A stretch of DNA of 64,000 nucleotides from Myxococcus stipitatus (lineage in GTDB: Bacteria; Myxococcota; Myxococcia; Myxococcales; Myxococcaceae). Every line of letters begins with the position of its first letter. Position 1 is the stretch's first letter. The stretch lies in assembly GCF_038561935.1 (NCBI RefSeq), contig NZ_CP102770.1, positions 8,928,001 through 8,992,000 of the forward strand, read 5' to 3'. Of the stretch, positions 1 to 64,000 are shown one piece after another. Below the pieces are notes generated by a model. The model searched no databases. It was given only the letters and a program-made list of their open reading frames with translations, and was not told the DNA's origin. Position numbers and translations under genes: made by a program.

Positions 1-197
1 TTTCATCGTCGGGGCCTGGAATATCACCGGGAGGGGCGTTTGAGTCGAAGTGCACGCCCGGCGTGGCGTCCCCCACCTCCACCCCCGCTTTCCCACCCAG
101 GCGCCGCCCCGTCTGCTCCCAGACAGTCCCTTGGCCCCTCAACAATGTACCAGGTGGGGATTTCCCGCCGCCGCGCGCATTGCTAAGCCCCCGCCCC
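1..197. other. Left edge, no gene recognised
   Basis: No convincing coding region is visible here. A reading frame open from about position 63 runs into the HIT gene, but its translation before the HIT methionine is proline-rich and lacks family similarity, so I treat it as untranslated upstream sequence. It may hold the promoter of the HIT gene; no clear -35/-10 pair was seen. Confidence 0.4.
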
Positions 198-542
198 ATG
201 TCCGATTGCCTCTTTTGCAAGATTCGAGACGGCCAAATCCCGGCCAAAGTGGTCTACCAGGATGACACCTGCCTGGCGTTCGAGGACATCAACCCCCAGG
301 CGCCGACCCACGTGCTGTTCATCCCGCGCAAGCACATCGCGACGGTGAACGACATCACCGCGGCGGACGAGGCGACGGTGGGCCACCTCTTCACGGCGGC
401 GGCCAAGCTGGCGCACCAGCGGGGCCACGACTCGAATGGCTATCGGGTGGTGATGAACACGAACCGGGACGCGGGCCAGACGGTGTTCCACATCCACCTG
501 CACCTGCTGGCGGGCCGCCCGCTCATGTGGCCGCCGGGCTGA
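198..542 (+). CDS. HIT family (HINT-type) nucleotide phosphoramidase/hydrolase
   Basis: A 114-residue protein of the histidine-triad family, whose members hydrolyse nucleoside phosphoramidates and related adenylated compounds. The family start MSDCLFCKI is present, with the Cys4/Cys7 pair common in bacterial HINT proteins. The active-site triad is seen as His98-x-His100-x-His102 in VFHIHLHLLAGRP, followed by the usual short C-terminus ending in WPPG. Length is typical for the family. The ATG at 198 is chosen because it gives the canonical N-terminus, although no strong ribosome-binding site precedes it. A longer in-frame reading from 63 adds only proline-rich sequence. The next gene, for a membrane protein, starts 97 bp downstream on the same strand. 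Confidence 0.93.
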   Translation: MSDCLFCKIRDGQIPAKVVYQDDTCLAFEDINPQAPTHVLFIPRKHIATVNDITAADEATVGHLFTAAAKLAHQRGHDSNGYRVVMNTNRDAGQTVFHIHLHLLAGRPLMWPPG

Positions 543-639
543 AGCCCGGTCCCTTGGTGGGGGGGTGAGCGCATACTCCCGCCCCCCTTCTGTTTCACGG
601 GTGCTAGCGTTCCGTGCTGGTGACAGGGTGCGCCCGCCA

Positions 640-1410
640 ATGCCCTTCAGCACGGAATCGTCTCCTAGCAATCGACGCGCATACACGGTGCTCTCGCTGC
701 TGCTCGCGGCGGTCGCCGGTGAAGTGAATGCGACGGGTTTCGTCGCGCTTGGCATGCACACCTCGCACATGTCCGGGACCATGGCCGCGCTGGGTGAGTC
801 GCTCGCGCAGGGTGAGCGGCACCTCGCGGTGCTCGCCGCGCAGCTGTTGGTGTCCTTCGTGCTCGGCGCGGTGTGCGCGGCGGCGCTGTTGGACGCGTCC
901 CGGCACCGCGCTCGCGGGCGGCATGTCGCGGCGCTGCTGGTGGAGGTGCTGCTGCTCGCGGGCATCGGCATGGCGCTGGGGGCCTCGCCCGGCTCTCGCG
1001 CGCCGGTGCTGCTGTGGGGCCTGTCCTTCGTCATGGGGTTGCAGAACGCGCTCGTCACCCGCGTGTCCGGCGCGGTGGTGCGCACCACGCACGTGACCGG
1101 CGTGCTGACGGACATCGGCATCCAGGTGGTGCGGATGTTCGTGTGGGTGCGGGACGGCGCGCGGGGACAGGGTTTCTCGGGCGTGGTGCGTCAGCTTCGC
1201 GCCCTGCCCTCCGCCATCGAGTTCGAGCGCACCCGGCTCCACCTGGGGCTGGCCCTGTCCTTCCTCTTGGGGTGCACCAGCGGCCCGTTCCTCTACATGC
1301 GGCACGGGCCCGCGGCGCTGGGGTTGCCGTGCGCGGTGCTGCTGTTGCTCATCGGCCTGGACCTGAGCCCCGCGGCCCACCGGCATCCAGGCTCCGCGTC
1401 TCGCGCGTGA
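640..1410 (+). CDS. DUF1275 (YoaK-like) membrane protein
   Basis: A 256-residue integral membrane protein with about six hydrophobic helices, including LSLLLAAVAGEVNATGFVAL near the N-terminus and the final helix GLPCAVLLLLIGLDL. The arrangement, with early small-residue helices, a conserved loop with HTSHMSGT and an internal VVRTTHVTGVLTDIG, matches the DUF1275/YoaK family. That family has no established biochemical activity. In this family the HxSHMSGT and TTHxTGxxTD segments are duplicated motifs, which suggests an internal repeat. The ATG at 640 removes 25 residues of unlikely N-terminal sequence from the longer frame. The gene converges on the spermidine-synthase-like gene with only one base between the coding ends. 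Confidence 0.85.
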   Translation: MPFSTESSPSNRRAYTVLSLLLAAVAGEVNATGFVALGMHTSHMSGTMAALGESLAQGERHLAVLAAQLLVSFVLGAVCAAALLDASRHRARGRHVAALLVEVLLLAGIGMALGASPGSRAPVLLWGLSFVMGLQNALVTRVSGAVVRTTHVTGVLTDIGIQVVRMFVWVRDGARGQGFSGVVRQLRALPSAIEFERTRLHLGLALSFLLGCTSGPFLYMRHGPAALGLPCAVLLLLIGLDLSPAAHRHPGSASRA

Positions 1411-1411
1411 G

Positions 1412-3817
1412 TCAGTTCGCCGCGGGCTGAGCCACTGCTGGAGGTCCCGAGGCGGCCTCGATGTCCATGACGCTCGCGTTGGGGCCGCCCTGGCGGACCG
1501 CCTGCAACACGCTGCTGCGGTCATCCGTCCAGATGAAGTCCGGCTCGCCTCGCAGCCCCAGGCGGCGCACTCGCGCGGTGGAGCGCGTGAAGGTGGGGCC
1601 CCAGGAGAACTCCTTGTCCTGGCTCAGCAGCATCCAGTTGCTGCGCAGCGCGTCTCCCTGCGTCTCGTGGAAGACGAACGTCGCGTACATCCCCAAGCGG
1701 CGCGCGTGCGCGAGCGTCACCGGCACCAGGTCCAGGTGGACGTTGCTGATGTGCAGCGCGAGCACGCCGTGCGGGCCCAGGTGCTTGCGGTAGAGGGACA
1801 CGGCCTCCTCGGTGAGCAGGTGCACGGGCACCGCGTCCGAGGAGAAGACGTCCAGCGCCAGCACGTCGAAGGCGTTGGGCTCGCCGCGCTCCAGCTCCTG
1901 CTCCAGGGAGATGCGCGCGTCGCCCTCCACCACTTCAATCGTCGCGGGAGAGTCGCCCAGGTAGCTGAAGAAGCCCCCTTCACCGCGTGCCAATGCGATG
2001 ACCGCGGGGTTGATTTCATAGAATCGGCCCACGTCGCCCTTCTCGAGCAGCGCGGCGCTGGTGCCGACGCCCAGGCCCAGCACGCCCACGCGCAGCCCCG
2101 GCGGCAGGCCCACCGCCTCGCGCAGGCGGCGCTGCTCGGCGATGGCGTGCCCCAGGCCGGACTGGCGGGTGAAGTACGTGGTCGGCTCCGCGCGGCGCTC
2201 CGGCGCGACGTACTGCCAGCCGTGGGTGATGGCGCCATGGCGCAGGCTGAAGAGGTGGTTGTTGGGCTGTCCCGAGTTCTGCTCCATCACGCGGACCACG
2301 CCGAAGAAGTTGCGCGCGCTGAAGAGGGCCCGGTCGAGCTCGCGGTTCACCGTCAGGAACAGGTTCGCCGTCACCATGACGAGCATCGCGCCGCGCAGCA
2401 CCCGGCGGGCGCGCTGGCTCCACGTCTCTCCGGAGGGGCCTCGCACCATGCCCGCGAACGCCACCGCGCAGCACCCTCCGAGCGAGAGGGGGTATTCCCA
2501 GTACGCGCGGAAGAAGGCCGTGGCCACGCCGCTGACGAAGAGCGCGCCCAGCACGCCGCCCGCGGACACCCACAGGTAGAAGGCGCTCAGGTGACGGGGC
2601 GAGGGCCGCATCCGGTACAGCTCCCCGTGGCACACCATGCAGCCGGAGAAGAGCGACACGGCATAGGCGAGCAGCTGCAAGGGCAGCGGGAAGTGAGGCC
2701 CCGCCGCGTGTGCATGCGCCACCGCGGCGCCGGAGCCGATGAGCAGCACCGAGTAGAGGGTGCGCGAGTAGAAGGACTCGCGCGAGAAGGCGATGATGAA
2801 CGTGAGCAGGTAGACGGCGAGGGGCAGCACCCAGAGGAAGGGGCCCGCCGCCACGTCCTGCGAGAGCTGGTTCGTCGTCGCGAGCAGCAGCACCGACGCA
2901 CACATCGACAGGGCCAGCCACGTCAGCGTCCTGCCCACGCCGGGCCGGGCGTCTGCGTCCGGTGTGGCGATGGCCGTGCCGCGAGCCTCCTGCTTCATCG
3001 CCTCGAACGCGGTCTCCGCGTCCAGCGGCTCGCGCCCCGCCGCCGACGAGTCGCCCGGCTGAGTCGCGTCGGCGCTCGATGCGACGTTCGCGCCTTGGCT
3101 TGCGGCCAGCAGTTCGCGTCCCGCTGACAGGGCCTCGGCACCATGAGGCGACGTGTCGCCCGGCCGAGTCGCGTCCGCGCTCGACGTGGCGGCGACGGTT
3201 CCCGCGCGCTCATGGCGCAGCACATCCACCGCACACACCGCGCAGGCCACCGCGAAGAGGACGAAGCCCACGCCCCAGCCCCATGCCTGCGCGCCCCGCC
3301 CCACCCACGGCTCCACCAGGAAGGGATAGCCCAGCAGCGCAAGCAGCGAGCCCACGTTGGACAGCGCGTACAGCGCATACGGCGAACGTCCGGGACGCGC
3401 TCGCGCGAACCACGACTGGAGCAGCGGCCCCGTCGTGCTCAGCACGAAGAAGGGCAACCCGATGGTGACGGCCAACATCGCGAGCAGCCTGGGCACCGCC
3501 CACTCAGAGCCGGTGGGCCGCCACTCGGCTCCCGGCGCGACGGGCGACCCCACCCACACCGCCCTCAAGGCCAGCAGCACCACCGCCCCGCCCACCACCG
3601 CCAGGTGCACCTTCGCCTGCGTGCGCGCCGTCAGCCTGGAGGCCAGCCCGTGCGCGTACGCGTACCCGCCCAGGAGCGCCACCTGGAAGAAGAGCATGCA
3701 CGCCGTCCAGACTCCGGGCGTCCCGCCGTACCACGGCAGCGCATAGCGTCCCGCCAGGGGCTGGACCCCGAACAACAGGAAGGCGCTGGTGAAGATGGCG
3801 ACGGCGTAACGAAGCAT
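1412..3817 (-). CDS. Fused multi-pass membrane / spermidine-synthase-like protein
   Basis: An 801-residue protein. Its N-terminal ~500 residues contain many hydrophobic helices resembling transporter segments. The C-terminal ~300 residues form a spermidine-synthase-like Rossmann methyltransferase fold. Visible cofactor motifs are GVLGLGVGTSAALL (glycine-rich loop), YEINP (acidic residue expected to bind the ribose or adenosine part) and DVLALDVFSSDAVPVHLLT (catalytic Asp region of aminopropyltransferases). Proteins with this fused layout are common in myxobacteria and proteobacteria, but their substrate is unproven, so polyamine synthesis should not be assumed. A cytosolic-looking loop of about 60 residues (DNA about 2985-3200) carries a duplicated Ser-Ala-Asp-Ala-Thr-x-Pro-Gly-Asp segment. 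The stop lies one base from the convergent DUF1275 gene, and the CstA gene lies 21 bp upstream on the same strand. Confidence 0.85.
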   Translation of the reverse strand: MLRYAVAIFTSAFLLFGVQPLAGRYALPWYGGTPGVWTACMLFFQVALLGGYAYAHGLASRLTARTQAKVHLAVVGGAVVLLALRAVWVGSPVAPGAEWRPTGSEWAVPRLLAMLAVTIGLPFFVLSTTGPLLQSWFARARPGRSPYALYALSNVGSLLALLGYPFLVEPWVGRGAQAWGWGVGFVLFAVACAVCAVDVLRHERAGTVAATSSADATRPGDTSPHGAEALSAGRELLAASQGANVASSADATQPGDSSAAGREPLDAETAFEAMKQEARGTAIATPDADARPGVGRTLTWLALSMCASVLLLATTNQLSQDVAAGPFLWVLPLAVYLLTFIIAFSRESFYSRTLYSVLLIGSGAAVAHAHAAGPHFPLPLQLLAYAVSLFSGCMVCHGELYRMRPSPRHLSAFYLWVSAGGVLGALFVSGVATAFFRAYWEYPLSLGGCCAVAFAGMVRGPSGETWSQRARRVLRGAMLVMVTANLFLTVNRELDRALFSARNFFGVVRVMEQNSGQPNNHLFSLRHGAITHGWQYVAPERRAEPTTYFTRQSGLGHAIAEQRRLREAVGLPPGLRVGVLGLGVGTSAALLEKGDVGRFYEINPAVIALARGEGGFFSYLGDSPATIEVVEGDARISLEQELERGEPNAFDVLALDVFSSDAVPVHLLTEEAVSLYRKHLGPHGVLALHISNVHLDLVPVTLAHARRLGMYATFVFHETQGDALRSNWMLLSQDKEFSWGPTFTRSTARVRRLGLRGEPDFIWTDDRSSVLQAVRQGGPNASVMDIEAASGPPAVAQPAAN

Positions 3818-3838
3818 GAACAGGACCTGGAAACCCGC

Positions 3839-5530
3839 TCAGACAGCGGGCGCCGGAGCGGGAGGAGGACGGCGAGCCAGCAGCGCGCGCGCCCCCACCG
3901 TGAAGAGAGACAGCGCCAACGCCAACAACACCACGGCCACCACGCCATTCACCCGAGACACCGCCGAGCTCATCGGCAGAAGCGCCTCGCGAACCAGGAG
4001 CACCAGGCTGGTGAGCGTCACCGCCCCCACGAACACCATGGGCACCAGCGCATAGCCGAACGGCCGCCCCGTGCGCTTGAGCCAGACACAGACGCCCAGC
4101 AGCGACAGCGAGGCCAGCAGCTGGTTCGACGTGCCGAACAGCGTCCAGAACGAGCGCCACGCGCCCGTCCCCGCCAGGAACACGAAGAGCAGCGGCACAC
4201 CACACGTCACCAGCGTGGCCACCATCGCCGCGCCCCGCCCCTTCTTCCCCGTCAGCTCCTGGAGGATGTAGCGTCCCAGCCGCGTGGACACGTCCAGCGT
4301 GTCGAACACGAACGTCGAGAACGCCATCGCGCCGAACGTCGTCGCGAAGACCAGGTGCTCCTTGCCCAGCACCGTGACGAGGAAGCGCCCCAGGCCCGCG
4401 CCATACACCGCGCCCGGCGCCTTGCCCGTCAGGTCCGCTTTCGTGGCGATCATCACCGTCGCCAGCGCGATGACGGCCACGAAGCCCTCCAGCAACATCG
4501 CCCCGTACCCCACCGGCTTGCAGTGCGGCTCCTGGTCAATCTGCTTCGACGTGGTGCCCGAACACACCAGCCCGTGGAAGCCCGAGCACGCGCCACAGGC
4601 GATGGTGACGAAGAGGAACGGGAACAACATGCCCGCAGGGCCCGCCACCTCGAACCCCACGAAGGCCGGCTGCTGAATCGACAGCTCGCCGCTCAGCCCG
4701 CCGTAGAAGATGCCCACCACGCCCACCGCCAGCGCGGCGTAGAGGACGAAGCCTCCGAGATATCCGCGCGGCTGCAAGAGCACCCAGACAGGCGTGAGCG
4801 ACGCGACGAAGCAGTACGCCAGGATGAGCGCCGCCCAGCTCTTCGCGTCCATCACCAGCAGCGTGGACATGCGCGTGCCCAGGAACACCACGCCCAACGT
4901 CGCGGGCACGAAGATGAGCGTCTGGAGCCACAGCGGCGGCTTCAGGTACCGGTCCACCAACCCCATCACCACCGCGAGCACCAGGTACGCGATGGACGCG
5001 AAGGCCACCGCGCCGCCCGGGTTGAAGCGGAACGTGAGGCCCTCCAGCTCCGCGTCGCCGCTCACGAACGTGGCGGCCGTCGCATCTGTGAAGGCGACGA
5101 TGACGTAGACGAGCGCCACCCAGATGAAGGCCAGCATCGCCAGGCCCGCGGTGGGCCCCAGGTGGCTGCGCACCACCTCCGCGATGGAGACCGCGCCGTG
5201 CCGCACGCTGGCCACCAACGTCGCGAAGTCATGCATGGCCCCGATGAACACCGCCCCCACCGCAATCCACAGGAGCGCGGGCAACCAGCCGAACTGCTGC
5301 GCCGCCAGGATGGGGCCCGCGATAGGGCCCGCCGCGGCAATCGCGCTGAAGTGCTGCCCCAGCAGGTAGAAGGGCTTCGTCGGCACGAAGTCCACGCCGT
5401 CCTGCTTCGTGTGCGCGGGCGTGGGGACCTCGCGGTCCAACCGGAACTGCCGGGCGATGAAGCCCCCGTAGAAGCGATAGCCCAGGGCCAGCACCGCCAG
5501 GAACACTCCGGCAATCAGAGGGAGGCTCAT
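3839..5530 (-). CDS. cstA: Carbon starvation protein A (CstA family) transporter
   Basis: A 563-residue polytopic membrane protein. The CstA signature is visible near the N-terminus: FYGGFIARQFRLD, then PTKPFYLLGQHFSAIAAAGP and GPILAAQQFGWLPALLWI, followed by repeated hydrophobic helices. Later family motifs include CGACSGFHGLVCSGTTSKQI and the aromatic TLFGTSNQLLASL. CstA/BtsT proteins import pyruvate or peptides during nutrient limitation. This copy is shorter than the 701-residue E. coli CstA, mainly at the C-terminus, as in many non-enteric homologues. Which substrate it takes cannot be read from the sequence. A hairpin-forming inverted repeat (5551-5587) lies 21-57 bp upstream, between this start and the kinase stop, and could end kinase transcription or control cstA. 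Confidence 0.92.
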   Translation of the reverse strand: MSLPLIAGVFLAVLALGYRFYGGFIARQFRLDREVPTPAHTKQDGVDFVPTKPFYLLGQHFSAIAAAGPIAGPILAAQQFGWLPALLWIAVGAVFIGAMHDFATLVASVRHGAVSIAEVVRSHLGPTAGLAMLAFIWVALVYVIVAFTDATAATFVSGDAELEGLTFRFNPGGAVAFASIAYLVLAVVMGLVDRYLKPPLWLQTLIFVPATLGVVFLGTRMSTLLVMDAKSWAALILAYCFVASLTPVWVLLQPRGYLGGFVLYAALAVGVVGIFYGGLSGELSIQQPAFVGFEVAGPAGMLFPFLFVTIACGACSGFHGLVCSGTTSKQIDQEPHCKPVGYGAMLLEGFVAVIALATVMIATKADLTGKAPGAVYGAGLGRFLVTVLGKEHLVFATTFGAMAFSTFVFDTLDVSTRLGRYILQELTGKKGRGAAMVATLVTCGVPLLFVFLAGTGAWRSFWTLFGTSNQLLASLSLLGVCVWLKRTGRPFGYALVPMVFVGAVTLTSLVLLVREALLPMSSAVSRVNGVVAVVLLALALSLFTVGARALLARRPPPAPAPAV

Positions 5531-5550
5531 GCCCGGAGGCTTTCCCGCGC

Positions 5551-5587
5551 GGGACTTCCGGTCAACACCCTGACTCCTGGAAGTCCC
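5551..5587 (-). terminator. Nested inverted repeat between kinase and cstA
   Basis: A perfect 9-bp repeat (GGGACTTCC at 5551-5559, GGAAGTCCC at 5579-5587) encloses a further GTCA/TGAC pair, giving a two-tier hairpin. It lies 19 bp after the kinase stop and 20 bp before the cstA start. There is no T-run, so it is either a GC-type terminator or an operator or leader hairpin for cstA. Confidence 0.5.
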
Positions 5588-5605
5588 GTGAACGCGTCAG
5601 GCGTT

Positions 5606-8600
5606 TCACTCCGCCACCTTGTCCAGCTGCTGCTGCACGATTCTCTTGAACTGCCGCACCTTCTCCAGGAGGACCGGGTCCGTCTCTCCCCCCGGAGAGG
5701 TCTCGATCTGCTCGCGCAGGTCATCCCGCTTCAGGCACAGGTGCCCCAGGTCATCGCAGGAGCGGAACTCCTCCAGCGTCTTGAACAGCGCGAGGGTCGC
5801 CTTCCACTCCCGCTTGAGCTCGGAGAGGTTCCGGCCCGAGCCGCCGGAGATGATCTTCACCCGGGTCCCACTGCCACGCTTCACCACCGCGGGCTTCGTG
5901 TTCCCAGCGGAGAGCGGCGCCAGCAGCGTGTTGTCCTCCGGGAGCGGGGCGGCATCGCCCTTCGCCTGGGCTGGAGCCGCCGCGGCCTCGGGAGCGGGCG
6001 CGGCCGCCGCGGGGGCGTCCACCTCCGTGGGCGCGGTGTCCGGAGCCTCCGCGGGAAGGGCTCCGTCGCGCGCGGCTTCGGCCGCGGCTCCCGGTAATGG
6101 CGCGGAGGGAGCGCGGGCCTTGGGCGTCGGAGACACCTCGCGCGACGGGCTGAGGCCGAGCTGGCGCATCACGGCCTTGCGCACCTCGGGGGCCAGGGTG
6201 AGCGCGGTGGCCCCCGCGACCAGCGCGACCAGCACCCCCGTCACCACGACGACGACGGTTCGCGAGGAGCGACGGGGCATGGCCGTCCTCCGGGTGTCTT
6301 CCCCGGGGCCCCGGCTGGAGGACGGACGAGCAGGCACGGACGTGCGCCGTGTCTCCTCGTGCGAGGGCATGGACACGCGCACGTCCACATCCTCTTCGTC
6401 GTCGTCCTCGACACGCACCGGCGCGGGCGCGGGCCGGATGGCGGACGTCGACCCCGTGCGCCGGCCCTGCACCGGGGACATGCCCGGCGAGGACTGACGA
6501 ACCCGCCGCGAGCCGGTCTTCGGACGGGCCGTGCCCAGCCGCTCCTCGTGCTCGCGCACCGCGCCTTCCGCGTCGCGCAGGAAGCTCGCGTCCAACACGA
6601 CGCGCGGCTGCGTGTCCTCGTGCACCATCGCGGCGGCGCGAGGCTGGGTGTCCGCTTCGCGAGGAGCACGCGGGTCGGTGTCTCCGTCGCGCGGCCCCCG
6701 AGGCTGCGTGTCGTCCGAGCGCTCCGTCCGCGAGGGCCGAGCTCCCCGCGGATTCGTGTCCATCTCCTCCAGGCGGGAGGATGGCTCGCCGTAGCCCATC
6801 TGCTCGGGCGTGACGACCGGGAGGTCGCCCTCCTCCTCGAGCTCTCCCCGTGCGACGAGCGGGGGCTCCGCGTCCTCGGCTCGCGAGTCTCCGACCCGCG
6901 ACTCCTCGGTGAGTGACTCGTGCGCCGGAGCGTCGCCCCGGAGGTCGAACGCCTCGTCGGGGCCACCAGCGCGAGCCATCGCGCCAGGCGCGACGACCGC
7001 AGGCATCATCAGCGCCCCAGTCCGCGCGGGCGCCCCCACCACGGACGAGGCCCCCGTCACCGGCCGCTGCGGTTGCGCCATGGGGGGAGGCGGCGCGCCC
7101 GCGGGTCTCTGCGGAGACAGCCCCGGGACCGCGGGCATCGACATCGACGCCGAGCGCTGCGGTGAGCCCGGAGGCGGCGCTCCTTGTGGAGACATCCCCG
7201 GGACCACGGGCATCGACATCGACGGCGCGCGCGGCGGTGAGCCCGGAGGAGCCATCCCCGCGGCACCGGGCATCGGCCGCTGCGGAGCCCCTGGTGGAGG
7301 CGGCTGCCCCGTGACAGCGGGCATCACCATCGCGCCCGTGCGCGGCGGTGCCCCCGGCGGTGGCGGCCCCGGAATGGCCGGCATCCCCATGGGCCCCGAC
7401 CGGGAAGGCGAACCCGGCGGCGGCTGCCCCGGGATGGGCGGCATCGCCATGGGCCCCGACCGGGAGGGCGAACCCGGCGGCGGCGCGCCCTGCGGAGGCA
7501 GCCCCGCGATGGCCGGCATCACCATGGGACCCGACCGGGAGGGCGAACCCGGCGGCGGAGGCGCCGAGGGACCCGACAACGCCTGTCGCTGCGGCATCGC
7601 CGCGGAGGGCGCCGGCGGCCTTCCCCCCATGAAGGGCGCGGGCGGCCGAGGCCCCGTGACACCCGGCCGAGTGTCCTCCCCCGGCGACCGCAGCGGCTCT
7701 CCGCGCGGCTCCGTGTTCTCCGGAGGCACCACCAGCTCCGGCTCCAGGCCCATCACCGCGCCGATGGGCCGAAGCTCCAGCTCCGTGGGCCGCATGTCCG
7801 AGCGCGGCGCGACCACGGGCGGCGGAGGCAGGGCCTCCGGGGGCAGCGGCGCGAACGACACCTCCAGCGACAACATCCCCGGCCGAGGCAGGGGCTCGAT
7901 GGGCGGAGGCGGCGCGGGCGGAGGACGGACCGCGGGCTCTGGTGCAATCTCCACCGAAGGCGACGTGTCCGGATTCAGCCGAGCCGCGCGGGCGCGCGCC
8001 TCCTCCTCCAGCGCCTCCACGGGGAAGGCGGGCCGCGTGGCCTCGTCGATGGGGACACCCGGCCGCGTCTCGCCGTCGTTCACCGGGCCGCCGCCATCGC
8101 GGTTGCGCGGCGTGGGGTGGAAGGACAGCGCCTCCACCGGACCATCCAGGCGAATCGTCTTCGCCGGCAGCATCGCGCCCGCGGGCAGCGTGGGACGCGG
8201 CGCGGGGCCTGCTTCGTCCGGCTCCACCGCGCGCGACTCGGAGGCGCCCCCACCGCGAGGCACTTCCCGGAGGCTCGTCAGAAGCCGCCGCTCGAACTGG
8301 AAGTCCGCCGCGAACAGCTCCCGCATGAAGCGGCTGACGCTCTCCGGCCCCGCGCTGGGGTCGATCTCCATCAAGCACGCCTGGAGCCGCCCGCGGAACT
8401 CCTCCGCCGACTGGAAGCGCTGCGCGGGGTCCACCTCGAGCGCCTTCGCCACCAGCGCCGTCACCGCGCGCGGCGTGAGCGGCTCCACCTCGTCCAGCGG
8501 GGCCACCTTCGGGTTGGCCACCACGGACATCAGCTCGCCGGGGTGGATGCCGTCGAAGGGGTTCTTCCCGGAGATGAGCTCGTAGAGCGTCAAGCCCACC

Positions 8601-9259
8601 GCGTACAGGTCGCTGCGGCGGTCCACCGGCTGGTGGCGCGCCTGCTCCGGGGACATGTAGAGGAACTTGCCCAGGATGATGCTCGGGTTCGTCTTCGCCG
8701 CCGACAGCCGGCTCTTGGCGAGCCCGAAGTCGATGACCTTCACCTCCCCCTCGTAGGAGATGAGGATGTTCTGCGGCGAGATGTCGCGGTGGACCAGCTT
8801 CAGGTCCTCGCCGTCGTCATCCTTCTTGCGGTGCGCATAGGCGAGCGCGTCCAGCACCCGGCCCATGACGTAGAGGATGAACGTCAGCGGCAGCGGCACC
8901 TGGCGGTCCCGGACGCGCGCGGCCACCTTGCGCAGGTCCTTGCCGTCCACGTGCTCGAGGGCCATGTACGCCTCGCCCTCGTGCAGCCCCATGTCCAGCA
9001 CCTGCGCGATGGAGCCATGGCTCAACCGCACCAGCGTGCGAGCCTCCCCGACGAAGCGCTCGACGAAGTCCGAGTCCTCCGCGAGCTGCGGGAGGATCTT
9101 CTTGATGACGCACAACTTCTCGAAGCCCTGCGCGCCCTCCAGCCGGGCAAGGTAGATCTCTCCCATGCCGCCCGTCCCCAGATGGGACAGGAGGGTGTAC
9201 CGGCCAAAGGGCTGGGGCCGGAAGGGGCGCAGCCGGGCGGAAGGATTGTGAGCGTTCAT
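5606..9259 (-). CDS. Transmembrane Ser/Thr protein kinase with long proline-rich linker
   Basis: A 1217-residue Hanks-type kinase. From the ATG at 9259 the domain shows the glycine loop LGTGGMGEIY, the ATP lysine in VIKK (about 53), HRDISPQN with catalytic Asp159, and IDFGLAKS with Asp177, so it should be active. An intrinsically disordered stretch of about 700 residues follows, rich in Pro, Gly, Ser and Asp, with repeated PPGSPSRSGPM units and D-T-(Q/D)-PR units. A single membrane helix (VVVVVTGVLVALVAGATALTL) lies near residue 1000. The C-terminal ~200 residues, presumably periplasmic, end in a charged helical region with two cysteines. This is the typical myxobacterial layout of a cytosolic kinase and an external sensor. 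A start at 9289 would add ten residues; neither has a strong ribosome-binding site. The substrate is unknown. Confidence 0.9.
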   Translation of the reverse strand: MNAHNPSARLRPFRPQPFGRYTLLSHLGTGGMGEIYLARLEGAQGFEKLCVIKKILPQLAEDSDFVERFVGEARTLVRLSHGSIAQVLDMGLHEGEAYMALEHVDGKDLRKVAARVRDRQVPLPLTFILYVMGRVLDALAYAHRKKDDDGEDLKLVHRDISPQNILISYEGEVKVIDFGLAKSRLSAAKTNPSIILGKFLYMSPEQARHQPVDRRSDLYAVGLTLYELISGKNPFDGIHPGELMSVVANPKVAPLDEVEPLTPRAVTALVAKALEVDPAQRFQSAEEFRGRLQACLMEIDPSAGPESVSRFMRELFAADFQFERRLLTSLREVPRGGGASESRAVEPDEAGPAPRPTLPAGAMLPAKTIRLDGPVEALSFHPTPRNRDGGGPVNDGETRPGVPIDEATRPAFPVEALEEEARARAARLNPDTSPSVEIAPEPAVRPPPAPPPPIEPLPRPGMLSLEVSFAPLPPEALPPPPVVAPRSDMRPTELELRPIGAVMGLEPELVVPPENTEPRGEPLRSPGEDTRPGVTGPRPPAPFMGGRPPAPSAAMPQRQALSGPSAPPPPGSPSRSGPMVMPAIAGLPPQGAPPPGSPSRSGPMAMPPIPGQPPPGSPSRSGPMGMPAIPGPPPPGAPPRTGAMVMPAVTGQPPPPGAPQRPMPGAAGMAPPGSPPRAPSMSMPVVPGMSPQGAPPPGSPQRSASMSMPAVPGLSPQRPAGAPPPPMAQPQRPVTGASSVVGAPARTGALMMPAVVAPGAMARAGGPDEAFDLRGDAPAHESLTEESRVGDSRAEDAEPPLVARGELEEEGDLPVVTPEQMGYGEPSSRLEEMDTNPRGARPSRTERSDDTQPRGPRDGDTDPRAPREADTQPRAAAMVHEDTQPRVVLDASFLRDAEGAVREHEERLGTARPKTGSRRVRQSSPGMSPVQGRRTGSTSAIRPAPAPVRVEDDDEEDVDVRVSMPSHEETRRTSVPARPSSSRGPGEDTRRTAMPRRSSRTVVVVVTGVLVALVAGATALTLAPEVRKAVMRQLGLSPSREVSPTPKARAPSAPLPGAAAEAARDGALPAEAPDTAPTEVDAPAAAAPAPEAAAAPAQAKGDAAPLPEDNTLLAPLSAGNTKPAVVKRGSGTRVKIISGGSGRNLSELKREWKATLALFKTLEEFRSCDDLGHLCLKRDDLREQIETSPGGETDPVLLEKVRQFKRIVQQQLDKVAE
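7180..7560 (-). repeat. In-frame Pro/Gly/Ser repeats in the kinase linker
   Basis: About eight imperfect copies of a 33-60 bp unit encode PPGSPSRSGPM-like segments separated by (A/P)IPG or VPG turns. Three neighbouring copies at about 7390-7560 are nearly identical at DNA level, which points to recent slippage or recombination. The region is coding and disordered. Confidence 0.75.
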
Positions 9260-9339
9260 GGGGGAGGGGGTTCCACCACTGGGGCCCATTGAACCCCGTT
9301 CAGGCCCACTCCATCAACCCGTCATCCGGACGCGGGGGG

Positions 9340-11019
9340 TCACCGCAGGCCCGGATTGGTGAGTTGGCCCTCTTCCTCGTCCAGCACCTCGAAGGCGGCC
9401 ACCTTCTCCCGAGGCGGGCGGACCAGGCGCTCCCCCAGGGGCATCACGTCGAAGCGAGCCCCCACGGCGGCCAGCGCCTTGCCCGTCAGCAGCACCTGCC
9501 CGGGGTTGCCCGTCGCGGCCAGCCACCCCGCGATGGGCATTCCTTCTCCTACAGCCGTGTAGTCCGAACGGACCTCCGAGCCGATCATCCCCACCAGCGC
9601 CCGGGTGGTGTGCAGGGCCATCCGCAGCTCGCACCGCTCGGTCACCGGGCGCCGGCTCATCGCCCGCTCCCAGTCCGAGCGCAGGGCCAGCGCCGCCCGC
9701 ACCGCCCGCACCGGGTCATCGCCCTTCACGTAGGGCACGCCGAACAGGGCCCGCATGGACTCGCCCAGGAAGCCCTCCACCGTGGCCTCGAAGCTGAACA
9801 CGATGCCCGACGCCCGGGCGTGGAAGTCACCGAGCAGCTGCGTGGCCTTGGCCGCCCCCAGCTTGGGTGCCAGGGCTCCGAAGCCCATCAGCTCCACATG
9901 CAACACAGTGACGGTGCGCTCCTCCAGCCCGGGGAGCCGTCCGCCCTGGCGCTGGGCCTCGGAGACGCGGCGCTCGGCGACGTCGGGCGGATGGAAGCGC
10001 TCCAGCGCCCGGCGCACCCGCTCCATCGTCGGCCCGCCCTCGCGCGGGGAGAACTTCTGCACGCCCGTGGCCACCAGGTGCGCCACCGCCGAGCAGGCAT
10101 CCAGCATGGGCTCCAGCCCATCCCCCTTCGCGGCGGTGTTGACGTAGAGGACCCCCGCGTAGGGCGGCTCCGCGCCGATGGGGATGCACAGCACGCTGTC
10201 CACGCCGTAGAGGATGACGCTCTCGCGCGCGGCGAAGCGGCGGTCGTCGCGCACGTCACCCACGGCGAGCGCGCGGCCCTGGCGCAGGGCCTCGTCGACG
10301 ATGGCGTCGGAGACGGGCACCTCGCCCTTGGCCAGCTTGCCTCGGTGGCGCACGGCCGCCGGCACCAGCGCGCCGGTGGGGTGCTTGAGGAGCACGACGG
10401 CGGTGGTGGCGTCCGTGCGCTCCAGCAGCCGGTCCATCGTCGTGTCGAGGAAGGAGGAGAGCGTGGTGGCCGTGGCGAGCGCCTCCGCGGTGCGGAACAT
10501 CAGCACCAGCGTCTCCTGCCCCACGCGCGGACTGGCCGCGGCCACGGGGGACGGCGCGCCGAACTCCTCGAAGGGCACCGGCCCCACGTTGTCCAACAGG
10601 CGCAGGACGTCCGCGTCCTTCACGCTCTTGGCCAGGAGCACCGACGGGCCCACGTCCTGGCCGTGGCCGAAGCGCAGGACTCCGCCCGCGCCCAGGTTCA
10701 CCATCTCCGTGGCGGCGTTCTCCACGGTGTTGGGCTGGCGGACCGCGAGCGTGTTCTCCCCCAGCGACACCGAGTCCCCGGGGGCCAGCTGCCGCGAGCC
10801 CTGCAACGCCGCGCCGTTGACGCGACTGCCGTTGCGGCTGCCCAGGTCCTCGATGCGGAGGATGTCCGCGTCGACGTACAGCCGCGCGTGACGACGCGAC
10901 ACGAGGTCGCCGCCCAGGACGATGTCGTTCTCGTCCGCGCGGCCCAGGCTCGTGACGCCTTCAGGCAGGTCGTAGGACGTATCGAAGTAGCCGGGCCCGT
11001 TGATGATGATCTGCCACAT
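9340..11019 (-). CDS. FHA-GAF protein with degenerate class III cyclase domain
   Basis: A 559-residue protein in three parts. Residues 1-95 are an FHA domain that should bind phosphothreonine: SLGRADENDIVL, SRRHA and DLGSRNGSRVNG are all present. Residues about 175-320 look like a GAF domain. Residues about 365-545 follow the class III adenylate/guanylate cyclase fold. The key catalytic positions are replaced: the two metal-binding aspartates are Glu376 and Glu420, and the transition-state Asn and Arg positions read Pro495 and Trp499. The domain is therefore probably a non-catalytic scaffold. An intact FHA next to a membrane kinase gene on the same strand (80 bp upstream of its start) suggests a phosphorylation-dependent partner. 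The ATG at 11019 gives a domain-complete protein. Confidence 0.82.
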   Translation of the reverse strand: MWQIIINGPGYFDTSYDLPEGVTSLGRADENDIVLGGDLVSRRHARLYVDADILRIEDLGSRNGSRVNGAALQGSRQLAPGDSVSLGENTLAVRQPNTVENAATEMVNLGAGGVLRFGHGQDVGPSVLLAKSVKDADVLRLLDNVGPVPFEEFGAPSPVAAASPRVGQETLVLMFRTAEALATATTLSSFLDTTMDRLLERTDATTAVVLLKHPTGALVPAAVRHRGKLAKGEVPVSDAIVDEALRQGRALAVGDVRDDRRFAARESVILYGVDSVLCIPIGAEPPYAGVLYVNTAAKGDGLEPMLDACSAVAHLVATGVQKFSPREGGPTMERVRRALERFHPPDVAERRVSEAQRQGGRLPGLEERTVTVLHVELMGFGALAPKLGAAKATQLLGDFHARASGIVFSFEATVEGFLGESMRALFGVPYVKGDDPVRAVRAALALRSDWERAMSRRPVTERCELRMALHTTRALVGMIGSEVRSDYTAVGEGMPIAGWLAATGNPGQVLLTGKALAAVGARFDVMPLGERLVRPPREKVAAFEVLDEEEGQLTNPGLR

Positions 11020-11105
11020 CGAATGCCCGACATTACACGACTCTCCCGGCTCATGAGAGAAGGAGGCGCCGCGCGACAGGGGGGACGGCAGTGACCCGGA
11101 CTGAT

Positions 11106-11124
11106 GGCGCGAAAGTCTCGCGCC
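11106..11124 (-). terminator. Hairpin downstream of the Rieske operon
   Basis: A perfect 7-bp stem (GGCGCGA with TCGCGCC) and 5-base loop lie 55 bases after the stop of the last gene of the second B12-regulated operon and before the FHA-GAF gene. There is no T-run, so termination is inferred from position only. Confidence 0.45.
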
Positions 11125-11178
11125 GCGTCAAGACTGACAGTGTGCCAGGGGCCTCGCAAGTGCCCTGGGGGCTGGGGT

Positions 11179-11667
11179 TCAGCGGGGGCGGAGGATGAAG
11201 ACGGAGTCCCCCTTGCGGACGGCGGTGAAGGTCGTCAGGGGCCTCCGGGCGGGCCCCTGGAGCACCGCGCCATCCAGGGCGAAGCGGGAGCCATGGCAGG
11301 GGCACTCCATGACGCCCTCCCGGGGGAGCCAGTCCACGGCGCAGTCGCCGTGGGTGCAGATGCGCCACAGCGCGACGTAGCAGCCCGGGCGCGCGTGGAC
11401 GAGCACCACGTCCAGGAGCGCCTCCGGCATGCGCACCGGGGCATGGCCTCCTGGCGACTCCAGGCCCGGGTGGTCGGAGAGCCGCACCTCCACCCAGCCC
11501 TCCTCGGCGGAGCCCGGCGACGGCGCGCCGGGGCAGACAGCATCGGGCGGCAGGTCCAGCACCTCGGCCTGCCGCCACTCACCGCCGCACCCCATTCCCA
11601 GCGTGGCCAGGGCACAGCCGCCCTGGGCCAACGAGAGGAGCACGGCGCGGCGGTCGAGCTTCGTCAC
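11179..11667 (-). CDS. Rieske [2Fe-2S] protein, exported
   Basis: A 162-residue Rieske iron-sulphur protein. The cluster motifs are Cys104-Thr-His106-x2-Cys109 and Cys122-Pro-Cys124-His125-Gly-Ser. This is the bc1-type form, with two Cys and two His ligands plus a disulphide pair (Cys109/Cys124). The N-terminus has a twin-arginine-like DRRAVLLSLAQGG and a hydrophobic segment with a possible lipobox at Cys27, so it is likely exported and membrane-anchored. It starts at a GTG that overlaps the previous gene's TGA (GTGA at 11664-11667), implying translational coupling. It is the last gene of an operon led by a cobalamin riboswitch. No cytochrome or oxygenase partner is present, so its electron partner is unknown. 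Confidence 0.9.
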   Translation of the reverse strand: MTKLDRRAVLLSLAQGGCALATLGMGCGGEWRQAEVLDLPPDAVCPGAPSPGSAEEGWVEVRLSDHPGLESPGGHAPVRMPEALLDVVLVHARPGCYVALWRICTHGDCAVDWLPREGVMECPCHGSRFALDGAVLQGPARRPLTTFTAVRKGDSVFILRPR

Positions 11668-12365
11668 GGCGAGGCAGGCAGCAGCACGCCGTTCACCACG
11701 GCGACACCGTCCAGGTCGAAGCCCGCGGAGGTCCCCGCGGAGCCACTGGTTCCCGCGTCCTGGATGCGCACGTAGCGGGCCCGGCTCAGGCCCACGGTGG
11801 CCAGGTCGAAGCCGTCACCGCCCGCGACCGCCGGGTCCGTGGCGCTGATGCCCGCGGCCGGGTTGGCCGTCACGGGACGCACGCCCGCGCAGCCCGGGTA
11901 GTTGTTCGCCGCGTCGGTGGGAGCACACGGGAAGGTGAACCACTGCACGCCGTCGTCGCTCACCGACACCCGGCCTCGCTCGGTGAAGGCCGCGGGGCCT
12001 CCCGAGATGAGGAAGGCATTCTCGAAGACGAGCAGGTCCACGCCGGGACCATCCACCACCGCGAGGTCCGTGAAGCGCAGTGTAATGGAGCCCGACTTCC
12101 CCAGCGACAGCACGTCGAGCGAGCCGCTGTCGAGCCCCGCCCCCACCGGAGGGCCCAGGACGATGGACGGGAAGCGGTCCTGCCCGAAGCCCGCGCCGGG
12201 GCCCGGGAGGAACTCGACGACCTCATCCGCGTACGGGTCCGCGGGGACGGTGACGCTCGCGTCCCCTTCCGTGCCCGAGTCCTTCGGGCCCGTACCTCCC
12301 GAGTCGCCTTCTCCGCAGGCCGTCAGGCCCAGGAGCAGCGCGAGCAGCGCGCCTGGCCTCGTCAT
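11664..12365 (-). CDS. Surface-type lipoprotein in B12-regulated operon
   Basis: A 233-residue protein with a lipoprotein signal (ALLALLLGLTACG). Its acidic/serine linker has GPKDSGTEGDA, followed by a beta-rich domain with PYADEVVEFLPG, SLGKSGSITLRF, LLVFENAFLISGG, VSVSDDGVQWFTFPC and a C-terminal GFDLATVGLSRARYVRIQD. The last elements resemble cell-surface proteins often annotated beside YncE-like propellers in B12 uptake loci. That likeness is from memory and needs a profile search. The ATG at 12365 overlaps the upstream stop (ATGA at 12362-12365), and its own stop overlaps the Rieske start, so the three genes are translationally coupled. A role in capturing cobalamin or a related corrinoid at the cell surface is inferred from the riboswitch. 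Confidence 0.75.
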   Translation of the reverse strand: MTRPGALLALLLGLTACGEGDSGGTGPKDSGTEGDASVTVPADPYADEVVEFLPGPGAGFGQDRFPSIVLGPPVGAGLDSGSLDVLSLGKSGSITLRFTDLAVVDGPGVDLLVFENAFLISGGPAAFTERGRVSVSDDGVQWFTFPCAPTDAANNYPGCAGVRPVTANPAAGISATDPAVAGGDGFDLATVGLSRARYVRIQDAGTSGSAGTSAGFDLDGVAVVNGVLLPASP

Positions 12366-13897
12366 GGCGCCACCGTGAGGCGGACCAGCCGCCGGCCGTT
12401 CTTGTCGGACACGCCCACGAGCACGTCGGAGCCCATCGGCTCCAGCAGCGTGACGCGCGTGCACTGGTTCGGATAGACGAGCACGGGCGTGCGCGCGCCG
12501 ACGGTGACGGTGCTCCCGTTGTTGCCCGTGGAGAGCGCGAAGCGCGACACGTCGGTGCTCACGAAGGAGTAGTTCTCGTCGTAGCCGCCGCGGTTGACCA
12601 CCACGCCCGAGCCGAAGGACGCGGCGCCGTTGAAGTCGGTGCCCACGTCGATGGGCGTCTGCGCGGACAGCTCCAGCGGCGTCCCCGTGGTGATGGCCGA
12701 GGAGAGGGGCGCGGGCGCCACGCCGTAGAGGACGTTGATGAAGTCGCCGTTGAAGAGGCCCACGGCCGCGACGCCGTTGTCCGCCACCGCGGTGAAGCCA
12801 CTGGCCACGGTGCCCTGCGGGAAGTTGACCACGCGCGTCGTCGCCACCGGCGTCACCGAGGTGACGAGTCCGTAGACGCCCAGCCCGGTGGGCAGGTTGC
12901 CCAGACCGCCGCCGTTGATGAGCACCGCGCTCACATCACCGTGGGAGAAGGACGCGGCGGTGAAGTTCTTGGGCGCGGAGACGTACGTCGAGTTCGCGGG
13001 AGTGGAGAGGTCGTAGACGGCCACCGAGCCCGGGCTGCCCGAGGCCCCCAGCGTGTAGCCCGCGAGGAGGCGGAAGCCATCGTTCACCACGTAGCCCCCC
13101 GCGTAGACCGTCGCGCTGCCCGCGCGGTCCGCCGGAGTGACGACGTCGTAGAGCTTCGTCACGGAGGGCTGGAGGTCGGGCCACGTGCCCAGCGAGTACA
13201 GCGCGGCGTCCTTGCCGCTCCCCTGCACCGCGTAGAGCGAGTACGTCGGGCCGGGTGAGGACCCCAGCGCGGCGACGTTGTCGGGCATCGCGACCGACTC
13301 GGCCGCGACGAAGCCGGACTGGAGCTGGAGCGTTCCGAGCTTCGGGTCATACGAGGTCGTCGCGCAGTCGACGCCCGCGTCGGGTGCCGGTCCGCCGTCC
13401 GTCGGCTCACCCGCGTCCGGCTGCCCGGCATCCGCGGGGCCCGCGTCCGTCGGTCCTGCATCCGGCTCGCCCGCGTCCGTCGGGCCCGCATCCGGCTCGC
13501 CCGCGTCCGTCGGGCCGGCGTCCGGCTCGCCCGCGTCCGGCTCGCCCGCGTCCGGCAGACCCGCATCCGTCGGGCCCGAGTCCGGCAGACCCGCGTCCGT
13601 CGGGCCCGCGTCGGGCTGACCAGAGTCCGGCCGCCCCGCATCGGGCTGTCCCGCGTCCGGCGTCCCCGCGTCATCGAGCGGAGGCGACACGACGGGAACG
13701 GTGTCGCACTTCTCATCGCGGCAGACCCACTGCTTGCCGGCGGGGGCATCACCGTTGTCGGAGCGGCAGTCGAATTGGTCGACGCACTCGGGGCTGCAGC
13801 CGGTGCCCAGCAGGGCCACCGCGAAGGTGGACACGGCCAGGGAGGCGGTCTTCATCCAGGGCGTTGCGCGTTTGGGTTCAGCGATTCTCGTCAGCAT
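12362..13897 (-). CDS. Asp-Ala-Gly-repeat lipoprotein, first gene of riboswitch operon 2
   Basis: A 511-residue lipoprotein. The signal peptide ends in ALLGTGC, giving an acylated Cys. A Cys-containing segment (PECVDQFDC, WVCRDEKC) follows, then about 20 copies of a D-A-G-x-P linker and a ~330-residue beta-rich domain with repeated blade-like segments (GSSPGPTYSLYAV, GGYVVNDGFRLLAGY, SFSHGDVSAVLINGG). The domain is consistent with a beta-propeller, though I recognise no catalytic motif. The ATG at 13897 is preferred because AGAGGG-like sequence lies about 7 bases upstream; an internal ATG at 13855 lacks one. It sits 159 bases downstream of a cobalamin riboswitch and is coupled to the next gene by an ATGA overlap. 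A surface corrinoid-binding or display role is inferred. Confidence 0.78.
   Translation of the reverse strand: MLTRIAEPKRATPWMKTASLAVSTFAVALLGTGCSPECVDQFDCRSDNGDAPAGKQWVCRDEKCDTVPVVSPPLDDAGTPDAGQPDAGRPDSGQPDAGPTDAGLPDSGPTDAGLPDAGEPDAGEPDAGPTDAGEPDAGPTDAGEPDAGPTDAGPADAGQPDAGEPTDGGPAPDAGVDCATTSYDPKLGTLQLQSGFVAAESVAMPDNVAALGSSPGPTYSLYAVQGSGKDAALYSLGTWPDLQPSVTKLYDVVTPADRAGSATVYAGGYVVNDGFRLLAGYTLGASGSPGSVAVYDLSTPANSTYVSAPKNFTAASFSHGDVSAVLINGGGLGNLPTGLGVYGLVTSVTPVATTRVVNFPQGTVASGFTAVADNGVAAVGLFNGDFINVLYGVAPAPLSSAITTGTPLELSAQTPIDVGTDFNGAASFGSGVVVNRGGYDENYSFVSTDVSRFALSTGNNGSTVTVGARTPVLVYPNQCTRVTLLEPMGSDVLVGVSDKNGRRLVRLTVAP
13374..13672 (-). repeat. Tandem 15-bp coding repeat (D-A-G-x-P)n
   Basis: About 20 consecutive 15-bp units encode Asp-Ala/Ser-Gly-x-Pro/Thr. 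The units are close at DNA level but not identical. The stretch forms a flexible acidic linker between the lipid anchor and the folded domain, a style common in myxobacterial lipoproteins. Confidence 0.85.
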
Positions 13898-13959
13898 CCT
13901 CGGTCCCTCTTCCGCCCCCACGGGCAGGTGGGCTTCTGGGAGGACGCGGTCGAAGGCGG

Positions 13960-14051
13960 ACCCGAGCACCCTCGGGTGCGCGGAGCGAGATGCTGACGCC
14001 TCCGCCGCCTCCCCTCGGAGGCCTCGGTGATGTCCGTGCCCGGAGGCACGG
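13960..14051 (-). promoter_or_regulatory. Three leader hairpins (riboswitch expression platform)
   Basis: Between the aptamer and the start codon lie three perfect hairpins: 14034-14051 (7-bp stem, 4-base loop, directly abutting the aptamer), 14007-14022 (6-bp stem, 4-base loop) and 13960-13977 (7-bp stem, 4-base loop). They could act as the terminator/antiterminator part of the B12 switch. None has a U-run. Confidence 0.5.
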
Positions 14052-14055
14052 GTCC

Positions 14056-14240
14056 TTGGCAGGTTTTCGGACTCGCAGGCGCGGGAGCCTTCCAGGCACC
14101 CTTCTACTGGCCGTCGCTTCCCAGCCCCGTGGAGGGCCAGTGCTTCTCATGACGGCGGTCGTTCCTGCATACCGCTGCGGGGCAGTCCCGGATTCGCACC
14201 GGGTTCCCTAGAGCCGCCGTGACTCCACGACGGCACCAAA
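14056..14240 (-). promoter_or_regulatory. Cobalamin riboswitch 2
   Basis: Read on the minus strand, the region carries the conserved B12-box elements: GGGAACCCGGTGCGAATCC, GGGACTGCCCCGCAGCGGTA, the internal GCACTGG, and the 3' element ending GAGTCCGAAAACCTGCC. Order and spacing fit the adenosylcobalamin aptamer class. It lies directly upstream of the lipoprotein-lipoprotein-Rieske operon and directly downstream of a -35/-10 pair. Such elements normally shut off expression when B12 is plentiful, so the operon is expected to be on under B12 limitation. Confidence 0.9.
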
Positions 14241-14250
14241 GACGCGCGCC

Positions 14251-14279
14251 GGGATATGGCGGGCGACGGGCGTTGTCAA
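14251..14279 (-). promoter_or_regulatory. Sigma-70-type promoter for riboswitch operon 2
   Basis: On the minus strand a perfect -35 TTGACA (14279-14274) is followed after exactly 17 bases by TATCCC (14256-14251). Transcription would start near 14244, just at the 5' edge of the aptamer. Confidence 0.65.
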
Positions 14280-14304
14280 TGCCGCGCACCCGCGGGGACG
14301 GGCC

Positions 14305-14349
14305 CGCTGTCCACCTCGAGTGGGTGCGTCAGCCCCATCGTGGACAGCG
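14305..14349 (-). terminator. Inverted repeat ending riboswitch operon 1
   Basis: A perfect 10-bp repeat (CGCTGTCCAC at 14305-14314, GTGGACAGCG at 14340-14349) with a 25-base loop begins 11 bases after the stop of the propeller lipoprotein gene and lies before the next promoter, which is where a terminator is expected. The long loop makes it unusual. Confidence 0.5.
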
Positions 14350-14360
14350 TGGGGGTCGCA

Positions 14361-15980
14361 CTACCGGAGCGCCGTCACATCGATGGCATTGGACACGGGG
14401 CGTCGAGGGTCCAGCGGACACGCCTGCAGCGCGGGGCCCTTGGCCGCGGGCGTCGAGTAACCCCTTCGCTCGATGAGGCGCCCCTCCTCCACCTCGACGA
14501 CGAAGACGCGCCCCGCGTTGGTGTCCGCCAGGTACACCGCGCCCTGGGCCACGGCGAAGCGGCTGGCCACGGACAACATGCAGCCCGGAGTGCCGGACTC
14601 ACAGCCGGGGTTCAGCGCGTAGGACGCCACGGGCTGGTCGTCCTTCACGAGCACCAGTCCGGTGGCTCGCACGGACGTCGCGATGTAGCCGTTGGCCGGG
14701 TCGTAGAGGGCTTCGCCGATGCAGGCGACCACGAGCTGGTCTCCCACGGCTTCCACGTAGCCGGCATTGAGGCAGCGCTCCGCGCCCAGGTCGATGGCGC
14801 GGACTTCGCCGGAGGTGGGGTCGATGCGCGCGAGCATGCCGGGCCCGTTGGGACGGTAGTCACGGAACGGATTGAGATTGGTGAGGGCCACGTAGACGGC
14901 GGAGCGCGTCGCCGTCACCGAGTACGGCAGCGGCATCACCGTGCCGCCATCGAAGGGCTTCAGGTCCAGGCCGGTGAGCGGAATCGTGTCGAGCTTGCGA
15001 GGTGACAACGGATTGGAGATGTCGACGCGCGCCACGGCGTTGCCGTTCCGGAAGCCCGAGCTCGCGGTGCCGAACAGGGGGATGTAGAGCAGGTCGCCGA
15101 AGCGCGCGAGTGCCTGGGGACTGGTGTTCGCGCCCAGGTTCACCTGCCCCACGGTGCGCAGGCCCAGGCCGTTGCCTTGCGCGGGACCTTCGCGCATCAG
15201 GACCTGGAGCGTGTTGTTCACGGAGTCGACGACGTAGACATAGGGTGGGTCCACGAGGATGTCGTTGGGCGAGCCGGACGTCACCCCGAGCGAGTCCTCC
15301 TCCACCACCGCGCCCAGGTTGCCTCCGGCCGCTTGAAGCAGCTTGCCGTTGGTCATGTCGGCGGCGAGCACGAAGCCGTCCCACGACGCGAGGGACTGCA
15401 CCCCCGCGCCAAACTCCCGCCGAGGGCCGAGCTGGTCCGTCCCCGCCTGGATGCCCACGAGCTGGCCGTTCGTGAAGCAGGCCGTCACCACGTCGTAGGC
15501 ACAGCGGCCCGAGCGACAGGACTGCACGTCCGGACATGCGTTGCCACAAGCGCCGCAGTTGAGCGGGTCCGAGGCGCCATTCACGCAGGCGCCACCACAG
15601 CGCAGCAGTCCTTGCGAGCAACCCTCTCGGCACGTGCCCGACTCGCACACCTGTCCCGAGGCGCACGAGGTGCCACAAGCGCCGCAGTGGGCCACATCCG
15701 TCGCGGTGTCCACGCACGCGCCGCCACAAGCTTGCGTGCCCGCGCGACATCCACAGGCACCGTCCTGGCACACCTCGCTCGCGGAGCAGGTGGTGCCACA
15801 GGCGCCACAGTTCGCGGAGTCACCGCGAGTATCCACGCACGTGCCGCCGCAGACCGTGAGGCCCGCGGTGCACACCACGCCCTCATCGGGACACCCGGTG
15901 AGCACCAGGGCGAAGAGACAGCACAGCCACATCCCCATCATTCGCGTGAGCGGGAATCGTGCAATCGCGCGGAGCGGCAT
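14361..15980 (-). CDS. Cys-rich repeat / beta-propeller lipoprotein, BtuG-like candidate
   Basis: A 539-residue lipoprotein. From the ATG at 15980 the signal reads MPLRAIARFPLTRMM, then a hydrophobic core ending LVLTGC. Next come three tandem Cys-rich modules of about 40 residues with the pattern CGG-x-CV...NCGACG-x2-C...C. The C-terminal ~400 residues form a beta-propeller-like domain with recurring segments such as GSPNDILVDPPYVYVVDSVN, LARFGDLLYIPLFG and GAVYLADTNAGRVFVVEVE, typical of YncE/NHL-type blades. It follows the BtuB-like receptor gene in a B12-riboswitch operon. In Bacteroides the partner of BtuB, BtuG, is a surface propeller lipoprotein that binds cobalamin very tightly, so a BtuG-like role is inferred by analogy. 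A start at 16139 (GAGG upstream, overlapping the receptor gene) is the main alternative. Confidence 0.8.
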   Translation of the reverse strand: MPLRAIARFPLTRMMGMWLCCLFALVLTGCPDEGVVCTAGLTVCGGTCVDTRGDSANCGACGTTCSASEVCQDGACGCRAGTQACGGACVDTATDVAHCGACGTSCASGQVCESGTCREGCSQGLLRCGGACVNGASDPLNCGACGNACPDVQSCRSGRCAYDVVTACFTNGQLVGIQAGTDQLGPRREFGAGVQSLASWDGFVLAADMTNGKLLQAAGGNLGAVVEEDSLGVTSGSPNDILVDPPYVYVVDSVNNTLQVLMREGPAQGNGLGLRTVGQVNLGANTSPQALARFGDLLYIPLFGTASSGFRNGNAVARVDISNPLSPRKLDTIPLTGLDLKPFDGGTVMPLPYSVTATRSAVYVALTNLNPFRDYRPNGPGMLARIDPTSGEVRAIDLGAERCLNAGYVEAVGDQLVVACIGEALYDPANGYIATSVRATGLVLVKDDQPVASYALNPGCESGTPGCMLSVASRFAVAQGAVYLADTNAGRVFVVEVEEGRLIERRGYSTPAAKGPALQACPLDPRRPVSNAIDVTALR

Positions 15981-16113
15981 CGAACCTTCGCCACCCGACA
16001 CGGGCTCGCGGTGAGTCTCCACGACGTAGCGCTCTCGCGAGGAGCGAGGCGCATGCACCATCGAAGCTCCGACGAGCATGGGCATCGGACTCACGGGCGC
16101 CCTCGATACGGGC

Positions 16114-18171
16114 TCACGGGGATGGGGGGCGCGAAGCATGAGGTTCCTCGGTGACAGCAGGTGAGTCCCGGTCGAGCGCCACCGCGAGCGTCGCGTACAC
16201 AGCGCGCCCCGGCAGCGGGAAGCCGGTGAAGTCATAGGCCCGCGCGTCGAGGAGGTTCTTCACCTCCACCGACAGCGTGACGTCCGGCCCATGCAAGAAG
16301 GTGCTCGAAGCCCCCGCGCTCCAGAACGTGCGCGACGGCAAGCTCCGAGTCCCCGTGCGATTCACGAACTGCGAGGCCTGATACAGCACCTCGGTGCGGA
16401 CGTTGAGCCAGTCCGGCCCCGCGCGCACTCGCCCCACCCACTTGTGGCGAGGACGATACGGCAACGGCTGATTGTAGAAGCGCGGGTCCCCCAGGCGGTT
16501 CTGCGTGCGCAGCCACGTGTAACCCCCACTGGCCATCAACCACGAGAACGGACGCGCCTCCGCCTCCAGCTCCACGCCCCACACTCGCGCGGCGTCGAAG
16601 TTGTACGGACGCGCCGCCAGGGGCGGATACAGCTCATACGCAATGAGGTTCTCGTACAGCGCGCCAAAGCCTCCCGCCGTCACGCTCCACCGAGCCCCCT
16701 CCTCCGCCGAGCTCCACACCAGCGCCGCGTCCGCATACAAGGCCCGCTCCGGCTTCAAGCCAGGATTGGGCAGCAACATGCCCTGCCGGATGTAGAGCTC
16801 CAGGAACGACGGCGCGCGATGGGACTGTCCCGCGTTGGCCCGCAGGCCCAATCCACGCCCCAACGACACCATCGCGCCAAGCTTCGGAGAGAAGAGCCAG
16901 TAAGGCCCCACGCGCTCCAGCCGCAGCGACGGCACCACCTCCAGGACACCGTCGAACAACGTCCACTCATCCATCGCCATGACGCTCGTGCGCCACCAGC
17001 TCGCAGCCTGTGCGTCCCGCGCATCGGTCACCTGCTCACCCGACGCGGCCACCGTGAGCGTCAGCACCTGCGAGCCCCCGAGCGGCGCGCGTCCCTCCAG
17101 CTCCACGCCCCCCACCGAGTGCCGCTGCGGCCCTCCCGCCGCCAGGAGGTCCCCCGTCACCTCCAGCCCATCGCGCCGGAAGAACCCCCGCGCACTGGCC
17201 TGGGTCCCCGCCAACAACCCCGACCAGCGCACGCCCAGCGAGAGCCGGTCCAGGTCCTGCCGCCCCGAGGACTGCGGGTTCTGCACCGTGCCCGGAATCG
17301 CGCGGTCCTCCAGCGCCAGCTCGGAGAGCACATCCAACCGCGAGCCCCCCGGCAACCTGCGCCGGTAGCGCAGGAGCACCCCACCCCCTCGCGCGTCATT
17401 GCGGGCCCGCGCTTCCGCGGTGACGGGGTTGTCCACCGCGGGCAGCTCATCCAGCTCGTAGGCGAAGTCACCGTCCGACCGCCCCGCATGCAGCAACACG
17501 AGCGCATTCCCATCCAGCAGAGGCCCCGTGACGGCGACATGCCCCAGCGCCGTGTTCCAGCTCCCGTACGTCACCTCGCCACTGGCGCGCGCGCTCGAGG
17601 ACGGCGCCCGCGTGACGATGTTCACCGCGCCGCCCAGCCCTCCCGAGCCATAGCGAGTCCCCGCGCCCCCCCGCAGCACCTCGAAGCGCTCCACGAGCGC
17701 GGCGGGGACTTGAGACAAGTCCGCCATGCCGCCCGCGCCGTTGAGCGGAATCCCATCCAGGAACACCAGCACGCCATTCGACGCCGCGCCGCGAACCACC
17801 AGGCTCTTGCTCTGCCCGTACCCGCCGGTGTCCTGCACCGCGAGCCCCACCGACCCGGCCAACAGCTCCGCCGTGTCGCGAGCCTCCCCCGCGCGCTCCG
17901 CTGCCTCGATGATGGTGATGGCCCCCGTCGGGTCCCGGCGCTCGGGGGACTCCGGAGGCGGAGGCGCCTTCCCCCGCACCACCGTCCCGGAGGACGGGAC
18001 AGGTGTCTCCGCCGGACTTGGACTCGGGTCCAACACCGCGTCCGGAGCGGACTCGACGGACGGCGTGTGCTCGGCGGGCACGGCGTCAACGTCTCGCGTC
18101 TGCGCGCGGACTTCGCCAGCGAGGCTGAGCGCCAGACACACCAGGTGCCCGGTGAAGAAGGTGCGCCGCAT
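16114..18171 (-). CDS. TonB-dependent outer-membrane receptor, BtuB-like
   Basis: A 685-residue TonB-dependent receptor expected to import cobalamin or another corrinoid across the outer membrane. A signal peptide (MRRTFFTGHLVCLALSLAGE) is followed by an extended Pro-rich stretch and a plug domain with SLVVRGAASNGVLVFLDGIP, LVERFEVLRGGAGTRYGSGG and LGGAVNIVTR. A beta-barrel with aromatic-rich strands follows, ending with ARAYDFTGFPLPGRAVYATL. Length is close to BtuB (614 in E. coli) plus the N-terminal linker. The ATG at 18171 is preceded by GAAGG at 6 bases; the frame stays open to 18234. It is the first gene after cobalamin riboswitch 1, which is the main reason to call it BtuB-like rather than siderophore-specific. 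No btuCDF genes occur in the window. Confidence 0.9.
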   Translation of the reverse strand: MRRTFFTGHLVCLALSLAGEVRAQTRDVDAVPAEHTPSVESAPDAVLDPSPSPAETPVPSSGTVVRGKAPPPPESPERRDPTGAITIIEAAERAGEARDTAELLAGSVGLAVQDTGGYGQSKSLVVRGAASNGVLVFLDGIPLNGAGGMADLSQVPAALVERFEVLRGGAGTRYGSGGLGGAVNIVTRAPSSSARASGEVTYGSWNTALGHVAVTGPLLDGNALVLLHAGRSDGDFAYELDELPAVDNPVTAEARARNDARGGGVLLRYRRRLPGGSRLDVLSELALEDRAIPGTVQNPQSSGRQDLDRLSLGVRWSGLLAGTQASARGFFRRDGLEVTGDLLAAGGPQRHSVGGVELEGRAPLGGSQVLTLTVAASGEQVTDARDAQAASWWRTSVMAMDEWTLFDGVLEVVPSLRLERVGPYWLFSPKLGAMVSLGRGLGLRANAGQSHRAPSFLELYIRQGMLLPNPGLKPERALYADAALVWSSAEEGARWSVTAGGFGALYENLIAYELYPPLAARPYNFDAARVWGVELEAEARPFSWLMASGGYTWLRTQNRLGDPRFYNQPLPYRPRHKWVGRVRAGPDWLNVRTEVLYQASQFVNRTGTRSLPSRTFWSAGASSTFLHGPDVTLSVEVKNLLDARAYDFTGFPLPGRAVYATLAVALDRDSPAVTEEPHASRPPSP

Positions 18172-18246
18172 GCTCCGCCTTCCGCTCTCTCCATCGAAGA
18201 GAGAAGGCCACACGCCCATGTCGCCACGCGACACGGCCGCACCCCT

Positions 18247-18462
18247 GGGCAGGTCTCCTGGCTGATGAGCTCCGGCCTCAGGCGCACGTTGCGTCTGGCT
18301 GGAAGGGGGCTCCCACCTTCCCCTGGAGCGCCTTGAAGCCGCGGCCAGAGTGGCGACAACCGAAGTCCCCGGCCCTGTCCTCAGGGCTGCCCATTCACAG
18401 TGGCGGGACCGCGCCGGAATCGCACCGGCTTCCCTCTTGAAAGCCCGACATGGGCACCCAAG
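18247..18462 (-). promoter_or_regulatory. Cobalamin riboswitch 1
   Basis: The minus strand shows GGGAAGCCGGTGCGATTCC, then GGTCCCGCCACTGTGA, then GCCACTCTGGCC, and the diagnostic 3' B12 box GCCAGGAGACCTGCC at the 18247 end. All core elements of the B12 aptamer are present in order. It lies 75 bases upstream of the receptor gene and fills the gap between the FHA gene and the receptor. Confidence 0.95.
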
Positions 18463-18471
18463 GGCGCACCC

Positions 18472-18500
18472 CTTCTAGGGGGTCACCCTGGTCGCGTCAA
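18472..18500 (-). promoter_or_regulatory. Sigma-70-type promoter for riboswitch operon 1
   Basis: Minus-strand TTGACG (18500-18495), a 17-base spacer and TAGAAG (18477-18472) form a good -35/-10 pair. The predicted start near 18465 coincides with the 5' edge of riboswitch 1. The -35 lies inside the last codons of the FHA gene. Confidence 0.6.
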
Positions 18501-19073
18501 GCGCACCCGGGACTGCTGAGGATACGAGCGCACGTAGCGCTCGAACGCACACGCCTGGAGGAACACCACCTCCGCGCCCCCCAGCCTCAACGAGGCCCGC
18601 GTGAAGAGCGGAGACGGACGCCCCGGCACCACCAGCACGCCTTCCAGATACGTGCCGCCGTGGCTCTCCAGGTCCGTCACGCTCCACACCTCGGTGTGTG
18701 GCTCTGGACGAAAGCGTGCGTGCTGACGAGACACCGTGGGTTCGGGCAGAACGATGTCGCACTCCGGACTGCGCCCCACCGTCACCTCGGGGCCTCGGCC
18801 CGGGTAGCGGGGCCGCAGCTCGAAGACCATCGACTCCACGACGCGCGGAGGCAACGGGCCCATCAGCGTCGGCGCTTCCTCCGGGCCCACCGAGCGAGGA
18901 CGGCTCGGCATCGAGTCCCACACCAGCACGGGCCAACCGACATCCCTCAACAAGGCATCGGGGTCATCCTGGAGCCGTGTCATCAACACGGACAATCGAT
19001 GGAGCACGTCGTGTCCTCCGGGCCGGAAGGCAGTGCGTTCGCGAAGCTGTGCACGCCCCCGCCATCTGTCCAC
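18483..19073 (-). CDS. FHA-domain protein
   Basis: A 196-residue protein with a C-terminal FHA domain: VTVGRSPECDIVLPEPTVSR, then QHARF, then DLESHGGTYLEGVLV. The Arg and Ser of GRS/SRQH that contact phosphothreonine are retained. The first ~90 residues are charged, with VLHRLSVLMTRLQDDPDALL and a WPVLVWDS segment of unknown role. The reading frame opens with GTG at 19073, and an internal ATG at 18983 is a possible shorter start. It is the last gene before the B12 locus and lies 28 bases after the bactofilin-like lipoprotein gene, so it may be co-transcribed with the sigma-factor operon. The phosphorylated partner is unknown. Confidence 0.82.
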   Translation of the reverse strand: MDRWRGRAQLRERTAFRPGGHDVLHRLSVLMTRLQDDPDALLRDVGWPVLVWDSMPSRPRSVGPEEAPTLMGPLPPRVVESMVFELRPRYPGRGPEVTVGRSPECDIVLPEPTVSRQHARFRPEPHTEVWSVTDLESHGGTYLEGVLVVPGRPSPLFTRASLRLGGAEVVFLQACAFERYVRSYPQQSRVRLTRPG

Positions 19074-19100
19074 CCCCTCGCGTCCGGGCTCCTTTTCGCT

Positions 19101-20348
19101 TCACTTCTCCCCGGCGCAGGCGCGGCCCAGCGACAGCACGTCCTCGTCATAGTGCAGGGCCAACACCCCGGAGGACTCAATCTGGCGGACGAAGACGGAC
19201 CCGAACACCTCCGTGTTGCCGCTGAGGTTCAGCGCGGCCCCCGGCGCGTAGACGTTCCCCGCGAGCACGCTGCCCGCGGAGATGACCAGCGAGCCCGTCC
19301 CCGCGGAGTACACGCGCACTCGCGCCGGCGCCTCCGGAGACCCCAGCAGGAACTGGCCCGCCACCGTCACGTCCCCGCCGATGAACAGGTCCAGCTCCCC
19401 GGGCGGCACCACCTCCACGGAGAGCCGCTCGCCCACGGTGATGCCGTCGCGCACGAACAGCGCGGTGCGCTCGCGCACCACCAGGTTCAACCGCCCCTGT
19501 CCCTCGATGCGCGTCAGGAAGAAGCGCCCACACGGCAGCTCCAGCGTGCGCTCACCGCGGAAGTCCTCCAGCGTCGACGCCTCCAGCCCCGCGACCTCGT
19601 TATGGTTGTTCCGGGCGTGGTTCTCGATGAGGCCCCGGATGTCCAGGCGCGCGCCCTCGTCACACGCACACGGCGCCACCGAGTCCACCGGCTCGCGCCG
19701 CACCTCGGAGGCCGTCACCGCGCCGGACATGACGCGCCCGGCGGGCACCGCCAGCTTCCCCTCCACCGTCAGCGAGGCCACGCCCACGTCGCCGCGCACC
19801 CACGCATCCCCCGTCACCTGCGCGGACACATTCCCGACGAGCGGCCCGCCGCTGTACAGCCCGCCCCCCACCGTCAGGCCGCTGCCCAGCGAGATTCCAT
19901 CCGTCCCTCCCGCACTCAGCCCCCCGCCCACCCGCAGCGAGTCGTTGGCCGCGACGCCGCCATTCGTCGCCACCGAGCCCCCTGCCCCCCCTGGGATGTA
20001 CAGCCCCTGCGTGCTGCGGAACGCATCCGTCGTCATCGTCGCGCTCAGCGACAGCCGCTCGCAGGTGCACAACGCGAAGCGGAAGGCGCGCTCGGCCAGA
20101 TGCCCGCTGCACACCCGCGCGCCCGTGACGCTGTCACCCACCAGGAGCATCGGCCCCGTCGACGCGCAGAACGCCTCCAGGTCGTCGGGAGGGGGCTTCG
20201 GCCCGCTGTCCGACGAGGCCACCGGCCCACCGCCCCCGTCCTCCGTGTTGATGAAGGCCACCGGGTCCCTCACGGTGCACGCGGCGCTCGCCGAGAGACA
20301 GCCCAGCACCACGAACCGCTTCCACCCAGACACCCACGAGTGAGTCAT
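19101..20348 (-). CDS. Lipoprotein with repetitive beta-helix-like domain
   Basis: A 415-residue lipoprotein with signal GCLSASAAC. After a Ser/Pro linker, the central region is a run of short hydrophobic-glycine repeats (SVATNGGVAANDSLRVGGGL, LTVGGGLYSGGPLVGNVSAQ, AWVRGDVGVASLTVEGKLAV) that resemble the stacked strands of bactofilin-like or polymer-forming proteins. Two Cys pairs (CTCE, CACD) are present. Similar strands recur near the C-terminus (LVISAGSVLAGNVYAPGAAL). A structural cell-surface or envelope role is plausible but not shown. The ATG overlaps the TGA of the anti-sigma-like gene (ATGA at 20345-20348), so it is the third translationally coupled gene of the sigma-factor operon. 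Confidence 0.72.
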   Translation of the reverse strand: MTHSWVSGWKRFVVLGCLSASAACTVRDPVAFINTEDGGGGPVASSDSGPKPPPDDLEAFCASTGPMLLVGDSVTGARVCSGHLAERAFRFALCTCERLSLSATMTTDAFRSTQGLYIPGGAGGSVATNGGVAANDSLRVGGGLSAGGTDGISLGSGLTVGGGLYSGGPLVGNVSAQVTGDAWVRGDVGVASLTVEGKLAVPAGRVMSGAVTASEVRREPVDSVAPCACDEGARLDIRGLIENHARNNHNEVAGLEASTLEDFRGERTLELPCGRFFLTRIEGQGRLNLVVRERTALFVRDGITVGERLSVEVVPPGELDLFIGGDVTVAGQFLLGSPEAPARVRVYSAGTGSLVISAGSVLAGNVYAPGAALNLSGNTEVFGSVFVRQIESSGVLALHYDEDVLSLGRACAGEK

Positions 20349-21130
20349 CGCGTTGAAATCTCCCTCAGTCGCGTCCGAGCCGCTACTCCATGGGGTGATT
20401 CAGGGTGCATCTGGAGGAAGGACTCCAGCGCGCGAGCCTCCCCCGCCGTGTCGCCCAAGGCCCGGAGCGCCTCCGCGACACCGTGGCCCGCCTCCTCCGC
20501 CAACATGCCCCGGGGCCAGCCGCGCAGGGCCTCTTCGTATTGCCGCAGCGCGCCGCGCGCATCGCCCAGGTGCTCCAGCCTCAGCGCCCCCGAGGCCACC
20601 CGCGCGACATAGGCCGGCGTCCCTTGAGGCTCGCTCCGGATGACGCGCTGATAGAGCGCCTCGGCCGCCTTCCATTGACCGTCGGCCCGGTGCGCATTGG
20701 CTCGCCGCAGCAAGTCCTCCGGCGCGGGCGCGATGGACCGCTCCCGCACCGAGTCCACCTTGGCGGGACGGACGGGCGCTTCGGCCACGTGCGTCACGGC
20801 GGGCGGCTCTGCGGGCGTGGAGTCGACCTGGGCCGACGCCATCACCACCGGGTCCATGGGGGCCTGCGCGAGCGGCTGGCTTCCGCGCGTCACCTGCCAC
20901 CCCGCCGCGGCGGCGGCCCCCACCACGAGCAGTCCACCGCTCAGCCACCACTCGAAGCGGCGGCGGGGGCGCGCCGGGGGCGACGGCGCATCCACCGTGG
21001 CCAGGAGCGCGGCGCGCACCAGGTCGGTGGAGCGCTGACGCGACAGCCGACGCGCCGGGCCCGCGGTGTCATCCAGGGACCCGAGCAGGTCCGGCGAAGC
21101 CCCGTCATCCTCATCCAGGAGCCGGCTCAT
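20345..21130 (-). CDS. Single-pass membrane protein with TPR-like domain, putative anti-sigma factor
   Basis: A 261-residue protein. About 70 N-terminal residues (LLDEDDGASPDLLGSLDD, RQRSTDLVRAALLATVD) are followed by one membrane helix (WWLSGGLLVVGAAAAAGWQV). A periplasmic part ends in tetratricopeptide-like helices (LLRRANAHRADGQWKAAEAL, ALRLEHLGDARGALRQYEEAL). The ATG at 21130 overlaps the sigma factor's TGA (ATGA). Position directly after an ECF sigma gene, coupled translation and a cytosol-membrane-periplasm layout suggest an anti-sigma factor. No classical zinc-binding anti-sigma HxxxCxxC motif is seen, so this is inferred from context. The TPR part could sense or recruit an envelope protein. 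Confidence 0.72.
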   Translation of the reverse strand: MSRLLDEDDGASPDLLGSLDDTAGPARRLSRQRSTDLVRAALLATVDAPSPPARPRRRFEWWLSGGLLVVGAAAAAGWQVTRGSQPLAQAPMDPVVMASAQVDSTPAEPPAVTHVAEAPVRPAKVDSVRERSIAPAPEDLLRRANAHRADGQWKAAEALYQRVIRSEPQGTPAYVARVASGALRLEHLGDARGALRQYEEALRGWPRGMLAEEAGHGVAEALRALGDTAGEARALESFLQMHPESPHGVAARTRLREISTR

Positions 21131-21714
21131 CTCAGGCCTCCCTCCTCCCCTGTGGCCAACGCCCGGAGCGCCGCGCGCCCCAGCCGCAGCCGGCTGCGAA
21201 TCGTCTCGAAGGGAATCCCCAGCTCCTCGGACACCTCCGGCACGCTCATGCCCAGCACGTGGTGCAGCACCATCGCATGCCGCTGCTCGTCCGGAACACG
21301 GTCCAACAACATCACCATGCGGCGGCGGTGGACATACTCGTCCGGAGGCGCGTCCTCGGAGGGCACCGACACCAGCTCCAGCGCCTCCTCGTCTCCCCGC
21401 CGGGCCTCCGTGCCTCGCGCGCGCTTCAGCCACGCGAAGGTCGTCCGCGCCACCACCCGGTCCACCCACGAATGGAACTGCCCCTCCCCTCGGTAGGTGG
21501 GGAGCCCTCGTATCAGCGCGATGAGCGACTCCTGCGAGATGTCCTCCACGTCCCCATCTCCCCGCACCAGGTAGCGGACGAGGTTGCGCACCCGAGGCAG
21601 CAGCTCCATCAGCAAGGACTCGGTGGCCTCGCGCCGTCCCTGGATGGCCGCCTGGACGCGAGGGTCCACCCCAGGGCGCGCTCTGCCGATGGCTTCCGGA
21701 CCCGTGCTCGTCAT
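21127..21714 (-). CDS. ECF-type RNA polymerase sigma factor
   Basis: A 195-residue sigma-70 family factor of the extracytoplasmic-function type. Region 2 is visible in LLMELLPRVRNLVRYLV and DVEDISQESLIALIRGLPTY, with GQFHSWVDRVVARTTFAWLKR for -10 recognition. Region 4 carries the helix-turn-helix SVPEVSEELGIPFETIRSRL. The linker between them contains a run of acidic residues. The gene starts at ATG 21714 and overlaps the next gene by four bases. Operon order (outer-membrane-like protein, sigma factor, membrane TPR protein, lipoprotein) suggests control of an envelope-related regulon; the target promoters are unknown. Confidence 0.93.
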   Translation of the reverse strand: MTSTGPEAIGRARPGVDPRVQAAIQGRREATESLLMELLPRVRNLVRYLVRGDGDVEDISQESLIALIRGLPTYRGEGQFHSWVDRVVARTTFAWLKRARGTEARRGDEEALELVSVPSEDAPPDEYVHRRRMVMLLDRVPDEQRHAMVLHHVLGMSVPEVSEELGIPFETIRSRLRLGRAALRALATGEEGGLR

Positions 21715-21757
21715 CGGCTGGATGGAGAAGCGCCGAGACGAAACCGGGTCATCGACC

Positions 21758-22846
21758 TCAAGGCATGACCACCAGGGCCAGCACCCCTCGGGGCCTCACC
21801 CCCCAGCCTTTGTTGCGCATCACGAAGTTTCCGTCCTCGGAGTAACCCAGGAGCGGCCGGCCCATGACGGCATCCGCCGCGACGAAGGCCTCCACTCCGA
21901 CGCGCCGCGAAAAACGCCAGCGCAGGGACATCTCCGGGCCCGCCAGCACCGCGGGGGTGACGCCGGGCTGAGCGGCCTGGATGAGCTTGAACCGGGACTC
22001 CGTCTTCCGGGTGAAGAGGAGCCCCCCCACCCCCGCGCCCAGGCCCCAGCGAAGGCTCCCCGTGTCGAGCAGCGGCATGTCCACCCACAGGCCCGCCGCG
22101 TACTGGGCCAGCTCCACCTGGGTGCGCCCGTCATCGAGCGACGCGCCCAGGCCCGCGAGCACCTGGAAGCGCACGCGCACCGGGCGGAACTCCCAGCCGG
22201 AGCCCAGCAGCAGCCCCTGATGCCCCTCCGACGCATAGCCATCCAGCACGGCCATGCCGCCCACCAGCACCTGCCAGCGCAAGGGCGTGTCGTCCTCGGC
22301 GGCCGGGGGAATGGCCCACAGCTCGGGGGGCAGGGGCAGGTCCTCGCGGGGCTCGGCGACGACGGGAGCCGGGGCCTCCACCACCTCTCCCAGCGGCTGG
22401 CCCGCCTCCACCGCGCGCAGGGCGGAGCGCACGACGAGCGCCACCGCCTCCGCGCCCGCGGACCACTCGAGCGCGCCGGGGGCACCTTCCAGCCGGGCCG
22501 TGCGGACGAAGAGGTGGCGGCTCGCGGGCTGCGCGAAGTGGATGCGCAGCTCCGGCCCCGAGCGCTGGAACCAGAGCACCGCGCGGGCCTGGTGGGCCCC
22601 GGCCAGCTCGACGACGGAGCGCCACTGCGCCTGGGGTGACCCCTCCAAGGACGGCCCCGGCATGGCCCGCAGCTCCACGGGCAGGTCGCTGCTCTGGCCG
22701 CGCACGCGCTCGAGCAGGGCGCCATCCTCCTCGGTGGTGACGCACGCCACGGCGAGCCAGGGACTCGCCGCCTCCGCGCGTGACACGCCACCCAGGCAGA
22801 GGGCGGCGACGAGCCCCAGCCGAATCAACACGACGCCCGATGCCAT
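21758..22846 (-). CDS. Exported protein, probable outer-membrane barrel
   Basis: A 362-residue protein with a signal peptide (IRLGLVAALCLGGVSRAEA). The first half of the mature part is alpha/beta with WLAVACVTTEEDGALLERVR, and carries a segment on sensing or ranking (VALVVRSALRAVEAGQPLGE). The second half shows alternating hydrophobic and aromatic strands (WQVLVGGMAVLDGYASEG, GLLLGSGWEFRPVRVRFQV, LRWGLGAGVGGLLFTRK, MSLRWRFSRRVGVEAFVAAD) typical of small outer-membrane barrels. I do not recognise a named family. The ATG at 22846 removes 26 unlikely residues. It lies 43 bp upstream of the sigma gene on the same strand, so it is likely the first gene of that operon. Confidence 0.7.
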   Translation of the reverse strand: MASGVVLIRLGLVAALCLGGVSRAEAASPWLAVACVTTEEDGALLERVRGQSSDLPVELRAMPGPSLEGSPQAQWRSVVELAGAHQARAVLWFQRSGPELRIHFAQPASRHLFVRTARLEGAPGALEWSAGAEAVALVVRSALRAVEAGQPLGEVVEAPAPVVAEPREDLPLPPELWAIPPAAEDDTPLRWQVLVGGMAVLDGYASEGHQGLLLGSGWEFRPVRVRFQVLAGLGASLDDGRTQVELAQYAAGLWVDMPLLDTGSLRWGLGAGVGGLLFTRKTESRFKLIQAAQPGVTPAVLAGPEMSLRWRFSRRVGVEAFVAADAVMGRPLLGYSEDGNFVMRNKGWGVRPRGVLALVVMP

Positions 22847-22960
22847 GCCCGCGAGGCTAGCGTTGGAAGCCCGCACACGGGAAGCCCCGGCGGGCACACA
22901 CCTGGGCTCACCGTCACCGCGCAACCATCCGCGCGCGCCGGGGGCATGGGCGCGAAGGTG

Positions 22961-24217
22961 TCAGCGCCGGGCGCGCGGCGCGGCGCGCAATTCACGGCTG
23001 ACGCGCTCCGCCTCGCGGAAGACGCGCAGCAGGTTGCCGCCCAGAATCTTGTGGAGCTGCTCGCGGGTGTAGCCCCGGGCCAGCAGCGCCTCGGTGATTC
23101 GCGGCAGGTCCGCCACCGAGTCGATGGATTGCGGCGTGGAGTTGATGCCGTCGAAGTCCGAGCCCATGCCCACGTGGTCCACGCCGGCCACCTTGGCGAT
23201 GTGGTCGATGTGGTTGATGAGGGACTCGAGCGGCGGGCGCGGCACCTTCGCCGCCCACTCCCAGCTCGCCGCCCCCTCCACCCGGAACTTCGTGGCGGCA
23301 TCCGCGCCTTGGTGTTTCGCCGACAGGGCCTCCAGGGCGGCGTTGCGCTCGGGAGCCATGGCCGCGTACGACTGACGATAGGTGTCGTCGATGAACGCGG
23401 AGAAGTAGTTCACCATGACGACGCCCCCGTTGGCGGCGACGGCCTTGAGCATCTCGTCCGTCATGTTGCGCGGGTGGTCCGTCAGCGCGCGCGCCGACGA
23501 GTGCGACGCGATGACCGGCGCCCGCGTCACCTTCAGCGTGTCGAAGAACGTCTTGTCGGACACGTGGGAGATGTCCACGAGCATGCCCAGCCGGTTCATC
23601 TCGCGCACGACGTCCCGGCCGAAGTCGGTGAGGCCGTCATGGTGCTTCACGGCGGCATCGGTGATGTCGCCCGAGGAGTCCGCCCACTCGTTCGTGTTGG
23701 ACCAGGTGAGCGTCATGTAGCGCACGCCCAGCCGGTAGAAGTCGCGCAGCACGCCCAGGTCGTTCTGGATGGCGTGGCCGCCCTCGACGCCCAGCAGCGT
23801 GGCCAGCTTCTTCTGCTTGCCCGCGCGCGCAGCGACGATGTCCTTGGACGAGAGCGCCAGCACCATCTGGTCCGGGTACTTCTCCACCGCGTTGAGCACC
23901 GTGTCGATGAGGCGCAGCGCGCGGTGGGTGTACTGGCCGGCGAACGCCTTGGGCTCCACCCAGATGGAGAAGAAGGCGGCGCCCAGGTTGCCCGCGCGGG
24001 CGCGCGACAGGTCCAGGTGGCCCTGCCCGTTGGGCGGCTCCGAGCCCAGGTCGAAGCCTTCCTCCAGCATGCGCAGCGGCGTGTCCACGTGCGTGTCGAT
24101 GATGAGCGCCGAGTCGTGGATGGCCTGGGCCTTCGCGGAGACCGGCGCGGGAGCCACGGGCGGAGCCGCGAGCGCGGGCGCGGAGAGGAGCAGTGCGACG
24201 AGGACGAAGCGATTCAC
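22961..24217 (-). CDS. Membrane dipeptidase, peptidase family M19
   Basis: A 418-residue exported zinc dipeptidase. The signal peptide is FVLVALLLSAPALA. Family metal ligands are visible as IIDTHVDTP (His43-x-Asp45), the bridging Glu in LLGVEGGHAI, and later His in LVDISHVSDKTF and VIASHSSARAL. A C-terminal HVGMGSDFDGI with its Asp completes the active site. Relatives hydrolyse L,D- and L,L-dipeptides. The start is set at GTG 24217, preceded by GAGGTG six bases upstream; the frame remains open to 24742 but that extension looks non-coding. It is transcribed away from the ComEA-like operon, leaving a 282-bp divergent promoter region. Confidence 0.92.
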   Translation of the reverse strand: MNRFVLVALLLSAPALAAPPVAPAPVSAKAQAIHDSALIIDTHVDTPLRMLEEGFDLGSEPPNGQGHLDLSRARAGNLGAAFFSIWVEPKAFAGQYTHRALRLIDTVLNAVEKYPDQMVLALSSKDIVAARAGKQKKLATLLGVEGGHAIQNDLGVLRDFYRLGVRYMTLTWSNTNEWADSSGDITDAAVKHHDGLTDFGRDVVREMNRLGMLVDISHVSDKTFFDTLKVTRAPVIASHSSARALTDHPRNMTDEMLKAVAANGGVVMVNYFSAFIDDTYRQSYAAMAPERNAALEALSAKHQGADAATKFRVEGAASWEWAAKVPRPPLESLINHIDHIAKVAGVDHVGMGSDFDGINSTPQSIDSVADLPRITEALLARGYTREQLHKILGGNLLRVFREAERVSRELRAAPRARR

Positions 24218-24402
24218 GCGGGCACCTCGTGACGGCGGGGCGCGAGAACTCTTCCATGGAGCCCCGCCCTCGTCCAACCGTGGAGGTCGCGCGCGCTCTC
24301 GCACCGTGAGAGCCCCCTGGAGCCCCTCCACCCGTCCTCGGCGCAGGACACCTCCAGGCCCCACGCACGGTGCCCAGAGCCCATCCCAGGGGAGCACGTG
24401 TC

Positions 24403-24418
24403 TGGCACGGCGACTGCT
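24403..24418 (+). promoter_or_regulatory. Near-consensus sigma-54 promoter
   Basis: TGGCACGGCGACTGCT matches the -24/-12 consensus TGGCACG-N4-TTGCW at every defined position but one (C for the first T of TTGC). GG and GC are exactly spaced. Transcription would start near 24429, about 70 bases before the ATG at 24500. Sigma-54 promoters need an activator protein; its binding sites were not identified. Confidence 0.65.
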
Positions 24419-24499
24419 CATGCCGACGTCGACCTCAGGCGGTCGAGCCGGAGAGGGGCCGCGCCGTGGTGGCGCGGTCGAGCGTGGTGGAGGTGGATG

Positions 24500-24748
24500 A
24501 TGCTGATGGCGGGGAAGCGATTGGCGGTGTTTTCCATTCGCGAGGGCAAGGGCGGGAGCATCTGGGTGCGCGCGGGCAGCGCGTTCGTGAACAAGGACGG
24601 CTCGCTCAACGTGCTGCTGGATGTGCTGCCCTTGGACGGCAAGCTGCACGTGCGAGAGGCGGCGGAGAAGCGGGACACGCCGGGCCTGGGCGGCCGGTAC
24701 GCCCCCGAGCTGGGACTGGACGCGGCCCCCGTGGGAGGCCATTCGTGA
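24500..24748 (+). CDS. Small conserved-looking hypothetical protein
   Basis: An 82-residue protein beginning MLMAGKRLAVFSIREGKGG, with IWVRAGSAFVNKDGSLNVLL and LPLDGKLHVREA. It is beta-rich and highly charged, with no signal peptide or recognised domain. The pattern is reminiscent of a short single-domain beta protein. The start at 24500 is favoured by GGAGGT five bases upstream; 24497 and 24506 are alternatives. Its TGA overlaps the GTG of the ComEA-like gene (GTGA at 24745-24748), so the two are co-translated, and both lie behind the sigma-54 promoter. Function is unknown; the link to ComEA hints at DNA handling or pilus-related work. Confidence 0.7.
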   Translation: MLMAGKRLAVFSIREGKGGSIWVRAGSAFVNKDGSLNVLLDVLPLDGKLHVREAAEKRDTPGLGGRYAPELGLDAAPVGGHS

Positions 24749-25101
24749 GGGCCGCGTGGGGACTGCTCGCGCTGGGCCTCCTGGTGGGAGGGCCGGGCGT
24801 GGCGGACGCGGCCACCGCCTCGCGCACCCAGTACTCGGGCGTGGTGAACCTCAACGAGGCCTCGGCCTCGGAGCTCGACCTCTTGCCGGGCGTCGGTGAG
24901 AAGGCGGCGCAGCGCATCATCCAGCACCGCGGCAAGCGGCCCTTCCAGCGCGTGGAGGAGCTCGTCCGCGTGAAGGGCTTCGGACGCAAGAAGTTCCTCA
25001 AGCTCAAGGCCCACCTGACCCTGAGCGGGCCCACCACGCTGAAGGTGGAGCAGGTGGCCCCGACCCTGGTGGGGAAGGAGGTGGTCGCCGCGAACAACTG
25101 A
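24745..25101 (+). CDS. ComEA-like helix-hairpin-helix protein
   Basis: A 118-residue exported protein with a signal peptide (WGLLALGLLVGGPGVADA) and a paired helix-hairpin-helix domain: VNLNEASASELDLLPGVGEK, AAQRIIQHRGKRPFQRVEEL and VRVKGFGRKKFLKLKAHL. This is the ComEA DNA-binding module that captures incoming DNA in the periplasm during natural transformation. The short C-terminal tail is unremarkable. It starts at GTG overlapping the upstream stop. No comEC or other competence gene is present here. A general periplasmic DNA-binding role is known for the family, but competence in this organism is inferred. Confidence 0.88.
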   Translation: MRAAWGLLALGLLVGGPGVADAATASRTQYSGVVNLNEASASELDLLPGVGEKAAQRIIQHRGKRPFQRVEELVRVKGFGRKKFLKLKAHLTLSGPTTLKVEQVAPTLVGKEVVAANN

Positions 25102-25257
25102 CACGACCTTTTATTCGGGAGTTGGGGCCGCCGCCTGGGTTTCCCTCGTGGCTTGGGCGGTGGCCCTGTCGAGACCCGACCTCGTGCCCGGGGGACGACC
25201 AGGCACGGCACACGTGACGTTTGTATCCGGGACCCGGCTGGTAGAGCATCCGCGCCC

Positions 25258-26970
25258 ATGAACCGACGACTGCCCCGACTGCTCACCGCGCTGCCTGTCT
25301 CGGCCGCGCTGGTTGCTCCGCCCGTGCTCGCGTGTACCAGCATGCTGGTCAACAAGGGCGCCACGGCGGATGGCGCCACGCTGATGACCTACGCCGCGGA
25401 CGCGCACGAGCTGTACGGCGAGCTGTACCACACGCCCGCGCGCCGCCACGCGCCCGGCGCCCAGCGCGACATCATCGAGTGGGACACCGGCAAGTTCCTG
25501 GGCCGCATCCCCGAGGCGCCGGTGACGTACTCCGTCATCGGCAACATGAACGAGCACCAGCTCTCCATCGGCGAGTCGACCTTCACGGGCCGCAAGGAGC
25601 TGGAGGGGCCCGCGGGCATCATCGACTACGGCTCGCTCATCTACATCACGCTGGAGCGCGCGAAGACGGCGCGCGAGGCCATCACCGTGATGACGAAGCT
25701 GGTGGCCGAGCACGGCTATGCCTCCACCGGCGAGTCCTTCTCCATCGCCGACCCGAAGGAGGCGTGGCTGCTGGAGATGATTGGCAAGGGCGCCGGGCAG
25801 AAGGGCGCGGTGTGGGTGGCGCGCAAGCTGCCGGAAGGGCACATCACCGCGCACGCCAACCAGTCGCGCATCGAGCAGTTCCCGCTGAATGATTCGGAGA
25901 ACACGCTCTACTCGCCGGACGTCATCTCCTTCGCGCGCGAGAAGGGCTGGTTCAAGGGCGCGGACAAGGACTTCAGCTTCGCGGAGACGTACCACCCGCT
26001 CGACTTCGGCGGGCAGCGCTTCTCCGAGGCGCGCGTGTGGAGCATCTTCCGCCGCGCGGCGCCGTCGCGGAACTTCGGCCCGGAGTACGCGGATGGCTCC
26101 ACGCCGGGCAAGCGCCTGCCCCTGTGGGTGAAGCCGGACCAGAAGCTGTCCGTGCAGGACGTCATGGGGCTGATGCGGGACCACTTCGAGAACACGCCCC
26201 TGGACATGTCCAAGGACGTGGGCGCGGGCCCGTACGCGGCGCCCTACCGCTGGCGGCCCATGACGTGGGAGGTGGACGGCAAGAAGTACGTCCACGAGCG
26301 CGCCATCTCCACGCAGCAGACGGGCTTCTCCTTCGTCGCGCAGATGCGCGCCTCCATGCCCGCTCCCATCGGCGGCGTGCTGTGGTTCGGCGTGGATGAC
26401 ACGTCCATGACGGTCTACACGCCCATGTACGCGGGCATCCGCGAGGTGCCCCGGAACTTCTCCCAGGGCGTGGCCAGCCGCGGCGCCTTCTCCTGGGACT
26501 CGTCCTTCTGGGTGTTCAACTGGGTGTCCAACCAGGCCTATGCGCGCTGGAGCGACATCTCCGTGGACGTCCACAAGGAGCAGGGCGCGCTGGAGGGGCA
26601 GTTCCTGGCGGACCAGGCGGACATCGAGCGCACCGCGCTGGAGCACTACAAGCGCAGCCCGGAGGAGGCCCGCCGCTTCCTCACCGCGTACTCCGTGCAG
26701 CAGGGTGAGAAGGTCCACGCGCGCTGGAAGAAGCTCGGCGAGACGCTGCTCGTGAAGTACATCGACGGCAACGTCCGCGACGAGCAGGGCAAGGTGAACC
26801 ACCCGAAGTACCCGGACGGCTGGTACCGCCGCATCGCCCAGGAGAAGGGCAAGAGCCTGCAGATGCCCCCGGAGCCGGAGGAGGCCCCCAAGCCGGCCCC
26901 GGTGGCCGCCCCCGCCCCCAAGCCGGCCCCGGCGCAGCCCGCCAAGCCCACCGTGGCTCCGGCCCCGTAG
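25258..26970 (+). CDS. Dipeptidase, peptidase family C69
   Basis: A 570-residue exported N-terminal-nucleophile hydrolase. The signal peptide ends before Cys in VLACTSMLVNKGATADGATL; that Cys would be the exposed nucleophile, as in C69/U34 dipeptidases. Family segments include YADAHELYGELYH, TYSVIGNMNEHQLSIGESTF, SIADPKEAWLLEMIG and GGVLWFGVDDTSMTVYTPMY. The last ~35 residues are a Pro/Ala/Lys tail (KPAPVAAPAPKPAPAQPA) that looks like a cell-wall or outer-membrane spacer. The ATG at 25258 follows GAGCATCC and gives the signal peptide. It probably cleaves dipeptides from prey or recycled peptidoglycan, a common theme in predatory myxobacteria, but the substrate is not known. GC-rich hairpins follow the stop. 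Confidence 0.9.
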   Translation: MNRRLPRLLTALPVSAALVAPPVLACTSMLVNKGATADGATLMTYAADAHELYGELYHTPARRHAPGAQRDIIEWDTGKFLGRIPEAPVTYSVIGNMNEHQLSIGESTFTGRKELEGPAGIIDYGSLIYITLERAKTAREAITVMTKLVAEHGYASTGESFSIADPKEAWLLEMIGKGAGQKGAVWVARKLPEGHITAHANQSRIEQFPLNDSENTLYSPDVISFAREKGWFKGADKDFSFAETYHPLDFGGQRFSEARVWSIFRRAAPSRNFGPEYADGSTPGKRLPLWVKPDQKLSVQDVMGLMRDHFENTPLDMSKDVGAGPYAAPYRWRPMTWEVDGKKYVHERAISTQQTGFSFVAQMRASMPAPIGGVLWFGVDDTSMTVYTPMYAGIREVPRNFSQGVASRGAFSWDSSFWVFNWVSNQAYARWSDISVDVHKEQGALEGQFLADQADIERTALEHYKRSPEEARRFLTAYSVQQGEKVHARWKKLGETLLVKYIDGNVRDEQGKVNHPKYPDGWYRRIAQEKGKSLQMPPEPEEAPKPAPVAAPAPKPAPAQPAKPTVAPAP

Positions 26971-27029
26971 TCCCCACCGCGTCCGTCCGACCCCTCCCTG
27001 GCGGGCAATCCGCTGGGGAGGAACCTGGC

Positions 27030-27091
27030 CCGGCCCCCCCCCCTCGGCGGGGCCGGCCCGGCGAGGGCTCCCGGGCCCCCTCCCCCGGGAG
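27030..27091 (+). terminator. Two GC-rich hairpins after the C69 gene
   Basis: Two perfect 8-bp hairpins follow the stop: CCGGCCCC/GGGGCCGG (27030-27037 and 27049-27056) and CTCCCGGG/CCCGGGAG (27068-27075 and 27084-27091). No T-run is present, so this may be a rho-dependent or GC-type terminator. Confidence 0.5.
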
Positions 27092-27253
27092 GGACGGCCA
27101 GCCAGCCCCGGGGGAACCCGAGCGAGGCGGGATGCGAAAGCCTCACACGGCTTGCCGGTGACTGGTACACAACGGATTTTGGACGGCGGGGGGAACGCGA
27201 AGAGATACACCTCCTGCGACGCGACAGACTTGGCAGAGACAGGGAGGCGGCAG

Positions 27254-27814
27254 GTGAAGGAAGATGAAGTGATGAAGGAAACGGCCAACGGGGAGCCGGA
27301 ACCCCACGAAGGCGAGGCGCTCAAGGGCCCGCCGCTTGGTGAAGTGCTCGAGTTCATGCGGCTGTTGTGGGCCGTGGACCATGGGCTCCAGTCCACCTCG
27401 AAGCGGATGGAGTCGACGCTGGGCCTCACCGGTCCGCAGCGGCTGGTCATCCGGCTGGTGGGCCGCTTCCCCGGCATCACCGCGGGCACGCTCGCGCAGA
27501 TTCTCCACGTCCACCCCAGCACCCTGACGGGCGTGCTCAAGCGGCTGGAGAAGCGCGGCCTGCTGGAGCGCAAGTCGGACCCGCTGGACGGGCGCAAGGC
27601 GCTGTTCGCGCTCACCGAGCCCGGCCGCTCGCTCGACATCCCCTCCGAGGGCACCGTCGAGTCCGCCGTGCAGCGCGTGCTCGCGCGCATGTCGCGCAAC
27701 CGCATCCTCGCCACCCAGGACGTGCTCACCGCACTCGCGCAGGAGCTGGGAGGTGTCCCCGCGCCCGCCGAGCCCGGCGAGGAGTCCGCAGACCCGAAGC
27801 CGGACGCTCGCTGA
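27254..27814 (+). CDS. MarR-family transcriptional regulator
   Basis: A 186-residue regulator with a winged helix-turn-helix. VIRLVGRFPGITAGTLAQIL and HVHPSTLTGVLKRLEKRGLL form the DNA-binding helices, followed by the wing RKSDPLDGRKALFALTEPGR. The N- and C-terminal tails are disordered. The GTG at 27254 has GGGAGG six bases upstream and is preferred; an ATG at 27272 gives a 180-residue form. It stands alone between the C69 dipeptidase and the DUF4175-like gene, so its target and ligand cannot be read from context. MarR proteins usually bind near their own promoters. Confidence 0.9.
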   Translation: MKEDEVMKETANGEPEPHEGEALKGPPLGEVLEFMRLLWAVDHGLQSTSKRMESTLGLTGPQRLVIRLVGRFPGITAGTLAQILHVHPSTLTGVLKRLEKRGLLERKSDPLDGRKALFALTEPGRSLDIPSEGTVESAVQRVLARMSRNRILATQDVLTALAQELGGVPAPAEPGEESADPKPDAR

Positions 27815-28118
27815 GCAGGAAAGCAGCAACCCACACCCCCGAGGGCTGGCCGCCGCTGGCCCCTTGCGCTTTCCCCTTCTGGAAGACCCTGCCCCAGGGC
27901 CCCGCCTCGCCGCCGCACCGCGAGGCCCGTTGGCGCCCTGGCAGCGCGTTGCCTCCCGGACCCTCCCCCCGCCGCGTCCTTCGTCCTCCGGACACCCCCA
28001 CCCGCCCGAAGAGAAATCCCGAGGCTCAAGCACCTCGCGGCCCGTCGGCCGTTGCTAGAGAATCGGGAAATAGGCCCCCCCGCCAGGGGTTGCCTCGATT
28101 CCGAGCGGACAGGACAGC
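27815..28118 (+). other. Intergenic region upstream of the DUF4175-like gene
   Basis: This stretch of about 300 bases has no supported gene; opposite-strand frames are antisense shadows of neighbours. It is rich in CCG/CGG runs. It should contain the promoter of the DUF4175-like gene, but no convincing -35/-10 pair was identified. Confidence 0.4.
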
Positions 28119-31100
28119 GTGAACCTCGACACCCCGCAGAGCCCAGGCCCCGAGCTGCCGCCCCCGCCTCCTCCGCCTCCGAGCGCGCCCACTCCGGTGG
28201 GCGTGCCCTCGCGAGGCCAGGGCGTGGAGGCGCTGCTCCAGGCCGTGCGCGCGCGGCAGCGCCGCTTCCTGTGGCTCCAGGGCGCGGCGCTCGGGGTGCT
28301 GGCCGCCGCCGTCCTGACGGTGGGCGGAGGGCTGCTGGGGCTGGTGGCCCCGCGGCTGGGCGGCTCCCTGGTGGGTGTGGCGGTGCCGGTGGGGGTGGGG
28401 CTGGCGTGTGTCTTCGGGCTGTGGCTCGCGCGGCGTCGCGTGGGCGACGACGTGCTCACCGCGCGGCTGGTGGGCCAGCGCCGGCCGGAGCTGTCGCTGG
28501 ACGTGCTGGCCGCGGTGGAGCTGATGCGCGAGCGCGGCGGCCAGGCCAACGGCTCGCCGGAGCTGGCGGACGCGTTCCTCCAGCAGATGGACCAGCGCGT
28601 GCGCACCGTGGACGTGCGCGCCATCGTCGACGTGCGCCCCACCCAGCGCGCGGGCCTCCTCACCTTCGGCGGGCTCCTGCTCCTCGCGCTGGTGCTGGGC
28701 GTCTGGAGCGACAAGTGGAGCGCGGGCCTCAAGCGCATCGTGGAGGCGTCTCGCGCGCCGGAGACGCAGGCCCAGGCGGAGCCCATCACCGGTGACATCG
28801 AGCTGACGTACCGCTACCCCGCCTACACGGGCCTGTCCCAGCGCACCGTCCCCGGCACCGACGGCGCGGTGAGCGCGCCCGCGGGCACCGAAATCCAGCT
28901 CAAGACGCGCTCGGACCGCGCCATCGAGCGCGCGGAGCTGGTCCTCAACGGCACCGAGTCCGTGCCGCTGAAGGTCACCGGCAACCGGGACCTGGAAGGC
29001 ACCTTCATCGCGAAGCAGAGCGGCCACTACCGCTTCGTCTTCTACGGCAAGCGCGAGAAGCCCCTCGCGGTGGGCCCGGACATCACCCTCACGGTGGAGG
29101 CCGACAAGCCGCCGCAGGTGACGCTGATGACGCCCGCGGCGGAGCTGGAGGTGGACCCGGGGCAGAAGGTGACGCTCAAGTACGAGGCCACCGACGACTA
29201 CGGCCTGTCGTCCCTGTCGCTCGTGTTCCGCAAGCCCGGCGCGCAGCAGGACACGCGCGTGCAGCTGCGGCGCGAGGACGGACGGCGCAGCCGCGACACG
29301 TACACGTGGGATTTGGGCTCGCTCAAGGTGGACCCGGGAGACCGGGTGACGTACTTCGTGGAGGCCCAGGACAACGACGCGGTGGAGGGGCCCAAGAAGG
29401 GCGTCAGCCGCACGCAGGTGCTGCGCATCTACTCCGCCGCGGAGCACCACCGCGCCGCGCTGGAGAAGGCCGAGCAGCTGTGGGGCCGCATGGTGGACCA
29501 CCTCGCGGACCGCCTGGAGGGGCCGGACCGGGAGAAGCAGAAGGACCCGCAGGCCATCGCCGCCGCGGCCTCGGTGGACACCAGCGGGCAGCAGCTCATC
29601 ACCGACATGCGCACCCTGGCGCAGACGCTGTCGCGCGAGCGCGACGTGCCCTCCGAGCTGGTCTCCGCGCTCGCCAACATCTCCGAGTCGCTGGGCAGCC
29701 ACATCGGCGGCACCGCGGACTTCCGCCGCCTCTACCTGCGCACCCAGCGCGCGCGGGGCGAGGACTGGGGCACCGGCAACCGCCTGTCCGCGGTGGTGAC
29801 GGAGGAGATTGGCGAGCTGGAGAAGGACATCCTCTACCTGGAGGCGCTGCTGGACCGGCAGAAGCTGGAGGCGCTCCAGGAGATGGCCAAGCAGCTCTCC
29901 CAGGAGCGCCGCGAGCTGTCGCGCCTGATTGAGCAGTTCAAGGCCAACCCGGACGAGTCCGCGCGCCAGGCGGTGATGGAGCAGATTCAGCAGCTCAAGG
30001 CCCGCATCCAGGAGCTGATGCAGCGCATGGCGGAGATGCGCAAGGGCATCCGCGACGAGCACCTCAACGCCGAGGCCCTGTCCGAGATGATGAAGGACCA
30101 GGACCTGCAAAGCGCCCTGGACGACGTGGAGAAGCTGATGCGCGAGGGCAAGACGGACGAGGCGCTCGCGAAGCTCCAGGAGCTGGGCATGCAGATGGAC
30201 GAGATGCTCAAGGGCCTGGACGACGCCAACGAGGAGTTCGGCGGGGAGCAGTACCCGGAGCTGGCGGAGAAGTTCGGCAAGTTCATGGAGGACCTGAAGG
30301 GCACCGTGGACGAGCAGCAGCGCGTGGCGGACCAGACGCGCAAGCTGCGCGACCAGGCCCGGGCGCAGAACAAGGAGCGGCTGAGCGAGCGCGGCCAGGC
30401 CATCAAGGACGACCTGATGCGCAAGGTGCAGCAGGCCCAGCAGACCTACGACAAGCTCAACCCGGAGCACCTCAACAGCCGCGCCGCCCGCCCGCTGGAG
30501 GAGATTCAGTCCGAGCTGAGCAACGTGGAGAACGCGCTGAAGGTGAACGACTTCGACCTGGCCTCGGAGGCCGCCACGCGCGCGGAGGACGCGGCCCGGC
30601 AGCTGTCCACGCTGGGCGAGCAGCAGAAGCAGCTCGACGAGATGTTCGGCAATCCGCCCGAGGTGCGGCAGCAGTCCGCGGACCTGGCCCAGCGACTGGA
30701 GCGCGACGCGCGCAACGTGCAGGACATCAACCGTCAGCTCCAGTCGCTCTTCCCGCCTCCCGGCTCGCAGCTCTCCCAGCAGGAGAAGCAGCAGCTCCAG
30801 CAGCTCTCCCAGGAGCAGCAGCAGCTGGAGCAGCGCACGCAGAACCTGCGGCAGCAGATGGAGGAGATGGAGCAGACGGCGCCGCTGTTCGGCGAGGAGG
30901 CCGCGCAGCAGATGGAGGGCGTGGGCCAGCGCATGGGTGAGGCCGCGCAGCGGATGCAGGGCAAGGACCCGGGCCGGGGCTACGGCGAGCAGCAGGCCGC
31001 GCTGGAGGGCCTGCGCCAGTTCCAGCAGCAGATGCAGCAGGGCCAGAAGGGCCGCAAGGGCGGGCTGCCGCTGCCGGGCGGCATGAGCGGACGCAAGCCG

Positions 31101-31265
31101 GGCAACGCGGGGCGGGACCCGAAGGACCAGGTGGAGCTGCCGGACGAGGATGCCTTCCAGGCGCCCAAGGAGTTCCGCAAGGACCTGCTGGACGCGATGA
31201 AGCAGGGGGCGCCGGAGAAGTACCGCGAGCAGGTGAAGCGCTACTACGAGGAGCTGGTGAAGTGA
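28119..31265 (+). CDS. Large membrane protein with DUF4175-like and coiled-coil regions
   Basis: A 1048-residue protein. A Pro-rich start is followed by membrane helices near residues 55-75 and 85-105 (LQGAALGVLAAAVLTVGG, VGVAVPVGVGLACVFGLWLA) and another near 190. Then a beta-rich part contains ITGDIELTYRYPAYTGLSQR and KPPQVTLMTPAAELEVDPGQ. The C-terminal ~550 residues are a long Gln/Glu/Lys/Arg-rich coiled-coil with many LSQERRELSRLIEQFK- and QQLEQRTQNLRQQMEEMEQ-type heptads. This resembles DUF4175 proteins, which occur near MoxR and DUF58/BatA modules. The downstream peptidase-MA gene overlaps its stop (GTGA), and MoxR, DUF58 and BatA genes lie about 13 kb away. The function is unknown; a role in envelope assembly is inferred. 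The GTG at 28119 is the likely start. Confidence 0.78.
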   Translation: MNLDTPQSPGPELPPPPPPPPSAPTPVGVPSRGQGVEALLQAVRARQRRFLWLQGAALGVLAAAVLTVGGGLLGLVAPRLGGSLVGVAVPVGVGLACVFGLWLARRRVGDDVLTARLVGQRRPELSLDVLAAVELMRERGGQANGSPELADAFLQQMDQRVRTVDVRAIVDVRPTQRAGLLTFGGLLLLALVLGVWSDKWSAGLKRIVEASRAPETQAQAEPITGDIELTYRYPAYTGLSQRTVPGTDGAVSAPAGTEIQLKTRSDRAIERAELVLNGTESVPLKVTGNRDLEGTFIAKQSGHYRFVFYGKREKPLAVGPDITLTVEADKPPQVTLMTPAAELEVDPGQKVTLKYEATDDYGLSSLSLVFRKPGAQQDTRVQLRREDGRRSRDTYTWDLGSLKVDPGDRVTYFVEAQDNDAVEGPKKGVSRTQVLRIYSAAEHHRAALEKAEQLWGRMVDHLADRLEGPDREKQKDPQAIAAAASVDTSGQQLITDMRTLAQTLSRERDVPSELVSALANISESLGSHIGGTADFRRLYLRTQRARGEDWGTGNRLSAVVTEEIGELEKDILYLEALLDRQKLEALQEMAKQLSQERRELSRLIEQFKANPDESARQAVMEQIQQLKARIQELMQRMAEMRKGIRDEHLNAEALSEMMKDQDLQSALDDVEKLMREGKTDEALAKLQELGMQMDEMLKGLDDANEEFGGEQYPELAEKFGKFMEDLKGTVDEQQRVADQTRKLRDQARAQNKERLSERGQAIKDDLMRKVQQAQQTYDKLNPEHLNSRAARPLEEIQSELSNVENALKVNDFDLASEAATRAEDAARQLSTLGEQQKQLDEMFGNPPEVRQQSADLAQRLERDARNVQDINRQLQSLFPPPGSQLSQQEKQQLQQLSQEQQQLEQRTQNLRQQMEEMEQTAPLFGEEAAQQMEGVGQRMGEAAQRMQGKDPGRGYGEQQAALEGLRQFQQQMQQGQKGRKGGLPLPGGMSGRKPGNAGRDPKDQVELPDEDAFQAPKEFRKDLLDAMKQGAPEKYREQVKRYYEELVK

Positions 31266-33013
31266 AGAACGGCCTGGTGAATCGCTGGGGAGCGCTCGCG
31301 CTGGTGCTGGGGCTGGCCGTGCCCGCCGCCGCGCAGGACGCGGCGCTCAAGGACGAGGTGAAGACGCGCCTGGGCCAGGTGGAGCAGAGCCTGGATGACT
31401 GGGACGTGCCCGGGGCCCGGCGCGAGCTGGCCGAGGCGGAGAAGCTGATTCCCTCCGACGTGGAGCCGCTCAAGTACTTCCAGGGCCGGGTGGCCTTCGA
31501 GGAGGGCCGCTACGACGACGCGGTGGAGCTCCTGACGGGCGCCCACATCGAGGACAAGCCCGGCAGCTACCTGCGGCTGGCCAAGGACACGCGGGACATC
31601 GTCAAGAGCCACGAGCGCGCGGAGAGCGAGCACTTCGTCTTCCTGTACCCCAAGGGCAAGGAGCAGGTGCTGGTGCCCTACGCGCTGGAGACGCTGGAGG
31701 CCATCCACCGCGCCATGGCGGAGGACCTGGGGTGGACGCCTCCGGGCGGGAAGATTCGCGTGGAGGTGGTGAACAACGCGCGCGAGCTGGCGAAGGTGAG
31801 CACGCTCACCGAGAAGCAGATTCGCACCACGGGCACCATCGCCATCTGCAAGTTCAACAAGCTGATGGTGACCAGCCCCAAGGCCGTCGCCCAGGGCTAC
31901 GACTGGCAGGACACGCTCGCGCACGAGTACATCCACCTGGTGGTGAGCCAGATGAGCCGCAACTCGGTGCCCATCTGGTTGCACGAGGGGCTGGCGAAGT
32001 TCCTGGAGTCGCGCTGGCGCGGCAAGGCGGGCCTGGCGATGACGCCCTCCACGCAGGCGCTGCTGGGCAAGCGGGTGAAGGCGGACACGCTCATCCCGTT
32101 CGAGAAGATGCATCCGTCCATCGCGCTCCTGCCCACGGCGGAGGACGCGGCCACCGCGTTCGCGGAGGTGTTCTACGCCATCGACTACGTGCACCAGTCC
32201 AAGGGCGCGGCGGGGCTGCGCGCGGTGGTGGGCGAGCTGAAGGCGGGACAGACGGACAAGAAGGCGGTGGAGGCGGCGATGGGCATGAGCTTCCCCCTCT
32301 TCGAGAAGGCATGGCTGGCGCACATCAAGAAGCAGCCCTTCCCGGCGGAGCTGGTGCCTCGCGATGACCGGGTGGTGTTGAAGGAGGACGCCAAGGGCAA
32401 GGTGAAGGACGACAGCGAGAAGAAGGGGCGTGAAATCTCCTTCGGCGACTTCAACGAGGTGGCCGAAGTTCCCGCGCGCAAGTTCGCGCACCTGGGGGAG
32501 CTCTTGCGCGAGCGCAACCGCGTGAAGGCCGCCGCCGAGGAGTACGCCAAGGCGCACAAGCTGGTGGGCGACAAGTACGAGTCCGTCTCCAACAAGTACG
32601 CGCTGGCGCTCCTGGAGCTCAAGCGGCTGGACGAGGCGGAGTCCGTGCTGCGCGGCAGCCTGCGCGTGCACCCCGGCTCCCCCGCGACGAACGTCCACCT
32701 GGGCCGCATCCTCCTGCACCGCAAGGACTACCCGAAGTCGAAGACGGCCTACCTGGAGGCGCTCGCGTCGGACCCGTTCGACCCGGAGATTCACGTGGCG
32801 CTCACGCGCATCCACGACGCGCTGGGGGAGACGGCGCTGTCGACGCGAGCGAAGACGGCCACGGCGGTGCTCACCGGCCTGAAGCCCGCGGAGGTGGAGC
32901 AGCTCGCGCAGCGCTTCCTCCGCGACGATGGCGCGCTGTCGGAGACCACCGTGCCCGCGACGGGCGGCGCACCAGCGAAGCCCGCGGCGGCACCTCCAGA
33001 CGCGGGGCGCTGA
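31262..33013 (+). CDS. Peptidase MA-like metallohydrolase with TPR repeats
   Basis: A 583-residue exported protein with signal RWGALALVLGLAVPAAAQ. A TPR-like start (LSQ..ARRELAEAEKLIPSD) precedes the zinc site: DTLAHEYIHLVVSQMS carries HExxH, and SVPIWLHEGLAKFLESRW carries the downstream glutamate (the EGLA-type third ligand), as in the peptidase MA family. Further TPR units follow near residues 400-520 (KAAAEEYAKAHKLVGDKYES, ALLELKRLDEAESVLRGSLR). It starts at GTG overlapping the previous stop (31262-31265), so the two are co-translated. The TPR part probably binds the protein partner. Substrate unknown. Confidence 0.85.
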   Translation: MKNGLVNRWGALALVLGLAVPAAAQDAALKDEVKTRLGQVEQSLDDWDVPGARRELAEAEKLIPSDVEPLKYFQGRVAFEEGRYDDAVELLTGAHIEDKPGSYLRLAKDTRDIVKSHERAESEHFVFLYPKGKEQVLVPYALETLEAIHRAMAEDLGWTPPGGKIRVEVVNNARELAKVSTLTEKQIRTTGTIAICKFNKLMVTSPKAVAQGYDWQDTLAHEYIHLVVSQMSRNSVPIWLHEGLAKFLESRWRGKAGLAMTPSTQALLGKRVKADTLIPFEKMHPSIALLPTAEDAATAFAEVFYAIDYVHQSKGAAGLRAVVGELKAGQTDKKAVEAAMGMSFPLFEKAWLAHIKKQPFPAELVPRDDRVVLKEDAKGKVKDDSEKKGREISFGDFNEVAEVPARKFAHLGELLRERNRVKAAAEEYAKAHKLVGDKYESVSNKYALALLELKRLDEAESVLRGSLRVHPGSPATNVHLGRILLHRKDYPKSKTAYLEALASDPFDPEIHVALTRIHDALGETALSTRAKTATAVLTGLKPAEVEQLAQRFLRDDGALSETTVPATGGAPAKPAAAPPDAGR

Positions 33014-33072
33014 GGGCACCTCGCGCAGGAGCGCACCGCCCCACGGGTGCGCTCGCGCTCGACGGGCCCCAT

Positions 33073-33088
33073 CCCCGCGCACGCGGGG
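33073..33088 (+). terminator. Small perfect hairpin after the peptidase-MA gene
   Basis: CCCCGCG-CA-CGCGGGG forms a 7-bp palindrome 60 bases after the stop, consistent with a GC-type terminator; no T-run is present. Confidence 0.4.
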
Positions 33089-33095
33089 CCAGTCC

Positions 33096-33126
33096 TTCGG
33101 GAGCAGGCATTCGGGAGCAGGCATTC
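33096..33126 (+). repeat. Tandem 14-bp repeat
   Basis: Two exact copies of TTCGGGAGCAGGCA lie head to tail in the intergenic region (33096-33109 and 33110-33123), followed by TTC. Either a duplication scar or a pair of protein-binding sites upstream of the DUF1622-like gene. Confidence 0.7.
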
Positions 33127-33192
33127 AGGCGCCGCCCTCCCCGCTCCTCAAGCGCGGCGCTCCGGGTGTCTACGTTCAGGCGAGGAGGCGCC

Positions 33193-33621
33193 ATGGACAT
33201 CCGGCCGCTCGTCTCGCTGTCCGCCCGGCTGATGGAGCTCGCGGGCGTGGGCTCCATGGTGCTGGGCGCCCTGCTCGGCACGGGGCTGCTGCTGTTCCGT
33301 CGCCAGGGGCTCTCCGCCCCCGAGGCCTACCGGCGCTTCCGGCTCAACCTGGGCCGCGCCATCCTGCTCGGCCTGGAGTTCCTGGTCGCCGCGGACATCA
33401 TCCGCACCGTGAGCGACCAGCCCACGCTCTCCGGCGTCCTGGTGCTGGGCCTCATCGTCCTCATCCGGACGTTCCTCAGCTTCACCCTCACCGTGGAGCT
33501 CGAGGGCCGCTGGCCCTGGCAGCCCGAGCGCAAGCGCCCCGCCCCCACCTCACCCGCCCTGCCCCCGCCACCCGGCAAGCTCGCCCGGTCCGAGCCCGCG
33601 GGCGTCAGCGCCCGACACTAG
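33193..33621 (+). CDS. DUF1622-like small membrane protein
   Basis: A 142-residue protein with three hydrophobic helices: ELAGVGSMVLGALLGTGLLL, the central NLGRAILLGLEFLVAADIIR and VLVLGLIVLIRTFLSFTLTV. A Pro-rich cytosolic tail follows. The central motif LGRAILLGLEFLVAADIIRT matches DUF1622, a family of bacterial inner-membrane proteins of unknown function. The ATG at 33193 is preceded by GAGGAGG; an upstream in-frame start at 33166 is less likely. Confidence 0.85.
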   Translation: MDIRPLVSLSARLMELAGVGSMVLGALLGTGLLLFRRQGLSAPEAYRRFRLNLGRAILLGLEFLVAADIIRTVSDQPTLSGVLVLGLIVLIRTFLSFTLTVELEGRWPWQPERKRPAPTSPALPPPPGKLARSEPAGVSARH

Positions 33622-33670
33622 CGCTCAGGACTGTTTTCGCAGGCGGCCGGGTGCGCTAGGACACCGCCCC

Positions 33671-33949
33671 ATGTCCATCCGAACTCTCACTGTGATGACC
33701 CTGCTGGCCCTCGGCGCGGTGCTCACCGGTTGCTCCAGCAACGCCGACACCATCTGCGACCGCCGCCGCGAGTGCATCGACGACGACCTCGACACGGACC
33801 GGTGCGCCGACGACATCAACGACTGGGTCGAGGACAAGAACACCAAGGACCGCCGGGAGCGCGTCGAGGAGTGCGCCGACTGCCTGTCGGACCGCAGCTG
33901 CGCGGAAGCCCTGGAGCGCTGCCTGGTCGACTGCGCCGGCATCCCCTGA
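33671..33949 (+). CDS. Small Cys-rich lipoprotein
   Basis: A 92-residue lipoprotein with signal MTLLALGAVLTGC. The mature part contains seven more cysteines in a repeated pattern (ICDRRREC, DRCADDIND, ECADCLSDRSCAEALERC, DC), suggesting disulphide-stabilised helices outside the cytoplasm. No named family is recognised. The gene ends just before a perfect 12-bp hairpin shared with the convergent S9 peptidase. Confidence 0.85.
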   Translation: MSIRTLTVMTLLALGAVLTGCSSNADTICDRRRECIDDDLDTDRCADDINDWVEDKNTKDRRERVEECADCLSDRSCAEALERCLVDCAGIP

Positions 33950-33962
33950 GGGCTGAAGAAGA

Positions 33963-33993
33963 CCGGGGCCCGCGGGTTCGACGCGGGCCCCGG
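33963..33993. terminator. Bidirectional terminator
   Basis: A perfect 12-bp stem (CCGGGGCCCGCG at 33963-33974, CGCGGGCCCCGG at 33982-33993) with a 7-base loop lies between the convergent lipoprotein and S9 peptidase genes. It works equally on both strands; no strong T-run follows on either side. Confidence 0.75.
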
Positions 33994-34010
33994 AGTGTCA
34001 CCGTCTCACG

Positions 34011-36041
34011 CTAGTTGCGCGTCCACTGGTCCAGCCAGGCGAGCACCTCGTCGTGCCACTGCAGGCTGTTGGCGGGGCGCAGCACCCAGTGGTTCTCCTC
34101 GGGGAAGTAGAGGAGCTTGGACGGGATGCCCTTGCGCTGGAGCGCGGTGAACGTGCCCAGGCCCTGCGTCTCCACGACGCGGAAGTCCTGGCCACCGTGC
34201 ACCACCATCATCGGCGTCTTCCACTTCGCGATGTGGTTGATGGGGCTGTGCTTGCCGTAGCCGTCCGGGTTCTCCCACGGCGTGCCCTTGTGCTCCCACT
34301 CCGGGAACCACAGCTCCTCGGTGTCGAAGTAGCCCATGCGCTCGTCGAGGATGCCGTCGTGGTTGACCAGGCACTTGAAGCCGTCCGGCCAGTTGCCGGC
34401 AATCCAGTTGATCATGTACCCGCCGTAGCTCGCGCCCAGCGCGCACTTCTTCTCCTTGGAGATGAACGGGTAGCGCTGCAGCGCCGTCGCCACGCCCTTC
34501 TGCAAGTCCTCCAGCGGCTTGCCACCCCAGTCGTCGCGGATGGAGTCCGTGAAGGCCTGGCCGTAGCCCGTGGAGCCGTGGAAGTCGACCATCACCGCCA
34601 CGTAGCCGCGGCCCGCGTACACCTGCGGGTTCCATCGGTAGTGGAAGTGGTTGCCGAACGAGCCCTGCGGTCCGCCGTGGATGAGGAAGGCCAGCGGGTA
34701 CTGGCGCTTCGGGTCGAAGTCCACCGGCTTCACGACGTACGCGCGCACCGTCTCGTTGTTCCAGCCCGGGAACTCGAACTGCTCGAAGCCGCCGAAGCGC
34801 ACGCGCGCCAGCGCCTCCTGGTTCACGTCGGTGATCTGCTTCGCGCCGGAGCCATCCGCGTTCATCACGTACAGGTCCGCGGGCGAGTCCAGGTCGTCAT
34901 ACACGTAGACGATGCGGCCCCCGGCGGCCGGCTGCGGAGCATCCGCAGTGCCGTCTTTGGTGAGCTGGCGCACGCCGCCCGCCACGTCCAGCGCGAAGAT
35001 GGGCTGCTGGCCCAGGTGGTTCGCCGCCGCGTAGAGCGTCTTGCTGTCCGCGCTCCACGCCAGCGAGCCGGCGGAGCGGTCCCAGTCCTCGGCGAGCACG
35101 CGCTCCTGGCCACCCGGCCACGAGCGGAGGATGACACGGTAGCGGTCCGCCTCGTAGCCCGGGCGCGACATCGCCAGGTACGCGAGCGTCTTGCCGTCCG
35201 GGCTGAACACGGGGCTGGTGTCCGTGGCGCGGTTCTTCTCGGTGAGCTTGCGCGGCTTCGCCTTGCCGTCGACGGGAGCGACGAACAGGTCCAGGTCGGT
35301 GGACCAGGACTCGGTGCGGCCCACGTCGCGCGCGGTGAAGACGACGCTCTTGCTGTCCGGCGTGAAGGTGTACTCCTCCGGGCCGCCGAAGGGCTTGGTC
35401 GGACCGTCCGCGTCCATGCCCTTCATCACGTCCACGGGCGCGCCGCCGGCCACGGGGACGACGAACACGTGCGAGCGACGGCCGTCCTTCCACGTGTCCC
35501 AGTGACGGGCGAACAGCTTGTCGTAGGTGCGGCCGGTGGCCTTGCGCTTGGAGCGCTCCGCCTCGCGCTGGGGGGTGCACTCCAGCGTGGCGCAGTCGGG
35601 GAACACCTCCATGCCCACGGCCAGCTTCGTGCCGTCGGGGGACATCTTGAAGCTGCCGACGTCCAGGGGGAGCTTGGTCACCTGGAGCGGCTCGCCGCCG
35701 TCCACCGGCAGGCGCCACACCTGCGAGGAGCCGCCGCGCGAGGAGAGGAAGAAGAGGCTCTTGCCGTCCGGGGCCCAGACGGGGTCCGAGTCCGAGTCCG
35801 GATGCGACGTGAGCTGGCGCGAGCCAGTCCCGTCGAGGTTGACGAGCCACAGGTCATTGCGGCCTCGGTTGGCCTCCAGGTCGGTGGAGCGCAGGACGTA
35901 GACGACCTGCTTCCCGTCGGGGGAGACGCGCGGGTTGCTCAGCCGGCGCATCGAGACCATGTCGTGGTGGTTGAACGGCTGGGTCCGGGCCTGCGCCGGG
36001 GCTGCGGCGAGGGCCAGGGCCGCGACTAGCGACAGCGGCAA
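34011..36041 (-). CDS. Prolyl-oligopeptidase-family S9 peptidase, exported
   Basis: A 676-residue serine peptidase. The signal peptide is LPLSLVAALALAAAPAQA. The first ~400 residues are propeller blades with TolB/WD40-like segments (RVSPDGKQVVYVLRST, WAPDGKSLFFLSSR, FSPDGKTLAYLAMS, WSADSKTLYAAANH). The C-terminal ~270 residues are an alpha/beta-hydrolase with Ser in GASYGGYMINW, Asp in VVHGGQDFRV and His in FPEENHWVL. Family members are acylaminoacyl or dipeptidyl peptidases that cut short peptides. The start is TTG at 36041, chosen because GGAGG stands five bases upstream and the signal peptide begins there. Residues before it in the longer frame look non-coding. It shares a bidirectional terminator with the convergent lipoprotein. 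Confidence 0.9.
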   Translation of the reverse strand: MPLSLVAALALAAAPAQARTQPFNHHDMVSMRRLSNPRVSPDGKQVVYVLRSTDLEANRGRNDLWLVNLDGTGSRQLTSHPDSDSDPVWAPDGKSLFFLSSRGGSSQVWRLPVDGGEPLQVTKLPLDVGSFKMSPDGTKLAVGMEVFPDCATLECTPQREAERSKRKATGRTYDKLFARHWDTWKDGRRSHVFVVPVAGGAPVDVMKGMDADGPTKPFGGPEEYTFTPDSKSVVFTARDVGRTESWSTDLDLFVAPVDGKAKPRKLTEKNRATDTSPVFSPDGKTLAYLAMSRPGYEADRYRVILRSWPGGQERVLAEDWDRSAGSLAWSADSKTLYAAANHLGQQPIFALDVAGGVRQLTKDGTADAPQPAAGGRIVYVYDDLDSPADLYVMNADGSGAKQITDVNQEALARVRFGGFEQFEFPGWNNETVRAYVVKPVDFDPKRQYPLAFLIHGGPQGSFGNHFHYRWNPQVYAGRGYVAVMVDFHGSTGYGQAFTDSIRDDWGGKPLEDLQKGVATALQRYPFISKEKKCALGASYGGYMINWIAGNWPDGFKCLVNHDGILDERMGYFDTEELWFPEWEHKGTPWENPDGYGKHSPINHIAKWKTPMMVVHGGQDFRVVETQGLGTFTALQRKGIPSKLLYFPEENHWVLRPANSLQWHDEVLAWLDQWTRN

Positions 36042-36306
36042 GGTGTCCTCCAGGGTAGGCCCGCGCGCTTGCCTCCAGACAAGCGGACGGGCGGGGCTTT
36101 CGGGGGTGGACCGTGCCCGCTCCTCCAGGCGCTGTCCACCTTGGGGCCCAGGAACATGCGAGCGCCCGCTGTATGCCCGGCGCGTCAAGAAAGAGCGCTG
36201 GCACACGGCCAAGGAGGGTGGACCCCCACGCCGCGAGGACCGGGCGGGTGAGCCCTTGGCGCCAGGAAGCCATGACGTGGCGCGGCACCCGGGTTAGTGA
36301 GAGGGA

Positions 36307-36927
36307 ATGAGTGAGCCCATCACCGTCCGCGTCTGGTCCGACTTCGTCTGCCCCTGGTGCTACATCGGCCTCCAGGAGGTGAAGAAGCTCCGGCGGGAGT
36401 TCGACATCGAGGTGGACTGGAAGCCGTACTTCCTCCGCCCCGAGACGCCGCCCGAGGGCCTCCCCCTCCCCGCCCACATCCGCGAGAAGCTGAAGGACCC
36501 GAACTATCCGCTGAAGGTCCGGGCGGCGGAGGCCGGGCTGAAGATGGTCTACGGGGAAATCATCCCCTCCACGCGCCGGGCGCATCAGGCGACGGAGTAC
36601 GCGAGGACGCAGGGCAAGCTGGAGCCGTACCACTCGGCCATCCTGCGCCGGTACTGGAGCGAGGGTCAGGACCTCTGGCAGTGGGACACGCTCCGAGGCG
36701 CGGCCGAAGAGGCGGGCCTGGACCCGGACGCGCTCCAGCGCGCCGTCGAGAGCGGCCAGTTCGAGAAGGTGGTGGAGGACTCCGTGCGCGAGGCCCGGGA
36801 GATGGGCGTCAGCGCGGTGCCCACGTTCGTGCTGGGCGACCGCTTCGGCATCCAGGGCGCGCAGGACTACTCCGTGTTCCGTCAGGCGATGGAGCGGCTG
36901 GGCGCGAAGCCGCGCCCGGCGACCTGA
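36307..36927 (+). CDS. DsbA-family oxidoreductase (FrnE/HCCA-isomerase type)
   Basis: A 206-residue thioredoxin-fold protein without a signal peptide, so cytosolic. The active site is FVCPWCYIG (Cys-Pro-Trp-Cys) near residue 15. Family markers further on include DWKPYFLRPETPPEG and the cis-Pro region GVSAVPTFVLGDRFGIQGAQ. This matches the FrnE branch of DsbA proteins and the related 2-hydroxychromene-2-carboxylate isomerases; a disulphide-related role fits the CPWC motif. The ATG at 36307 follows GAGGG. It is convergent with the FliB-like gene and shares a perfect hairpin with it. Confidence 0.9.
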   Translation: MSEPITVRVWSDFVCPWCYIGLQEVKKLRREFDIEVDWKPYFLRPETPPEGLPLPAHIREKLKDPNYPLKVRAAEAGLKMVYGEIIPSTRRAHQATEYARTQGKLEPYHSAILRRYWSEGQDLWQWDTLRGAAEEAGLDPDALQRAVESGQFEKVVEDSVREAREMGVSAVPTFVLGDRFGIQGAQDYSVFRQAMERLGAKPRPAT

Positions 36928-36940
36928 GCGGGGACGGACG

Positions 36941-36970
36941 CGTGCTCCTCAGAGGCCGTTGAGGAGCACG
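36941..36970. terminator. Bidirectional hairpin overlapping the FliB-like stop
   Basis: A perfect 11-bp stem (CGTGCTCCTCA at 36941-36951, TGAGGAGCACG at 36960-36970) with an 8-base loop separates the convergent DsbA and FliB-like genes. The right arm is inside the last codons of the FliB-like gene, so the terminator is partly coding. Confidence 0.65.
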
Positions 36971-38208
36971 AGCATCCGAGGCAGCGCGTCCACGCCCGCG
37001 CCGCCCGAGAGGCCGTGCGCCAGCGAGTGCAGCTCGGGGGATTGCTCGAGGTGCTTCGCGCTGAGCTGGAAGCACTCCACCGCCGCCGCGTCCAACCTGT
37101 CCTGTGCGTCGTCGAGCCGCGCTTCGCACAGCGCCGCCACCGTCGGATGCCCTGACAGCGTCCAGCGCAGCACCGCGGCGCGCAGCGTCAGCTTGAAGAC
37201 GTAGTCCATCAGCGACGGCGCATCGGTGAACGGCAGGCGCAGCCAGTGGTTCACGGCGTAGTGCCGGAAGTACTGCTCCACGCGAGGCCCCAGCGCGGCG
37301 TCCAGCCTCGCGCGGCGCTCGGCGTGGAGGGCCCAGACTTCATCGGGCGAAGCGTTCGCGCCGCCGTACGAGTCGAGCACTCCGCGCGCCCACGCATGGA
37401 ACCGCGCGCTGCCCGCGGACCCCAGGCGCGACTTGAGCACGGTGCCGCAGATGGCGGCCCAGGGGCCTCCGGGGAGGGAGATGGAGGTGAGTTGCTGGTG
37501 CAACCCGGTGAGCGATGACGCGGACTCGAAGTCGCTCAGCGTCGCGGCCAGGAGGGCGTCGGCGCCTTCTTCCTCGAACGCCTCGGTGCCTCGGAAGTAG
37601 AAGGGCCCCAGCCTTCGCGCCAGCTCACCGAGCATGAACAGGCGCGAGGCGAACGGGAACTCGCGCCGCTCCAGGAGGTGCAGGGCCACGGCGCGGACGG
37701 AGTGCGCGTGTCGCGACCACGCGTCGTCGCCGCCCAGCTCGCGCGCCAGCTCGGGCCTTCCCGCGAGCGACGGCTCCACGGGCACCTGCTCCAGCGCGTC
37801 CTCCGCGAGCAGACACAAGCGGACCACTTCGGGACATCCGAACGAGCCTGTCACCTCGAGCCGCTCCGCGCGGCGGGTGGGGACTCGCGGGAACATGGCG
37901 CAGGCGTCCGGCAGCACGGCCTCGCCGTACTTCTGGTGCAGCGAGCACAGCTTGCGCGCATCGAGGAACGTGCAGTGCCCGTCCTCGCGCTTCGCGATGT
38001 ACGCGGCCTCCGCGCCCGCGCCGCTTCCGGGGTCGGGCAGGACGAAGGCCTGGACCCGCTCGGCGTCCGGCCCTCCGGCCACCGCGTCCTGGAGGATGCG
38101 CCAGCGCGACTGGCTCACGGGGACGACCAGGCCCGCGCAGCAGGTGTCCTCGCAGGACTCGGTGAGGCACTGGAAGCGCGTCAGGTACCGAGGCGCGGTG
38201 GCGGACAT
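36949..38208 (-). CDS. FliB-like lysine-N-methylase family protein
   Basis: A 419-residue protein of the flagellin lysine-N-methylase (FliB) family. The N-terminal Cys-rich motif FQCLTESCEDTCCAGLVVPV matches the family, followed by further cysteines (GHCTFLDARKLCSLHQKYGE, DACAMFPRV, FGCPEV). These Cys residues are thought to hold an iron-sulphur or metal centre. The rest is helical with ALHLLERREFPFASRLFMLG. FliB in Salmonella methylates flagellin, but myxobacteria are not flagellated and no flagellar genes occur here, so the substrate must be another protein. It ends over a shared bidirectional hairpin. Confidence 0.85.
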   Translation of the reverse strand: MSATAPRYLTRFQCLTESCEDTCCAGLVVPVSQSRWRILQDAVAGGPDAERVQAFVLPDPGSGAGAEAAYIAKREDGHCTFLDARKLCSLHQKYGEAVLPDACAMFPRVPTRRAERLEVTGSFGCPEVVRLCLLAEDALEQVPVEPSLAGRPELARELGGDDAWSRHAHSVRAVALHLLERREFPFASRLFMLGELARRLGPFYFRGTEAFEEEGADALLAATLSDFESASSLTGLHQQLTSISLPGGPWAAICGTVLKSRLGSAGSARFHAWARGVLDSYGGANASPDEVWALHAERRARLDAALGPRVEQYFRHYAVNHWLRLPFTDAPSLMDYVFKLTLRAAVLRWTLSGHPTVAALCEARLDDAQDRLDAAAVECFQLSAKHLEQSPELHSLAHGLSGGAGVDALPRMLVLLNGL

Positions 38209-38222
38209 GGACCTCTTCGGGC

Positions 38223-38414
38223 TCAGACTTTGTCCGGCCGGGGAGCCACGGCCGGGAGGGGGCTGAAGGCTTCTCGGTCCAGGTGGGCGAACAAGCGCAC
38301 CACGCAGGAGTCACAGATGGCGGCCCCGGCGGTGCCGGCATGGAGCCGACCCGCGCGGAGCTCGGAGGCGCCGCAGAACGAGCAGCGCCGACGGGGGAGC
38401 GAGTGTTGAGACAA
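38223..38414 (-). CDS. Stand-alone ClpX-type zinc-finger peptide
   Basis: A 63-residue protein consisting mainly of a C4 zinc finger: RRCSFCGASE then AICDSCVVRLFAHLD. The Cys-x2-Cys and Cys-x2-Cys spacing is that of the N-terminal ClpX zinc-binding domain, which recognises adaptors and substrates. No AAA+ ATPase part follows. It probably acts as an adaptor or decoy, or it may be a zinc-ribbon of another family. The start would be TTG at 38414; the gene is 14 bp upstream of the FliB-like gene on the same strand, which suggests co-transcription. Confidence 0.7.
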   Translation of the reverse strand: MSQHSLPRRRCSFCGASELRAGRLHAGTAGAAICDSCVVRLFAHLDREAFSPLPAVAPRPDKV

Positions 38415-38453
38415 GACGACGAATCCCTTTCACCCCCTGGCGGGGGGGTGTGA

Positions 38454-41400
38454 CTACTTCCGGCCCAGCGCCTTCTTCACGAAGCGCCAGAAGCCACCCG
38501 CGCGCTCCTTCAGGTCCGCGCCGCGTCGGTCCTCGGCGGCCTTCACGGACTCCTTGCTGACCTGGAGCTGCTTCTGGAGCTCCTCGGGGGAGTAGCGCGT
38601 GGCCAGCGTGGCCTTCACTTCCTTGCGGGTGGAGTACTCGCGGGCCTCCACGTGGAGCACACACTCCGAATCCAGCTTGATGGTGACGGCGACTCGCACG
38701 GAGCCCTTCGGGCCCTTGGGCAGGCCCTCGATGCGCACGGTGCCCAGGTACTCGTTGGCGGAGATGTGGTTGTCCTCGCCCTGGAACAGGGACAGCTCGA
38801 GGACCTCCTCGTTGTCCTTGTTGGTGCTGATGGCGAAGGAGCGCTGGGCGGGCAGCGGGCTGTTGCGCTCGATGACGCGCTTGAAGGCGCCACCGGGCAT
38901 GGCCACGCCCACCGTCATGGGCAGCACGTCGATGAGGACGACGCTGCTCACCTTGTCCACCGAGCCCGAGTACAGCGCCGCGCCGAGCGCCACGGCCTCG
39001 TCCGCGTTGACGCTGGCCTGCGGGCCCTTGCCGAACAGGCCCTTGAGCTTGTCGCGCACGAGCGGCATGCGGCTCATGCCGCCCACGAGGATGATGTCGT
39101 CGACCTCGCTGGCCTTGAGCTTCGCGTCGAGGAGCACGTCGCGCACCACGTCCACGGTGCGGCTGAGGAGCGGGTCGCAGATCTTCTCCAGCTCCTGGCG
39201 GTTCATCACGACGCGCAGGTCCCGGGGGCGGCCCGCGTCGTCCATCATCAGCATGGGGATGTGGACTTCGAAGCTGGCGCGCTCGGAGAGGGCCATCTTC
39301 GCGCGCTCGGCGGCGTCGCTGACGCGCGACAGGGCGATGCCGTCGCCGTTGAACGCGAGGCCCTCCTTCTCCTGGAAGCGTTGGAGGAGGAAGTCGACGA
39401 TGAGGTTGTCGAAGTCGATGCCGCCCAGGAAGATGTCGCCGCCGGTGCCGAGCACCTCGAAGACGTTCTTCTCGATCTTGAGGATGGTGGCGTCGAAGGT
39501 ACCGCCGCCGAGGTCGTAGACGAGGACCTTCTTGTTCAGCTCGCGGTTGAGGCCGTAGGCGAGCGCGGCGGAGGTGGGCTCGTTGAGGATGCGCTCGATC
39601 TTGAGGCCCGCGAGGATGCCGGACTTGCGGACGGCTTCGCGCTGGGGTTCGGAGTAGTACGCGGGGACGGTGACGACGGCGCGCTCGACCTTCTGGTTGA
39701 GGTGGGCCTCCGCCATCTCCTTGCACTCGCGCAGGATGATGGCCTGCACTTCCTCGAGCGAGAGCACGGAGTCGCCAATCCGCACGGCGGCGCGGCCCGC
39801 GGCATCGGGGACGATGTCGTAGTGGAAGCGCTCGCGGACCTGGTTCACCACGGCGCTGTCGTAGGGACGGCCGACCAGTCGCTTCGCGCCGTAGATGGTG
39901 TGCTGCGGACGGAGGACGAGCTGGTTCTTCGCGCGGTGGCTGACGAGCAGCTTGTTCTGGTTGTTGAGCGAGATGACCGACGGGATGGTGTTGTAGCCCT
40001 CGCGCGAGCGCAGGACGATGGGCCGCCCGTTGGACAGGAGCGCCACGCACGAGTTGGTGGTGCCCAGGTCGATGCCGATGACCGGGCCCGTGCCCACGAT
40101 GTGCGGAGGCGGCGGGAGGAAGACCGTCTTCGGCAGGCCGCGCTCATCGAGGGCCGGCGCCGTGGCCGCGGACTTCGCGGCCGGCGTCAGCAGCGTGGGC
40201 GTAGCAACCGGCTCAGGGGCCCGAGGCGCCTCACGCCGGACGTTCGGCAGCGAGGGTGAGGCCCCAGGCGGAGGCGGCGGGATTCCCGCGCTCGCCGATT
40301 GGAACCCTGGAGGCGGCGGTGGAACTCCCGCACCCGCCGATTGGAAACCAGGAGGCGGAGGCGGCACTCCCGCGCCCACCGACTGGAACCCTGGAGGCGG
40401 AGGCGGAACTCCAGCACCCACCGGTTGGAAGCCAGGAGGTGGAGGCGGGACTCCTGCGCCCCTCGTCTGAGAGCCCGGAGGAGGCGGAGGCTGAAACGCC
40501 GAGGCAGGAGGTGGCGGCGGCTGGCCCCCAGCCGGCGGCGGAGGCGGCACGGGAACACGTGGAGCCGCCACTCCAGGCGAGGCCCCCGCCTTCATGTCCG
40601 ACAAATCCAGGTCGAACTCGAACGCCCCACCCAACGGTCGAGACGTCTTCGGATCCGGCGGAGGCGCGGCCGGAGGCAGCTCCTCCATCGCATCGCTGAA
40701 ATCCAGCTCGAACTCGAGGCTCGCCTTGCTCTGCTTGTGCGCCGGAGGCGCGGGCGAGGCACTCGGACGCGCGGCGGCCACAGGCGGCGGAGGCGGAGCC
40801 GCGACCGGACGCACGGCGGGCGCGGACGGGAGCTCCTCCACCGCGTCGCTCAAGTCCAGGTCGAACTCCGTCGACCCACCACTCACCTTCGCGGCCACGG
40901 GAGCGGGAGGCGGAACCACCGGACGCACGGCGGGCGCGGCCGGAGGCAGTTCCTCCATCGCGTCACTGAAATCCAGCTCGAACTCCACCCCACCCGCACT
41001 CGCCTTCGCCGAACCCACCGGCGCCGACGAGAGCGCCGCCTCCGACAGGTCCAGGTCGAACTCCATCGGCACGCCCGCCTTGGACGGCGCCGACGCGGCG
41101 GAAGAGGACTCCACCTCCACGGTGATGCCCACCTCGATGGGCGCCTCGTCGAGGATCTCCCCCATCGCCATGGGGGCCTCACTCCCCTCCATCTCGAAGT
41201 CGAGCCCAGGCAACGGCTCGTCACCCGACGAGACATTGGGAGGCGGCGGGGTGCTCGCGATGAGCTCATCGAGCGGGATGTCCACGTCGCTCTCCGCGAC
41301 CCGAGGCGGCGGAGAGAAATCAAACGCCTCATCCAGCGCGGGCGCCGGAGGCGCCTCCAGGTCATCGAACAGCGAGTCGAGCGCCGCCCCCTGCACCGCC

Positions 41401-41864
41401 CGCGGAGCCGCCACGGGCTTCGCCTGCACGGGCGCAACCGCGGGCGTCAGCGGCGCAATCGCGGGAGCCAGCGGCGCCACGGCCGGAGCAATCGCGGGCA
41501 GCGGCGCCACGGGGGCCACGGGCGCCTCCGCGCCGCGCTGCAGCAGCATCATGTCCACGAGCGCGCGACTGGCCGGGTCCAGCTCCTGGAACTGGAGCCC
41601 CATGCCCGGAGGCCCCGAGGGGTCCCCCACCTCGCGAATCCAGCGCACGTCGGCGGTGCCGCGCAGCACGCGCACACCCCCGGCGATCTGCACCTCGAAC
41701 TTGACGGGTGTCCCCACGGGCTGCGGGGTGCGCGAGCGGATGAACATCCCGCCCGGGCTCAGGTTGGTGGCGAACTCCTCCGCGAAGCTCCCCACGCTCT
41801 CATGCTTGAGCTTCACCAACAGACCCACTGACTTGCGGTCCGTGGTGCGCCTGCCTTGATCCAT
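38454..41864 (-). CDS. PilZ-type domain fused to Hsp70 (DnaK-like) chaperone
   Basis: A 1136-residue fusion. Residues 1-105 form a PilZ-like domain of the type common in Myxococcus paralogues (VGLLVKLKHESVGSFAEEFA, NLSPGGMFIRS, GMGLQFQELDP). Residues about 110-615 are a disordered Pro/Ala-rich linker with repeated EF(D/E)LD(F/L)S(D/E) acidic motifs and a run of PPPPPGFQ units. From about 620 comes an Hsp70 nucleotide-binding domain (VIGIDLGTTNSCVALL, VYDLGGGTFDATILKI, VGGMSRMPLVRDKL). A substrate-binding beta domain follows, then a much shortened C-terminal lid. ATPase motifs are intact. Canonical PilZ c-di-GMP residues (RxxxR and DxSxxG) are not clear, so nucleotide binding by the N-domain is doubtful. 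GGAAGG precedes the ATG at 41864. Confidence 0.9.
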   Translation of the reverse strand: MDQGRRTTDRKSVGLLVKLKHESVGSFAEEFATNLSPGGMFIRSRTPQPVGTPVKFEVQIAGGVRVLRGTADVRWIREVGDPSGPPGMGLQFQELDPASRALVDMMLLQRGAEAPVAPVAPLPAIAPAVAPLAPAIAPLTPAVAPVQAKPVAAPRAVQGAALDSLFDDLEAPPAPALDEAFDFSPPPRVAESDVDIPLDELIASTPPPPNVSSGDEPLPGLDFEMEGSEAPMAMGEILDEAPIEVGITVEVESSSAASAPSKAGVPMEFDLDLSEAALSSAPVGSAKASAGGVEFELDFSDAMEELPPAAPAVRPVVPPPAPVAAKVSGGSTEFDLDLSDAVEELPSAPAVRPVAAPPPPPVAAARPSASPAPPAHKQSKASLEFELDFSDAMEELPPAAPPPDPKTSRPLGGAFEFDLDLSDMKAGASPGVAAPRVPVPPPPPAGGQPPPPPASAFQPPPPPGSQTRGAGVPPPPPGFQPVGAGVPPPPPGFQSVGAGVPPPPPGFQSAGAGVPPPPPGFQSASAGIPPPPPGASPSLPNVRREAPRAPEPVATPTLLTPAAKSAATAPALDERGLPKTVFLPPPPHIVGTGPVIGIDLGTTNSCVALLSNGRPIVLRSREGYNTIPSVISLNNQNKLLVSHRAKNQLVLRPQHTIYGAKRLVGRPYDSAVVNQVRERFHYDIVPDAAGRAAVRIGDSVLSLEEVQAIILRECKEMAEAHLNQKVERAVVTVPAYYSEPQREAVRKSGILAGLKIERILNEPTSAALAYGLNRELNKKVLVYDLGGGTFDATILKIEKNVFEVLGTGGDIFLGGIDFDNLIVDFLLQRFQEKEGLAFNGDGIALSRVSDAAERAKMALSERASFEVHIPMLMMDDAGRPRDLRVVMNRQELEKICDPLLSRTVDVVRDVLLDAKLKASEVDDIILVGGMSRMPLVRDKLKGLFGKGPQASVNADEAVALGAALYSGSVDKVSSVVLIDVLPMTVGVAMPGGAFKRVIERNSPLPAQRSFAISTNKDNEEVLELSLFQGEDNHISANEYLGTVRIEGLPKGPKGSVRVAVTIKLDSECVLHVEAREYSTRKEVKATLATRYSPEELQKQLQVSKESVKAAEDRRGADLKERAGGFWRFVKKALGRK
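40240..40500 (-). repeat. In-frame PPPPPGFQ repeats in the Hsp70 linker
   Basis: Five tandem copies of a 48-60 bp unit encode G-(A/I)-G-(V/I)-PPPPPGFQ-x-(V/A/S)-like segments with high nucleotide similarity. Proline-rich repeats may bind SH3/WW-like or actin-like cytoskeletal partners, but no partner is known. Confidence 0.8.
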
Positions 41865-42010
41865 GACCTTCCACCATCGCGGTACACAGCACGCGGCTCA
41901 AGTAGGTTTTGGGCTCTCGGTTGGTTGCCAGGCCCCAGCGGGTCTCCAGGTGGGCCCACGGCCTACCTGCACCTTCCTGTATCTTCCCAGCCCCGCGAGG
42001 AGTCCGCCGC

Positions 42011-43183
42011 ATGAGCACCGCCCCTCTCGCCGTGTCCCAGGCCGCCCCTCACGCCCCCTGGCTGGTCGACCGCCGTCACGACCTGCTCTCCACGCTGGGA
42101 GGGACGGGCGCGAGCCTCGCCCTGGTGGCGCTCCACGTCTGGGGCGGCGTCAGCAGCCTGGTGCTGTGGTGGGCCTGGGTCCTGGTGCTGGATGGACCGC
42201 ACCTCTTCGCCACCGTGTCCCGCACGTACCTGGACGCCAGGGAATGGCGGACGCGGCGCCGGCTGCTCCTGGGCAGCCTGGGCTGGTTCGCGCTGGGGCC
42301 CGCCTGTTTCGCCGTCTCGCTCGCGCTGGGGACGAAGCTGCCCTTCCTGTTGTTCCTCACCTTCGCCGCCCTGTGGGCGTACTGGCATGTCGTGAGGCAG
42401 CACTACGGCTTGATGGCCCTGTATCAGCGCAAGGCGGGTGAAGCCTCCCCCCTGGACCGCACGCTGGACAGCATGACGCTGTACACAGGGCTGCTCGCGC
42501 CCTTCGTGGCGTTCGCGGTGAGCCATCCCACCGCGCGCAAGCAATTGGGCCTGACGGGGGAGCCCTCGTGGGAGCCCGTGGTCGCGGCGGCCTGCTTCAC
42601 GGGAGTGCTGGCCGTGGTGCTCCTGAGCGCGGCGAGACAGCTGTGGCGCTGGCGCACGGGAAAGCAGGTGAACGGCCCCAAGCTCTTGATGATGGCGTCA
42701 GCGGTGGGGCTGTCCGTGCTGGTGTTCTGGCCATCCGTGTCGTCGAAAATGGACTTCATCATGTTCGCCGTGGCGGTGACGGCGTTCCACAACGTGCAGT
42801 ATCACGGCGTCGTCTGGTTCTATCACCGCAATCGCTATCACTCACCGGGCGCGGACACGGCGTCCTTCGGCTGGGCGCCCAAGGTCAGCCAGCGCTTCGC
42901 CATCTACGCCGTCTGCGGAGTTCTCTTCACACTGCTGTACCGGGGGCTGGGATGCGGCTTCGGCGCGCACCCGGGTTGTGCTGTGTTTGACGTGAAGCTC
43001 GCGCTGGGGACGGGCCTCACGCTGCGGGACTTCATGGCGGGCTTCATCTGGGGCTTCGCGCTGCATCACTATTATCTGGACCAGAGAATCTGGCGGGTCA
43101 GCAGGGACGAAGGGCTGCACCGGGATCTGAAGCTGGGGGAGCACGGCGCACGAATGGCTCACCCTGAAGTGCGGACAGGTTGA
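42011..43183 (+). CDS. Multi-pass membrane protein with His-rich helices
   Basis: A 390-residue protein with about ten hydrophobic helices. Histidines are regularly placed within them (ALWAYWHVVRQHYGLM, AVTAFHNVQYHGVVWFYHRN, GFIWGFALHHYYLDQRIWRV). The HxxxHH-like pairs are reminiscent of membrane oxygenases or di-iron desaturases, but I cannot match the full motif set, so this stays a hypothetical integral membrane protein. The ATG at 42011 follows GAGGAG eight bases upstream. It is divergent from the PilZ-Hsp70 gene, with a 146-bp gap. Confidence 0.72.
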   Translation: MSTAPLAVSQAAPHAPWLVDRRHDLLSTLGGTGASLALVALHVWGGVSSLVLWWAWVLVLDGPHLFATVSRTYLDAREWRTRRRLLLGSLGWFALGPACFAVSLALGTKLPFLLFLTFAALWAYWHVVRQHYGLMALYQRKAGEASPLDRTLDSMTLYTGLLAPFVAFAVSHPTARKQLGLTGEPSWEPVVAAACFTGVLAVVLLSAARQLWRWRTGKQVNGPKLLMMASAVGLSVLVFWPSVSSKMDFIMFAVAVTAFHNVQYHGVVWFYHRNRYHSPGADTASFGWAPKVSQRFAIYAVCGVLFTLLYRGLGCGFGAHPGCAVFDVKLALGTGLTLRDFMAGFIWGFALHHYYLDQRIWRVSRDEGLHRDLKLGEHGARMAHPEVRTG

Positions 43184-43251
43184 AACCCAGCCAGGCCACC
43201 CTAGCTTCCAGGCCTCCCGGGGGCACGGCTCCCTTCCTGAAGCAGGTCCCC

Positions 43252-43602
43252 ATGACACGCCGCACCCCACTGCCCCTCCTGGCGGTGTTCGCGATCCTCG
43301 CTTGGCTCACGCCCCGAGGAAGCTTCGCCCAGGACGCACACACGGGAATGGTCTCTCACGGCAGCCACATCACCGTGCCCTCCGGCACCGTGAATGATTG
43401 GGCCATCCACGTCTCCCCGCGCGATATGGGATTCGAGGAGCCCCGCTCCGAGAAGGACAACGCCTTCCTCAAGTTCGAGTGCTACGTGGTGCAGGTCAAT
43501 CAATACACGTGGCAGGTCGTCGCCCGATACAAGATGCGTCCCTGGGACGGGGAGGGACTCTGGCACAACGGCTTCGCCAACTACCTGCTCGTCCGCAAGT
43601 AA
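43252..43602 (+). CDS. Small exported hypothetical protein
   Basis: A 116-residue protein with signal PLLAVFAILAWLTPRGSFAQ. The mature part contains FLKFECYVVQVNQYTWQVVA and YKMRPWDGEGLWHNGFANYL, which look like a compact beta-rich domain rich in Trp and Tyr. No family is recognised. It follows the His-rich membrane gene by 68 bp on the same strand. The SRPBCC gene converges on it from the other side. Confidence 0.68.
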   Translation: MTRRTPLPLLAVFAILAWLTPRGSFAQDAHTGMVSHGSHITVPSGTVNDWAIHVSPRDMGFEEPRSEKDNAFLKFECYVVQVNQYTWQVVARYKMRPWDGEGLWHNGFANYLLVRK

Positions 43603-43621
43603 GGCCGGGAGAAAGCAGCCC

Positions 43622-44041
43622 TCAGTCGAGCACCGTCTCCACCCGCGCGAGTACGCCAGGCCAGCCTGGCTTCATCCCCTCGAACGCGCGGCGGCCCATG
43701 GGAGAATCCAGGTCGAAGCCCTCGTGAGTGAGCTTCAGCCGCGTGCCCGTCCCCTCCGGCACGAGCTCCCAAGTGACGACGGTGTTCAGCGCGAATCGGA
43801 ACCGGAACAAACGCTCCGGCTCCACCGCCAGCACTTCGCAGGGCTGCTTTCCCCACGGCCCCATGTCCATCGTGAAGCGGTGGCCCACCTCGGCGCGGAT
43901 ATCGCCGACGGCCCACCAGCGGGAGACCTGCTCGGGCTCCGTGAGCGCATGCCACACGCGCGCCGGAGCCCTTGCATGGACTTGCGCCCACCTTCGCCTC
44001 AGCGAGGCGTCACCACCCGCAGGAACGCATCCTGGTTCCAC
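43622..44041 (-). CDS. SRPBCC/AHSA1-type domain protein
   Basis: A START-like domain protein of about 139 residues: VHARAPARVWHALTEPEQVS, RWWAVGDIRAEVGHRFTMDM, ERLFRFRFALNTVVTWELVP, EGTGTRLKLTHEGFD and a C-terminal helix ending in WPGVLARVETVLD. This is the AHSA1-type SRPBCC fold used for Hsp90 co-chaperones and for small hydrophobic ligands. The start is uncertain: no ATG lies before the domain in this frame. The GTG at 44041 gives a compact protein but overlaps the upstream lipoprotein gene by 43 bp. It lies on the same strand and is probably co-transcribed. Its relation to the Hsp70 gene 2 kb away is only positional. Confidence 0.75.
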   Translation of the reverse strand: MEPGCVPAGGDASLRRRWAQVHARAPARVWHALTEPEQVSRWWAVGDIRAEVGHRFTMDMGPWGKQPCEVLAVEPERLFRFRFALNTVVTWELVPEGTGTRLKLTHEGFDLDSPMGRRAFEGMKPGWPGVLARVETVLD

Positions 44042-45321
44042 GCCACGCCCGCCCCATCGCGCTGCCAGCCCGTGACGGCCCAGCCCAGCCCGGGCGCCGT
44101 CGCGAGGCCCGTGGCCGAGAGCACACAGTGTCCGCTCGAGCAGTCTTGCGGCGGCAGCTTCCGGGACTCCTGCCCCGCGCCATCCGCGTCGAAGCGGGTG
44201 AGCACGTCGCCGCACGCCACCGCCACGGAGCCCGCGTCATCCACCGCCACGGAGACCCCCTCGCTCGACTCATCGCCGCACTCCGGCTGCTTGAGCCAGC
44301 GCACCTCGCCGTCTGCGCCCACGCCCAGCACGAACGGGCCGGACGTCCCCAGCGACGTGCCGCCCCACATCAAGAGCCCCTTGAAGTCGCCGGCCACCGT
44401 CACCAGCCCTTCCGGCCCCACCGCCACCGACGTCACGCGCCCGTTCGCGCCCGGCACCTCCCGGCCCCACACGAGCTTCCCCGCCTCGTCGAACTCCAGC
44501 ACCACGAAGCCCTTGCGGCCCTCGTCGCCGAACGACTTGCCGTCCACCTCCAGCTTCCCCACCAGCTGTCCCGCCAGCACCGCGCGCCCCGACGGCGCCA
44601 CCGCCGCCGCGCGCAGGGCCGTGCCCTCCTCCGTCCCCGTGAACCGCCGCGTCCAGCGCACCGAGCCATCCGCCGCGAAGTGCGTCAGCACCGGGTCCTT
44701 CACCTCGCCGTCCCACTCCTCGCCCGCCACCAGCACGCCCCCCAGCAGGTCCGCCGACGACGACCAGACCTTCTGCCCCACGCGCCGCTGCCACTCCGGC
44801 ATCCCGTCCTCGGAGAAGCGCACCAGGAAGCCATCCTGCGCCTCCCCCAGGCCGAAGTTCGCCGAGTAGAGGAACGCGTTGCCCGACAGGAACACCGCCC
44901 CATCCGTGCCGGGCGACGCCGCCACGCGCAGCTCCGACAGCCGCATCCGGGGATGGACCCGCGACCAGCGCAGCTCCCCCTCCGGCGAGTACCGGGCCAC
45001 CACCACCCCCAGCCGCTCTCCGGCCACTGGCGCCCGGTCCCCGTCCTGCCGGGGTGTCTGGGACACCACCATGACGACATCCCCGCCGCGCCCCACGGCC
45101 ACGCCCGTGCCGGCGTCGTCCTGCGTCCCGCCCTCCAGAATCCCCCAGACGGGCCCCTGGTTCGCCTCGGAGGGCTGGGTGGTCGACTCGGGAGCGGGGG
45201 TCGACGTGCCGGACGGGGCCTCCTTGCCCGAGCCACAGCCCAGGCCCGCGCCCCAGAGGAGGCACACCGGAACCACCACCCGCCAGCCTTGGAACCCACG
45301 TCCCGCTCGCTCTGACCGCAT
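43999..45321 (-). CDS. Beta-propeller lipoprotein
   Basis: A 440-residue lipoprotein with signal VPVCLLWGAGLGC. A Ser/Thr/Pro linker precedes blade-like repeats of about 45-60 residues with GxAVGxGGDVVMVV, FLSGNAFLYSANFGLGEAQD, LLGGVLVAGEEWDGEVKDPV and VLTHFAADGSVRWTRRFTG, in the style of SBBP/PQQ-like beta-propellers. Two late Cys (PECGDESSEG, DCSSGHCVLS) may form a disulphide. GGAG lies six bases before the ATG at 45321. It is divergent from the MoxR gene, with a strong inverted repeat in the gap. Function unknown; surface-exposed location is inferred from the lipobox. Confidence 0.8.
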   Translation of the reverse strand: MRSERAGRGFQGWRVVVPVCLLWGAGLGCGSGKEAPSGTSTPAPESTTQPSEANQGPVWGILEGGTQDDAGTGVAVGRGGDVVMVVSQTPRQDGDRAPVAGERLGVVVARYSPEGELRWSRVHPRMRLSELRVAASPGTDGAVFLSGNAFLYSANFGLGEAQDGFLVRFSEDGMPEWQRRVGQKVWSSSADLLGGVLVAGEEWDGEVKDPVLTHFAADGSVRWTRRFTGTEEGTALRAAAVAPSGRAVLAGQLVGKLEVDGKSFGDEGRKGFVVLEFDEAGKLVWGREVPGANGRVTSVAVGPEGLVTVAGDFKGLLMWGGTSLGTSGPFVLGVGADGEVRWLKQPECGDESSEGVSVAVDDAGSVAVACGDVLTRFDADGAGQESRKLPPQDCSSGHCVLSATGLATAPGLGWAVTGWQRDGAGVAWNQDAFLRVVTPR

Positions 45322-45416
45322 GCACGCTCCCCGGAGCAGGGGTCCGCCTTGGCGTCCCGCGAACCGGCTCCGCCGCAAACGGTAAGCACCGTGTCCTCGA
45401 CGTGGCATTCCCCCAC

Positions 45417-45446
45417 CCCCTCGGGGGGCTGGCCTCGCCCGAGGGG
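45417..45446. promoter_or_regulatory. Inverted repeat in divergent region
   Basis: CCCCTCGGG (45417-45425) and CCCGAGGGG (45438-45446), a perfect 9-bp pair with a 12-base spacer, sit between the divergent propeller-lipoprotein and MoxR genes. It is a candidate operator for one or both promoters; a leader hairpin is the alternative. Confidence 0.45.
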
Positions 45447-45593
45447 TATGCAGGCAGCGTCCGGAGGGCCGTCCCGGAGTGTATGACAGAGGAATAGGCC
45501 CTCGCTCCAACGGTTGCCACCTCACGACTCCGCGGCGCGCAGGGAGGAAACCGGTTGGTCCGAGCGCCGCTCGCGAACTAAGAGACTCCTTCC

Positions 45594-46622
<1,029 letters not shown>

Positions 46623-46628
46623 CCCCGC

Positions 46629-47507
46629 GTGGTGCTCGACGCCCAGACACTGGCCCGCCTCAAGGGCGTGAAGCTGCGCGCGCGCGCGGTGATGGAAGGC
46701 GTGCTGTCCGGCCTCCACAAGAGCCCTCACCAAGGGCAGAGCGTGGAGTTCGCCGAGCACAAGGAATACGCCCCCGGCGACGAGCTGCGGCACCTCGACT
46801 GGAAGGCCTACGGCAAGTTCGACAAGTACTACGTCAAGCGCTTCGAGCATGAGACGAACCTGCGCTCGGTCATGGTCGTGGATGCGTCCGCCTCCATGGG
46901 CTACACGAGCGGCGCGCTGACGAAGCTGGACGTCGCCACCACGCTGGCCGGAGCGCTCTGCTACCTGCTGGTGCGTCAGCAGGACGCCGCGGGCCTGGCG
47001 CTGCTCACGGGTGGCAAGTGGAAGGACGTGCCGCCGCGCGCGTCCGCGGGCCACCTCAACGTGCTGCTGGACACGCTGGACGCCATGGCGCCGGGCGGAG
47101 GCACGGACCTGGGCAGCGCGGCGGACCACCTGGCGGAGGTGCTGCCCCGGCGCTCCACCGTCATCGTCCTGTCCGACCTGCTGGACGAGAAGCAGGACGC
47201 ACTCAAGCGGGTGCTCGCGCTGCGTCAGCGCAAGAACGACGTGTCGCTGTTCCACATCGTCGACCCGGCGGAGCTGACCTTCCCCTTCGATGACCCCACC
47301 CTCTTCCTGGACATGGAGGGCGAGGGACGGATTGAAGTGAACCCGCGCGAAATCAAGGAGAGCTACCTGGAGGAGTTCAACGCCTTCCTGGCGAGCGTGA
47401 AGGCCTCCTGCGCGGAGGCGGACGTGGACTACGAGCTGGTGCGCACCGACGAGAAGCTGGATGACGTCCTCTTGCGCTACCTGGCCCGGCGCGGGAGGCG
47501 CGGGTGA
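46629..47507 (+). CDS. DUF58 protein with VWA-like domain
   Basis: A 292-residue DUF58 protein. The family signature is the segment PGDELRHLDWKAYGKFDKYY, followed by a VWA metal-binding site (VMVVDASASMGYTSGALT) with DxSxS. It is cytosolic, with no signal peptide. DUF58 proteins are MoxR partners in envelope-related modules. The start is GTG at 46629, six bases after the MoxR stop. Its stop overlaps the GTG of the BatA-like gene, so the three genes are translated together. Confidence 0.93.
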   Translation: MVLDAQTLARLKGVKLRARAVMEGVLSGLHKSPHQGQSVEFAEHKEYAPGDELRHLDWKAYGKFDKYYVKRFEHETNLRSVMVVDASASMGYTSGALTKLDVATTLAGALCYLLVRQQDAAGLALLTGGKWKDVPPRASAGHLNVLLDTLDAMAPGGGTDLGSAADHLAEVLPRRSTVIVLSDLLDEKQDALKRVLALRQRKNDVSLFHIVDPAELTFPFDDPTLFLDMEGEGRIEVNPREIKESYLEEFNAFLASVKASCAEADVDYELVRTDEKLDDVLLRYLARRGRRG

Positions 47508-49606
47508 CGTTCGGCAATCCGTGGATGCTCCTGGGCGCGCTCGGGGCCCTCATCCCCCTGCTGGTGCACCTGTTCGACCGGCGCCGGCCTCGGCCGCACC
47601 CGTTCGGTCCGATGGCCTTCGTGCTGAGGAGCCAGAAGCGCACCGCCAGCCGCCTCAAGCTCAAGCGGCTGCTGCTGTACGCGCTGCGCACGCTCATCCT
47701 GCTGGCCATCCCCATCGCCCTCGCCAGGCCGGAGCTGTCGAGCGACGCACACGCCGCGCAGGTGGTGAAGGGCCCCGCCGCGACGGCCATCATCCTGGAC
47801 GCGTCGCTGTCCATGCGCTGGTCGGATGGCACGTCCCTCTTCGAGCGGGGCCGCGACGAGGCGCGCGACGCGCTGAAGGACCTGCTGCCCGAGGAGCCCG
47901 CCACGGTGCTCGTGTGCACGGGCACGCCCGCCTCACCGCCCACGCCGGGCTTCGACCGGGGCCGGCTGCGAGGAATCGTCGACGAGGCGAAGCCGACGTA
48001 TGGCGGCGCGGACCTGTCGCGGTGCATGGAGATGGCGGCGCGCTCGCTGGAGGAGAACCCGCTGGCGGCCAAGCGGCTGGTGGTGGTCTCCGACATGGCG
48101 GCCACCGCGTTCCGGCTGGAGGCTCCGCCCCCCACGGTGAAGGGCCCCACGGGCACGCTGGTGAAGCCGGAGGTGGTGCTGCGCGACGTGGCCGAGGGGC
48201 GCGATGCGCTCAACAACCACGCGGTGGTGGACCTGAAGGTGGAGCCCGCGCTGCAGGCGGGACCTCGCGCGTTCCAGTTCACCTTCACGGTGCGCAACTT
48301 CGGGACGGAGGCCGCCAAGGACCTGGAGGCCGCGGTGCGCGTGGGCGAGTCGACGCTGGCCAAGGGCTTCGTCGACGTGCCCCCCGGTGGCACCACGCAG
48401 AAGGCCCTGACGGTGCGCTTCCCGCAGGGCGGCACGGTGGTGGGCGAGGTGACGCTCGCGCCGGACGCGCTGGCGGAGGATGACCGGCGCGCGTTCGTGC
48501 TGCCGGTGCCGCGCGCGCTCAAGGCGCTGGTGGTGAACGGCGCGCCCCACGCGACGCGCTACCGGGACGAGGCCTTCTTCGTGGACGCGGCGCTGACGGC
48601 GCCCGGCTCCCCGGTGGAGGTGGCCGTGCGCGATGCCGAGGTCGGGCTGCGCGAGGACTTCTCCACGTACGACCTGGTGCTGCTGCTCAACGTGGCGGCG
48701 CCGACCGAGGAGGAGGCCGCGAAGCTGACGACGTTCGTGGAGAACGGCGGCGGCCTGTTCATCAGCATGGGCGACCGGGTGAACACGGAGGACTACAACC
48801 TCCGGCTCGGCGCGGTGCTGCCCCGGCCGCTGCGCGTGGTGCGCACCAGCGCGGAGCGCGACACGGACCCGGAGGCGGAGACGAAGGCCGCGCGGCTGGC
48901 GCAGGTGAAGCAGGAGCACGTCCTGTTCGCGCCCTTCACGGGCCGCGCGGAGGAAGGGCTCATCGGCGCTCGCTTCTACCGGTACATGCTGCTGGAGGCG
49001 GACAACCCGGCCTCGCCCGGCGCCAGCCAGGTGCTGGCCACGTACGAGGACGGCGCGCCCGCCGTCGCGGTGATGCGCAAGGGCAAGGGCCGCGTGGCCC
49101 TGTTCACCAGCACGGTGGACCGCGACTGGAGCGACTTCGCCATCCGCACCAGCTTCCTGCCGCTGATGCAGCGCTTCGCGGCGTACCTCACCGGCTCGCT
49201 CGAGGAGCGCGAGGAGGTGCGCGTGCGCGTGGGTGAGCAGGTGACGCTGCGGCCGGAGGGCGCACAGAAGGTGTCCGCGGTGCGCGCACCGGACGGCGGC
49301 GAGCTGCCGGTGAAGGTGCAACCGGATGGCTCGGTGGTGGCGGGCCCCGTGCTCGAGCCCGGCGTGCATGCGGTGCTGGGCACGGACGGCAAGCAACTGC
49401 CAGCGCTGTCCTTCGCGGCGGTGCTGGACCCGGCCGAGAGCGACTTGACGCGTGTCCCTCAAGAGACGCTCACCGCGTACTTCGGCGAGGAGACGGTGAA
49501 GGCGTCCAGCGGGGATGAGGACCGTCCGTCCGTGCCGCTGTGGACGTGGCTCATCCTGGCCGCGTGTGTCGCCTTCTTCTTCGAGGGCACGCTCCTGCGC
49601 AAGTAG
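47504..49606 (+). CDS. BatA-like membrane protein with VWA domain
   Basis: A 700-residue membrane protein. The N-terminal BatA segment is MLLGALGALIPLLVHLFDRR, followed by a short basic loop and helix RLLLYALRTLILLAIPIALA. A VWA domain has DASLSMRWSDGTSLF (MIDAS DxSxS). A long periplasmic part contains CARDB/Ig-like segments (FTFTVRNFGTEAAKDLEAAV) and glutamine amidotransferase-like YDLVLLLNVAAPTEEEAAKL, with the last helix SVPLWTWLILAACVAFFFEG. It starts at GTG overlapping the DUF58 stop (GTGA at 47504-47507). Together the three proteins form a MoxR-VWA module at the inner membrane. Confidence 0.9.
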   Translation: MTFGNPWMLLGALGALIPLLVHLFDRRRPRPHPFGPMAFVLRSQKRTASRLKLKRLLLYALRTLILLAIPIALARPELSSDAHAAQVVKGPAATAIILDASLSMRWSDGTSLFERGRDEARDALKDLLPEEPATVLVCTGTPASPPTPGFDRGRLRGIVDEAKPTYGGADLSRCMEMAARSLEENPLAAKRLVVVSDMAATAFRLEAPPPTVKGPTGTLVKPEVVLRDVAEGRDALNNHAVVDLKVEPALQAGPRAFQFTFTVRNFGTEAAKDLEAAVRVGESTLAKGFVDVPPGGTTQKALTVRFPQGGTVVGEVTLAPDALAEDDRRAFVLPVPRALKALVVNGAPHATRYRDEAFFVDAALTAPGSPVEVAVRDAEVGLREDFSTYDLVLLLNVAAPTEEEAAKLTTFVENGGGLFISMGDRVNTEDYNLRLGAVLPRPLRVVRTSAERDTDPEAETKAARLAQVKQEHVLFAPFTGRAEEGLIGARFYRYMLLEADNPASPGASQVLATYEDGAPAVAVMRKGKGRVALFTSTVDRDWSDFAIRTSFLPLMQRFAAYLTGSLEEREEVRVRVGEQVTLRPEGAQKVSAVRAPDGGELPVKVQPDGSVVAGPVLEPGVHAVLGTDGKQLPALSFAAVLDPAESDLTRVPQETLTAYFGEETVKASSGDEDRPSVPLWTWLILAACVAFFFEGTLLRK

Positions 49607-49653
49607 TGCCCATTCGAGCTAGCACGAACGTGTGACTCCCTGACGCGGGGAGG

Positions 49654-49672
49654 GGTCGGCACCTTGCCGACC
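49654..49672. promoter_or_regulatory. 19-bp inverted repeat upstream of the six-gene cluster
   Basis: GGTCGGCA-CCT-TGCCGACC is an 8-bp perfect dyad with a 3-bp centre, 47 bases after the BatA-like stop and 34 bases before the next ATG. Its spacing fits a dimeric repressor or activator site for the downstream cluster; a short hairpin terminator is the alternative, though a 3-base loop is tight. Confidence 0.5.
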
Positions 49673-49706
49673 ACAAGACAACGCCCGCGGATGCAGTGGG
49701 GGGGAC

Positions 49707-50882
49707 ATGACGAGCGCCGAATTCCTGTCCGGGGAGAGCTTCGAGTCAGTCGAAGCCATGGACGCATTCCTCGAGAGCGACGAGTGGGAGGACGCCTTCG
49801 AGGAGCTGGAGGCGTTCGCCGATGAATGGGGAGAGCTCGACGGCTTCGAGGACGGCTTCGACGAGGACCTGGACGCGGAAGGCGACGGCTTCGAGGACGC
49901 GCTGGAAGCGTTCGAGGAGGACGACGGCTTCGAGGGCTTCGCGCGGAGCCCCACGAGCGGACTCTTCCTGCCCACCGCCGCGCCCCGGCTGGTGAGCGGA
50001 CCGGCGGCCGTCGCGCTCGCCCGAGGGCTCAACCCTTTCGTGCTCGAGTCGATGGACGCCGATGACGCGGAGGCCTTCTTCCGCCGCATCGCCCGAGGCA
50101 TCCGCGGCGCGGTGCGCACGGCGGGACGGGTGGCGAGGGGCGTGGGTCGCGTGGCCCGGACGGTGGGACGCGTGGCCGCGCCGCTTGTGCGCCGGGCGCT
50201 CCCCATCATCCAGCGCGTGGCCAGCGTCGCGGGGCCGTGGGGGCGCGTCGTCTCGGCGGGCATCGGCGCCGCGCGAGGGCTGATGGAAGGCCGAGGACTC
50301 CGCGGTGCGCTCGCGGGCGCCGTGGGTGGACTCATCCCGGGGGTGGGGGGACGCATCGCCTCGTCCATCCTTCGCGGAGATGGGGCGGATGACGACGCCT
50401 CGCTGGACGCGCTCGCGGACATGGCGGACGCGCGGCAGGTGCCCGCCGCCGTGGCGCTCCCGCTGGGCGCGGGGCTCGCGACGCGGGTGGTGAGCCGGCA
50501 GGCGGTGCGGCCGGGCACTCCGCTCGGGGCCGCGGCGCAAGGGGCGCTTCGGGCTCGGGCTCGCGCGGTGGAGCAGACGTTGATTCGTTCGGCCCTGCGC
50601 ATGCCGGGGAACATGGGCCAGCGCTTGCGGCTCATGCGCGGCATCGCCCAGCGGGCCGCGCGGCTCCTGCGCCAGCGCGACACGGCCCAGGCCATCCAGC
50701 TCATCCCCCGCGCGGTGAGAGGCGCCAGCCAGCAGGTGCTCGCGCGGGTCGCCCGAGCGCCCTCGCTGGGGGCCCTCTCCCCGGCCACCGCGGCGCGGCG
50801 GGTGGTGGCGCGCCAGCAGGTGCTCCGCCGTCTGCCCGTGGCCACGCTCGCCGCGGCGAGTGCACGCCAGGCCTACGCCTGA
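49707..50882 (+). CDS. Acidic-head/basic-tail hypothetical protein A
   Basis: A 391-residue protein that I cannot place in a named family. Residues 1-80 are extremely acidic and aromatic (SDEWEDAFEELEAFADEWGE, DGFEDGFDEDLDAEGDGFED). Residues about 125-215 are strongly basic with glycine/alanine-rich amphipathic helices (RTAGRVARGVGRVARTVGRV, LRGALAGAVGGLIPGVGGRI). The rest is Arg/Ala-rich helix (AAQGALRARARAVEQTLIRS). There is no signal peptide. The head-to-tail charge asymmetry suggests self-association or masking of a membrane- or nucleic-acid-binding region by the acidic head. It is followed by a paralogue with the same plan. G-rich sequence precedes the ATG, and an inverted repeat lies 34 bases upstream. 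Confidence 0.72.
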   Translation: MTSAEFLSGESFESVEAMDAFLESDEWEDAFEELEAFADEWGELDGFEDGFDEDLDAEGDGFEDALEAFEEDDGFEGFARSPTSGLFLPTAAPRLVSGPAAVALARGLNPFVLESMDADDAEAFFRRIARGIRGAVRTAGRVARGVGRVARTVGRVAAPLVRRALPIIQRVASVAGPWGRVVSAGIGAARGLMEGRGLRGALAGAVGGLIPGVGGRIASSILRGDGADDDASLDALADMADARQVPAAVALPLGAGLATRVVSRQAVRPGTPLGAAAQGALRARARAVEQTLIRSALRMPGNMGQRLRLMRGIAQRAARLLRQRDTAQAIQLIPRAVRGASQQVLARVARAPSLGALSPATAARRVVARQQVLRRLPVATLAAASARQAYA

Positions 50883-50936
50883 AGACGGGCCCCGGAACGC
50901 GCAGTCCATGCAGTGCCCCAATCGAGGAGGAAAGTG

Positions 50937-51980
50937 ATGCAGCAGCCTTTCGAGGAGGAGTTCTCGGACCAGGGGGACGGCATGTCCGACCTGCTGGCCG
51001 AGGGGGAAGAGGGCTTCGAGGACGGCTTCGAGGGCGAAGGCTTCGAGGCCGAGGGCTTCGAGGGTGAAGGCTTCGAGGCGGAGGGGTTCGAGGGCGAGGG
51101 CTTCGAGAGCGACGGCTTCGAGGCGGAAGGCTTCGAGGGAGAGGGCTTCGAGGGCGACGAGGCGCCCCAGACGCTGGAGGGCTTCGAGGACGGCTTCGAG
51201 GGCGAGGGCTTCGAGAGCGACGAGGCGCCCCAGGCGCTCGAGGACGCCTTCGCGGAGGCCATGGACGCCCACGACGAGGACGAATTCCTCCGGCGCCTGG
51301 GCGGTGCGATTCGGCAGGTGGCGCGGGTGGCGGGCCCCACGCTGCGGCGCATCGGCCGGCGCGCGCTGCCCATCGGCATGCGGCTGTTGCGGCAGGCCGC
51401 GCCCCAGCTCGGCGGCATCGCGGGCCAGGAGATTGGCCGCACCGTGGCGGGGCTGCTCCAGGCGGACGCGATGGATGCGTACGCGGACGCGGCGGCGGAC
51501 TACGCCACCGAAGAGGACATGGATGCCTTCACGGCGGTGCTCGGGGGCCTGGCGGCGCGCAGCGTGGTGCGCCGCACGATTCCTCCCGCGCGCCGCGCGC
51601 AGCAGTCGCGTCAGGTCCGCCAGTTGGGACGGGCCATCGGCCGCCTCACGTCGCGGCTCGCCAGACAGCTGGTCAACCGCTATGGCCCTCGCGCGCTGAC
51701 GGCGGTGCCGCGCATCGTGAATCAGGTGACGCGCATGGTCCGCGAGCAGGGCGCAAGTCCCCAGGCCGTGCCGCGCATGCTCCGGCGCACGGGCAACCGC
51801 GTGGTGTCGAGCCCTCCGGCGGTGCGCCGGCTGGCGCGTCCCAACCCCGCGGCGAGGCGGCTGCGCTCGCAGGCGGGAGTCGGCCGCCCCGCGCGGCGCC
51901 CGGCGGCACGGCCCACGGGTGGGCGGACGCCGCGCACCGTCACCCTTCGCGCACCGGTCCGCCTCATCGTGAGGAGATGA
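50937..51980 (+). CDS. Acidic-head/basic-tail hypothetical protein B
   Basis: A 347-residue paralogue-like partner of the preceding protein. The head is almost entirely GFE[G/A/D]E pentapeptides (about 15 units), then a short linker (APQALEDAFAEAMDAHDEDE). The tail is Arg-rich helix (GAIRQVARVAGPTLRRIGRR, RQLGRAIGRLTSRLARQLVN) ending with Arg-rich, Pro/Ala sequence. No signal peptide or known domain is present. The ATG at 50937 is preceded by GAGGAGG eight bases upstream. It follows protein A by 54 bp and precedes the protease-like gene by 31 bp, consistent with one operon. A structural or cargo-binding role is possible; nothing here proves it. Confidence 0.72.
   Translation: MQQPFEEEFSDQGDGMSDLLAEGEEGFEDGFEGEGFEAEGFEGEGFEAEGFEGEGFESDGFEAEGFEGEGFEGDEAPQTLEGFEDGFEGEGFESDEAPQALEDAFAEAMDAHDEDEFLRRLGGAIRQVARVAGPTLRRIGRRALPIGMRLLRQAAPQLGGIAGQEIGRTVAGLLQADAMDAYADAAADYATEEDMDAFTAVLGGLAARSVVRRTIPPARRAQQSRQVRQLGRAIGRLTSRLARQLVNRYGPRALTAVPRIVNQVTRMVREQGASPQAVPRMLRRTGNRVVSSPPAVRRLARPNPAARRLRSQAGVGRPARRPAARPTGGRTPRTVTLRAPVRLIVRR
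51009..51231 (+). repeat. 15-bp coding repeat (GFE-x-E)n
   Basis: About 14 consecutive units of GGCTTCGAGGGCGAG type encode Gly-Phe-Glu-x-Glu, strongly biased to the same codons, which suggests recent expansion or unit-to-unit homogenisation. Confidence 0.85.
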
Positions 51981-52011
51981 GCCACTCGGAGGGGTGAGGG
52001 GTGGGGGGCAT

Positions 52012-53319
52012 ATGGCCGACGCGCTGAACCGTTTCCTGCGAGCCAAGATTCGCGGCCTGTCCTTCCGGGCGGGACGGCTGTGCTCGCTGACGCCCAGGGA
52101 AGTGGGCATCCGGCCCCAGGACGTTCCCTATGCCCCCTCCACCGCGCACTTCGCCGCGGCCAACACCCGGCTGCGGGAGATTGACGCGGGCGTGCGGCGA
52201 GCACTCACGCGGCTGGAGGAGGACGCACGACGGCCCGTGCTCCACGCCCAGCGGGTGTTGCACCACGCGGCGCTGGTGGAGCGGGAGATAGACCGGGCCC
52301 GCCGCGCCTTCGGCCTCTTCTTCGACATCTTCAGCCAGCGAGGCACCCGCTTCGCCTCGGCGCTGGCCGCGTGTGATGTCATCGCCGCGGATTGCTTCCA
52401 GGTGGTGCGAAGAAGCGCGCCGGGCCTGCTGGGCCCTCCGCTGCTCAAGCCCGTCACGTACCTGGAGCACAGCTTCTCTCCGGCGACCTTCCGGCGCGGC
52501 GTGCTGCTGCGCAGGCTGCTGGGCGAGCGGAATCCCTTTCCGCTCATCCGCGTCCCCTATGAGCGCATCGAGGCGCCGTGGGGCATGGGCGTGGTGCTGC
52601 ATGAGATTGGCCACAACCTCCAGGCGGACCTGGGCATCTGGAACGAGACGCAGGCCGCGTTGCAGCGACGGGTGCTCGGCGTCACCGGAGACCCGTGGCT
52701 CACGCGGCTGTGGGGGCGCTGGCACAAGGAGATCTTCGCGGACCTGGTGGCGTGCCTCCTCGGGGGCCCCGCCTCCGTGCATTCGATGAAGGACTTCCTC
52801 GCGTATCCCGCCGCGCGCGTGCTGACCTTCCATCCGTTGAGCGTGCACCCCACGCCCTACGTCCGCGTGCTCATCCAGGCGGAGATGTTGCAGCGCATGG
52901 GCTTTCCCGAGCGGGCGCGCGACGTGCGCGGCAACTGGACCCGGCTCTACGGCGGACAGCTGGCGCGCTCGCGCATCCCCGCGCGGCTGTTGCAGTCGTC
53001 CGCGAGGGTGATTCCGCACGTGGTGGATGAGGTGTGCTTCCAGCCACGGCGAGGGCTGGCGCAGCACGCGCTCGTGGACGTGGTGCCGTTCGGTGCCGAG
53101 GACCAGCGGCGGATTCTTCGGGGCGCGCGGGAGCTGGCGCGGGGACGGGTGCCTTCGTGGCTGCCTCCGCGATTCACGGTGAGCGCCAGCCGCGAGGCAC
53201 TCGAGCGGGGGCTGGCTCCAGCGGCGAGCATCTCCCAGACGGTGCTGGCGCGGCTCACGCAGCTGGGCGCGAGGGATTGGGTGGAGCAGCCGAGCGCGGC
53301 ATCGGTCATGGCGGCATGA
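52012..53319 (+). CDS. Zinc metallopeptidase-like protein (HEIGH motif)
   Basis: A 435-residue protein with an HExxH zinc site: VVLHEIGHNLQAD (His197, Glu198, His201). A second segment HKEIFADLVACLL supplies a candidate third ligand, Glu240, in an E-x3-D arrangement common in gluzincins. The sequence before it is helical and positively charged, without a signal peptide; I see no known named peptidase family. The neighbours suggest that it processes or matures the acidic-head proteins, but that is inference. The ATG at 52012 follows a G-rich ribosome-binding region. The next gene begins 20 bases after its stop, so an operon is likely. Confidence 0.78.
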   Translation: MADALNRFLRAKIRGLSFRAGRLCSLTPREVGIRPQDVPYAPSTAHFAAANTRLREIDAGVRRALTRLEEDARRPVLHAQRVLHHAALVEREIDRARRAFGLFFDIFSQRGTRFASALAACDVIAADCFQVVRRSAPGLLGPPLLKPVTYLEHSFSPATFRRGVLLRRLLGERNPFPLIRVPYERIEAPWGMGVVLHEIGHNLQADLGIWNETQAALQRRVLGVTGDPWLTRLWGRWHKEIFADLVACLLGGPASVHSMKDFLAYPAARVLTFHPLSVHPTPYVRVLIQAEMLQRMGFPERARDVRGNWTRLYGGQLARSRIPARLLQSSARVIPHVVDEVCFQPRRGLAQHALVDVVPFGAEDQRRILRGARELARGRVPSWLPPRFTVSASREALERGLAPAASISQTVLARLTQLGARDWVEQPSAASVMAA

Positions 53320-53339
53320 GGACTTGAGGGGGACGAACG

Positions 53340-55232
53340 ATGGATGACCAGACGAGGAGTCGCGGCGGCGCGGTGCCGATGGAGCTGGCCTCGACGGCCA
53401 GGACGCGCTTCGACGAGTTCCTGCGCCGGCAGCTCGGCATCTCCGACGCGAGAGACCCGCTGCAGGTGGTGGGCGCGCTGCGCAAGCTGTATCCCTCCAC
53501 GGCCTCGCGGTTGGACGAGGAGGCGAAGGGGCTCTCCATCCGCTTCAACGAAGCGCCCCTGCCCTCGTCGACGAGTGTCGTCAGCTCCGGAGAGACGCCG
53601 GGCATGGCGCAGTACCGCAGGCTCCGGAGCGCGCTGGAGGCGGACCTCACGCTGCTCGCGGAGCACCCGTCCAACCGCGAGTTCAAGGGCGCGCTCATCG
53701 GCTGGCGCGACGCCACGCTCGCGGAGCTGGCCGAAGGGCTCGACTCCGCGGAGCAGGCCGCGGACCCGTCGCGGCGGGACAGGGCGTTCTATTCCGTGCG
53801 AAAGCTGGGCAACTACGCCTACGTCGCGCGCAAGGTGGGGCTGCTCAATCCGGACCTGAGCCAGGAGTACCGCCGGCTCGCCTCCACGCTGGACGCCGCC
53901 GCCATGGTGCTGCGGGTGCGCGTGGGCGAGGGGCTCTATCAAGCCGGCTTCGCCGAGGGAGGCACCGTCTTCGAGGTCGCCCTCGCGGACCTGCGTCAGC
54001 GACGAGAGGCACTCATCGCCTCGCTGGAGCGCCTGACGTCCGGCACCTCCGAGGACAGCGACGACTGGGGTGATGGCGAGGCGTCCTACGGCACGCTGCA
54101 GGACGAGCTGACCCAGCAAGGCCATCACGACCTGCGCGCCATGCTGAACCCGGTGAACATGGCCCGGCAGCTCGACCTGCTGTTGAACAACGTCGTCTCG
54201 CAGGCGCCGGAGTCCATCCAGGAGATTGCCGCCACCGCGCCCGTGGAGCTCACGCACCTCAAGCGGCTGCGCGACGTGGCCGCGCGAGTGGTGTCGGGAG
54301 GTGAGGGCTCGGCCATGGCGGCGTCGGCGCCGCTGAGCGCCTTCGTCCAGCGGCTCAACCTCTTCATCGAGGCCTTCGCCCAACCAGGCGCCGCGGCCCG
54401 CGTGTTGGACCTGGCGCTCCCCTACCCCTTCGCCACGCCGCAGCTCAGCCGCGTGGACACCGAGGGACGCGCCGCGGTGCGAGAGCTCATCCGCCGACGC
54501 GCGGAGTGCGCGGCGGAGCTGGATGCCCTCTTCGCGGACCCCGACTTCGACCCGGTGGATGAGGAGTCCTTCGTGCGGCTCGACCGGGTGCTCTACGACA
54601 TCGACCGGGCCACGGACCTCTACCTGATGGGCAGTGGCACGCGCTCCATGCCCGGCGGCGAGGAGAAGCGCGCGGCCCTGTACGCGGGGGTGCTGGAGGT
54701 CTGGATCCGCTCCTTCCCGCAGCAGGCGGTGACCTCTCCGGGCCAGCGCGTAGTGCAGCACCTGGAGGCGCTGCGCCTCCTGCTCCAGCTGAAGACCTTC
54801 CCGTCGCCCGCGGAGGTGCGGCAGTTCCTCGTGGAGCAGCGGAACCTGGAGCTGGAGTGGAACCAGCTCGCCCTCCAGTTCTCGCGCACGGGAGAGAATC
54901 GGAAGGCCCTGCTGGAGGTGCCCCTGGCCCTCTACGCCTGGGTGCCCCTCCCCGCCCCCGGGACCCCGCTGGCCGCGCAGGTGCCGCCCGCCGTGCGCGT
55001 GTCCGCGGACCGCATCGCCGACGTCATGGAGGTCTTCGCGGAGCGGGTGGAATCGGAGCCACGCCCCGAGCCCGCTCCTCCACCCGACGGACCTCGGCGC
55101 GGGGCCGCGCCCACCGTGCGCCGCCAGCGAGGAGGCCCGCGCAAGCAGGGCAAGCCCCGGAGCACGGCACCCTCGAGAGGCAAGCCCAAGGCCCCCAAGT
55201 CCAAGACCGATGAGTCCGGCCAGTTCCACTGA
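53340..55232 (+). CDS. Large helical hypothetical protein with basic tail
   Basis: A 630-residue protein that is almost all alpha-helical, with no signal peptide. Recurring helical segments are FDEFLRRQLGISDARDPLQV, RRLRSALEADLTLLAEHPSN, YRRLASTLDAAAMVLRVRVG and SVRKLGNYAYVARKVGLLNP. Residues about 600-630 form a strongly basic Lys/Arg/Pro tail (GGPRKQGKPRSTAPSRGKPK) that may bind nucleic acid or an acidic partner. I recognise no domain. It lies 20 bp after the protease gene and 48 bp before the next gene in the same cluster. The acidic heads of the two upstream proteins would be natural partners for this basic tail; this is inference. Confidence 0.72.
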   Translation: MDDQTRSRGGAVPMELASTARTRFDEFLRRQLGISDARDPLQVVGALRKLYPSTASRLDEEAKGLSIRFNEAPLPSSTSVVSSGETPGMAQYRRLRSALEADLTLLAEHPSNREFKGALIGWRDATLAELAEGLDSAEQAADPSRRDRAFYSVRKLGNYAYVARKVGLLNPDLSQEYRRLASTLDAAAMVLRVRVGEGLYQAGFAEGGTVFEVALADLRQRREALIASLERLTSGTSEDSDDWGDGEASYGTLQDELTQQGHHDLRAMLNPVNMARQLDLLLNNVVSQAPESIQEIAATAPVELTHLKRLRDVAARVVSGGEGSAMAASAPLSAFVQRLNLFIEAFAQPGAAARVLDLALPYPFATPQLSRVDTEGRAAVRELIRRRAECAAELDALFADPDFDPVDEESFVRLDRVLYDIDRATDLYLMGSGTRSMPGGEEKRAALYAGVLEVWIRSFPQQAVTSPGQRVVQHLEALRLLLQLKTFPSPAEVRQFLVEQRNLELEWNQLALQFSRTGENRKALLEVPLALYAWVPLPAPGTPLAAQVPPAVRVSADRIADVMEVFAERVESEPRPEPAPPPDGPRRGAAPTVRRQRGGPRKQGKPRSTAPSRGKPKAPKSKTDESGQFH

Positions 55233-55280
55233 CGTGCGGCCCTCTCCATCCATCAACGCAAAGCAGCCAGGTGGTGCGCC

Positions 55281-56384
55281 ATGAGTATCGGCACTTCGGA
55301 ATCCCTTCAGCGCCTCTTCGCGCAATGGAAGCGAGAGGTCCTCGCCCAGGCTCAGCCCGAGCACCGGGCCGAGCTGCAACGACAACTCCAGCAGCGAGAG
55401 GAGGAGCTCCTCGCGAAGGCCGCCAACGGCACGGCGGGCGCGGCGTTCTCCGACCTCATGGGCCTGGGCAAGGACGGAGCTCCTCCCTTCGAGTCCATCA
55501 GCAAGCCGGTGCTCGTCCAGGACTTCGACGAGTCCGTCATCCAGACGCAGCTCCACGCGGCGGCGGAGCTCTACTTCATCTACCAGCACGAGCGGATGAA
55601 GGTGTTCCAGGTCGCCGGCGTCCTGCTGCGCCTCTTCCATGACGGCCGCATCCGCATCCAGCGCGGCCCGGGCGCCCGCGCGCTCTACCTGATGGAGAAG
55701 CACCAGCCGCTCCGCTACAAGCCCCGGGACCGGCAGCTCGCGTACCGGCGCGCGTTCAACTACGGCTCGCTGACCGCGCCGCGCGGCGCCGTGGTGTTCC
55801 GCAACTTCCACCGCGAGTTCATCGCCTTCACCTCCGCCATCGCGCAGTACTTCCGAGACCTCCTCATCGGCGAGGTCATCCGAGGCTCGCAGTCCCTCAA
55901 CGAGCGGCCCTTCGCGAGCCAGGCCACCATCCAGCGCCTGGGCGCGGACATGCGCTGGCAATTGGACCGGGCCACCTACGGCAACATCGTGGCCCTCACG
56001 GTGGAGGCCGCCGAGTACCTCAAGACCATCCTCGACGCGCTCGAGTGCGCGGACATCAAGAAGGCCTTCGACGCCAACACGAAGTGGGACGTCATCGAAG
56101 TCGTCTCGCAGCGCTACCTCGGGGGGACGGGCGAGATTTCGCAGCGCTCGAAGATGGCGGACGCGGGGCGGCTGCTCCTCAACTTCGCGGCGGACAATCC
56201 CTTCAAGACGCGAGACTTCAGGGACTTCCAGACGGAGGTCTCCCCCTTGGGCCCCGTGGCCGAGGAGTGGATCGCCGCCTACCGGATGACCCCCAACGGC
56301 CGCAGCTTCCGCGGCGTCACGCCCACCCTGCGCACCACACTGGGCATCCCCGGCGCGGGGGCCTCCCGAGACCTGGCCTCCTGA
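55281..56384 (+). CDS. Helical hypothetical protein of the cluster
   Basis: A 367-residue protein. The N-terminus is a long amphipathic helix (QRLFAQWKREVLAQAQPEHR, LQRQLQQREEELLAKAANG). The middle is rich in Phe and Tyr with a strand-helix pattern (AAAELYFIYQHERMKVFQVA, GVLLRLFHDGRIRIQRGPGA, PRGAVVFRNFHREFIAFTSA), followed by further helices (NIVALTVEAAEYLKTILDAL). No signal peptide and no recognised motif. It lies 48 bp after the previous gene and 12 bp before the DUF4438 gene, all in one direction. Its function is unknown. Confidence 0.7.
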   Translation: MSIGTSESLQRLFAQWKREVLAQAQPEHRAELQRQLQQREEELLAKAANGTAGAAFSDLMGLGKDGAPPFESISKPVLVQDFDESVIQTQLHAAAELYFIYQHERMKVFQVAGVLLRLFHDGRIRIQRGPGARALYLMEKHQPLRYKPRDRQLAYRRAFNYGSLTAPRGAVVFRNFHREFIAFTSAIAQYFRDLLIGEVIRGSQSLNERPFASQATIQRLGADMRWQLDRATYGNIVALTVEAAEYLKTILDALECADIKKAFDANTKWDVIEVVSQRYLGGTGEISQRSKMADAGRLLLNFAADNPFKTRDFRDFQTEVSPLGPVAEEWIAAYRMTPNGRSFRGVTPTLRTTLGIPGAGASRDLAS

Positions 56385-56396
56385 CGCGCGCCCTCC

Positions 56397-57353
56397 ATGG
56401 ACCTCGACTTCGAGCAGCAGCCCGTCGCCGAAGCGGGAGCAAGGCCGCGAGGCACTCCACGCACCAACGTGGACAGGCTCGTCGCGGTGGCGGTCGCGGG
56501 CCAGGTGGCCCACCCCATCATCCGAGCCAATCCCTATCGCATGGGCCGCGACGGCGTGCCTCGGCTCCTGCCGGGCAGTGGAGGCATCGTCCTCAACCGC
56601 CGGGTGGGTGACCCGGCCGTGGGGCTCGCGGGAGACCACGTGGAGGCGGGCGTCTCGCTCCACAACAACGGGCGCGAGGTGGTGGGTCCGCCGGATGGGC
56701 CCAACCGGGCGCTGATGTTCTACTCCTGCGTGGGCAACCGGGCGCGCGTCCTCAATGGCGCGGCGGTGGGCTCGGTGGGCACCGTGGTGGGGAAACACGG
56801 CGGCATCAACCACGTCATCGTGGACTTCCCGCCTCGGGTGAAGCGGCGGCTGGCCATCGGCGACAGGATTCAGATTGAAGCGCACGGGCAAGGCCTGACG
56901 CTGCCCGGCCATCCCTCCCTGAGCGCGCTCAACCTCTCTCCAAGACTCCTGCGACGCTGGGGCGTGAGGACCGAGGGAAAGCGGCTGCACGTCCCCATCA
57001 CCCACTTCGTCCCCGCGCGCATCATGGGCTCCGGCTTCGGGCGCTCCGAGGGCGTGCTGGGAGACCTGGACATCCAGCTGTCGGATGCGCGCGTGCGCCG
57101 CCGCTATCGCTTGGAGTCCCTGCGGTTGGGAGACCTCGTGGCCATCTGCTCGCTGGACTACCGCTTCGGCCCCTCCGCGCGCCCCGGCGCGGTGACGGTC
57201 GGCGTGGTGGTGCACTCGGACAGCCACATCGCCGGGCACGGGCCGGGCGTGACACCGCTGCTGATGGGGCCCGTCGCGAGCTTCCACCTCGTCCGCGAGC
57301 CCCGCGCGAACCTCGCGTGGGTGCTGGGACTGAGGCTTCGCCCCGGCGTCTGA
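56397..57353 (+). CDS. DUF4438 domain protein
   Basis: A 318-residue protein matching the DUF4438 pattern from memory: NVDRLVAVAVAGQVAHPIIR, VPRLLPGSGGIVLNRRVGDP, AVGLAGDHVEAGVSLHNN and GTVVGKHGGINHVIVDFPPR. Later family segments include MGSGFGRSEGVLGDLDIQLS and VVVHSDSHIAGHGPGVTPLL. The DUF4438 family has no established activity; the glycine-rich loops and repeated His/Asp residues suggest an enzyme fold. It is the last gene of the six-gene cluster, 12 bases after the previous stop, and converges on the LuxR-type regulator with only a few bases between. Its role in the cluster is unknown. Confidence 0.8.
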   Translation: MDLDFEQQPVAEAGARPRGTPRTNVDRLVAVAVAGQVAHPIIRANPYRMGRDGVPRLLPGSGGIVLNRRVGDPAVGLAGDHVEAGVSLHNNGREVVGPPDGPNRALMFYSCVGNRARVLNGAAVGSVGTVVGKHGGINHVIVDFPPRVKRRLAIGDRIQIEAHGQGLTLPGHPSLSALNLSPRLLRRWGVRTEGKRLHVPITHFVPARIMGSGFGRSEGVLGDLDIQLSDARVRRRYRLESLRLGDLVAICSLDYRFGPSARPGAVTVGVVVHSDSHIAGHGPGVTPLLMGPVASFHLVREPRANLAWVLGLRLRPGV

Positions 57354-57361
57354 CGACGCCC

Positions 57362-57754
57362 TCAGTCCGCCGAGGCCCCGAAGCAGCGCGACACCATCGC
57401 CGCGCGCGTGTCCACGCCCAGCTTGGCGAAGATGCGCCGCAGGTGCGCGGAGACGGTCCACGAGCTGATGGACAGCTCGGTGGCGATCTCCTTGTTCACC
57501 CGGCCCGCGGCCACCAGCGCCACCACCTGCAGCTCGCGCGTGGTGAGCAGCCCGTTGCCCGTGAAGGACGCGGGGAGCTCCTCCTTCGGAGGCGCGGGAA
57601 CGGGAGGCGGCACCTCACCGTCCGACGGCACGGGCACCAGCTGATAGCGGCGGCCGTCGAGGATGAGCTCGGCGGAAGGGCCCGCCACCCCATCGAGCGA
57701 GGGCGTCGGCAGGACGAGCAGCACATGGCTTCCAGGAGGCAGCGGTCGTGACAT
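57362..57754 (-). CDS. LuxR-type helix-turn-helix regulator
   Basis: A 130-residue protein with a C-terminal LuxR/GerE helix-turn-helix: LLTTRELQVVALVAAGRVNK, EIATELSISSWTVSAHLRRI and FAKLGVDTRAAMV. The first ~60 residues form a short beta-rich region (MSRPLPPGSHVLLVLPTPSL, ELILDGRRYQLVPVP), too short to be a receiver or PAS domain, then a Pro-rich linker. The ATG at 57754 is preferred over the longer frame, whose extra residues look non-coding. Because it converges with the DUF4438 gene and follows the next minus-strand gene by 16 bp, it may be co-transcribed with that gene. A regulator so near the cluster is a candidate regulator of it. Confidence 0.82.
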   Translation of the reverse strand: MSRPLPPGSHVLLVLPTPSLDGVAGPSAELILDGRRYQLVPVPSDGEVPPPVPAPPKEELPASFTGNGLLTTRELQVVALVAAGRVNKEIATELSISSWTVSAHLRRIFAKLGVDTRAAMVSRCFGASAD

Positions 57755-57770
57755 GGCGAACCCCGAGCAG

Positions 57771-58835
57771 CTACCGCGCGGACACCCCATCCAGCTCGGG
57801 CGAGGACACGATGCGCCGGACCTCCCCCGCCTCGCGCGCATGCCCCGAGGACCGCAGCGCACTGGCGAAGCGCAGCCCCGCGCGCACGCTGCCCCCGGCC
57901 GCGCCCGCCTCTTCGCGCAGGAGCGCGTCGAACCGCGAGACACCTCGACGTCCCAACCTCAGCTCCGCGTGCCACCGCAGGGCGAACACGCGCGGCGAGT
58001 CCTCTCCCGTGAGCGCCAATGACGGCTCGACCAGACACGCGACCTGCCCCAACCGCGCCCCCTTCTCCCGCCCCGCACGCACCAGCGCCGCGAACAACAG
58101 CGGGTCTTCACCGAGCAGCGCGAGCGCCTGGCGCCCCTGCACCCACTGCCCCGTCGTCACGTCCACGACCGCCAGCGCGGGCGACTCAGGGCTTTCACCT
58201 ACGACCCTGATTCCCAAGGTTCCGAGCCGCGCCTCGAACGTCGCGGGCTCCAGCCGCTTCCAACACGCCAGGGCATGCACGAGTGCATCACCGGAGAAAG
58301 ACCACACCCCCCAGCTCGGCCCGGCGCCCGCCGCGTCGAAGGGTGCGCCGAACCACGCGAGCACGAACTCCAAGCCCTGTGCGCTCGTGGCGCTCACGCC
58401 CAGACGGCCCCACTCCTCGCGCGAAAGCGCACAGGGCCCTCGCACCGCCACGGTGCCTCGGTGCACCAACTGGCCCTGCTCGCGCGCCAGCAGCACGGGA
58501 GCACTGTCCTCGGGGAAGAGCACCCCCAGCCCCTGGACGCGAGGGCGCGCACGCGCCGAGCGCACCTCGTCCGCCGTGGTGGGCGCTCGTTCCTGGACGT
58601 TCTCGCGCGGCTCGCTCGCCGGAGTGGAATGCTCCGTTGCAGGTGGAGGCTCGTCGAACAGCGGAGGCTGCTCGGGCACGATGCGATTGGGAGGAGCGGA
58701 AGGAGACTCGGGGCTCTTGTCGGACCAGGGGCCACCTCGCTCGAGGTCCGAGACCCATCGGTCCAGGAGCGCCTCGAGACCTTCGGTGGACACCGGGGGA
58801 CGCGAACCCTTGCGCTCGGAGTCGTGCACTGACAC
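57771..58835 (-). CDS. Hypothetical cytosolic protein
   Basis: A 354-residue protein with no signal peptide. The first ~90 residues are charged and Pro/Ser-rich. Two related ~130-residue alpha/beta segments follow (LGVLFPEDSAPVLLAREQGQ, HRGTVAVRGPCALSREEWGR; LGTLGIRVVGESPESPALAV, VDVTTGQWVQGRQALALLGE). The C-terminal part has FAALVRAGREKGARLGQVAC, then HAELRLGRRGVSRFDALLRE. I recognise no family. The GTG at 58835 is preferred, with GGAGG six bases upstream. It precedes the LuxR-type gene with a 16-bp gap on the same strand, suggesting a two-gene unit. Function unknown. Confidence 0.7.
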   Translation of the reverse strand: MSVHDSERKGSRPPVSTEGLEALLDRWVSDLERGGPWSDKSPESPSAPPNRIVPEQPPLFDEPPPATEHSTPASEPRENVQERAPTTADEVRSARARPRVQGLGVLFPEDSAPVLLAREQGQLVHRGTVAVRGPCALSREEWGRLGVSATSAQGLEFVLAWFGAPFDAAGAGPSWGVWSFSGDALVHALACWKRLEPATFEARLGTLGIRVVGESPESPALAVVDVTTGQWVQGRQALALLGEDPLLFAALVRAGREKGARLGQVACLVEPSLALTGEDSPRVFALRWHAELRLGRRGVSRFDALLREEAGAAGGSVRAGLRFASALRSSGHAREAGEVRRIVSSPELDGVSAR

Positions 58836-58928
58836 GGAGGACCTCCACACCCAAGAGGGGAACGTCTGTCGAACCTAGGGGGGCCTCCGTGAATCGCATC
58901 CTGCCCACGAGCAGGACGGCAGTGCGTG

Positions 58929-60311
58929 TTACCGCACCCGCTCTATCTTGTGCTTGCGCCCCTTGATGCGGCCCTCACTCAAGCGCTGGAAGGCCACGCG
59001 CACCACGCGCCGCGCGACGGCGACGTAGGAGATGTGGTCCTGGATTTCAATCTTGCCCACGTCCGTCGCGGCGAAGCCTCCCGCCTCGCCCGTCAGCGCG
59101 CCGAGGATGTCGCCAGGCCGCATCTTGTCCTTGCGACCCGCGGAGATGTAGAGCGTCTCCCACTCGGAGCCGAGCGCACCGGCCTTCGCGGCCGTCGCCT
59201 CCAGCGCCGCCGCGTCGCCCGCCTCCAGCTTCACGCCGAGCGCCTGCTCAATCTCCTCCACCTTGCGCTCATCGCGCGGCGTCACCAGGGAGATGGCCAG
59301 GCCCGTGCGCCCCGCGCGTCCCGTGCGCCCGATGCGATGCACATAGGGCTCCGGCTGGAAGGGCATGTCGAAGTTGATGACGGCGTCGAGCGCCTCCACG
59401 TCGATGCCTCGTCCCGCCACGTCCGTGGCCACGAGCACGCGGGTGCTGAGGTTGCGGAACTTCGCCATGACGCGGTCCCGCTCGAACTGCTCCAGGTCGC
59501 CCTGGAGTCCGTCCACGCTGACGCCGCCGTCCGCGAGCGACTTCGTCAACTCCTGCACTGTTGCCTTGTGATTGCAGAAGACGATGGCGGAGGCGGGCAG
59601 GTGGTGGCGGAGGACCTTGAGCAGCACCGCGGGCTTGTCCTCGGGCGCGGCGTCGTAGCGGACCTGGCGGATGGGCGGCGCGGCCTCGGTGTCCTCCACC
59701 TTCACGCGCACCGGGTCCTTCTGGAACGTGCGGCTCAGGGCCGCGATGTCCGGCGGGAAGGTCGCGGAGAAGAGCACCGTCTGCCGGCGCGGCGGCAGCG
59801 CCCCCAGGATGTGCTCCATGTCCTCGCGGAAGCCCATGTCGAGCATCCGGTCCGCCTCGTCCAGCACCACCGTGGCCAGCCGCTTCGTCTCCAGCGCGTC
59901 GCGCCCCAGCACGTCCATCACCCGGCCCGGCGTCCCCACCGCGATGTGCGCGCCCTTCTCCAGCGCATCGAGCTGCGGACGGATGGGCTGGCCTCCCGCG
60001 AGCACCAGCACCTGGAGCCCCGGCATGCGCCGGCCCAGCTTGCGAATCTCTCCGGCGACCTGCGCGCACAGCTCGCGCGTGGGGCACAGCACCAGGGACT
60101 GGACGCGCCGGTCCTGGAGCTGGACCTTGCGCAGCAGGGGCAGCGCGAACGCGGCCGTCTTGCCGCTGCCGGTGCGCGCCTGGCCGACCAGGTCCTTGCC
60201 CTCCAGGAGGACGGGGATGCTCTGCGCCTGGATGGGCGTGGCCGTCTGGAAGCCCAGCTCCCCCAGGACCTGGAGCAACGGAGGAGTCAGTGAGAGCGCG
60301 GCGAAATCCAT
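58929..60311 (-). CDS. dbpA: DEAD-box ATP-dependent RNA helicase DbpA
   Basis: A 460-residue DEAD-box helicase. Q motif: FQTATPIQAQSIP; motif I: ARTGSGKTA; Ia: PTRELCAQVA; II: VVLDEADRMLDMGF; III: FSATFP; IV: AIVFCNHKATVQEL; V: LVATDVAGRGIDVEALD; VI: VHRIGRTGRAGRTG. The last ~75 residues (KDKMRPGDILGALTGEAGGF, FQRLSEGRIKGRKHKIERVR) are the DbpA-specific RNA-binding domain, which binds 23S rRNA hairpin 92. The helicase therefore acts in late 50S ribosome assembly. Length agrees with the E. coli protein (457). A single-gene unit; the start at ATG 60311 is clear. Confidence 0.95.
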   Translation of the reverse strand: MDFAALSLTPPLLQVLGELGFQTATPIQAQSIPVLLEGKDLVGQARTGSGKTAAFALPLLRKVQLQDRRVQSLVLCPTRELCAQVAGEIRKLGRRMPGLQVLVLAGGQPIRPQLDALEKGAHIAVGTPGRVMDVLGRDALETKRLATVVLDEADRMLDMGFREDMEHILGALPPRRQTVLFSATFPPDIAALSRTFQKDPVRVKVEDTEAAPPIRQVRYDAAPEDKPAVLLKVLRHHLPASAIVFCNHKATVQELTKSLADGGVSVDGLQGDLEQFERDRVMAKFRNLSTRVLVATDVAGRGIDVEALDAVINFDMPFQPEPYVHRIGRTGRAGRTGLAISLVTPRDERKVEEIEQALGVKLEAGDAAALEATAAKAGALGSEWETLYISAGRKDKMRPGDILGALTGEAGGFAATDVGKIEIQDHISYVAVARRVVRVAFQRLSEGRIKGRKHKIERVR

Positions 60312-60401
60312 CAGGGCCTCGATTGAGCGGAGGCGCGGAAGGTGCCTCGGAATCCGGGCGCCCTTGTAGCAGCCGTCCGGGGAGGCACAAGCCCCCGCAC
60401 G

Positions 60402-60785
60402 TCAATGCAGCGTGGGACGGCGACGGGACGAGCGCAGGCTTCGCTCCAGGTAACCCTTCAAGACGGCGGCGCTGTTGTGCGCTTCGTCGCGCGCGCTGTA
60501 CAGCAGCGTCACATCGCCCTCGCGGGCGGCCTCCAGGAGCGGCGCCAGGGCTTCACGGTGCGCGCCCAGCTCGCGGGTGTAGCGACGCTGGAACTCCGGC
60601 CAGCGCGCGGGGTCATGGCCGTACCACTTGCGCAGCTCGGTGCTGGGGGCCACGTCCTTGAGCCAGCCCTCCATCTTCAAGCGGGTCTTCTTGACGCCGC
60701 GAGGCCACAGCCGCTCCACGAGGAAGCGCGTGCCCTCCGAGTCTCCTGGCTCCAGGTGGTGATAGACGCGCTCGATTTGAATCAT
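60402..60785 (-). CDS. DUF488 (YeaO-like) protein
   Basis: A 127-residue protein of the DUF488 family. The signature is seen as IERVYHHLEPGDSEGTRFLV, LWPRGVKKTRLKMEGWLKDV, APSTELRKWYGHDPARWPEF and VTLLYSARDEAHNSAAVLKG. The absolutely conserved Arg of LWPRG and the terminal SAR motif are present. Function is not established; the family is thought to bind nucleic acid or nucleotides. ATG at 60785. It lies upstream of dbpA on the same strand, 90 bp apart, and is divergent from nagZ. Confidence 0.9.
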   Translation of the reverse strand: MIQIERVYHHLEPGDSEGTRFLVERLWPRGVKKTRLKMEGWLKDVAPSTELRKWYGHDPARWPEFQRRYTRELGAHREALAPLLEAAREGDVTLLYSARDEAHNSAAVLKGYLERSLRSSRRRPTLH

Positions 60786-61023
60786 CGCCCGAGCTCCCTG
60801 GGTGGGCGGGCGGCCGGGCGCCTGTCCTGGCCCGGTGCCGCCGCGGGTTCGCCTCAACGTAGGGATGCGGTGTGGGGGCTCGCGAGTCTTCCCTGGGGAA
60901 CAGGGAGCCCAGGGCCCGGATGGCGCCCAGAAGACAGGTGCCCCAGGGTGGTGACGAGCAGGCGACGCCCGGTGGATGTGGTCATAGAACTCCGTCCAGT
61001 CCGGCCCCAGGTTCTGCGAGACT

Positions 61024-62136
61024 GTGCCCGTGACCGCCTCCGCCCTCTACCGTGACTGCGCCCGCCTCTTCATGGTGGGCTTCCCTGGGACTCGCATCGA
61101 CGCCGACTTCGCGGCGCTGATGGATGACGGCATCTATGGCGCCATCCTCTTCAAGCGCAACGTGGGGACGGCACAGGAGACCGCCGCGCTGTGCCGGGAG
61201 GTGAAGGCCCGTGCGGGCCGACCCTTCATCCTCTCGGTGGACCAGGAGGGGGGACGGGTGGCTCGGCTGCGCGGCGCGCCCTTCACCACGCTGCCGTCCA
61301 TGCGCGAGCTGGGACAGCGGGGTGATGCCCAGCAGCTGGAGCGCGTGGGCCGGCTCCTCGCGCACGAACTGCGCGCGGTGGGCTTCGATTGGGACTTCGC
61401 GCCGGTGCTGGATGTGGACACCAATCCGGCCAACCCGGTGATTGGAGACCGGAGCCCCAGCCGCGAGGCGCACGAGGTGGCGCGGCTGGGTGTGGCGCTC
61501 GCGCGAGGACTGGAGGCGGGTGGGGTTGCCTCCTGCGGCAAGCACTTCCCGGGGCATGGGGATACGACGACGGACAGCCACCTGACGCTGCCTCGGCTGA
61601 CGCATGACCTGGAGCGGCTGCGGCAGGTGGAGCTCGTGCCGTTCCGGGCGTTCGCCCAGGCGCGGCTGGCGTCGGTGATGACGGCGCACGTGATGTTCGA
61701 CGCGCTGGACAAGGACGTGCCCGCGACGATGAGCGAGCGCGTGCTGGCGCGGGTGCTGCGCGAGGAGCTGGGGTTCGACGGCGTGCTGGTGAGCGATGAC
61801 CTGGAGATGAAGGCCATCGCGGACCACTACACGGTGGAGGAGGCGGCGGTGCGCGGCACGATGGCGGGCGTGGACCTGTTCCTCGTGTGCCACCACGCGG
61901 ACGTGCAGCGTCGCGCCATCGAGGCGGTGGTGAAGGCGGTGGAGTCCGGCCGCATCCCGTACGAGCGCATCCAGGAGGCACACCGCAGGCTCGATGTGCT
62001 CTCGGCGCGCTTCGCGCATCCCGCGGAAGACCGCCTCGCGACGCTGGGCAGCGCGGAGCACCAGGAGCTCGCCCAGGGGCTCGACAGCGCGTTCGTCGGC
62101 AAGGACCCGACCGAGGTCATGGTCGCGGTCCGCTGA
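61024..62136 (+). CDS. nagZ: Beta-N-acetylhexosaminidase NagZ (GH3)
   Basis: A 370-residue glycoside hydrolase family 3 enzyme. The catalytic signature KHFPGHGDTTTDSHL is present (His-Asp pair), and the nucleophile Asp lies in VLVSDDLEMKAIA. Other family marks are PFILSVDQEGGRVARLRG and FDWDFAPVLDVDTNP. NagZ removes N-acetylglucosamine from anhydro-muropeptides in peptidoglycan recycling and is normally cytosolic; no signal peptide is present here. The start is GTG at 61024 (or 61030), with GAGAC upstream and no ATG nearby. It converges with the downstream lipoprotein gene, with a strong hairpin between them. Confidence 0.93.
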   Translation: MPVTASALYRDCARLFMVGFPGTRIDADFAALMDDGIYGAILFKRNVGTAQETAALCREVKARAGRPFILSVDQEGGRVARLRGAPFTTLPSMRELGQRGDAQQLERVGRLLAHELRAVGFDWDFAPVLDVDTNPANPVIGDRSPSREAHEVARLGVALARGLEAGGVASCGKHFPGHGDTTTDSHLTLPRLTHDLERLRQVELVPFRAFAQARLASVMTAHVMFDALDKDVPATMSERVLARVLREELGFDGVLVSDDLEMKAIADHYTVEEAAVRGTMAGVDLFLVCHHADVQRRAIEAVVKAVESGRIPYERIQEAHRRLDVLSARFAHPAEDRLATLGSAEHQELAQGLDSAFVGKDPTEVMVAVR

Positions 62137-62164
62137 CGGGCGAGTCGGCCTGGTTCGAGGGGAC

Positions 62165-62196
62165 CCCTCGGGGACTCAGTGAGTCTGTCCCGAGGG
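62165..62196. terminator. Hairpin between nagZ and the lipoprotein gene
   Basis: CCCTCGGG (62165-62172) pairs with CCCGAGGG (62189-62196), with an inner GACTCA/TGAGTC arm. It overlaps the last codons and stop of the convergent lipoprotein gene. A second overlapping palindrome (62156-62170, CGAGGGG/CCCCTCG) offers an alternative fold. Confidence 0.6.
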
Positions 62197-62592
62197 AGTC
62201 TTCTTGGAGGGCTCTGGCTTTGGCTGTCCTGGAGCGGGCGGGGTGTCCTGGGCCTGCTTCTGTTCCTCTTCCTGGAACTCGCGGATGGCGTCCGGGTCAC
62301 CCGCGGCGATGCCGGGCTCCAGGCGAGGCGGGACGTTGTCCACGGCGGTGGGCGGCAGGTTCTCGCCGACGCGGTCCTGCACGGGCGCGATGTGAGGCTT
62401 CCCCGAGCCCCCCGTCCCCGGGCCGAAGCTGCTCAAGGGCTGGGCGTCATTGGCGATGCCCTGGTAGGGGCCGCCCGCCTTGGGGACCTCCTCGCGCCAT
62501 CGGGCCTTCTCGCGCTGACACGCGGAGCCCAGCAGCGAGGTGATGACGAGCGCGCCGGGCAGGAGCCAGCGGCGCATGTTTCCCTGGTTCAT
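62176..62592 (-). CDS. Small lipoprotein, Pro/Glu/Gln-rich
   Basis: A 138-residue lipoprotein with signal LLPGALVITSLLGSAC. The mature part includes WREEVPKAGGPYQGIANDAQ, then Pro-Pro-rich (NLPPTAVDNVPPRLEPGIAA) and a Glu/Gln-rich tail (REFQEEEQKQAQDTPPAPGQ). No named domain is seen. GGAGGG precedes the ATG at 62592 by seven bases. It and the next lipoprotein gene are adjacent on the same strand, and both carry short disordered mature parts. Confidence 0.75.
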   Translation of the reverse strand: MNQGNMRRWLLPGALVITSLLGSACQREKARWREEVPKAGGPYQGIANDAQPLSSFGPGTGGSGKPHIAPVQDRVGENLPPTAVDNVPPRLEPGIAAGDPDAIREFQEEEQKQAQDTPPAPGQPKPEPSKKTPSGQTH

Positions 62593-62689
62593 GTTCCATC
62601 CCTCCGGCGAGCCTCGTGGCTCCAGAGGGATGGATACCCATGCTGCCCCCGGGTGACGGCGGGCGAGCCGCCATCCACCCGACGGGTGC

Positions 62690-63184
62690 CTAGCGGCGCA
62701 GGCGAGGGTTGCGGTCCTGCCAGCCCAGCGGGCGATAGCCGCGGCTGTGGTCGTAGTCGGTGCTGCCCACGTTCGCGGCCCCGTCCTCACCGCCCAGGCC
62801 CTGGGCCGAGGGAGAGTAGGTGGCGGTGCCCGTGAGGGAGTTCCGGTGCGCCATCATGTGACCCTTGTCGTCCTGGATGGACTTGCCCTGCTGACCGTCC
62901 AGCTTGGTGGTGCGGGGGTCGATGCTGGAGCCGATCTCCTTGATGGTGCCGTTGTGGCCGCGGTCGGCGGTCATCAGGTACGGCGGGGACTTCTCGGGGT
63001 GGACGTTGCCTTCCATGTCCAGGAGGGCCTCCGGCTGGGTGCCGCGCTGGGCGAACACGCCCCCACGACTCTCATCCAGCTGCTTGCCACCCGACTCGGG
63101 GAGCCCACCACAGCCCACGGTCGACAAGGCCCCGACCGTCACCGCCGCCACCAGACCCCACCGCCGAAGATTCCGCTCGCGCAT
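62690..63184 (-). CDS. Small lipoprotein, His/Gly/Asp-rich
   Basis: A 164-residue lipoprotein with signal WGLVAAVTVGALSTVGC. The mature part is polar: LDESRGGVFAQRGTQPEALL, then SPPYLMTADRGHNGTIKEIG, HMMAHRNSLTGTATYSPSAQ and a final STDYDHSRGYRPLGWQDRNP. Recurrent Gly/Tyr/Arg suggests a disordered, possibly surface-associated protein. I recognise no family. The ATG at 63184 has GGAG five bases upstream; a GTG at 63190 is an alternative. A near-perfect palindrome lies about 50 bases upstream, in the position of an operator. Confidence 0.75.
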   Translation of the reverse strand: MRERNLRRWGLVAAVTVGALSTVGCGGLPESGGKQLDESRGGVFAQRGTQPEALLDMEGNVHPEKSPPYLMTADRGHNGTIKEIGSSIDPRTTKLDGQQGKSIQDDKGHMMAHRNSLTGTATYSPSAQGLGGEDGAANVGSTDYDHSRGYRPLGWQDRNPRLRR

Positions 63185-63232
63185 ATCCACTCCGTTTGAT
63201 TCGGGTCCTTGCCTTCCCGCCTCCCTGAAGAG

Positions 63233-63250
63233 TGGACACCCTGGTGTCCA
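63233..63250. promoter_or_regulatory. 18-bp near-perfect palindrome
   Basis: TGGACACC-CT-GGTGTCCA is an 8+8 dyad with a 2-bp centre, 49 bases upstream of the lipoprotein ATG at 63184. Its size and symmetry match binding sites of dimeric helix-turn-helix regulators. The regulator is unknown. Confidence 0.5.
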
Positions 63251-63585
63251 AACCCACGGGACGGGTTACCCGGCGGCCCATCCGTCCGCCTGCTCAGTTA
63301 ACCCTCTGAAGGGCCCGCGAACAGCACTCGATGTGAGTACCAGCGACCCAAGCTTCTTCACCGCAGAAGCCTACTTCCTCGATGGGGCTCGACTTCACTC
63401 GATGAACGCATGGCCTCCGCCCGAACGTGTAGAAATCGACCGAAGGGGTCTGGCTCACGGACACACCGAGAGACGCGGGTCACGTGACGCGCGGGCCCAT
63501 ACAAACTCACTTCCGCGAGCACCGAGGGTGCACAGCTCATTTCCGCTGCGCCCCCTCATGCGTGACAACAACAGACGCGGTGGAG
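63251..63585. other. Intergenic region before the histone-like gene
   Basis: About 335 bases with no supported gene. No tRNA-like cloverleaf or clear promoter was found. It is the least G+C-rich stretch near the right end. It should contain the 3' end of the histone-like transcript and the promoter of the lipoprotein. Confidence 0.45.
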
Positions 63586-64000
63586 CTACCGCTTCTTCTT
63601 CGCAGCGCCCTTCTTGGCCGGAGCCGCCTTCTTCGCAGCGCCCTTCTTGGCAGAAGCGCCCTTCTTCGTCAGGGCCGACTTCTTCGCAGCAGGCTTCTTG
63701 GCGGGAGCTGCCTTCTTCGCAGCGCCCTTCTTGGCCGAAGCTGCCTTCTTGGCCGAAGCTGCCTTCTTCGCGGCGCCCTTCTTGGCCGAAGCTGCCTTCT
63801 TCGCGGGCACAGCCTTCTTCGCCGCGCCCTTCTTGGCCGAAGCTGCCTTCTTCGCGGGCACAGCCTTCTTCGCAGCACCCTTCTTCGCCGAAACCGCCTT
63901 CTTCGCGGGCGCAGGCTTCGTCACCGGAGCCGCATCCACCGGCGCGGCCATCTCATCGACGGGAGCCGCCTTCTTCGGCGCCGCCTTGCGCTTCACGGGC
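63586..64000 (-). CDS. Histone H1-like Lys/Ala-rich protein (start outside window)
   Basis: At least 138 residues, with the stop at 63586-63588 and the frame open to the window edge. It is built from repeated A-A-K-K-(A/G)-x-P/S-A-K-K pentads; the only non-basic part is an early PVDEMAAPVDAAPVTKPAP. Such Lys/Ala repeat proteins resemble eukaryotic H1 tails and bacterial H1-like proteins (Hc1-type) and condense DNA non-specifically. The visible GTG at 63996 is a possible start, but because the frame stays open to the window edge the true N-terminus probably lies outside. Chromosome compaction, perhaps during sporulation, is inferred from composition. Confidence 0.8.
   Translation of the reverse strand, partial: PVKRKAAPKKAAPVDEMAAPVDAAPVTKPAPAKKAVSAKKGAAKKAVPAKKAASAKKGAAKKAVPAKKAASAKKGAAKKAASAKKAASAKKGAAKKAAPAKKPAAKKSALTKKGASAKKGAAKKAAPAKKGAAKKKR

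What the first reader, a model, noticed from the sequence alone, without database searches (positions are those of the whole stretch)
49707..57353. Six-gene cluster of unknown function with acidic/basic paired proteins, a protease and DUF4438
Seen: six same-strand genes with gaps of 12-54 bp encoding two paralogue-like acidic-head/basic-tail proteins, an HEIGH protease-like protein, two unrecognised helical proteins (one with a Lys/Arg tail) and a DUF4438 protein. Nothing matches a described pathway that I know. Inference: the acidic heads could mask the basic, glycine-zipper tails until the protease releases them, or could bind the basic tail of the large helical protein. Possible roles are a secreted or membrane-active effector, a predation tool or a self-assembling particle.
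Basis: partly seen in the sequence, partly recalled or inferred. Interest (0 to 1): 0.82.

Follow-up and report, generated by a model that had tools for sequence, protein, structure and literature searches.

The report
Mobile cross-phylum acid-base protein cassette
A block of eight genes in a myxobacterium belongs to an undescribed gene set that is kept in the same order in cyanobacteria, proteobacteria and a planctomycete, and that looks like a protease-armed weapon or particle built around proteins that are acidic at one end and basic at the other.

Summary
The six genes at 49707-57353 exist as described; among them only DUF4438 passes a Pfam cut-off. Two more genes belong to the block: a LuxR-type regulator (57362-57754, -) and an unknown protein (57771-58850, -). 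The block 49607-58928 lies between a BatA/vWA gene and dbpA; in one cassette-less relative these two adjoin (52 bp), and in four more they lie 0.9-1.4 kb apart. One gene order, [acid/base protein x1-3] > metalloprotease > P0004 > P0005 > (F6) > DUF4438 > LuxR, holds across 31 loci from myxobacteria, cyanobacteria, proteobacteria and Kuenenia, save three loci cut by contig ends, one displaced regulator and one broken copy; F6 is missing from the 10 myxobacterial ones. All 18 acid/base proteins tested have an acidic head and basic core and tail; 16 hold a significantly amphipathic cationic stretch. Peptidoglycan enzymes lie beside some cassettes and cousins, some on plasmids. Best reading: a horizontally moving antibacterial toxin module in which a metalloprotease matures self-masked cationic proteins. 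The module is solid; the mechanism is inferred (about 0.4). No paper in the library names DUF4438.

The parts
49607..58928 (.). Whole block: eight genes between the BatA/vWA gene (47504-49606, +) and dbpA (58929-60311, -)
   Evidence: In cassette-less same-genus genome G093 (L191) the dbpA homologue begins 52 bp after the BatA/vWA match; in four more (L193, L196, L197, L207) it lies 0.9-1.4 kb away, too close for the block; in the other 19 of 24 no dbpA match lay within the 1.5 kb held
49707..50882 (+). P0001, acidic-head/basic-tail protein (family F2)
50937..51980 (+). P0002, acidic-head/basic-tail paralogue (family F2); longest ORF from 50913, probable start ATG 50937
52012..53319 (+). P0003, HExxH...E..AD protein, probable zinc metalloprotease (family F3); longest ORF from 51994
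53340..55232 (+). P0004, helical protein without a recognised fold (family F1)
55281..56384 (+). P0005, helical protein without a recognised fold, most conserved member of the block (family F0)
56397..57353 (+). P0006, DUF4438 protein (family F5)
57362..57754 (-). LuxR/GerE-type regulator, about 130 aa (family F4), convergent with P0006
   Evidence: (longer ORF 57362-57943), GerE E 5.8e-16; relatives beside DUF4438 in the other loci
57771..58850 (-). P0012, unknown protein (family F7) that travels with the block in Myxococcaceae; start uncertain
   Evidence: 10 Myxococcaceae loci, the window included; no Pfam match

Best explanation
The block is the myxobacterial version of a horizontally moving gene module that makes a regulated antibacterial toxin or effector apparatus. 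Proposed working: the LuxR-type protein switches the operon on. The F2 proteins (P0001, P0002) are made latent, their acidic head neutralising a cationic amphipathic core and a basic tail. The metalloprotease P0003 cuts or reshapes them. P0004 and P0005 form a helical scaffold that holds or exports F2 and, in some relatives, extra cargo with acidic heads such as peptidoglycan hydrolases. Freed cationic F2 then disrupts or crosses a target envelope. Shown: gene order, conservation, charge layout, metalloprotease motif, presence or absence as a block, envelope-acting genes beside some relatives. Inferred: masking, cleavage of F2 by P0003, assembly, export, target.
For: One order over 31 loci in four phyla (30 of 31 keep P0003 > P0004 > P0005 on one strand; the exception is cut by a contig end). 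Strong purifying selection, P0005 omega 0.022-0.027 in two same-genus comparisons. All 18 F2 proteins tested: head -20 to -58, core and tail positive; 16 of 18 more amphipathic than shuffles at p < 0.05. HExxH/E..AD invariant in 20 of 20 proteases. Peptidoglycan enzymes beside canonical cassettes: VanY in L113, DUF2272 and Peptidase_M74 in L125; beside relatives: Peptidase_M15 plus PG_binding in L182, Amidase_2 in L133 near a P0003 relative. Remote P0005 relatives on plasmids share a cluster with an S8 peptidase and a peptidoglycan-binding protein (Tolypothrix) or an amidase (Burkholderia pyrrocinia); L026 has a subtilase too. Patchy carriage: 13 of 99 genomes of the order, one of them the remote G030; 7 of 386 cyanobacteria, of which 2 canonical. 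A sister version (F2, F2, P0003, a sister-type protein in P0004's place, P0005, LuxR) lies on a 2.4-Mb Paraburkholderia replicon typed as a mobilizable plasmid.
Against: No strong signal-peptide-like or transmembrane stretch is evident in the six proteins (hydropathy only), and no secretion genes were recognised among them. No immunity gene was identified. The shared N-terminal domain of the peptidoglycan-hydrolase cargo occurs in only 2 of 20 canonical non-myxobacterial carrier genomes (both supplied the profile) and 1 of 59 Myxococcaceae, not in the window's genome. No toxin domain passes a cut-off in P0001 or P0002. F7 is not shown to be an effector; its suspected likeness to the endolysin-like protein of L026 failed (hhalign probability 0.7%). 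Selection is mostly constraint, not the diversification expected of an arms-race toxin; only P0004 is fast (omega 0.09, 0.39, 0.71 and 0.76 in four comparisons).
Confidence: 0.4

Rival explanations
1. A cell-autonomous defence or suicide module working like a bacterial gasdermin: the F2 proteins are autoinhibited membrane-disrupting proteins of the producer, and the protease releases them when a phage or stress is sensed; P0004, P0005, F6 and DUF4438 are sensors.
For: Protease next to a self-masked cationic amphipathic protein; no evident export signals; patchy distribution and a plasmid-borne sister version.
Against: No meaningful PADLOC match for the seven block proteins scanned (F7 was not) or for F6 (P0002 to a reverse transcriptase model at E 0.0014, and the LuxR HTH to CARF and CasR models). 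Peptidoglycan enzymes beside relatives fit outward use better.
Confidence: 0.22
2. A self-assembling particle or compartment: acidic heads and basic tails drive co-assembly of F2 with helical shell or scaffold proteins P0004 and P0005; the protease trims the assembly as a prohead protease does.
For: Head and remaining charge go together (r = -0.87); the two parts of P0001 cancel; two conserved all-helical proteins without recognised fold; gene order conserved.
Against: No significant match to phage families (PHROGs best E 0.16-0.36) and no solved-structure match at E <= 0.001 for P0004 or P0005. A particle alone does not explain neighbouring peptidoglycan enzymes, though it could carry them.
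Confidence: 0.22
3. A nucleic-acid-binding module (protamine-like Arg-rich tails compacting DNA or RNA, with F6 as a possible nuclease), acting in development or mobile-element biology.
For: 45 Arg in each basic part; F6 has invariant Asp residues that by eye recall PIN nucleases.
Against: The Arg/Lys are arranged in amphipathic stretches, more than shuffles in 16 of 18; F6 is missing from all 10 myxobacterial loci, and the two members scanned have no Pfam match.
Confidence: 0.06
4. An ordinary housekeeping or metabolic operon that merely lacks annotation.
For: Strong purifying selection; DUF4438 also occurs in Thermotoga maritima, 1 of 14 control genomes.
Against: Present in a minority of genomes, present or absent as a block, with plasmid-borne relatives.
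Confidence: 0.1

Closest known systems
Polymorphic toxin systems (Zhang et al. 2012, PMC3482391; passages found by word search)
   Same: Patchy loci with a peptidase and modular toxin-like or peptidoglycan-degrading proteins; two F2 copies (L110:3562, L111:5208) seem by eye to hold an extra segment in the head.
   Different: No recognised trafficking domain, no immunity gene found, a fixed core of families in fixed order, and an acid/base protein as the central player. None of the 8 passages shown for 'acidic' and related words describes such heads; the paper was not read whole.
Bacterial gasdermins (recalled, no call)
   Same: A protease beside an autoinhibited membrane-active protein.
   Different: No sequence or fold relation was tested; masking here would be electrostatic, and the module has further conserved proteins and outward-looking neighbours.
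DUF4438 family (PF14505/PF20999; TM1086, PDB 3n99, 3dcl)
   Same: P0006 is a full-length member.
   Different: The solved member is an uncharacterised Thermotoga protein; in Myxococcaceae DUF4438 was found only with this block or its remnant in G074 (7 of 59 genomes).
Phage-derived or contractile injection particles (recalled)
   Same: Mobile multi-gene modules with scaffold-like proteins, a protease and peptidoglycan enzymes.
   Different: No significant tail or capsid match among the six proteins (PHROGs) and no such family among ten proteins of the L026 cluster (Pfam).

Membership tests
DUF4438 | Both Pfam domains over the curated cut-off | tested here: met
   PF14505 175.2 bits (cut-off 24.9), PF20999 138.5 bits (27)
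HExxH metalloproteases (gluzincin-like) | HExxH with a downstream candidate third ligand | tested here: met
   HE..H and HKE..AD invariant in 20 of 20; by sequence only
HExxH metalloproteases (gluzincin-like) | Match to a described peptidase family | tested here: not met
   At E <= 1 only six families match one or two of 20 members, best E 0.031; no useful PDB match by profile
Polymorphic toxin systems | Variable C-terminal toxin domains on a shared N-terminus | tested here: inconclusive
   VanY (L113), DUF2272 and M74 (L125) on one shared N-terminal domain, but only 2 of 20 carrier genomes
Polymorphic toxin systems | Cognate immunity gene | not tested
   No systematic search was made; none was recognised
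Polymorphic toxin systems | Known trafficking domain or secretion system partner | tested here: not met
   No such domain in the six proteins (Pfam, NCBIfam, PHROGs)
Anti-phage defence systems | Match to a known defence family | tested here: not met
   PADLOC, seven of eight block proteins; only HTH-level and composition-level matches
Bacterial gasdermins | Gasdermin fold and protease-cleaved C-terminal inhibitory end | not testable with these tools
Contractile injection or phage particles | Tail, sheath or capsid families in the block | tested here: not met
   PHROGs best E 0.16-0.36 for the six proteins; LuxR and F7 not scanned with PHROGs

The most novel reading that the evidence does not exclude
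An undescribed class of mobile bacterial weapon, shared by at least four phyla, in which acidic heads serve both to mask cationic membrane-active carrier proteins and to tag cargo such as peptidoglycan hydrolases for a helical P0004/P0005 scaffold, and a dedicated metalloprotease arms the assembly.
Probability: 0.3. Interest if true: 0.93.

Novelty: categorically new. Interest (0 to 1): 0.8.

Why it matters
A multi-gene module kept in order over myxobacteria, cyanobacteria, proteobacteria and a planctomycete, with no name that I could find, is unusual. Of its seven families in the window (eight genes), five pass no Pfam cut-off; the others are DUF4438 and a generic LuxR-type DNA-binding domain. 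If it is a toxin or particle system, it adds a weapon to predatory myxobacteria and bloom-forming cyanobacteria such as Microcystis. It also gives a directly testable hypothesis (electrostatic masking, proteolytic release) and places DUF4438, a solved structure without function, in a genetic context.

Tried and rejected
Structure: AlphaFold models of P0005 (pLDDT 77.7, pTM 0.68) and P0004 (72.2, 0.59) gave no Foldseek match at E <= 0.001; best VIA-align Z 5.1 for P0005 and 6.4 (talin R7R8) for P0004, within what helical models give by chance. A missing match does not show new folds. Solved-structure searches for P0003, P0005, P0004 and F2 gave nothing useful.

Deep homology: P0005 against the 'WHEEGML' proteins next to P0003-like proteases (L133-L135, L137) is only suggestive (hhalign E 0.0024, probability 12%); against the L131 protein probability 2%. 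P0004 against those proteins, or against its positional counterpart in the sister cyanobacterial loci, failed, as did P0004 against P0005. F2 against the FE-rich sister proteins succeeded (97.9%, E 3.4e-13); against the small acidic proteins of L132, L135 and L137 it is weak (45%, E 0.00022). F7 against the endolysin-like L026 protein failed.

Dropped rows and limits: weak matches of P0005 in G139 and G159 were not confirmed (no hit in L057, L058) and are not counted as carriers. L116 (cassette cut at a contig start) and L129 (a copy of L026) were left out of the order tally. The 18 F2 proteins are those of alignment A10, picked by me; divergent or enlarged copies (such as L107:2419, L110:3562, L111:5208, L125:4013) and most Corallococcus copies were not among them. 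The scan used two short peptide patterns, so its 29 loci are a lower bound. No P0005 relative was found in phages or viral contigs. A genome-contig scan with P0004 found nothing. Nuclease-like readings of several neighbours (L108:11937, L110:4816, L121, L123, L124, L132, L135, L137) and the PIN-like reading of F6 are by eye only; those scanned had no Pfam match over its cut-off, and L121 and L123 were not scanned. The genus of the window (probably Myxococcus) is inferred, not named by any search; Corallococcus is named. Paper searches: listings only; passages of one paper by word search.

Full report
OBSERVATION. The six ORFs are real and lie as described. Among Pfam, NCBIfam and PHROGs only P0006 gets a significant match, to DUF4438. 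Two likely start corrections: P0002 at 50937 and P0003 at 52012. The acidic-head/basic-tail layout of P0001 and P0002 is far beyond shuffled sequence (0 of 2000 for each).

THE BLOCK IS BIGGER. Convergent with DUF4438 lies a LuxR/GerE-type regulator (57362-57754, -), and then an unknown gene F7 (57771-58850, -) that accompanies the cluster in 10 Myxococcaceae loci, the window included. Of 27 same-genus genomes, 3 carry the cassette and 24 do not. In one of the 24 (G093) the upstream BatA/vWA gene is followed after 52 bp by dbpA, the gene beyond F7 in the window. In four more (G094, G146, G087, G078) a dbpA match lies 0.9-1.4 kb away, with other sequence between. In the remaining 19 no dbpA match lay within the 1.5 kb held. 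So 49607-58928 behaves as one unit of presence or absence, shown exactly in one genome. Carriage is patchy: P0005 in 13 of 99 genomes of the order, one of them the remote G030. In the phylum it is 19 of 195 by profile, of which 16 canonical, one remote (G030) and two unconfirmed. DUF4438 in the family (7 of 59 genomes) is found only in carriers and in G074, which holds a remnant.

THE SAME CASSETTE IN OTHER PHYLA. A scan of a collection of 84,980 species genomes with the P0005 alignment returned 29 loci: Myxococcaceae, cyanobacteria (Microcystis, Leptolyngbya, Lyngbya, Acaryochloris, Phormidesmis and others), Kuenenia, Lysobacter, Pseudomonas, Chromatiales and marine alphaproteobacteria, at 53-63% identity outside myxobacteria. 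Profile-based mapping of 31 loci (L116 and L129 left out) gives F2-F2-P0003-P0004-P0005-DUF4438-LuxR in 10 of 10 myxobacterial loci, with LuxR on the other strand. In the 21 others the order is F2(1-3)-P0003-P0004-P0005-F6-DUF4438-LuxR. The departures are three loci cut by contig ends (L119, L120, L127), L126, whose LuxR gene sits upstream on the other strand, L113 with extra LuxR copies, and L125, where reading frames of the core genes are split. F6, about 290 aa, is found in 20 of 21 non-myxobacterial loci (the exception is cut) and in none of the 10 myxobacterial ones. All 20 non-myxobacterial carrier genomes searched hold F2 (weakest best E 3.7e-8), by coordinates mostly at the cassette; G201 has one more on a second contig. 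The P0005 tree has a firm myxobacterial clade (100/100) and weakly resolved inner branches, so direction of transfer is open.

THE ACID/BASE PROTEINS. Across 18 F2 proteins picked for alignment A10 the head carries -20 to -58, the following 60 residues +5 to +22, and the rest +11 to +35. In 16 of 18 the best 18-residue stretch after the head is more amphipathic than shuffles of the same residues (p < 0.05; 1000 shuffles each). Head and remaining charge correlate (r = -0.87; related sequences). Many end in a short strand-like motif with G-P-V (P0002: A-P-V). Profile comparison joins F2 to the glutamate/phenylalanine-rich proteins of a sister cassette in cyanobacteria (97.9%, E 3.4e-13, over the core and not the head).

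THE PROTEASE. HE(I/V)..H and HKE..AD are invariant in their key residues in 20 of 20, yet no described peptidase family or solved structure matches convincingly. Relatives number 28 of 193 genomes of the phylum: 17 canonical, the G074 remnant, and 10 more remote ones.

SISTERS AND COUSINS. Four cyanobacterial genomes (L181-L184) hold a sister version with P0003 and P0005 relatives in the same order, three of the four with recognisable F2-like proteins. A Paraburkholderia replicon typed as a mobilizable plasmid holds F2, F2, P0003, the sister-type protein in P0004's place, P0005 and LuxR. A third type couples a longer P0005-like protein to a subtilase and 'FVSSLI' proteins: L026, a Tolypothrix plasmid and a Burkholderia pyrrocinia plasmid. 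Peptidoglycan-acting genes recur beside these and beside two canonical cassettes (in L026 only a sub-threshold PG_binding match). Several such cargo proteins carry acidic heads: 52 of 618 ORFs examined have a 60-residue stretch of net charge -14 or less near the start, 27 of them in the main F2 cluster. This points towards antibacterial use, but in the canonical type such cargo was recognised in only 2 of 20 genomes, and none is recognised in the window.

SELECTION. Against G084, omega is 0.022-0.135 for the six genes, with P0005 the most constrained (0.022). P0004 is slow there (0.09) but the fastest elsewhere: 0.39 against G062 and 0.71-0.76 against more distant relatives. Its C-terminal 60 residues are basic in all 11 myxobacterial proteins compared and net negative in 17 of 18 others, so this end may bind something that differs between lineages.

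MECHANISM. I commit to a regulated antibacterial toxin or effector module with self-masked cationic F2 proteins matured by P0003 (0.4), with a gasdermin-like suicide module and a self-assembling particle as the main rivals (0.22 each). These overlap in practice: a particle could be the delivery form of a toxin. What is established is the module; every mechanistic step is inference.

NOVELTY. The library holds no paper with the word DUF4438, and the seven papers naming TM1086 appear from their titles to concern other things, except one on crystallisation (listing). Searches for the pattern by words gave nothing apt in their listings. Most subscription papers, and bioRxiv preprints, are not covered.

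Noticed in passing
L026:2627-17077 (also L129), L216:5590-13251, L217:716-16456: A related but distinct cluster type: subtilase, long P0005-like protein, 'FVSSLIxGVFQxIVD' proteins (five in L026, four in L217, one in L216) with no Pfam family over its cut-off in the L026 copies, and a peptidoglycan amidase or peptidoglycan-binding protein on the Burkholderia pyrrocinia and Tolypothrix plasmids.
   Followed up: partly
L132-L135, L137: Myxobacterial loci with a remote P0003-like protease; four of them (L133-L135, L137) have a protein with the motif 'WHEEGML.Q..N.IS.RFQN', and several a small acidic-headed protein and a PLP-enzyme-like gene (by eye); perhaps a further branch of the same world.
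   Followed up: partly
L131:2437-9034: Compact variant in a 5.3 Mb relative: long protein with an acidic start, HEAGH protease, a P0005-like protein by eye only (hhalign probability 2%), then an acidic-headed protein with the effector-type domain.
   Followed up: partly
L138 and L139: Remnants of the cassette (F2 and protease fragments in G074, F2 fragment in G095), suggesting decay as well as gain.
   Followed up: no
L113:9410-14549: In an Acaryochloris MAG, two genes with a shared acidic N-terminal domain (one VanY, one without Pfam match) lie downstream of the cassette, followed by two further LuxR-type copies, as if cargo units carried their own regulators.
   Followed up: no
L114, L119, L121, L122, L124 and L123: A trypsin-like protease gene (L114, L119, L121, L122, L124; Pfam checked in L114) and a methyltransferase gene (L119, L122-L124; Pfam checked in L122) lie near DUF4438 in some proteobacterial cassettes and, the protease, in Kuenenia.
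   Followed up: no
L114:15134-15571: A 145-aa protein with an extreme acidic head and basic tail just downstream of the Kuenenia cassette, like a miniature F2 protein.
   Followed up: no
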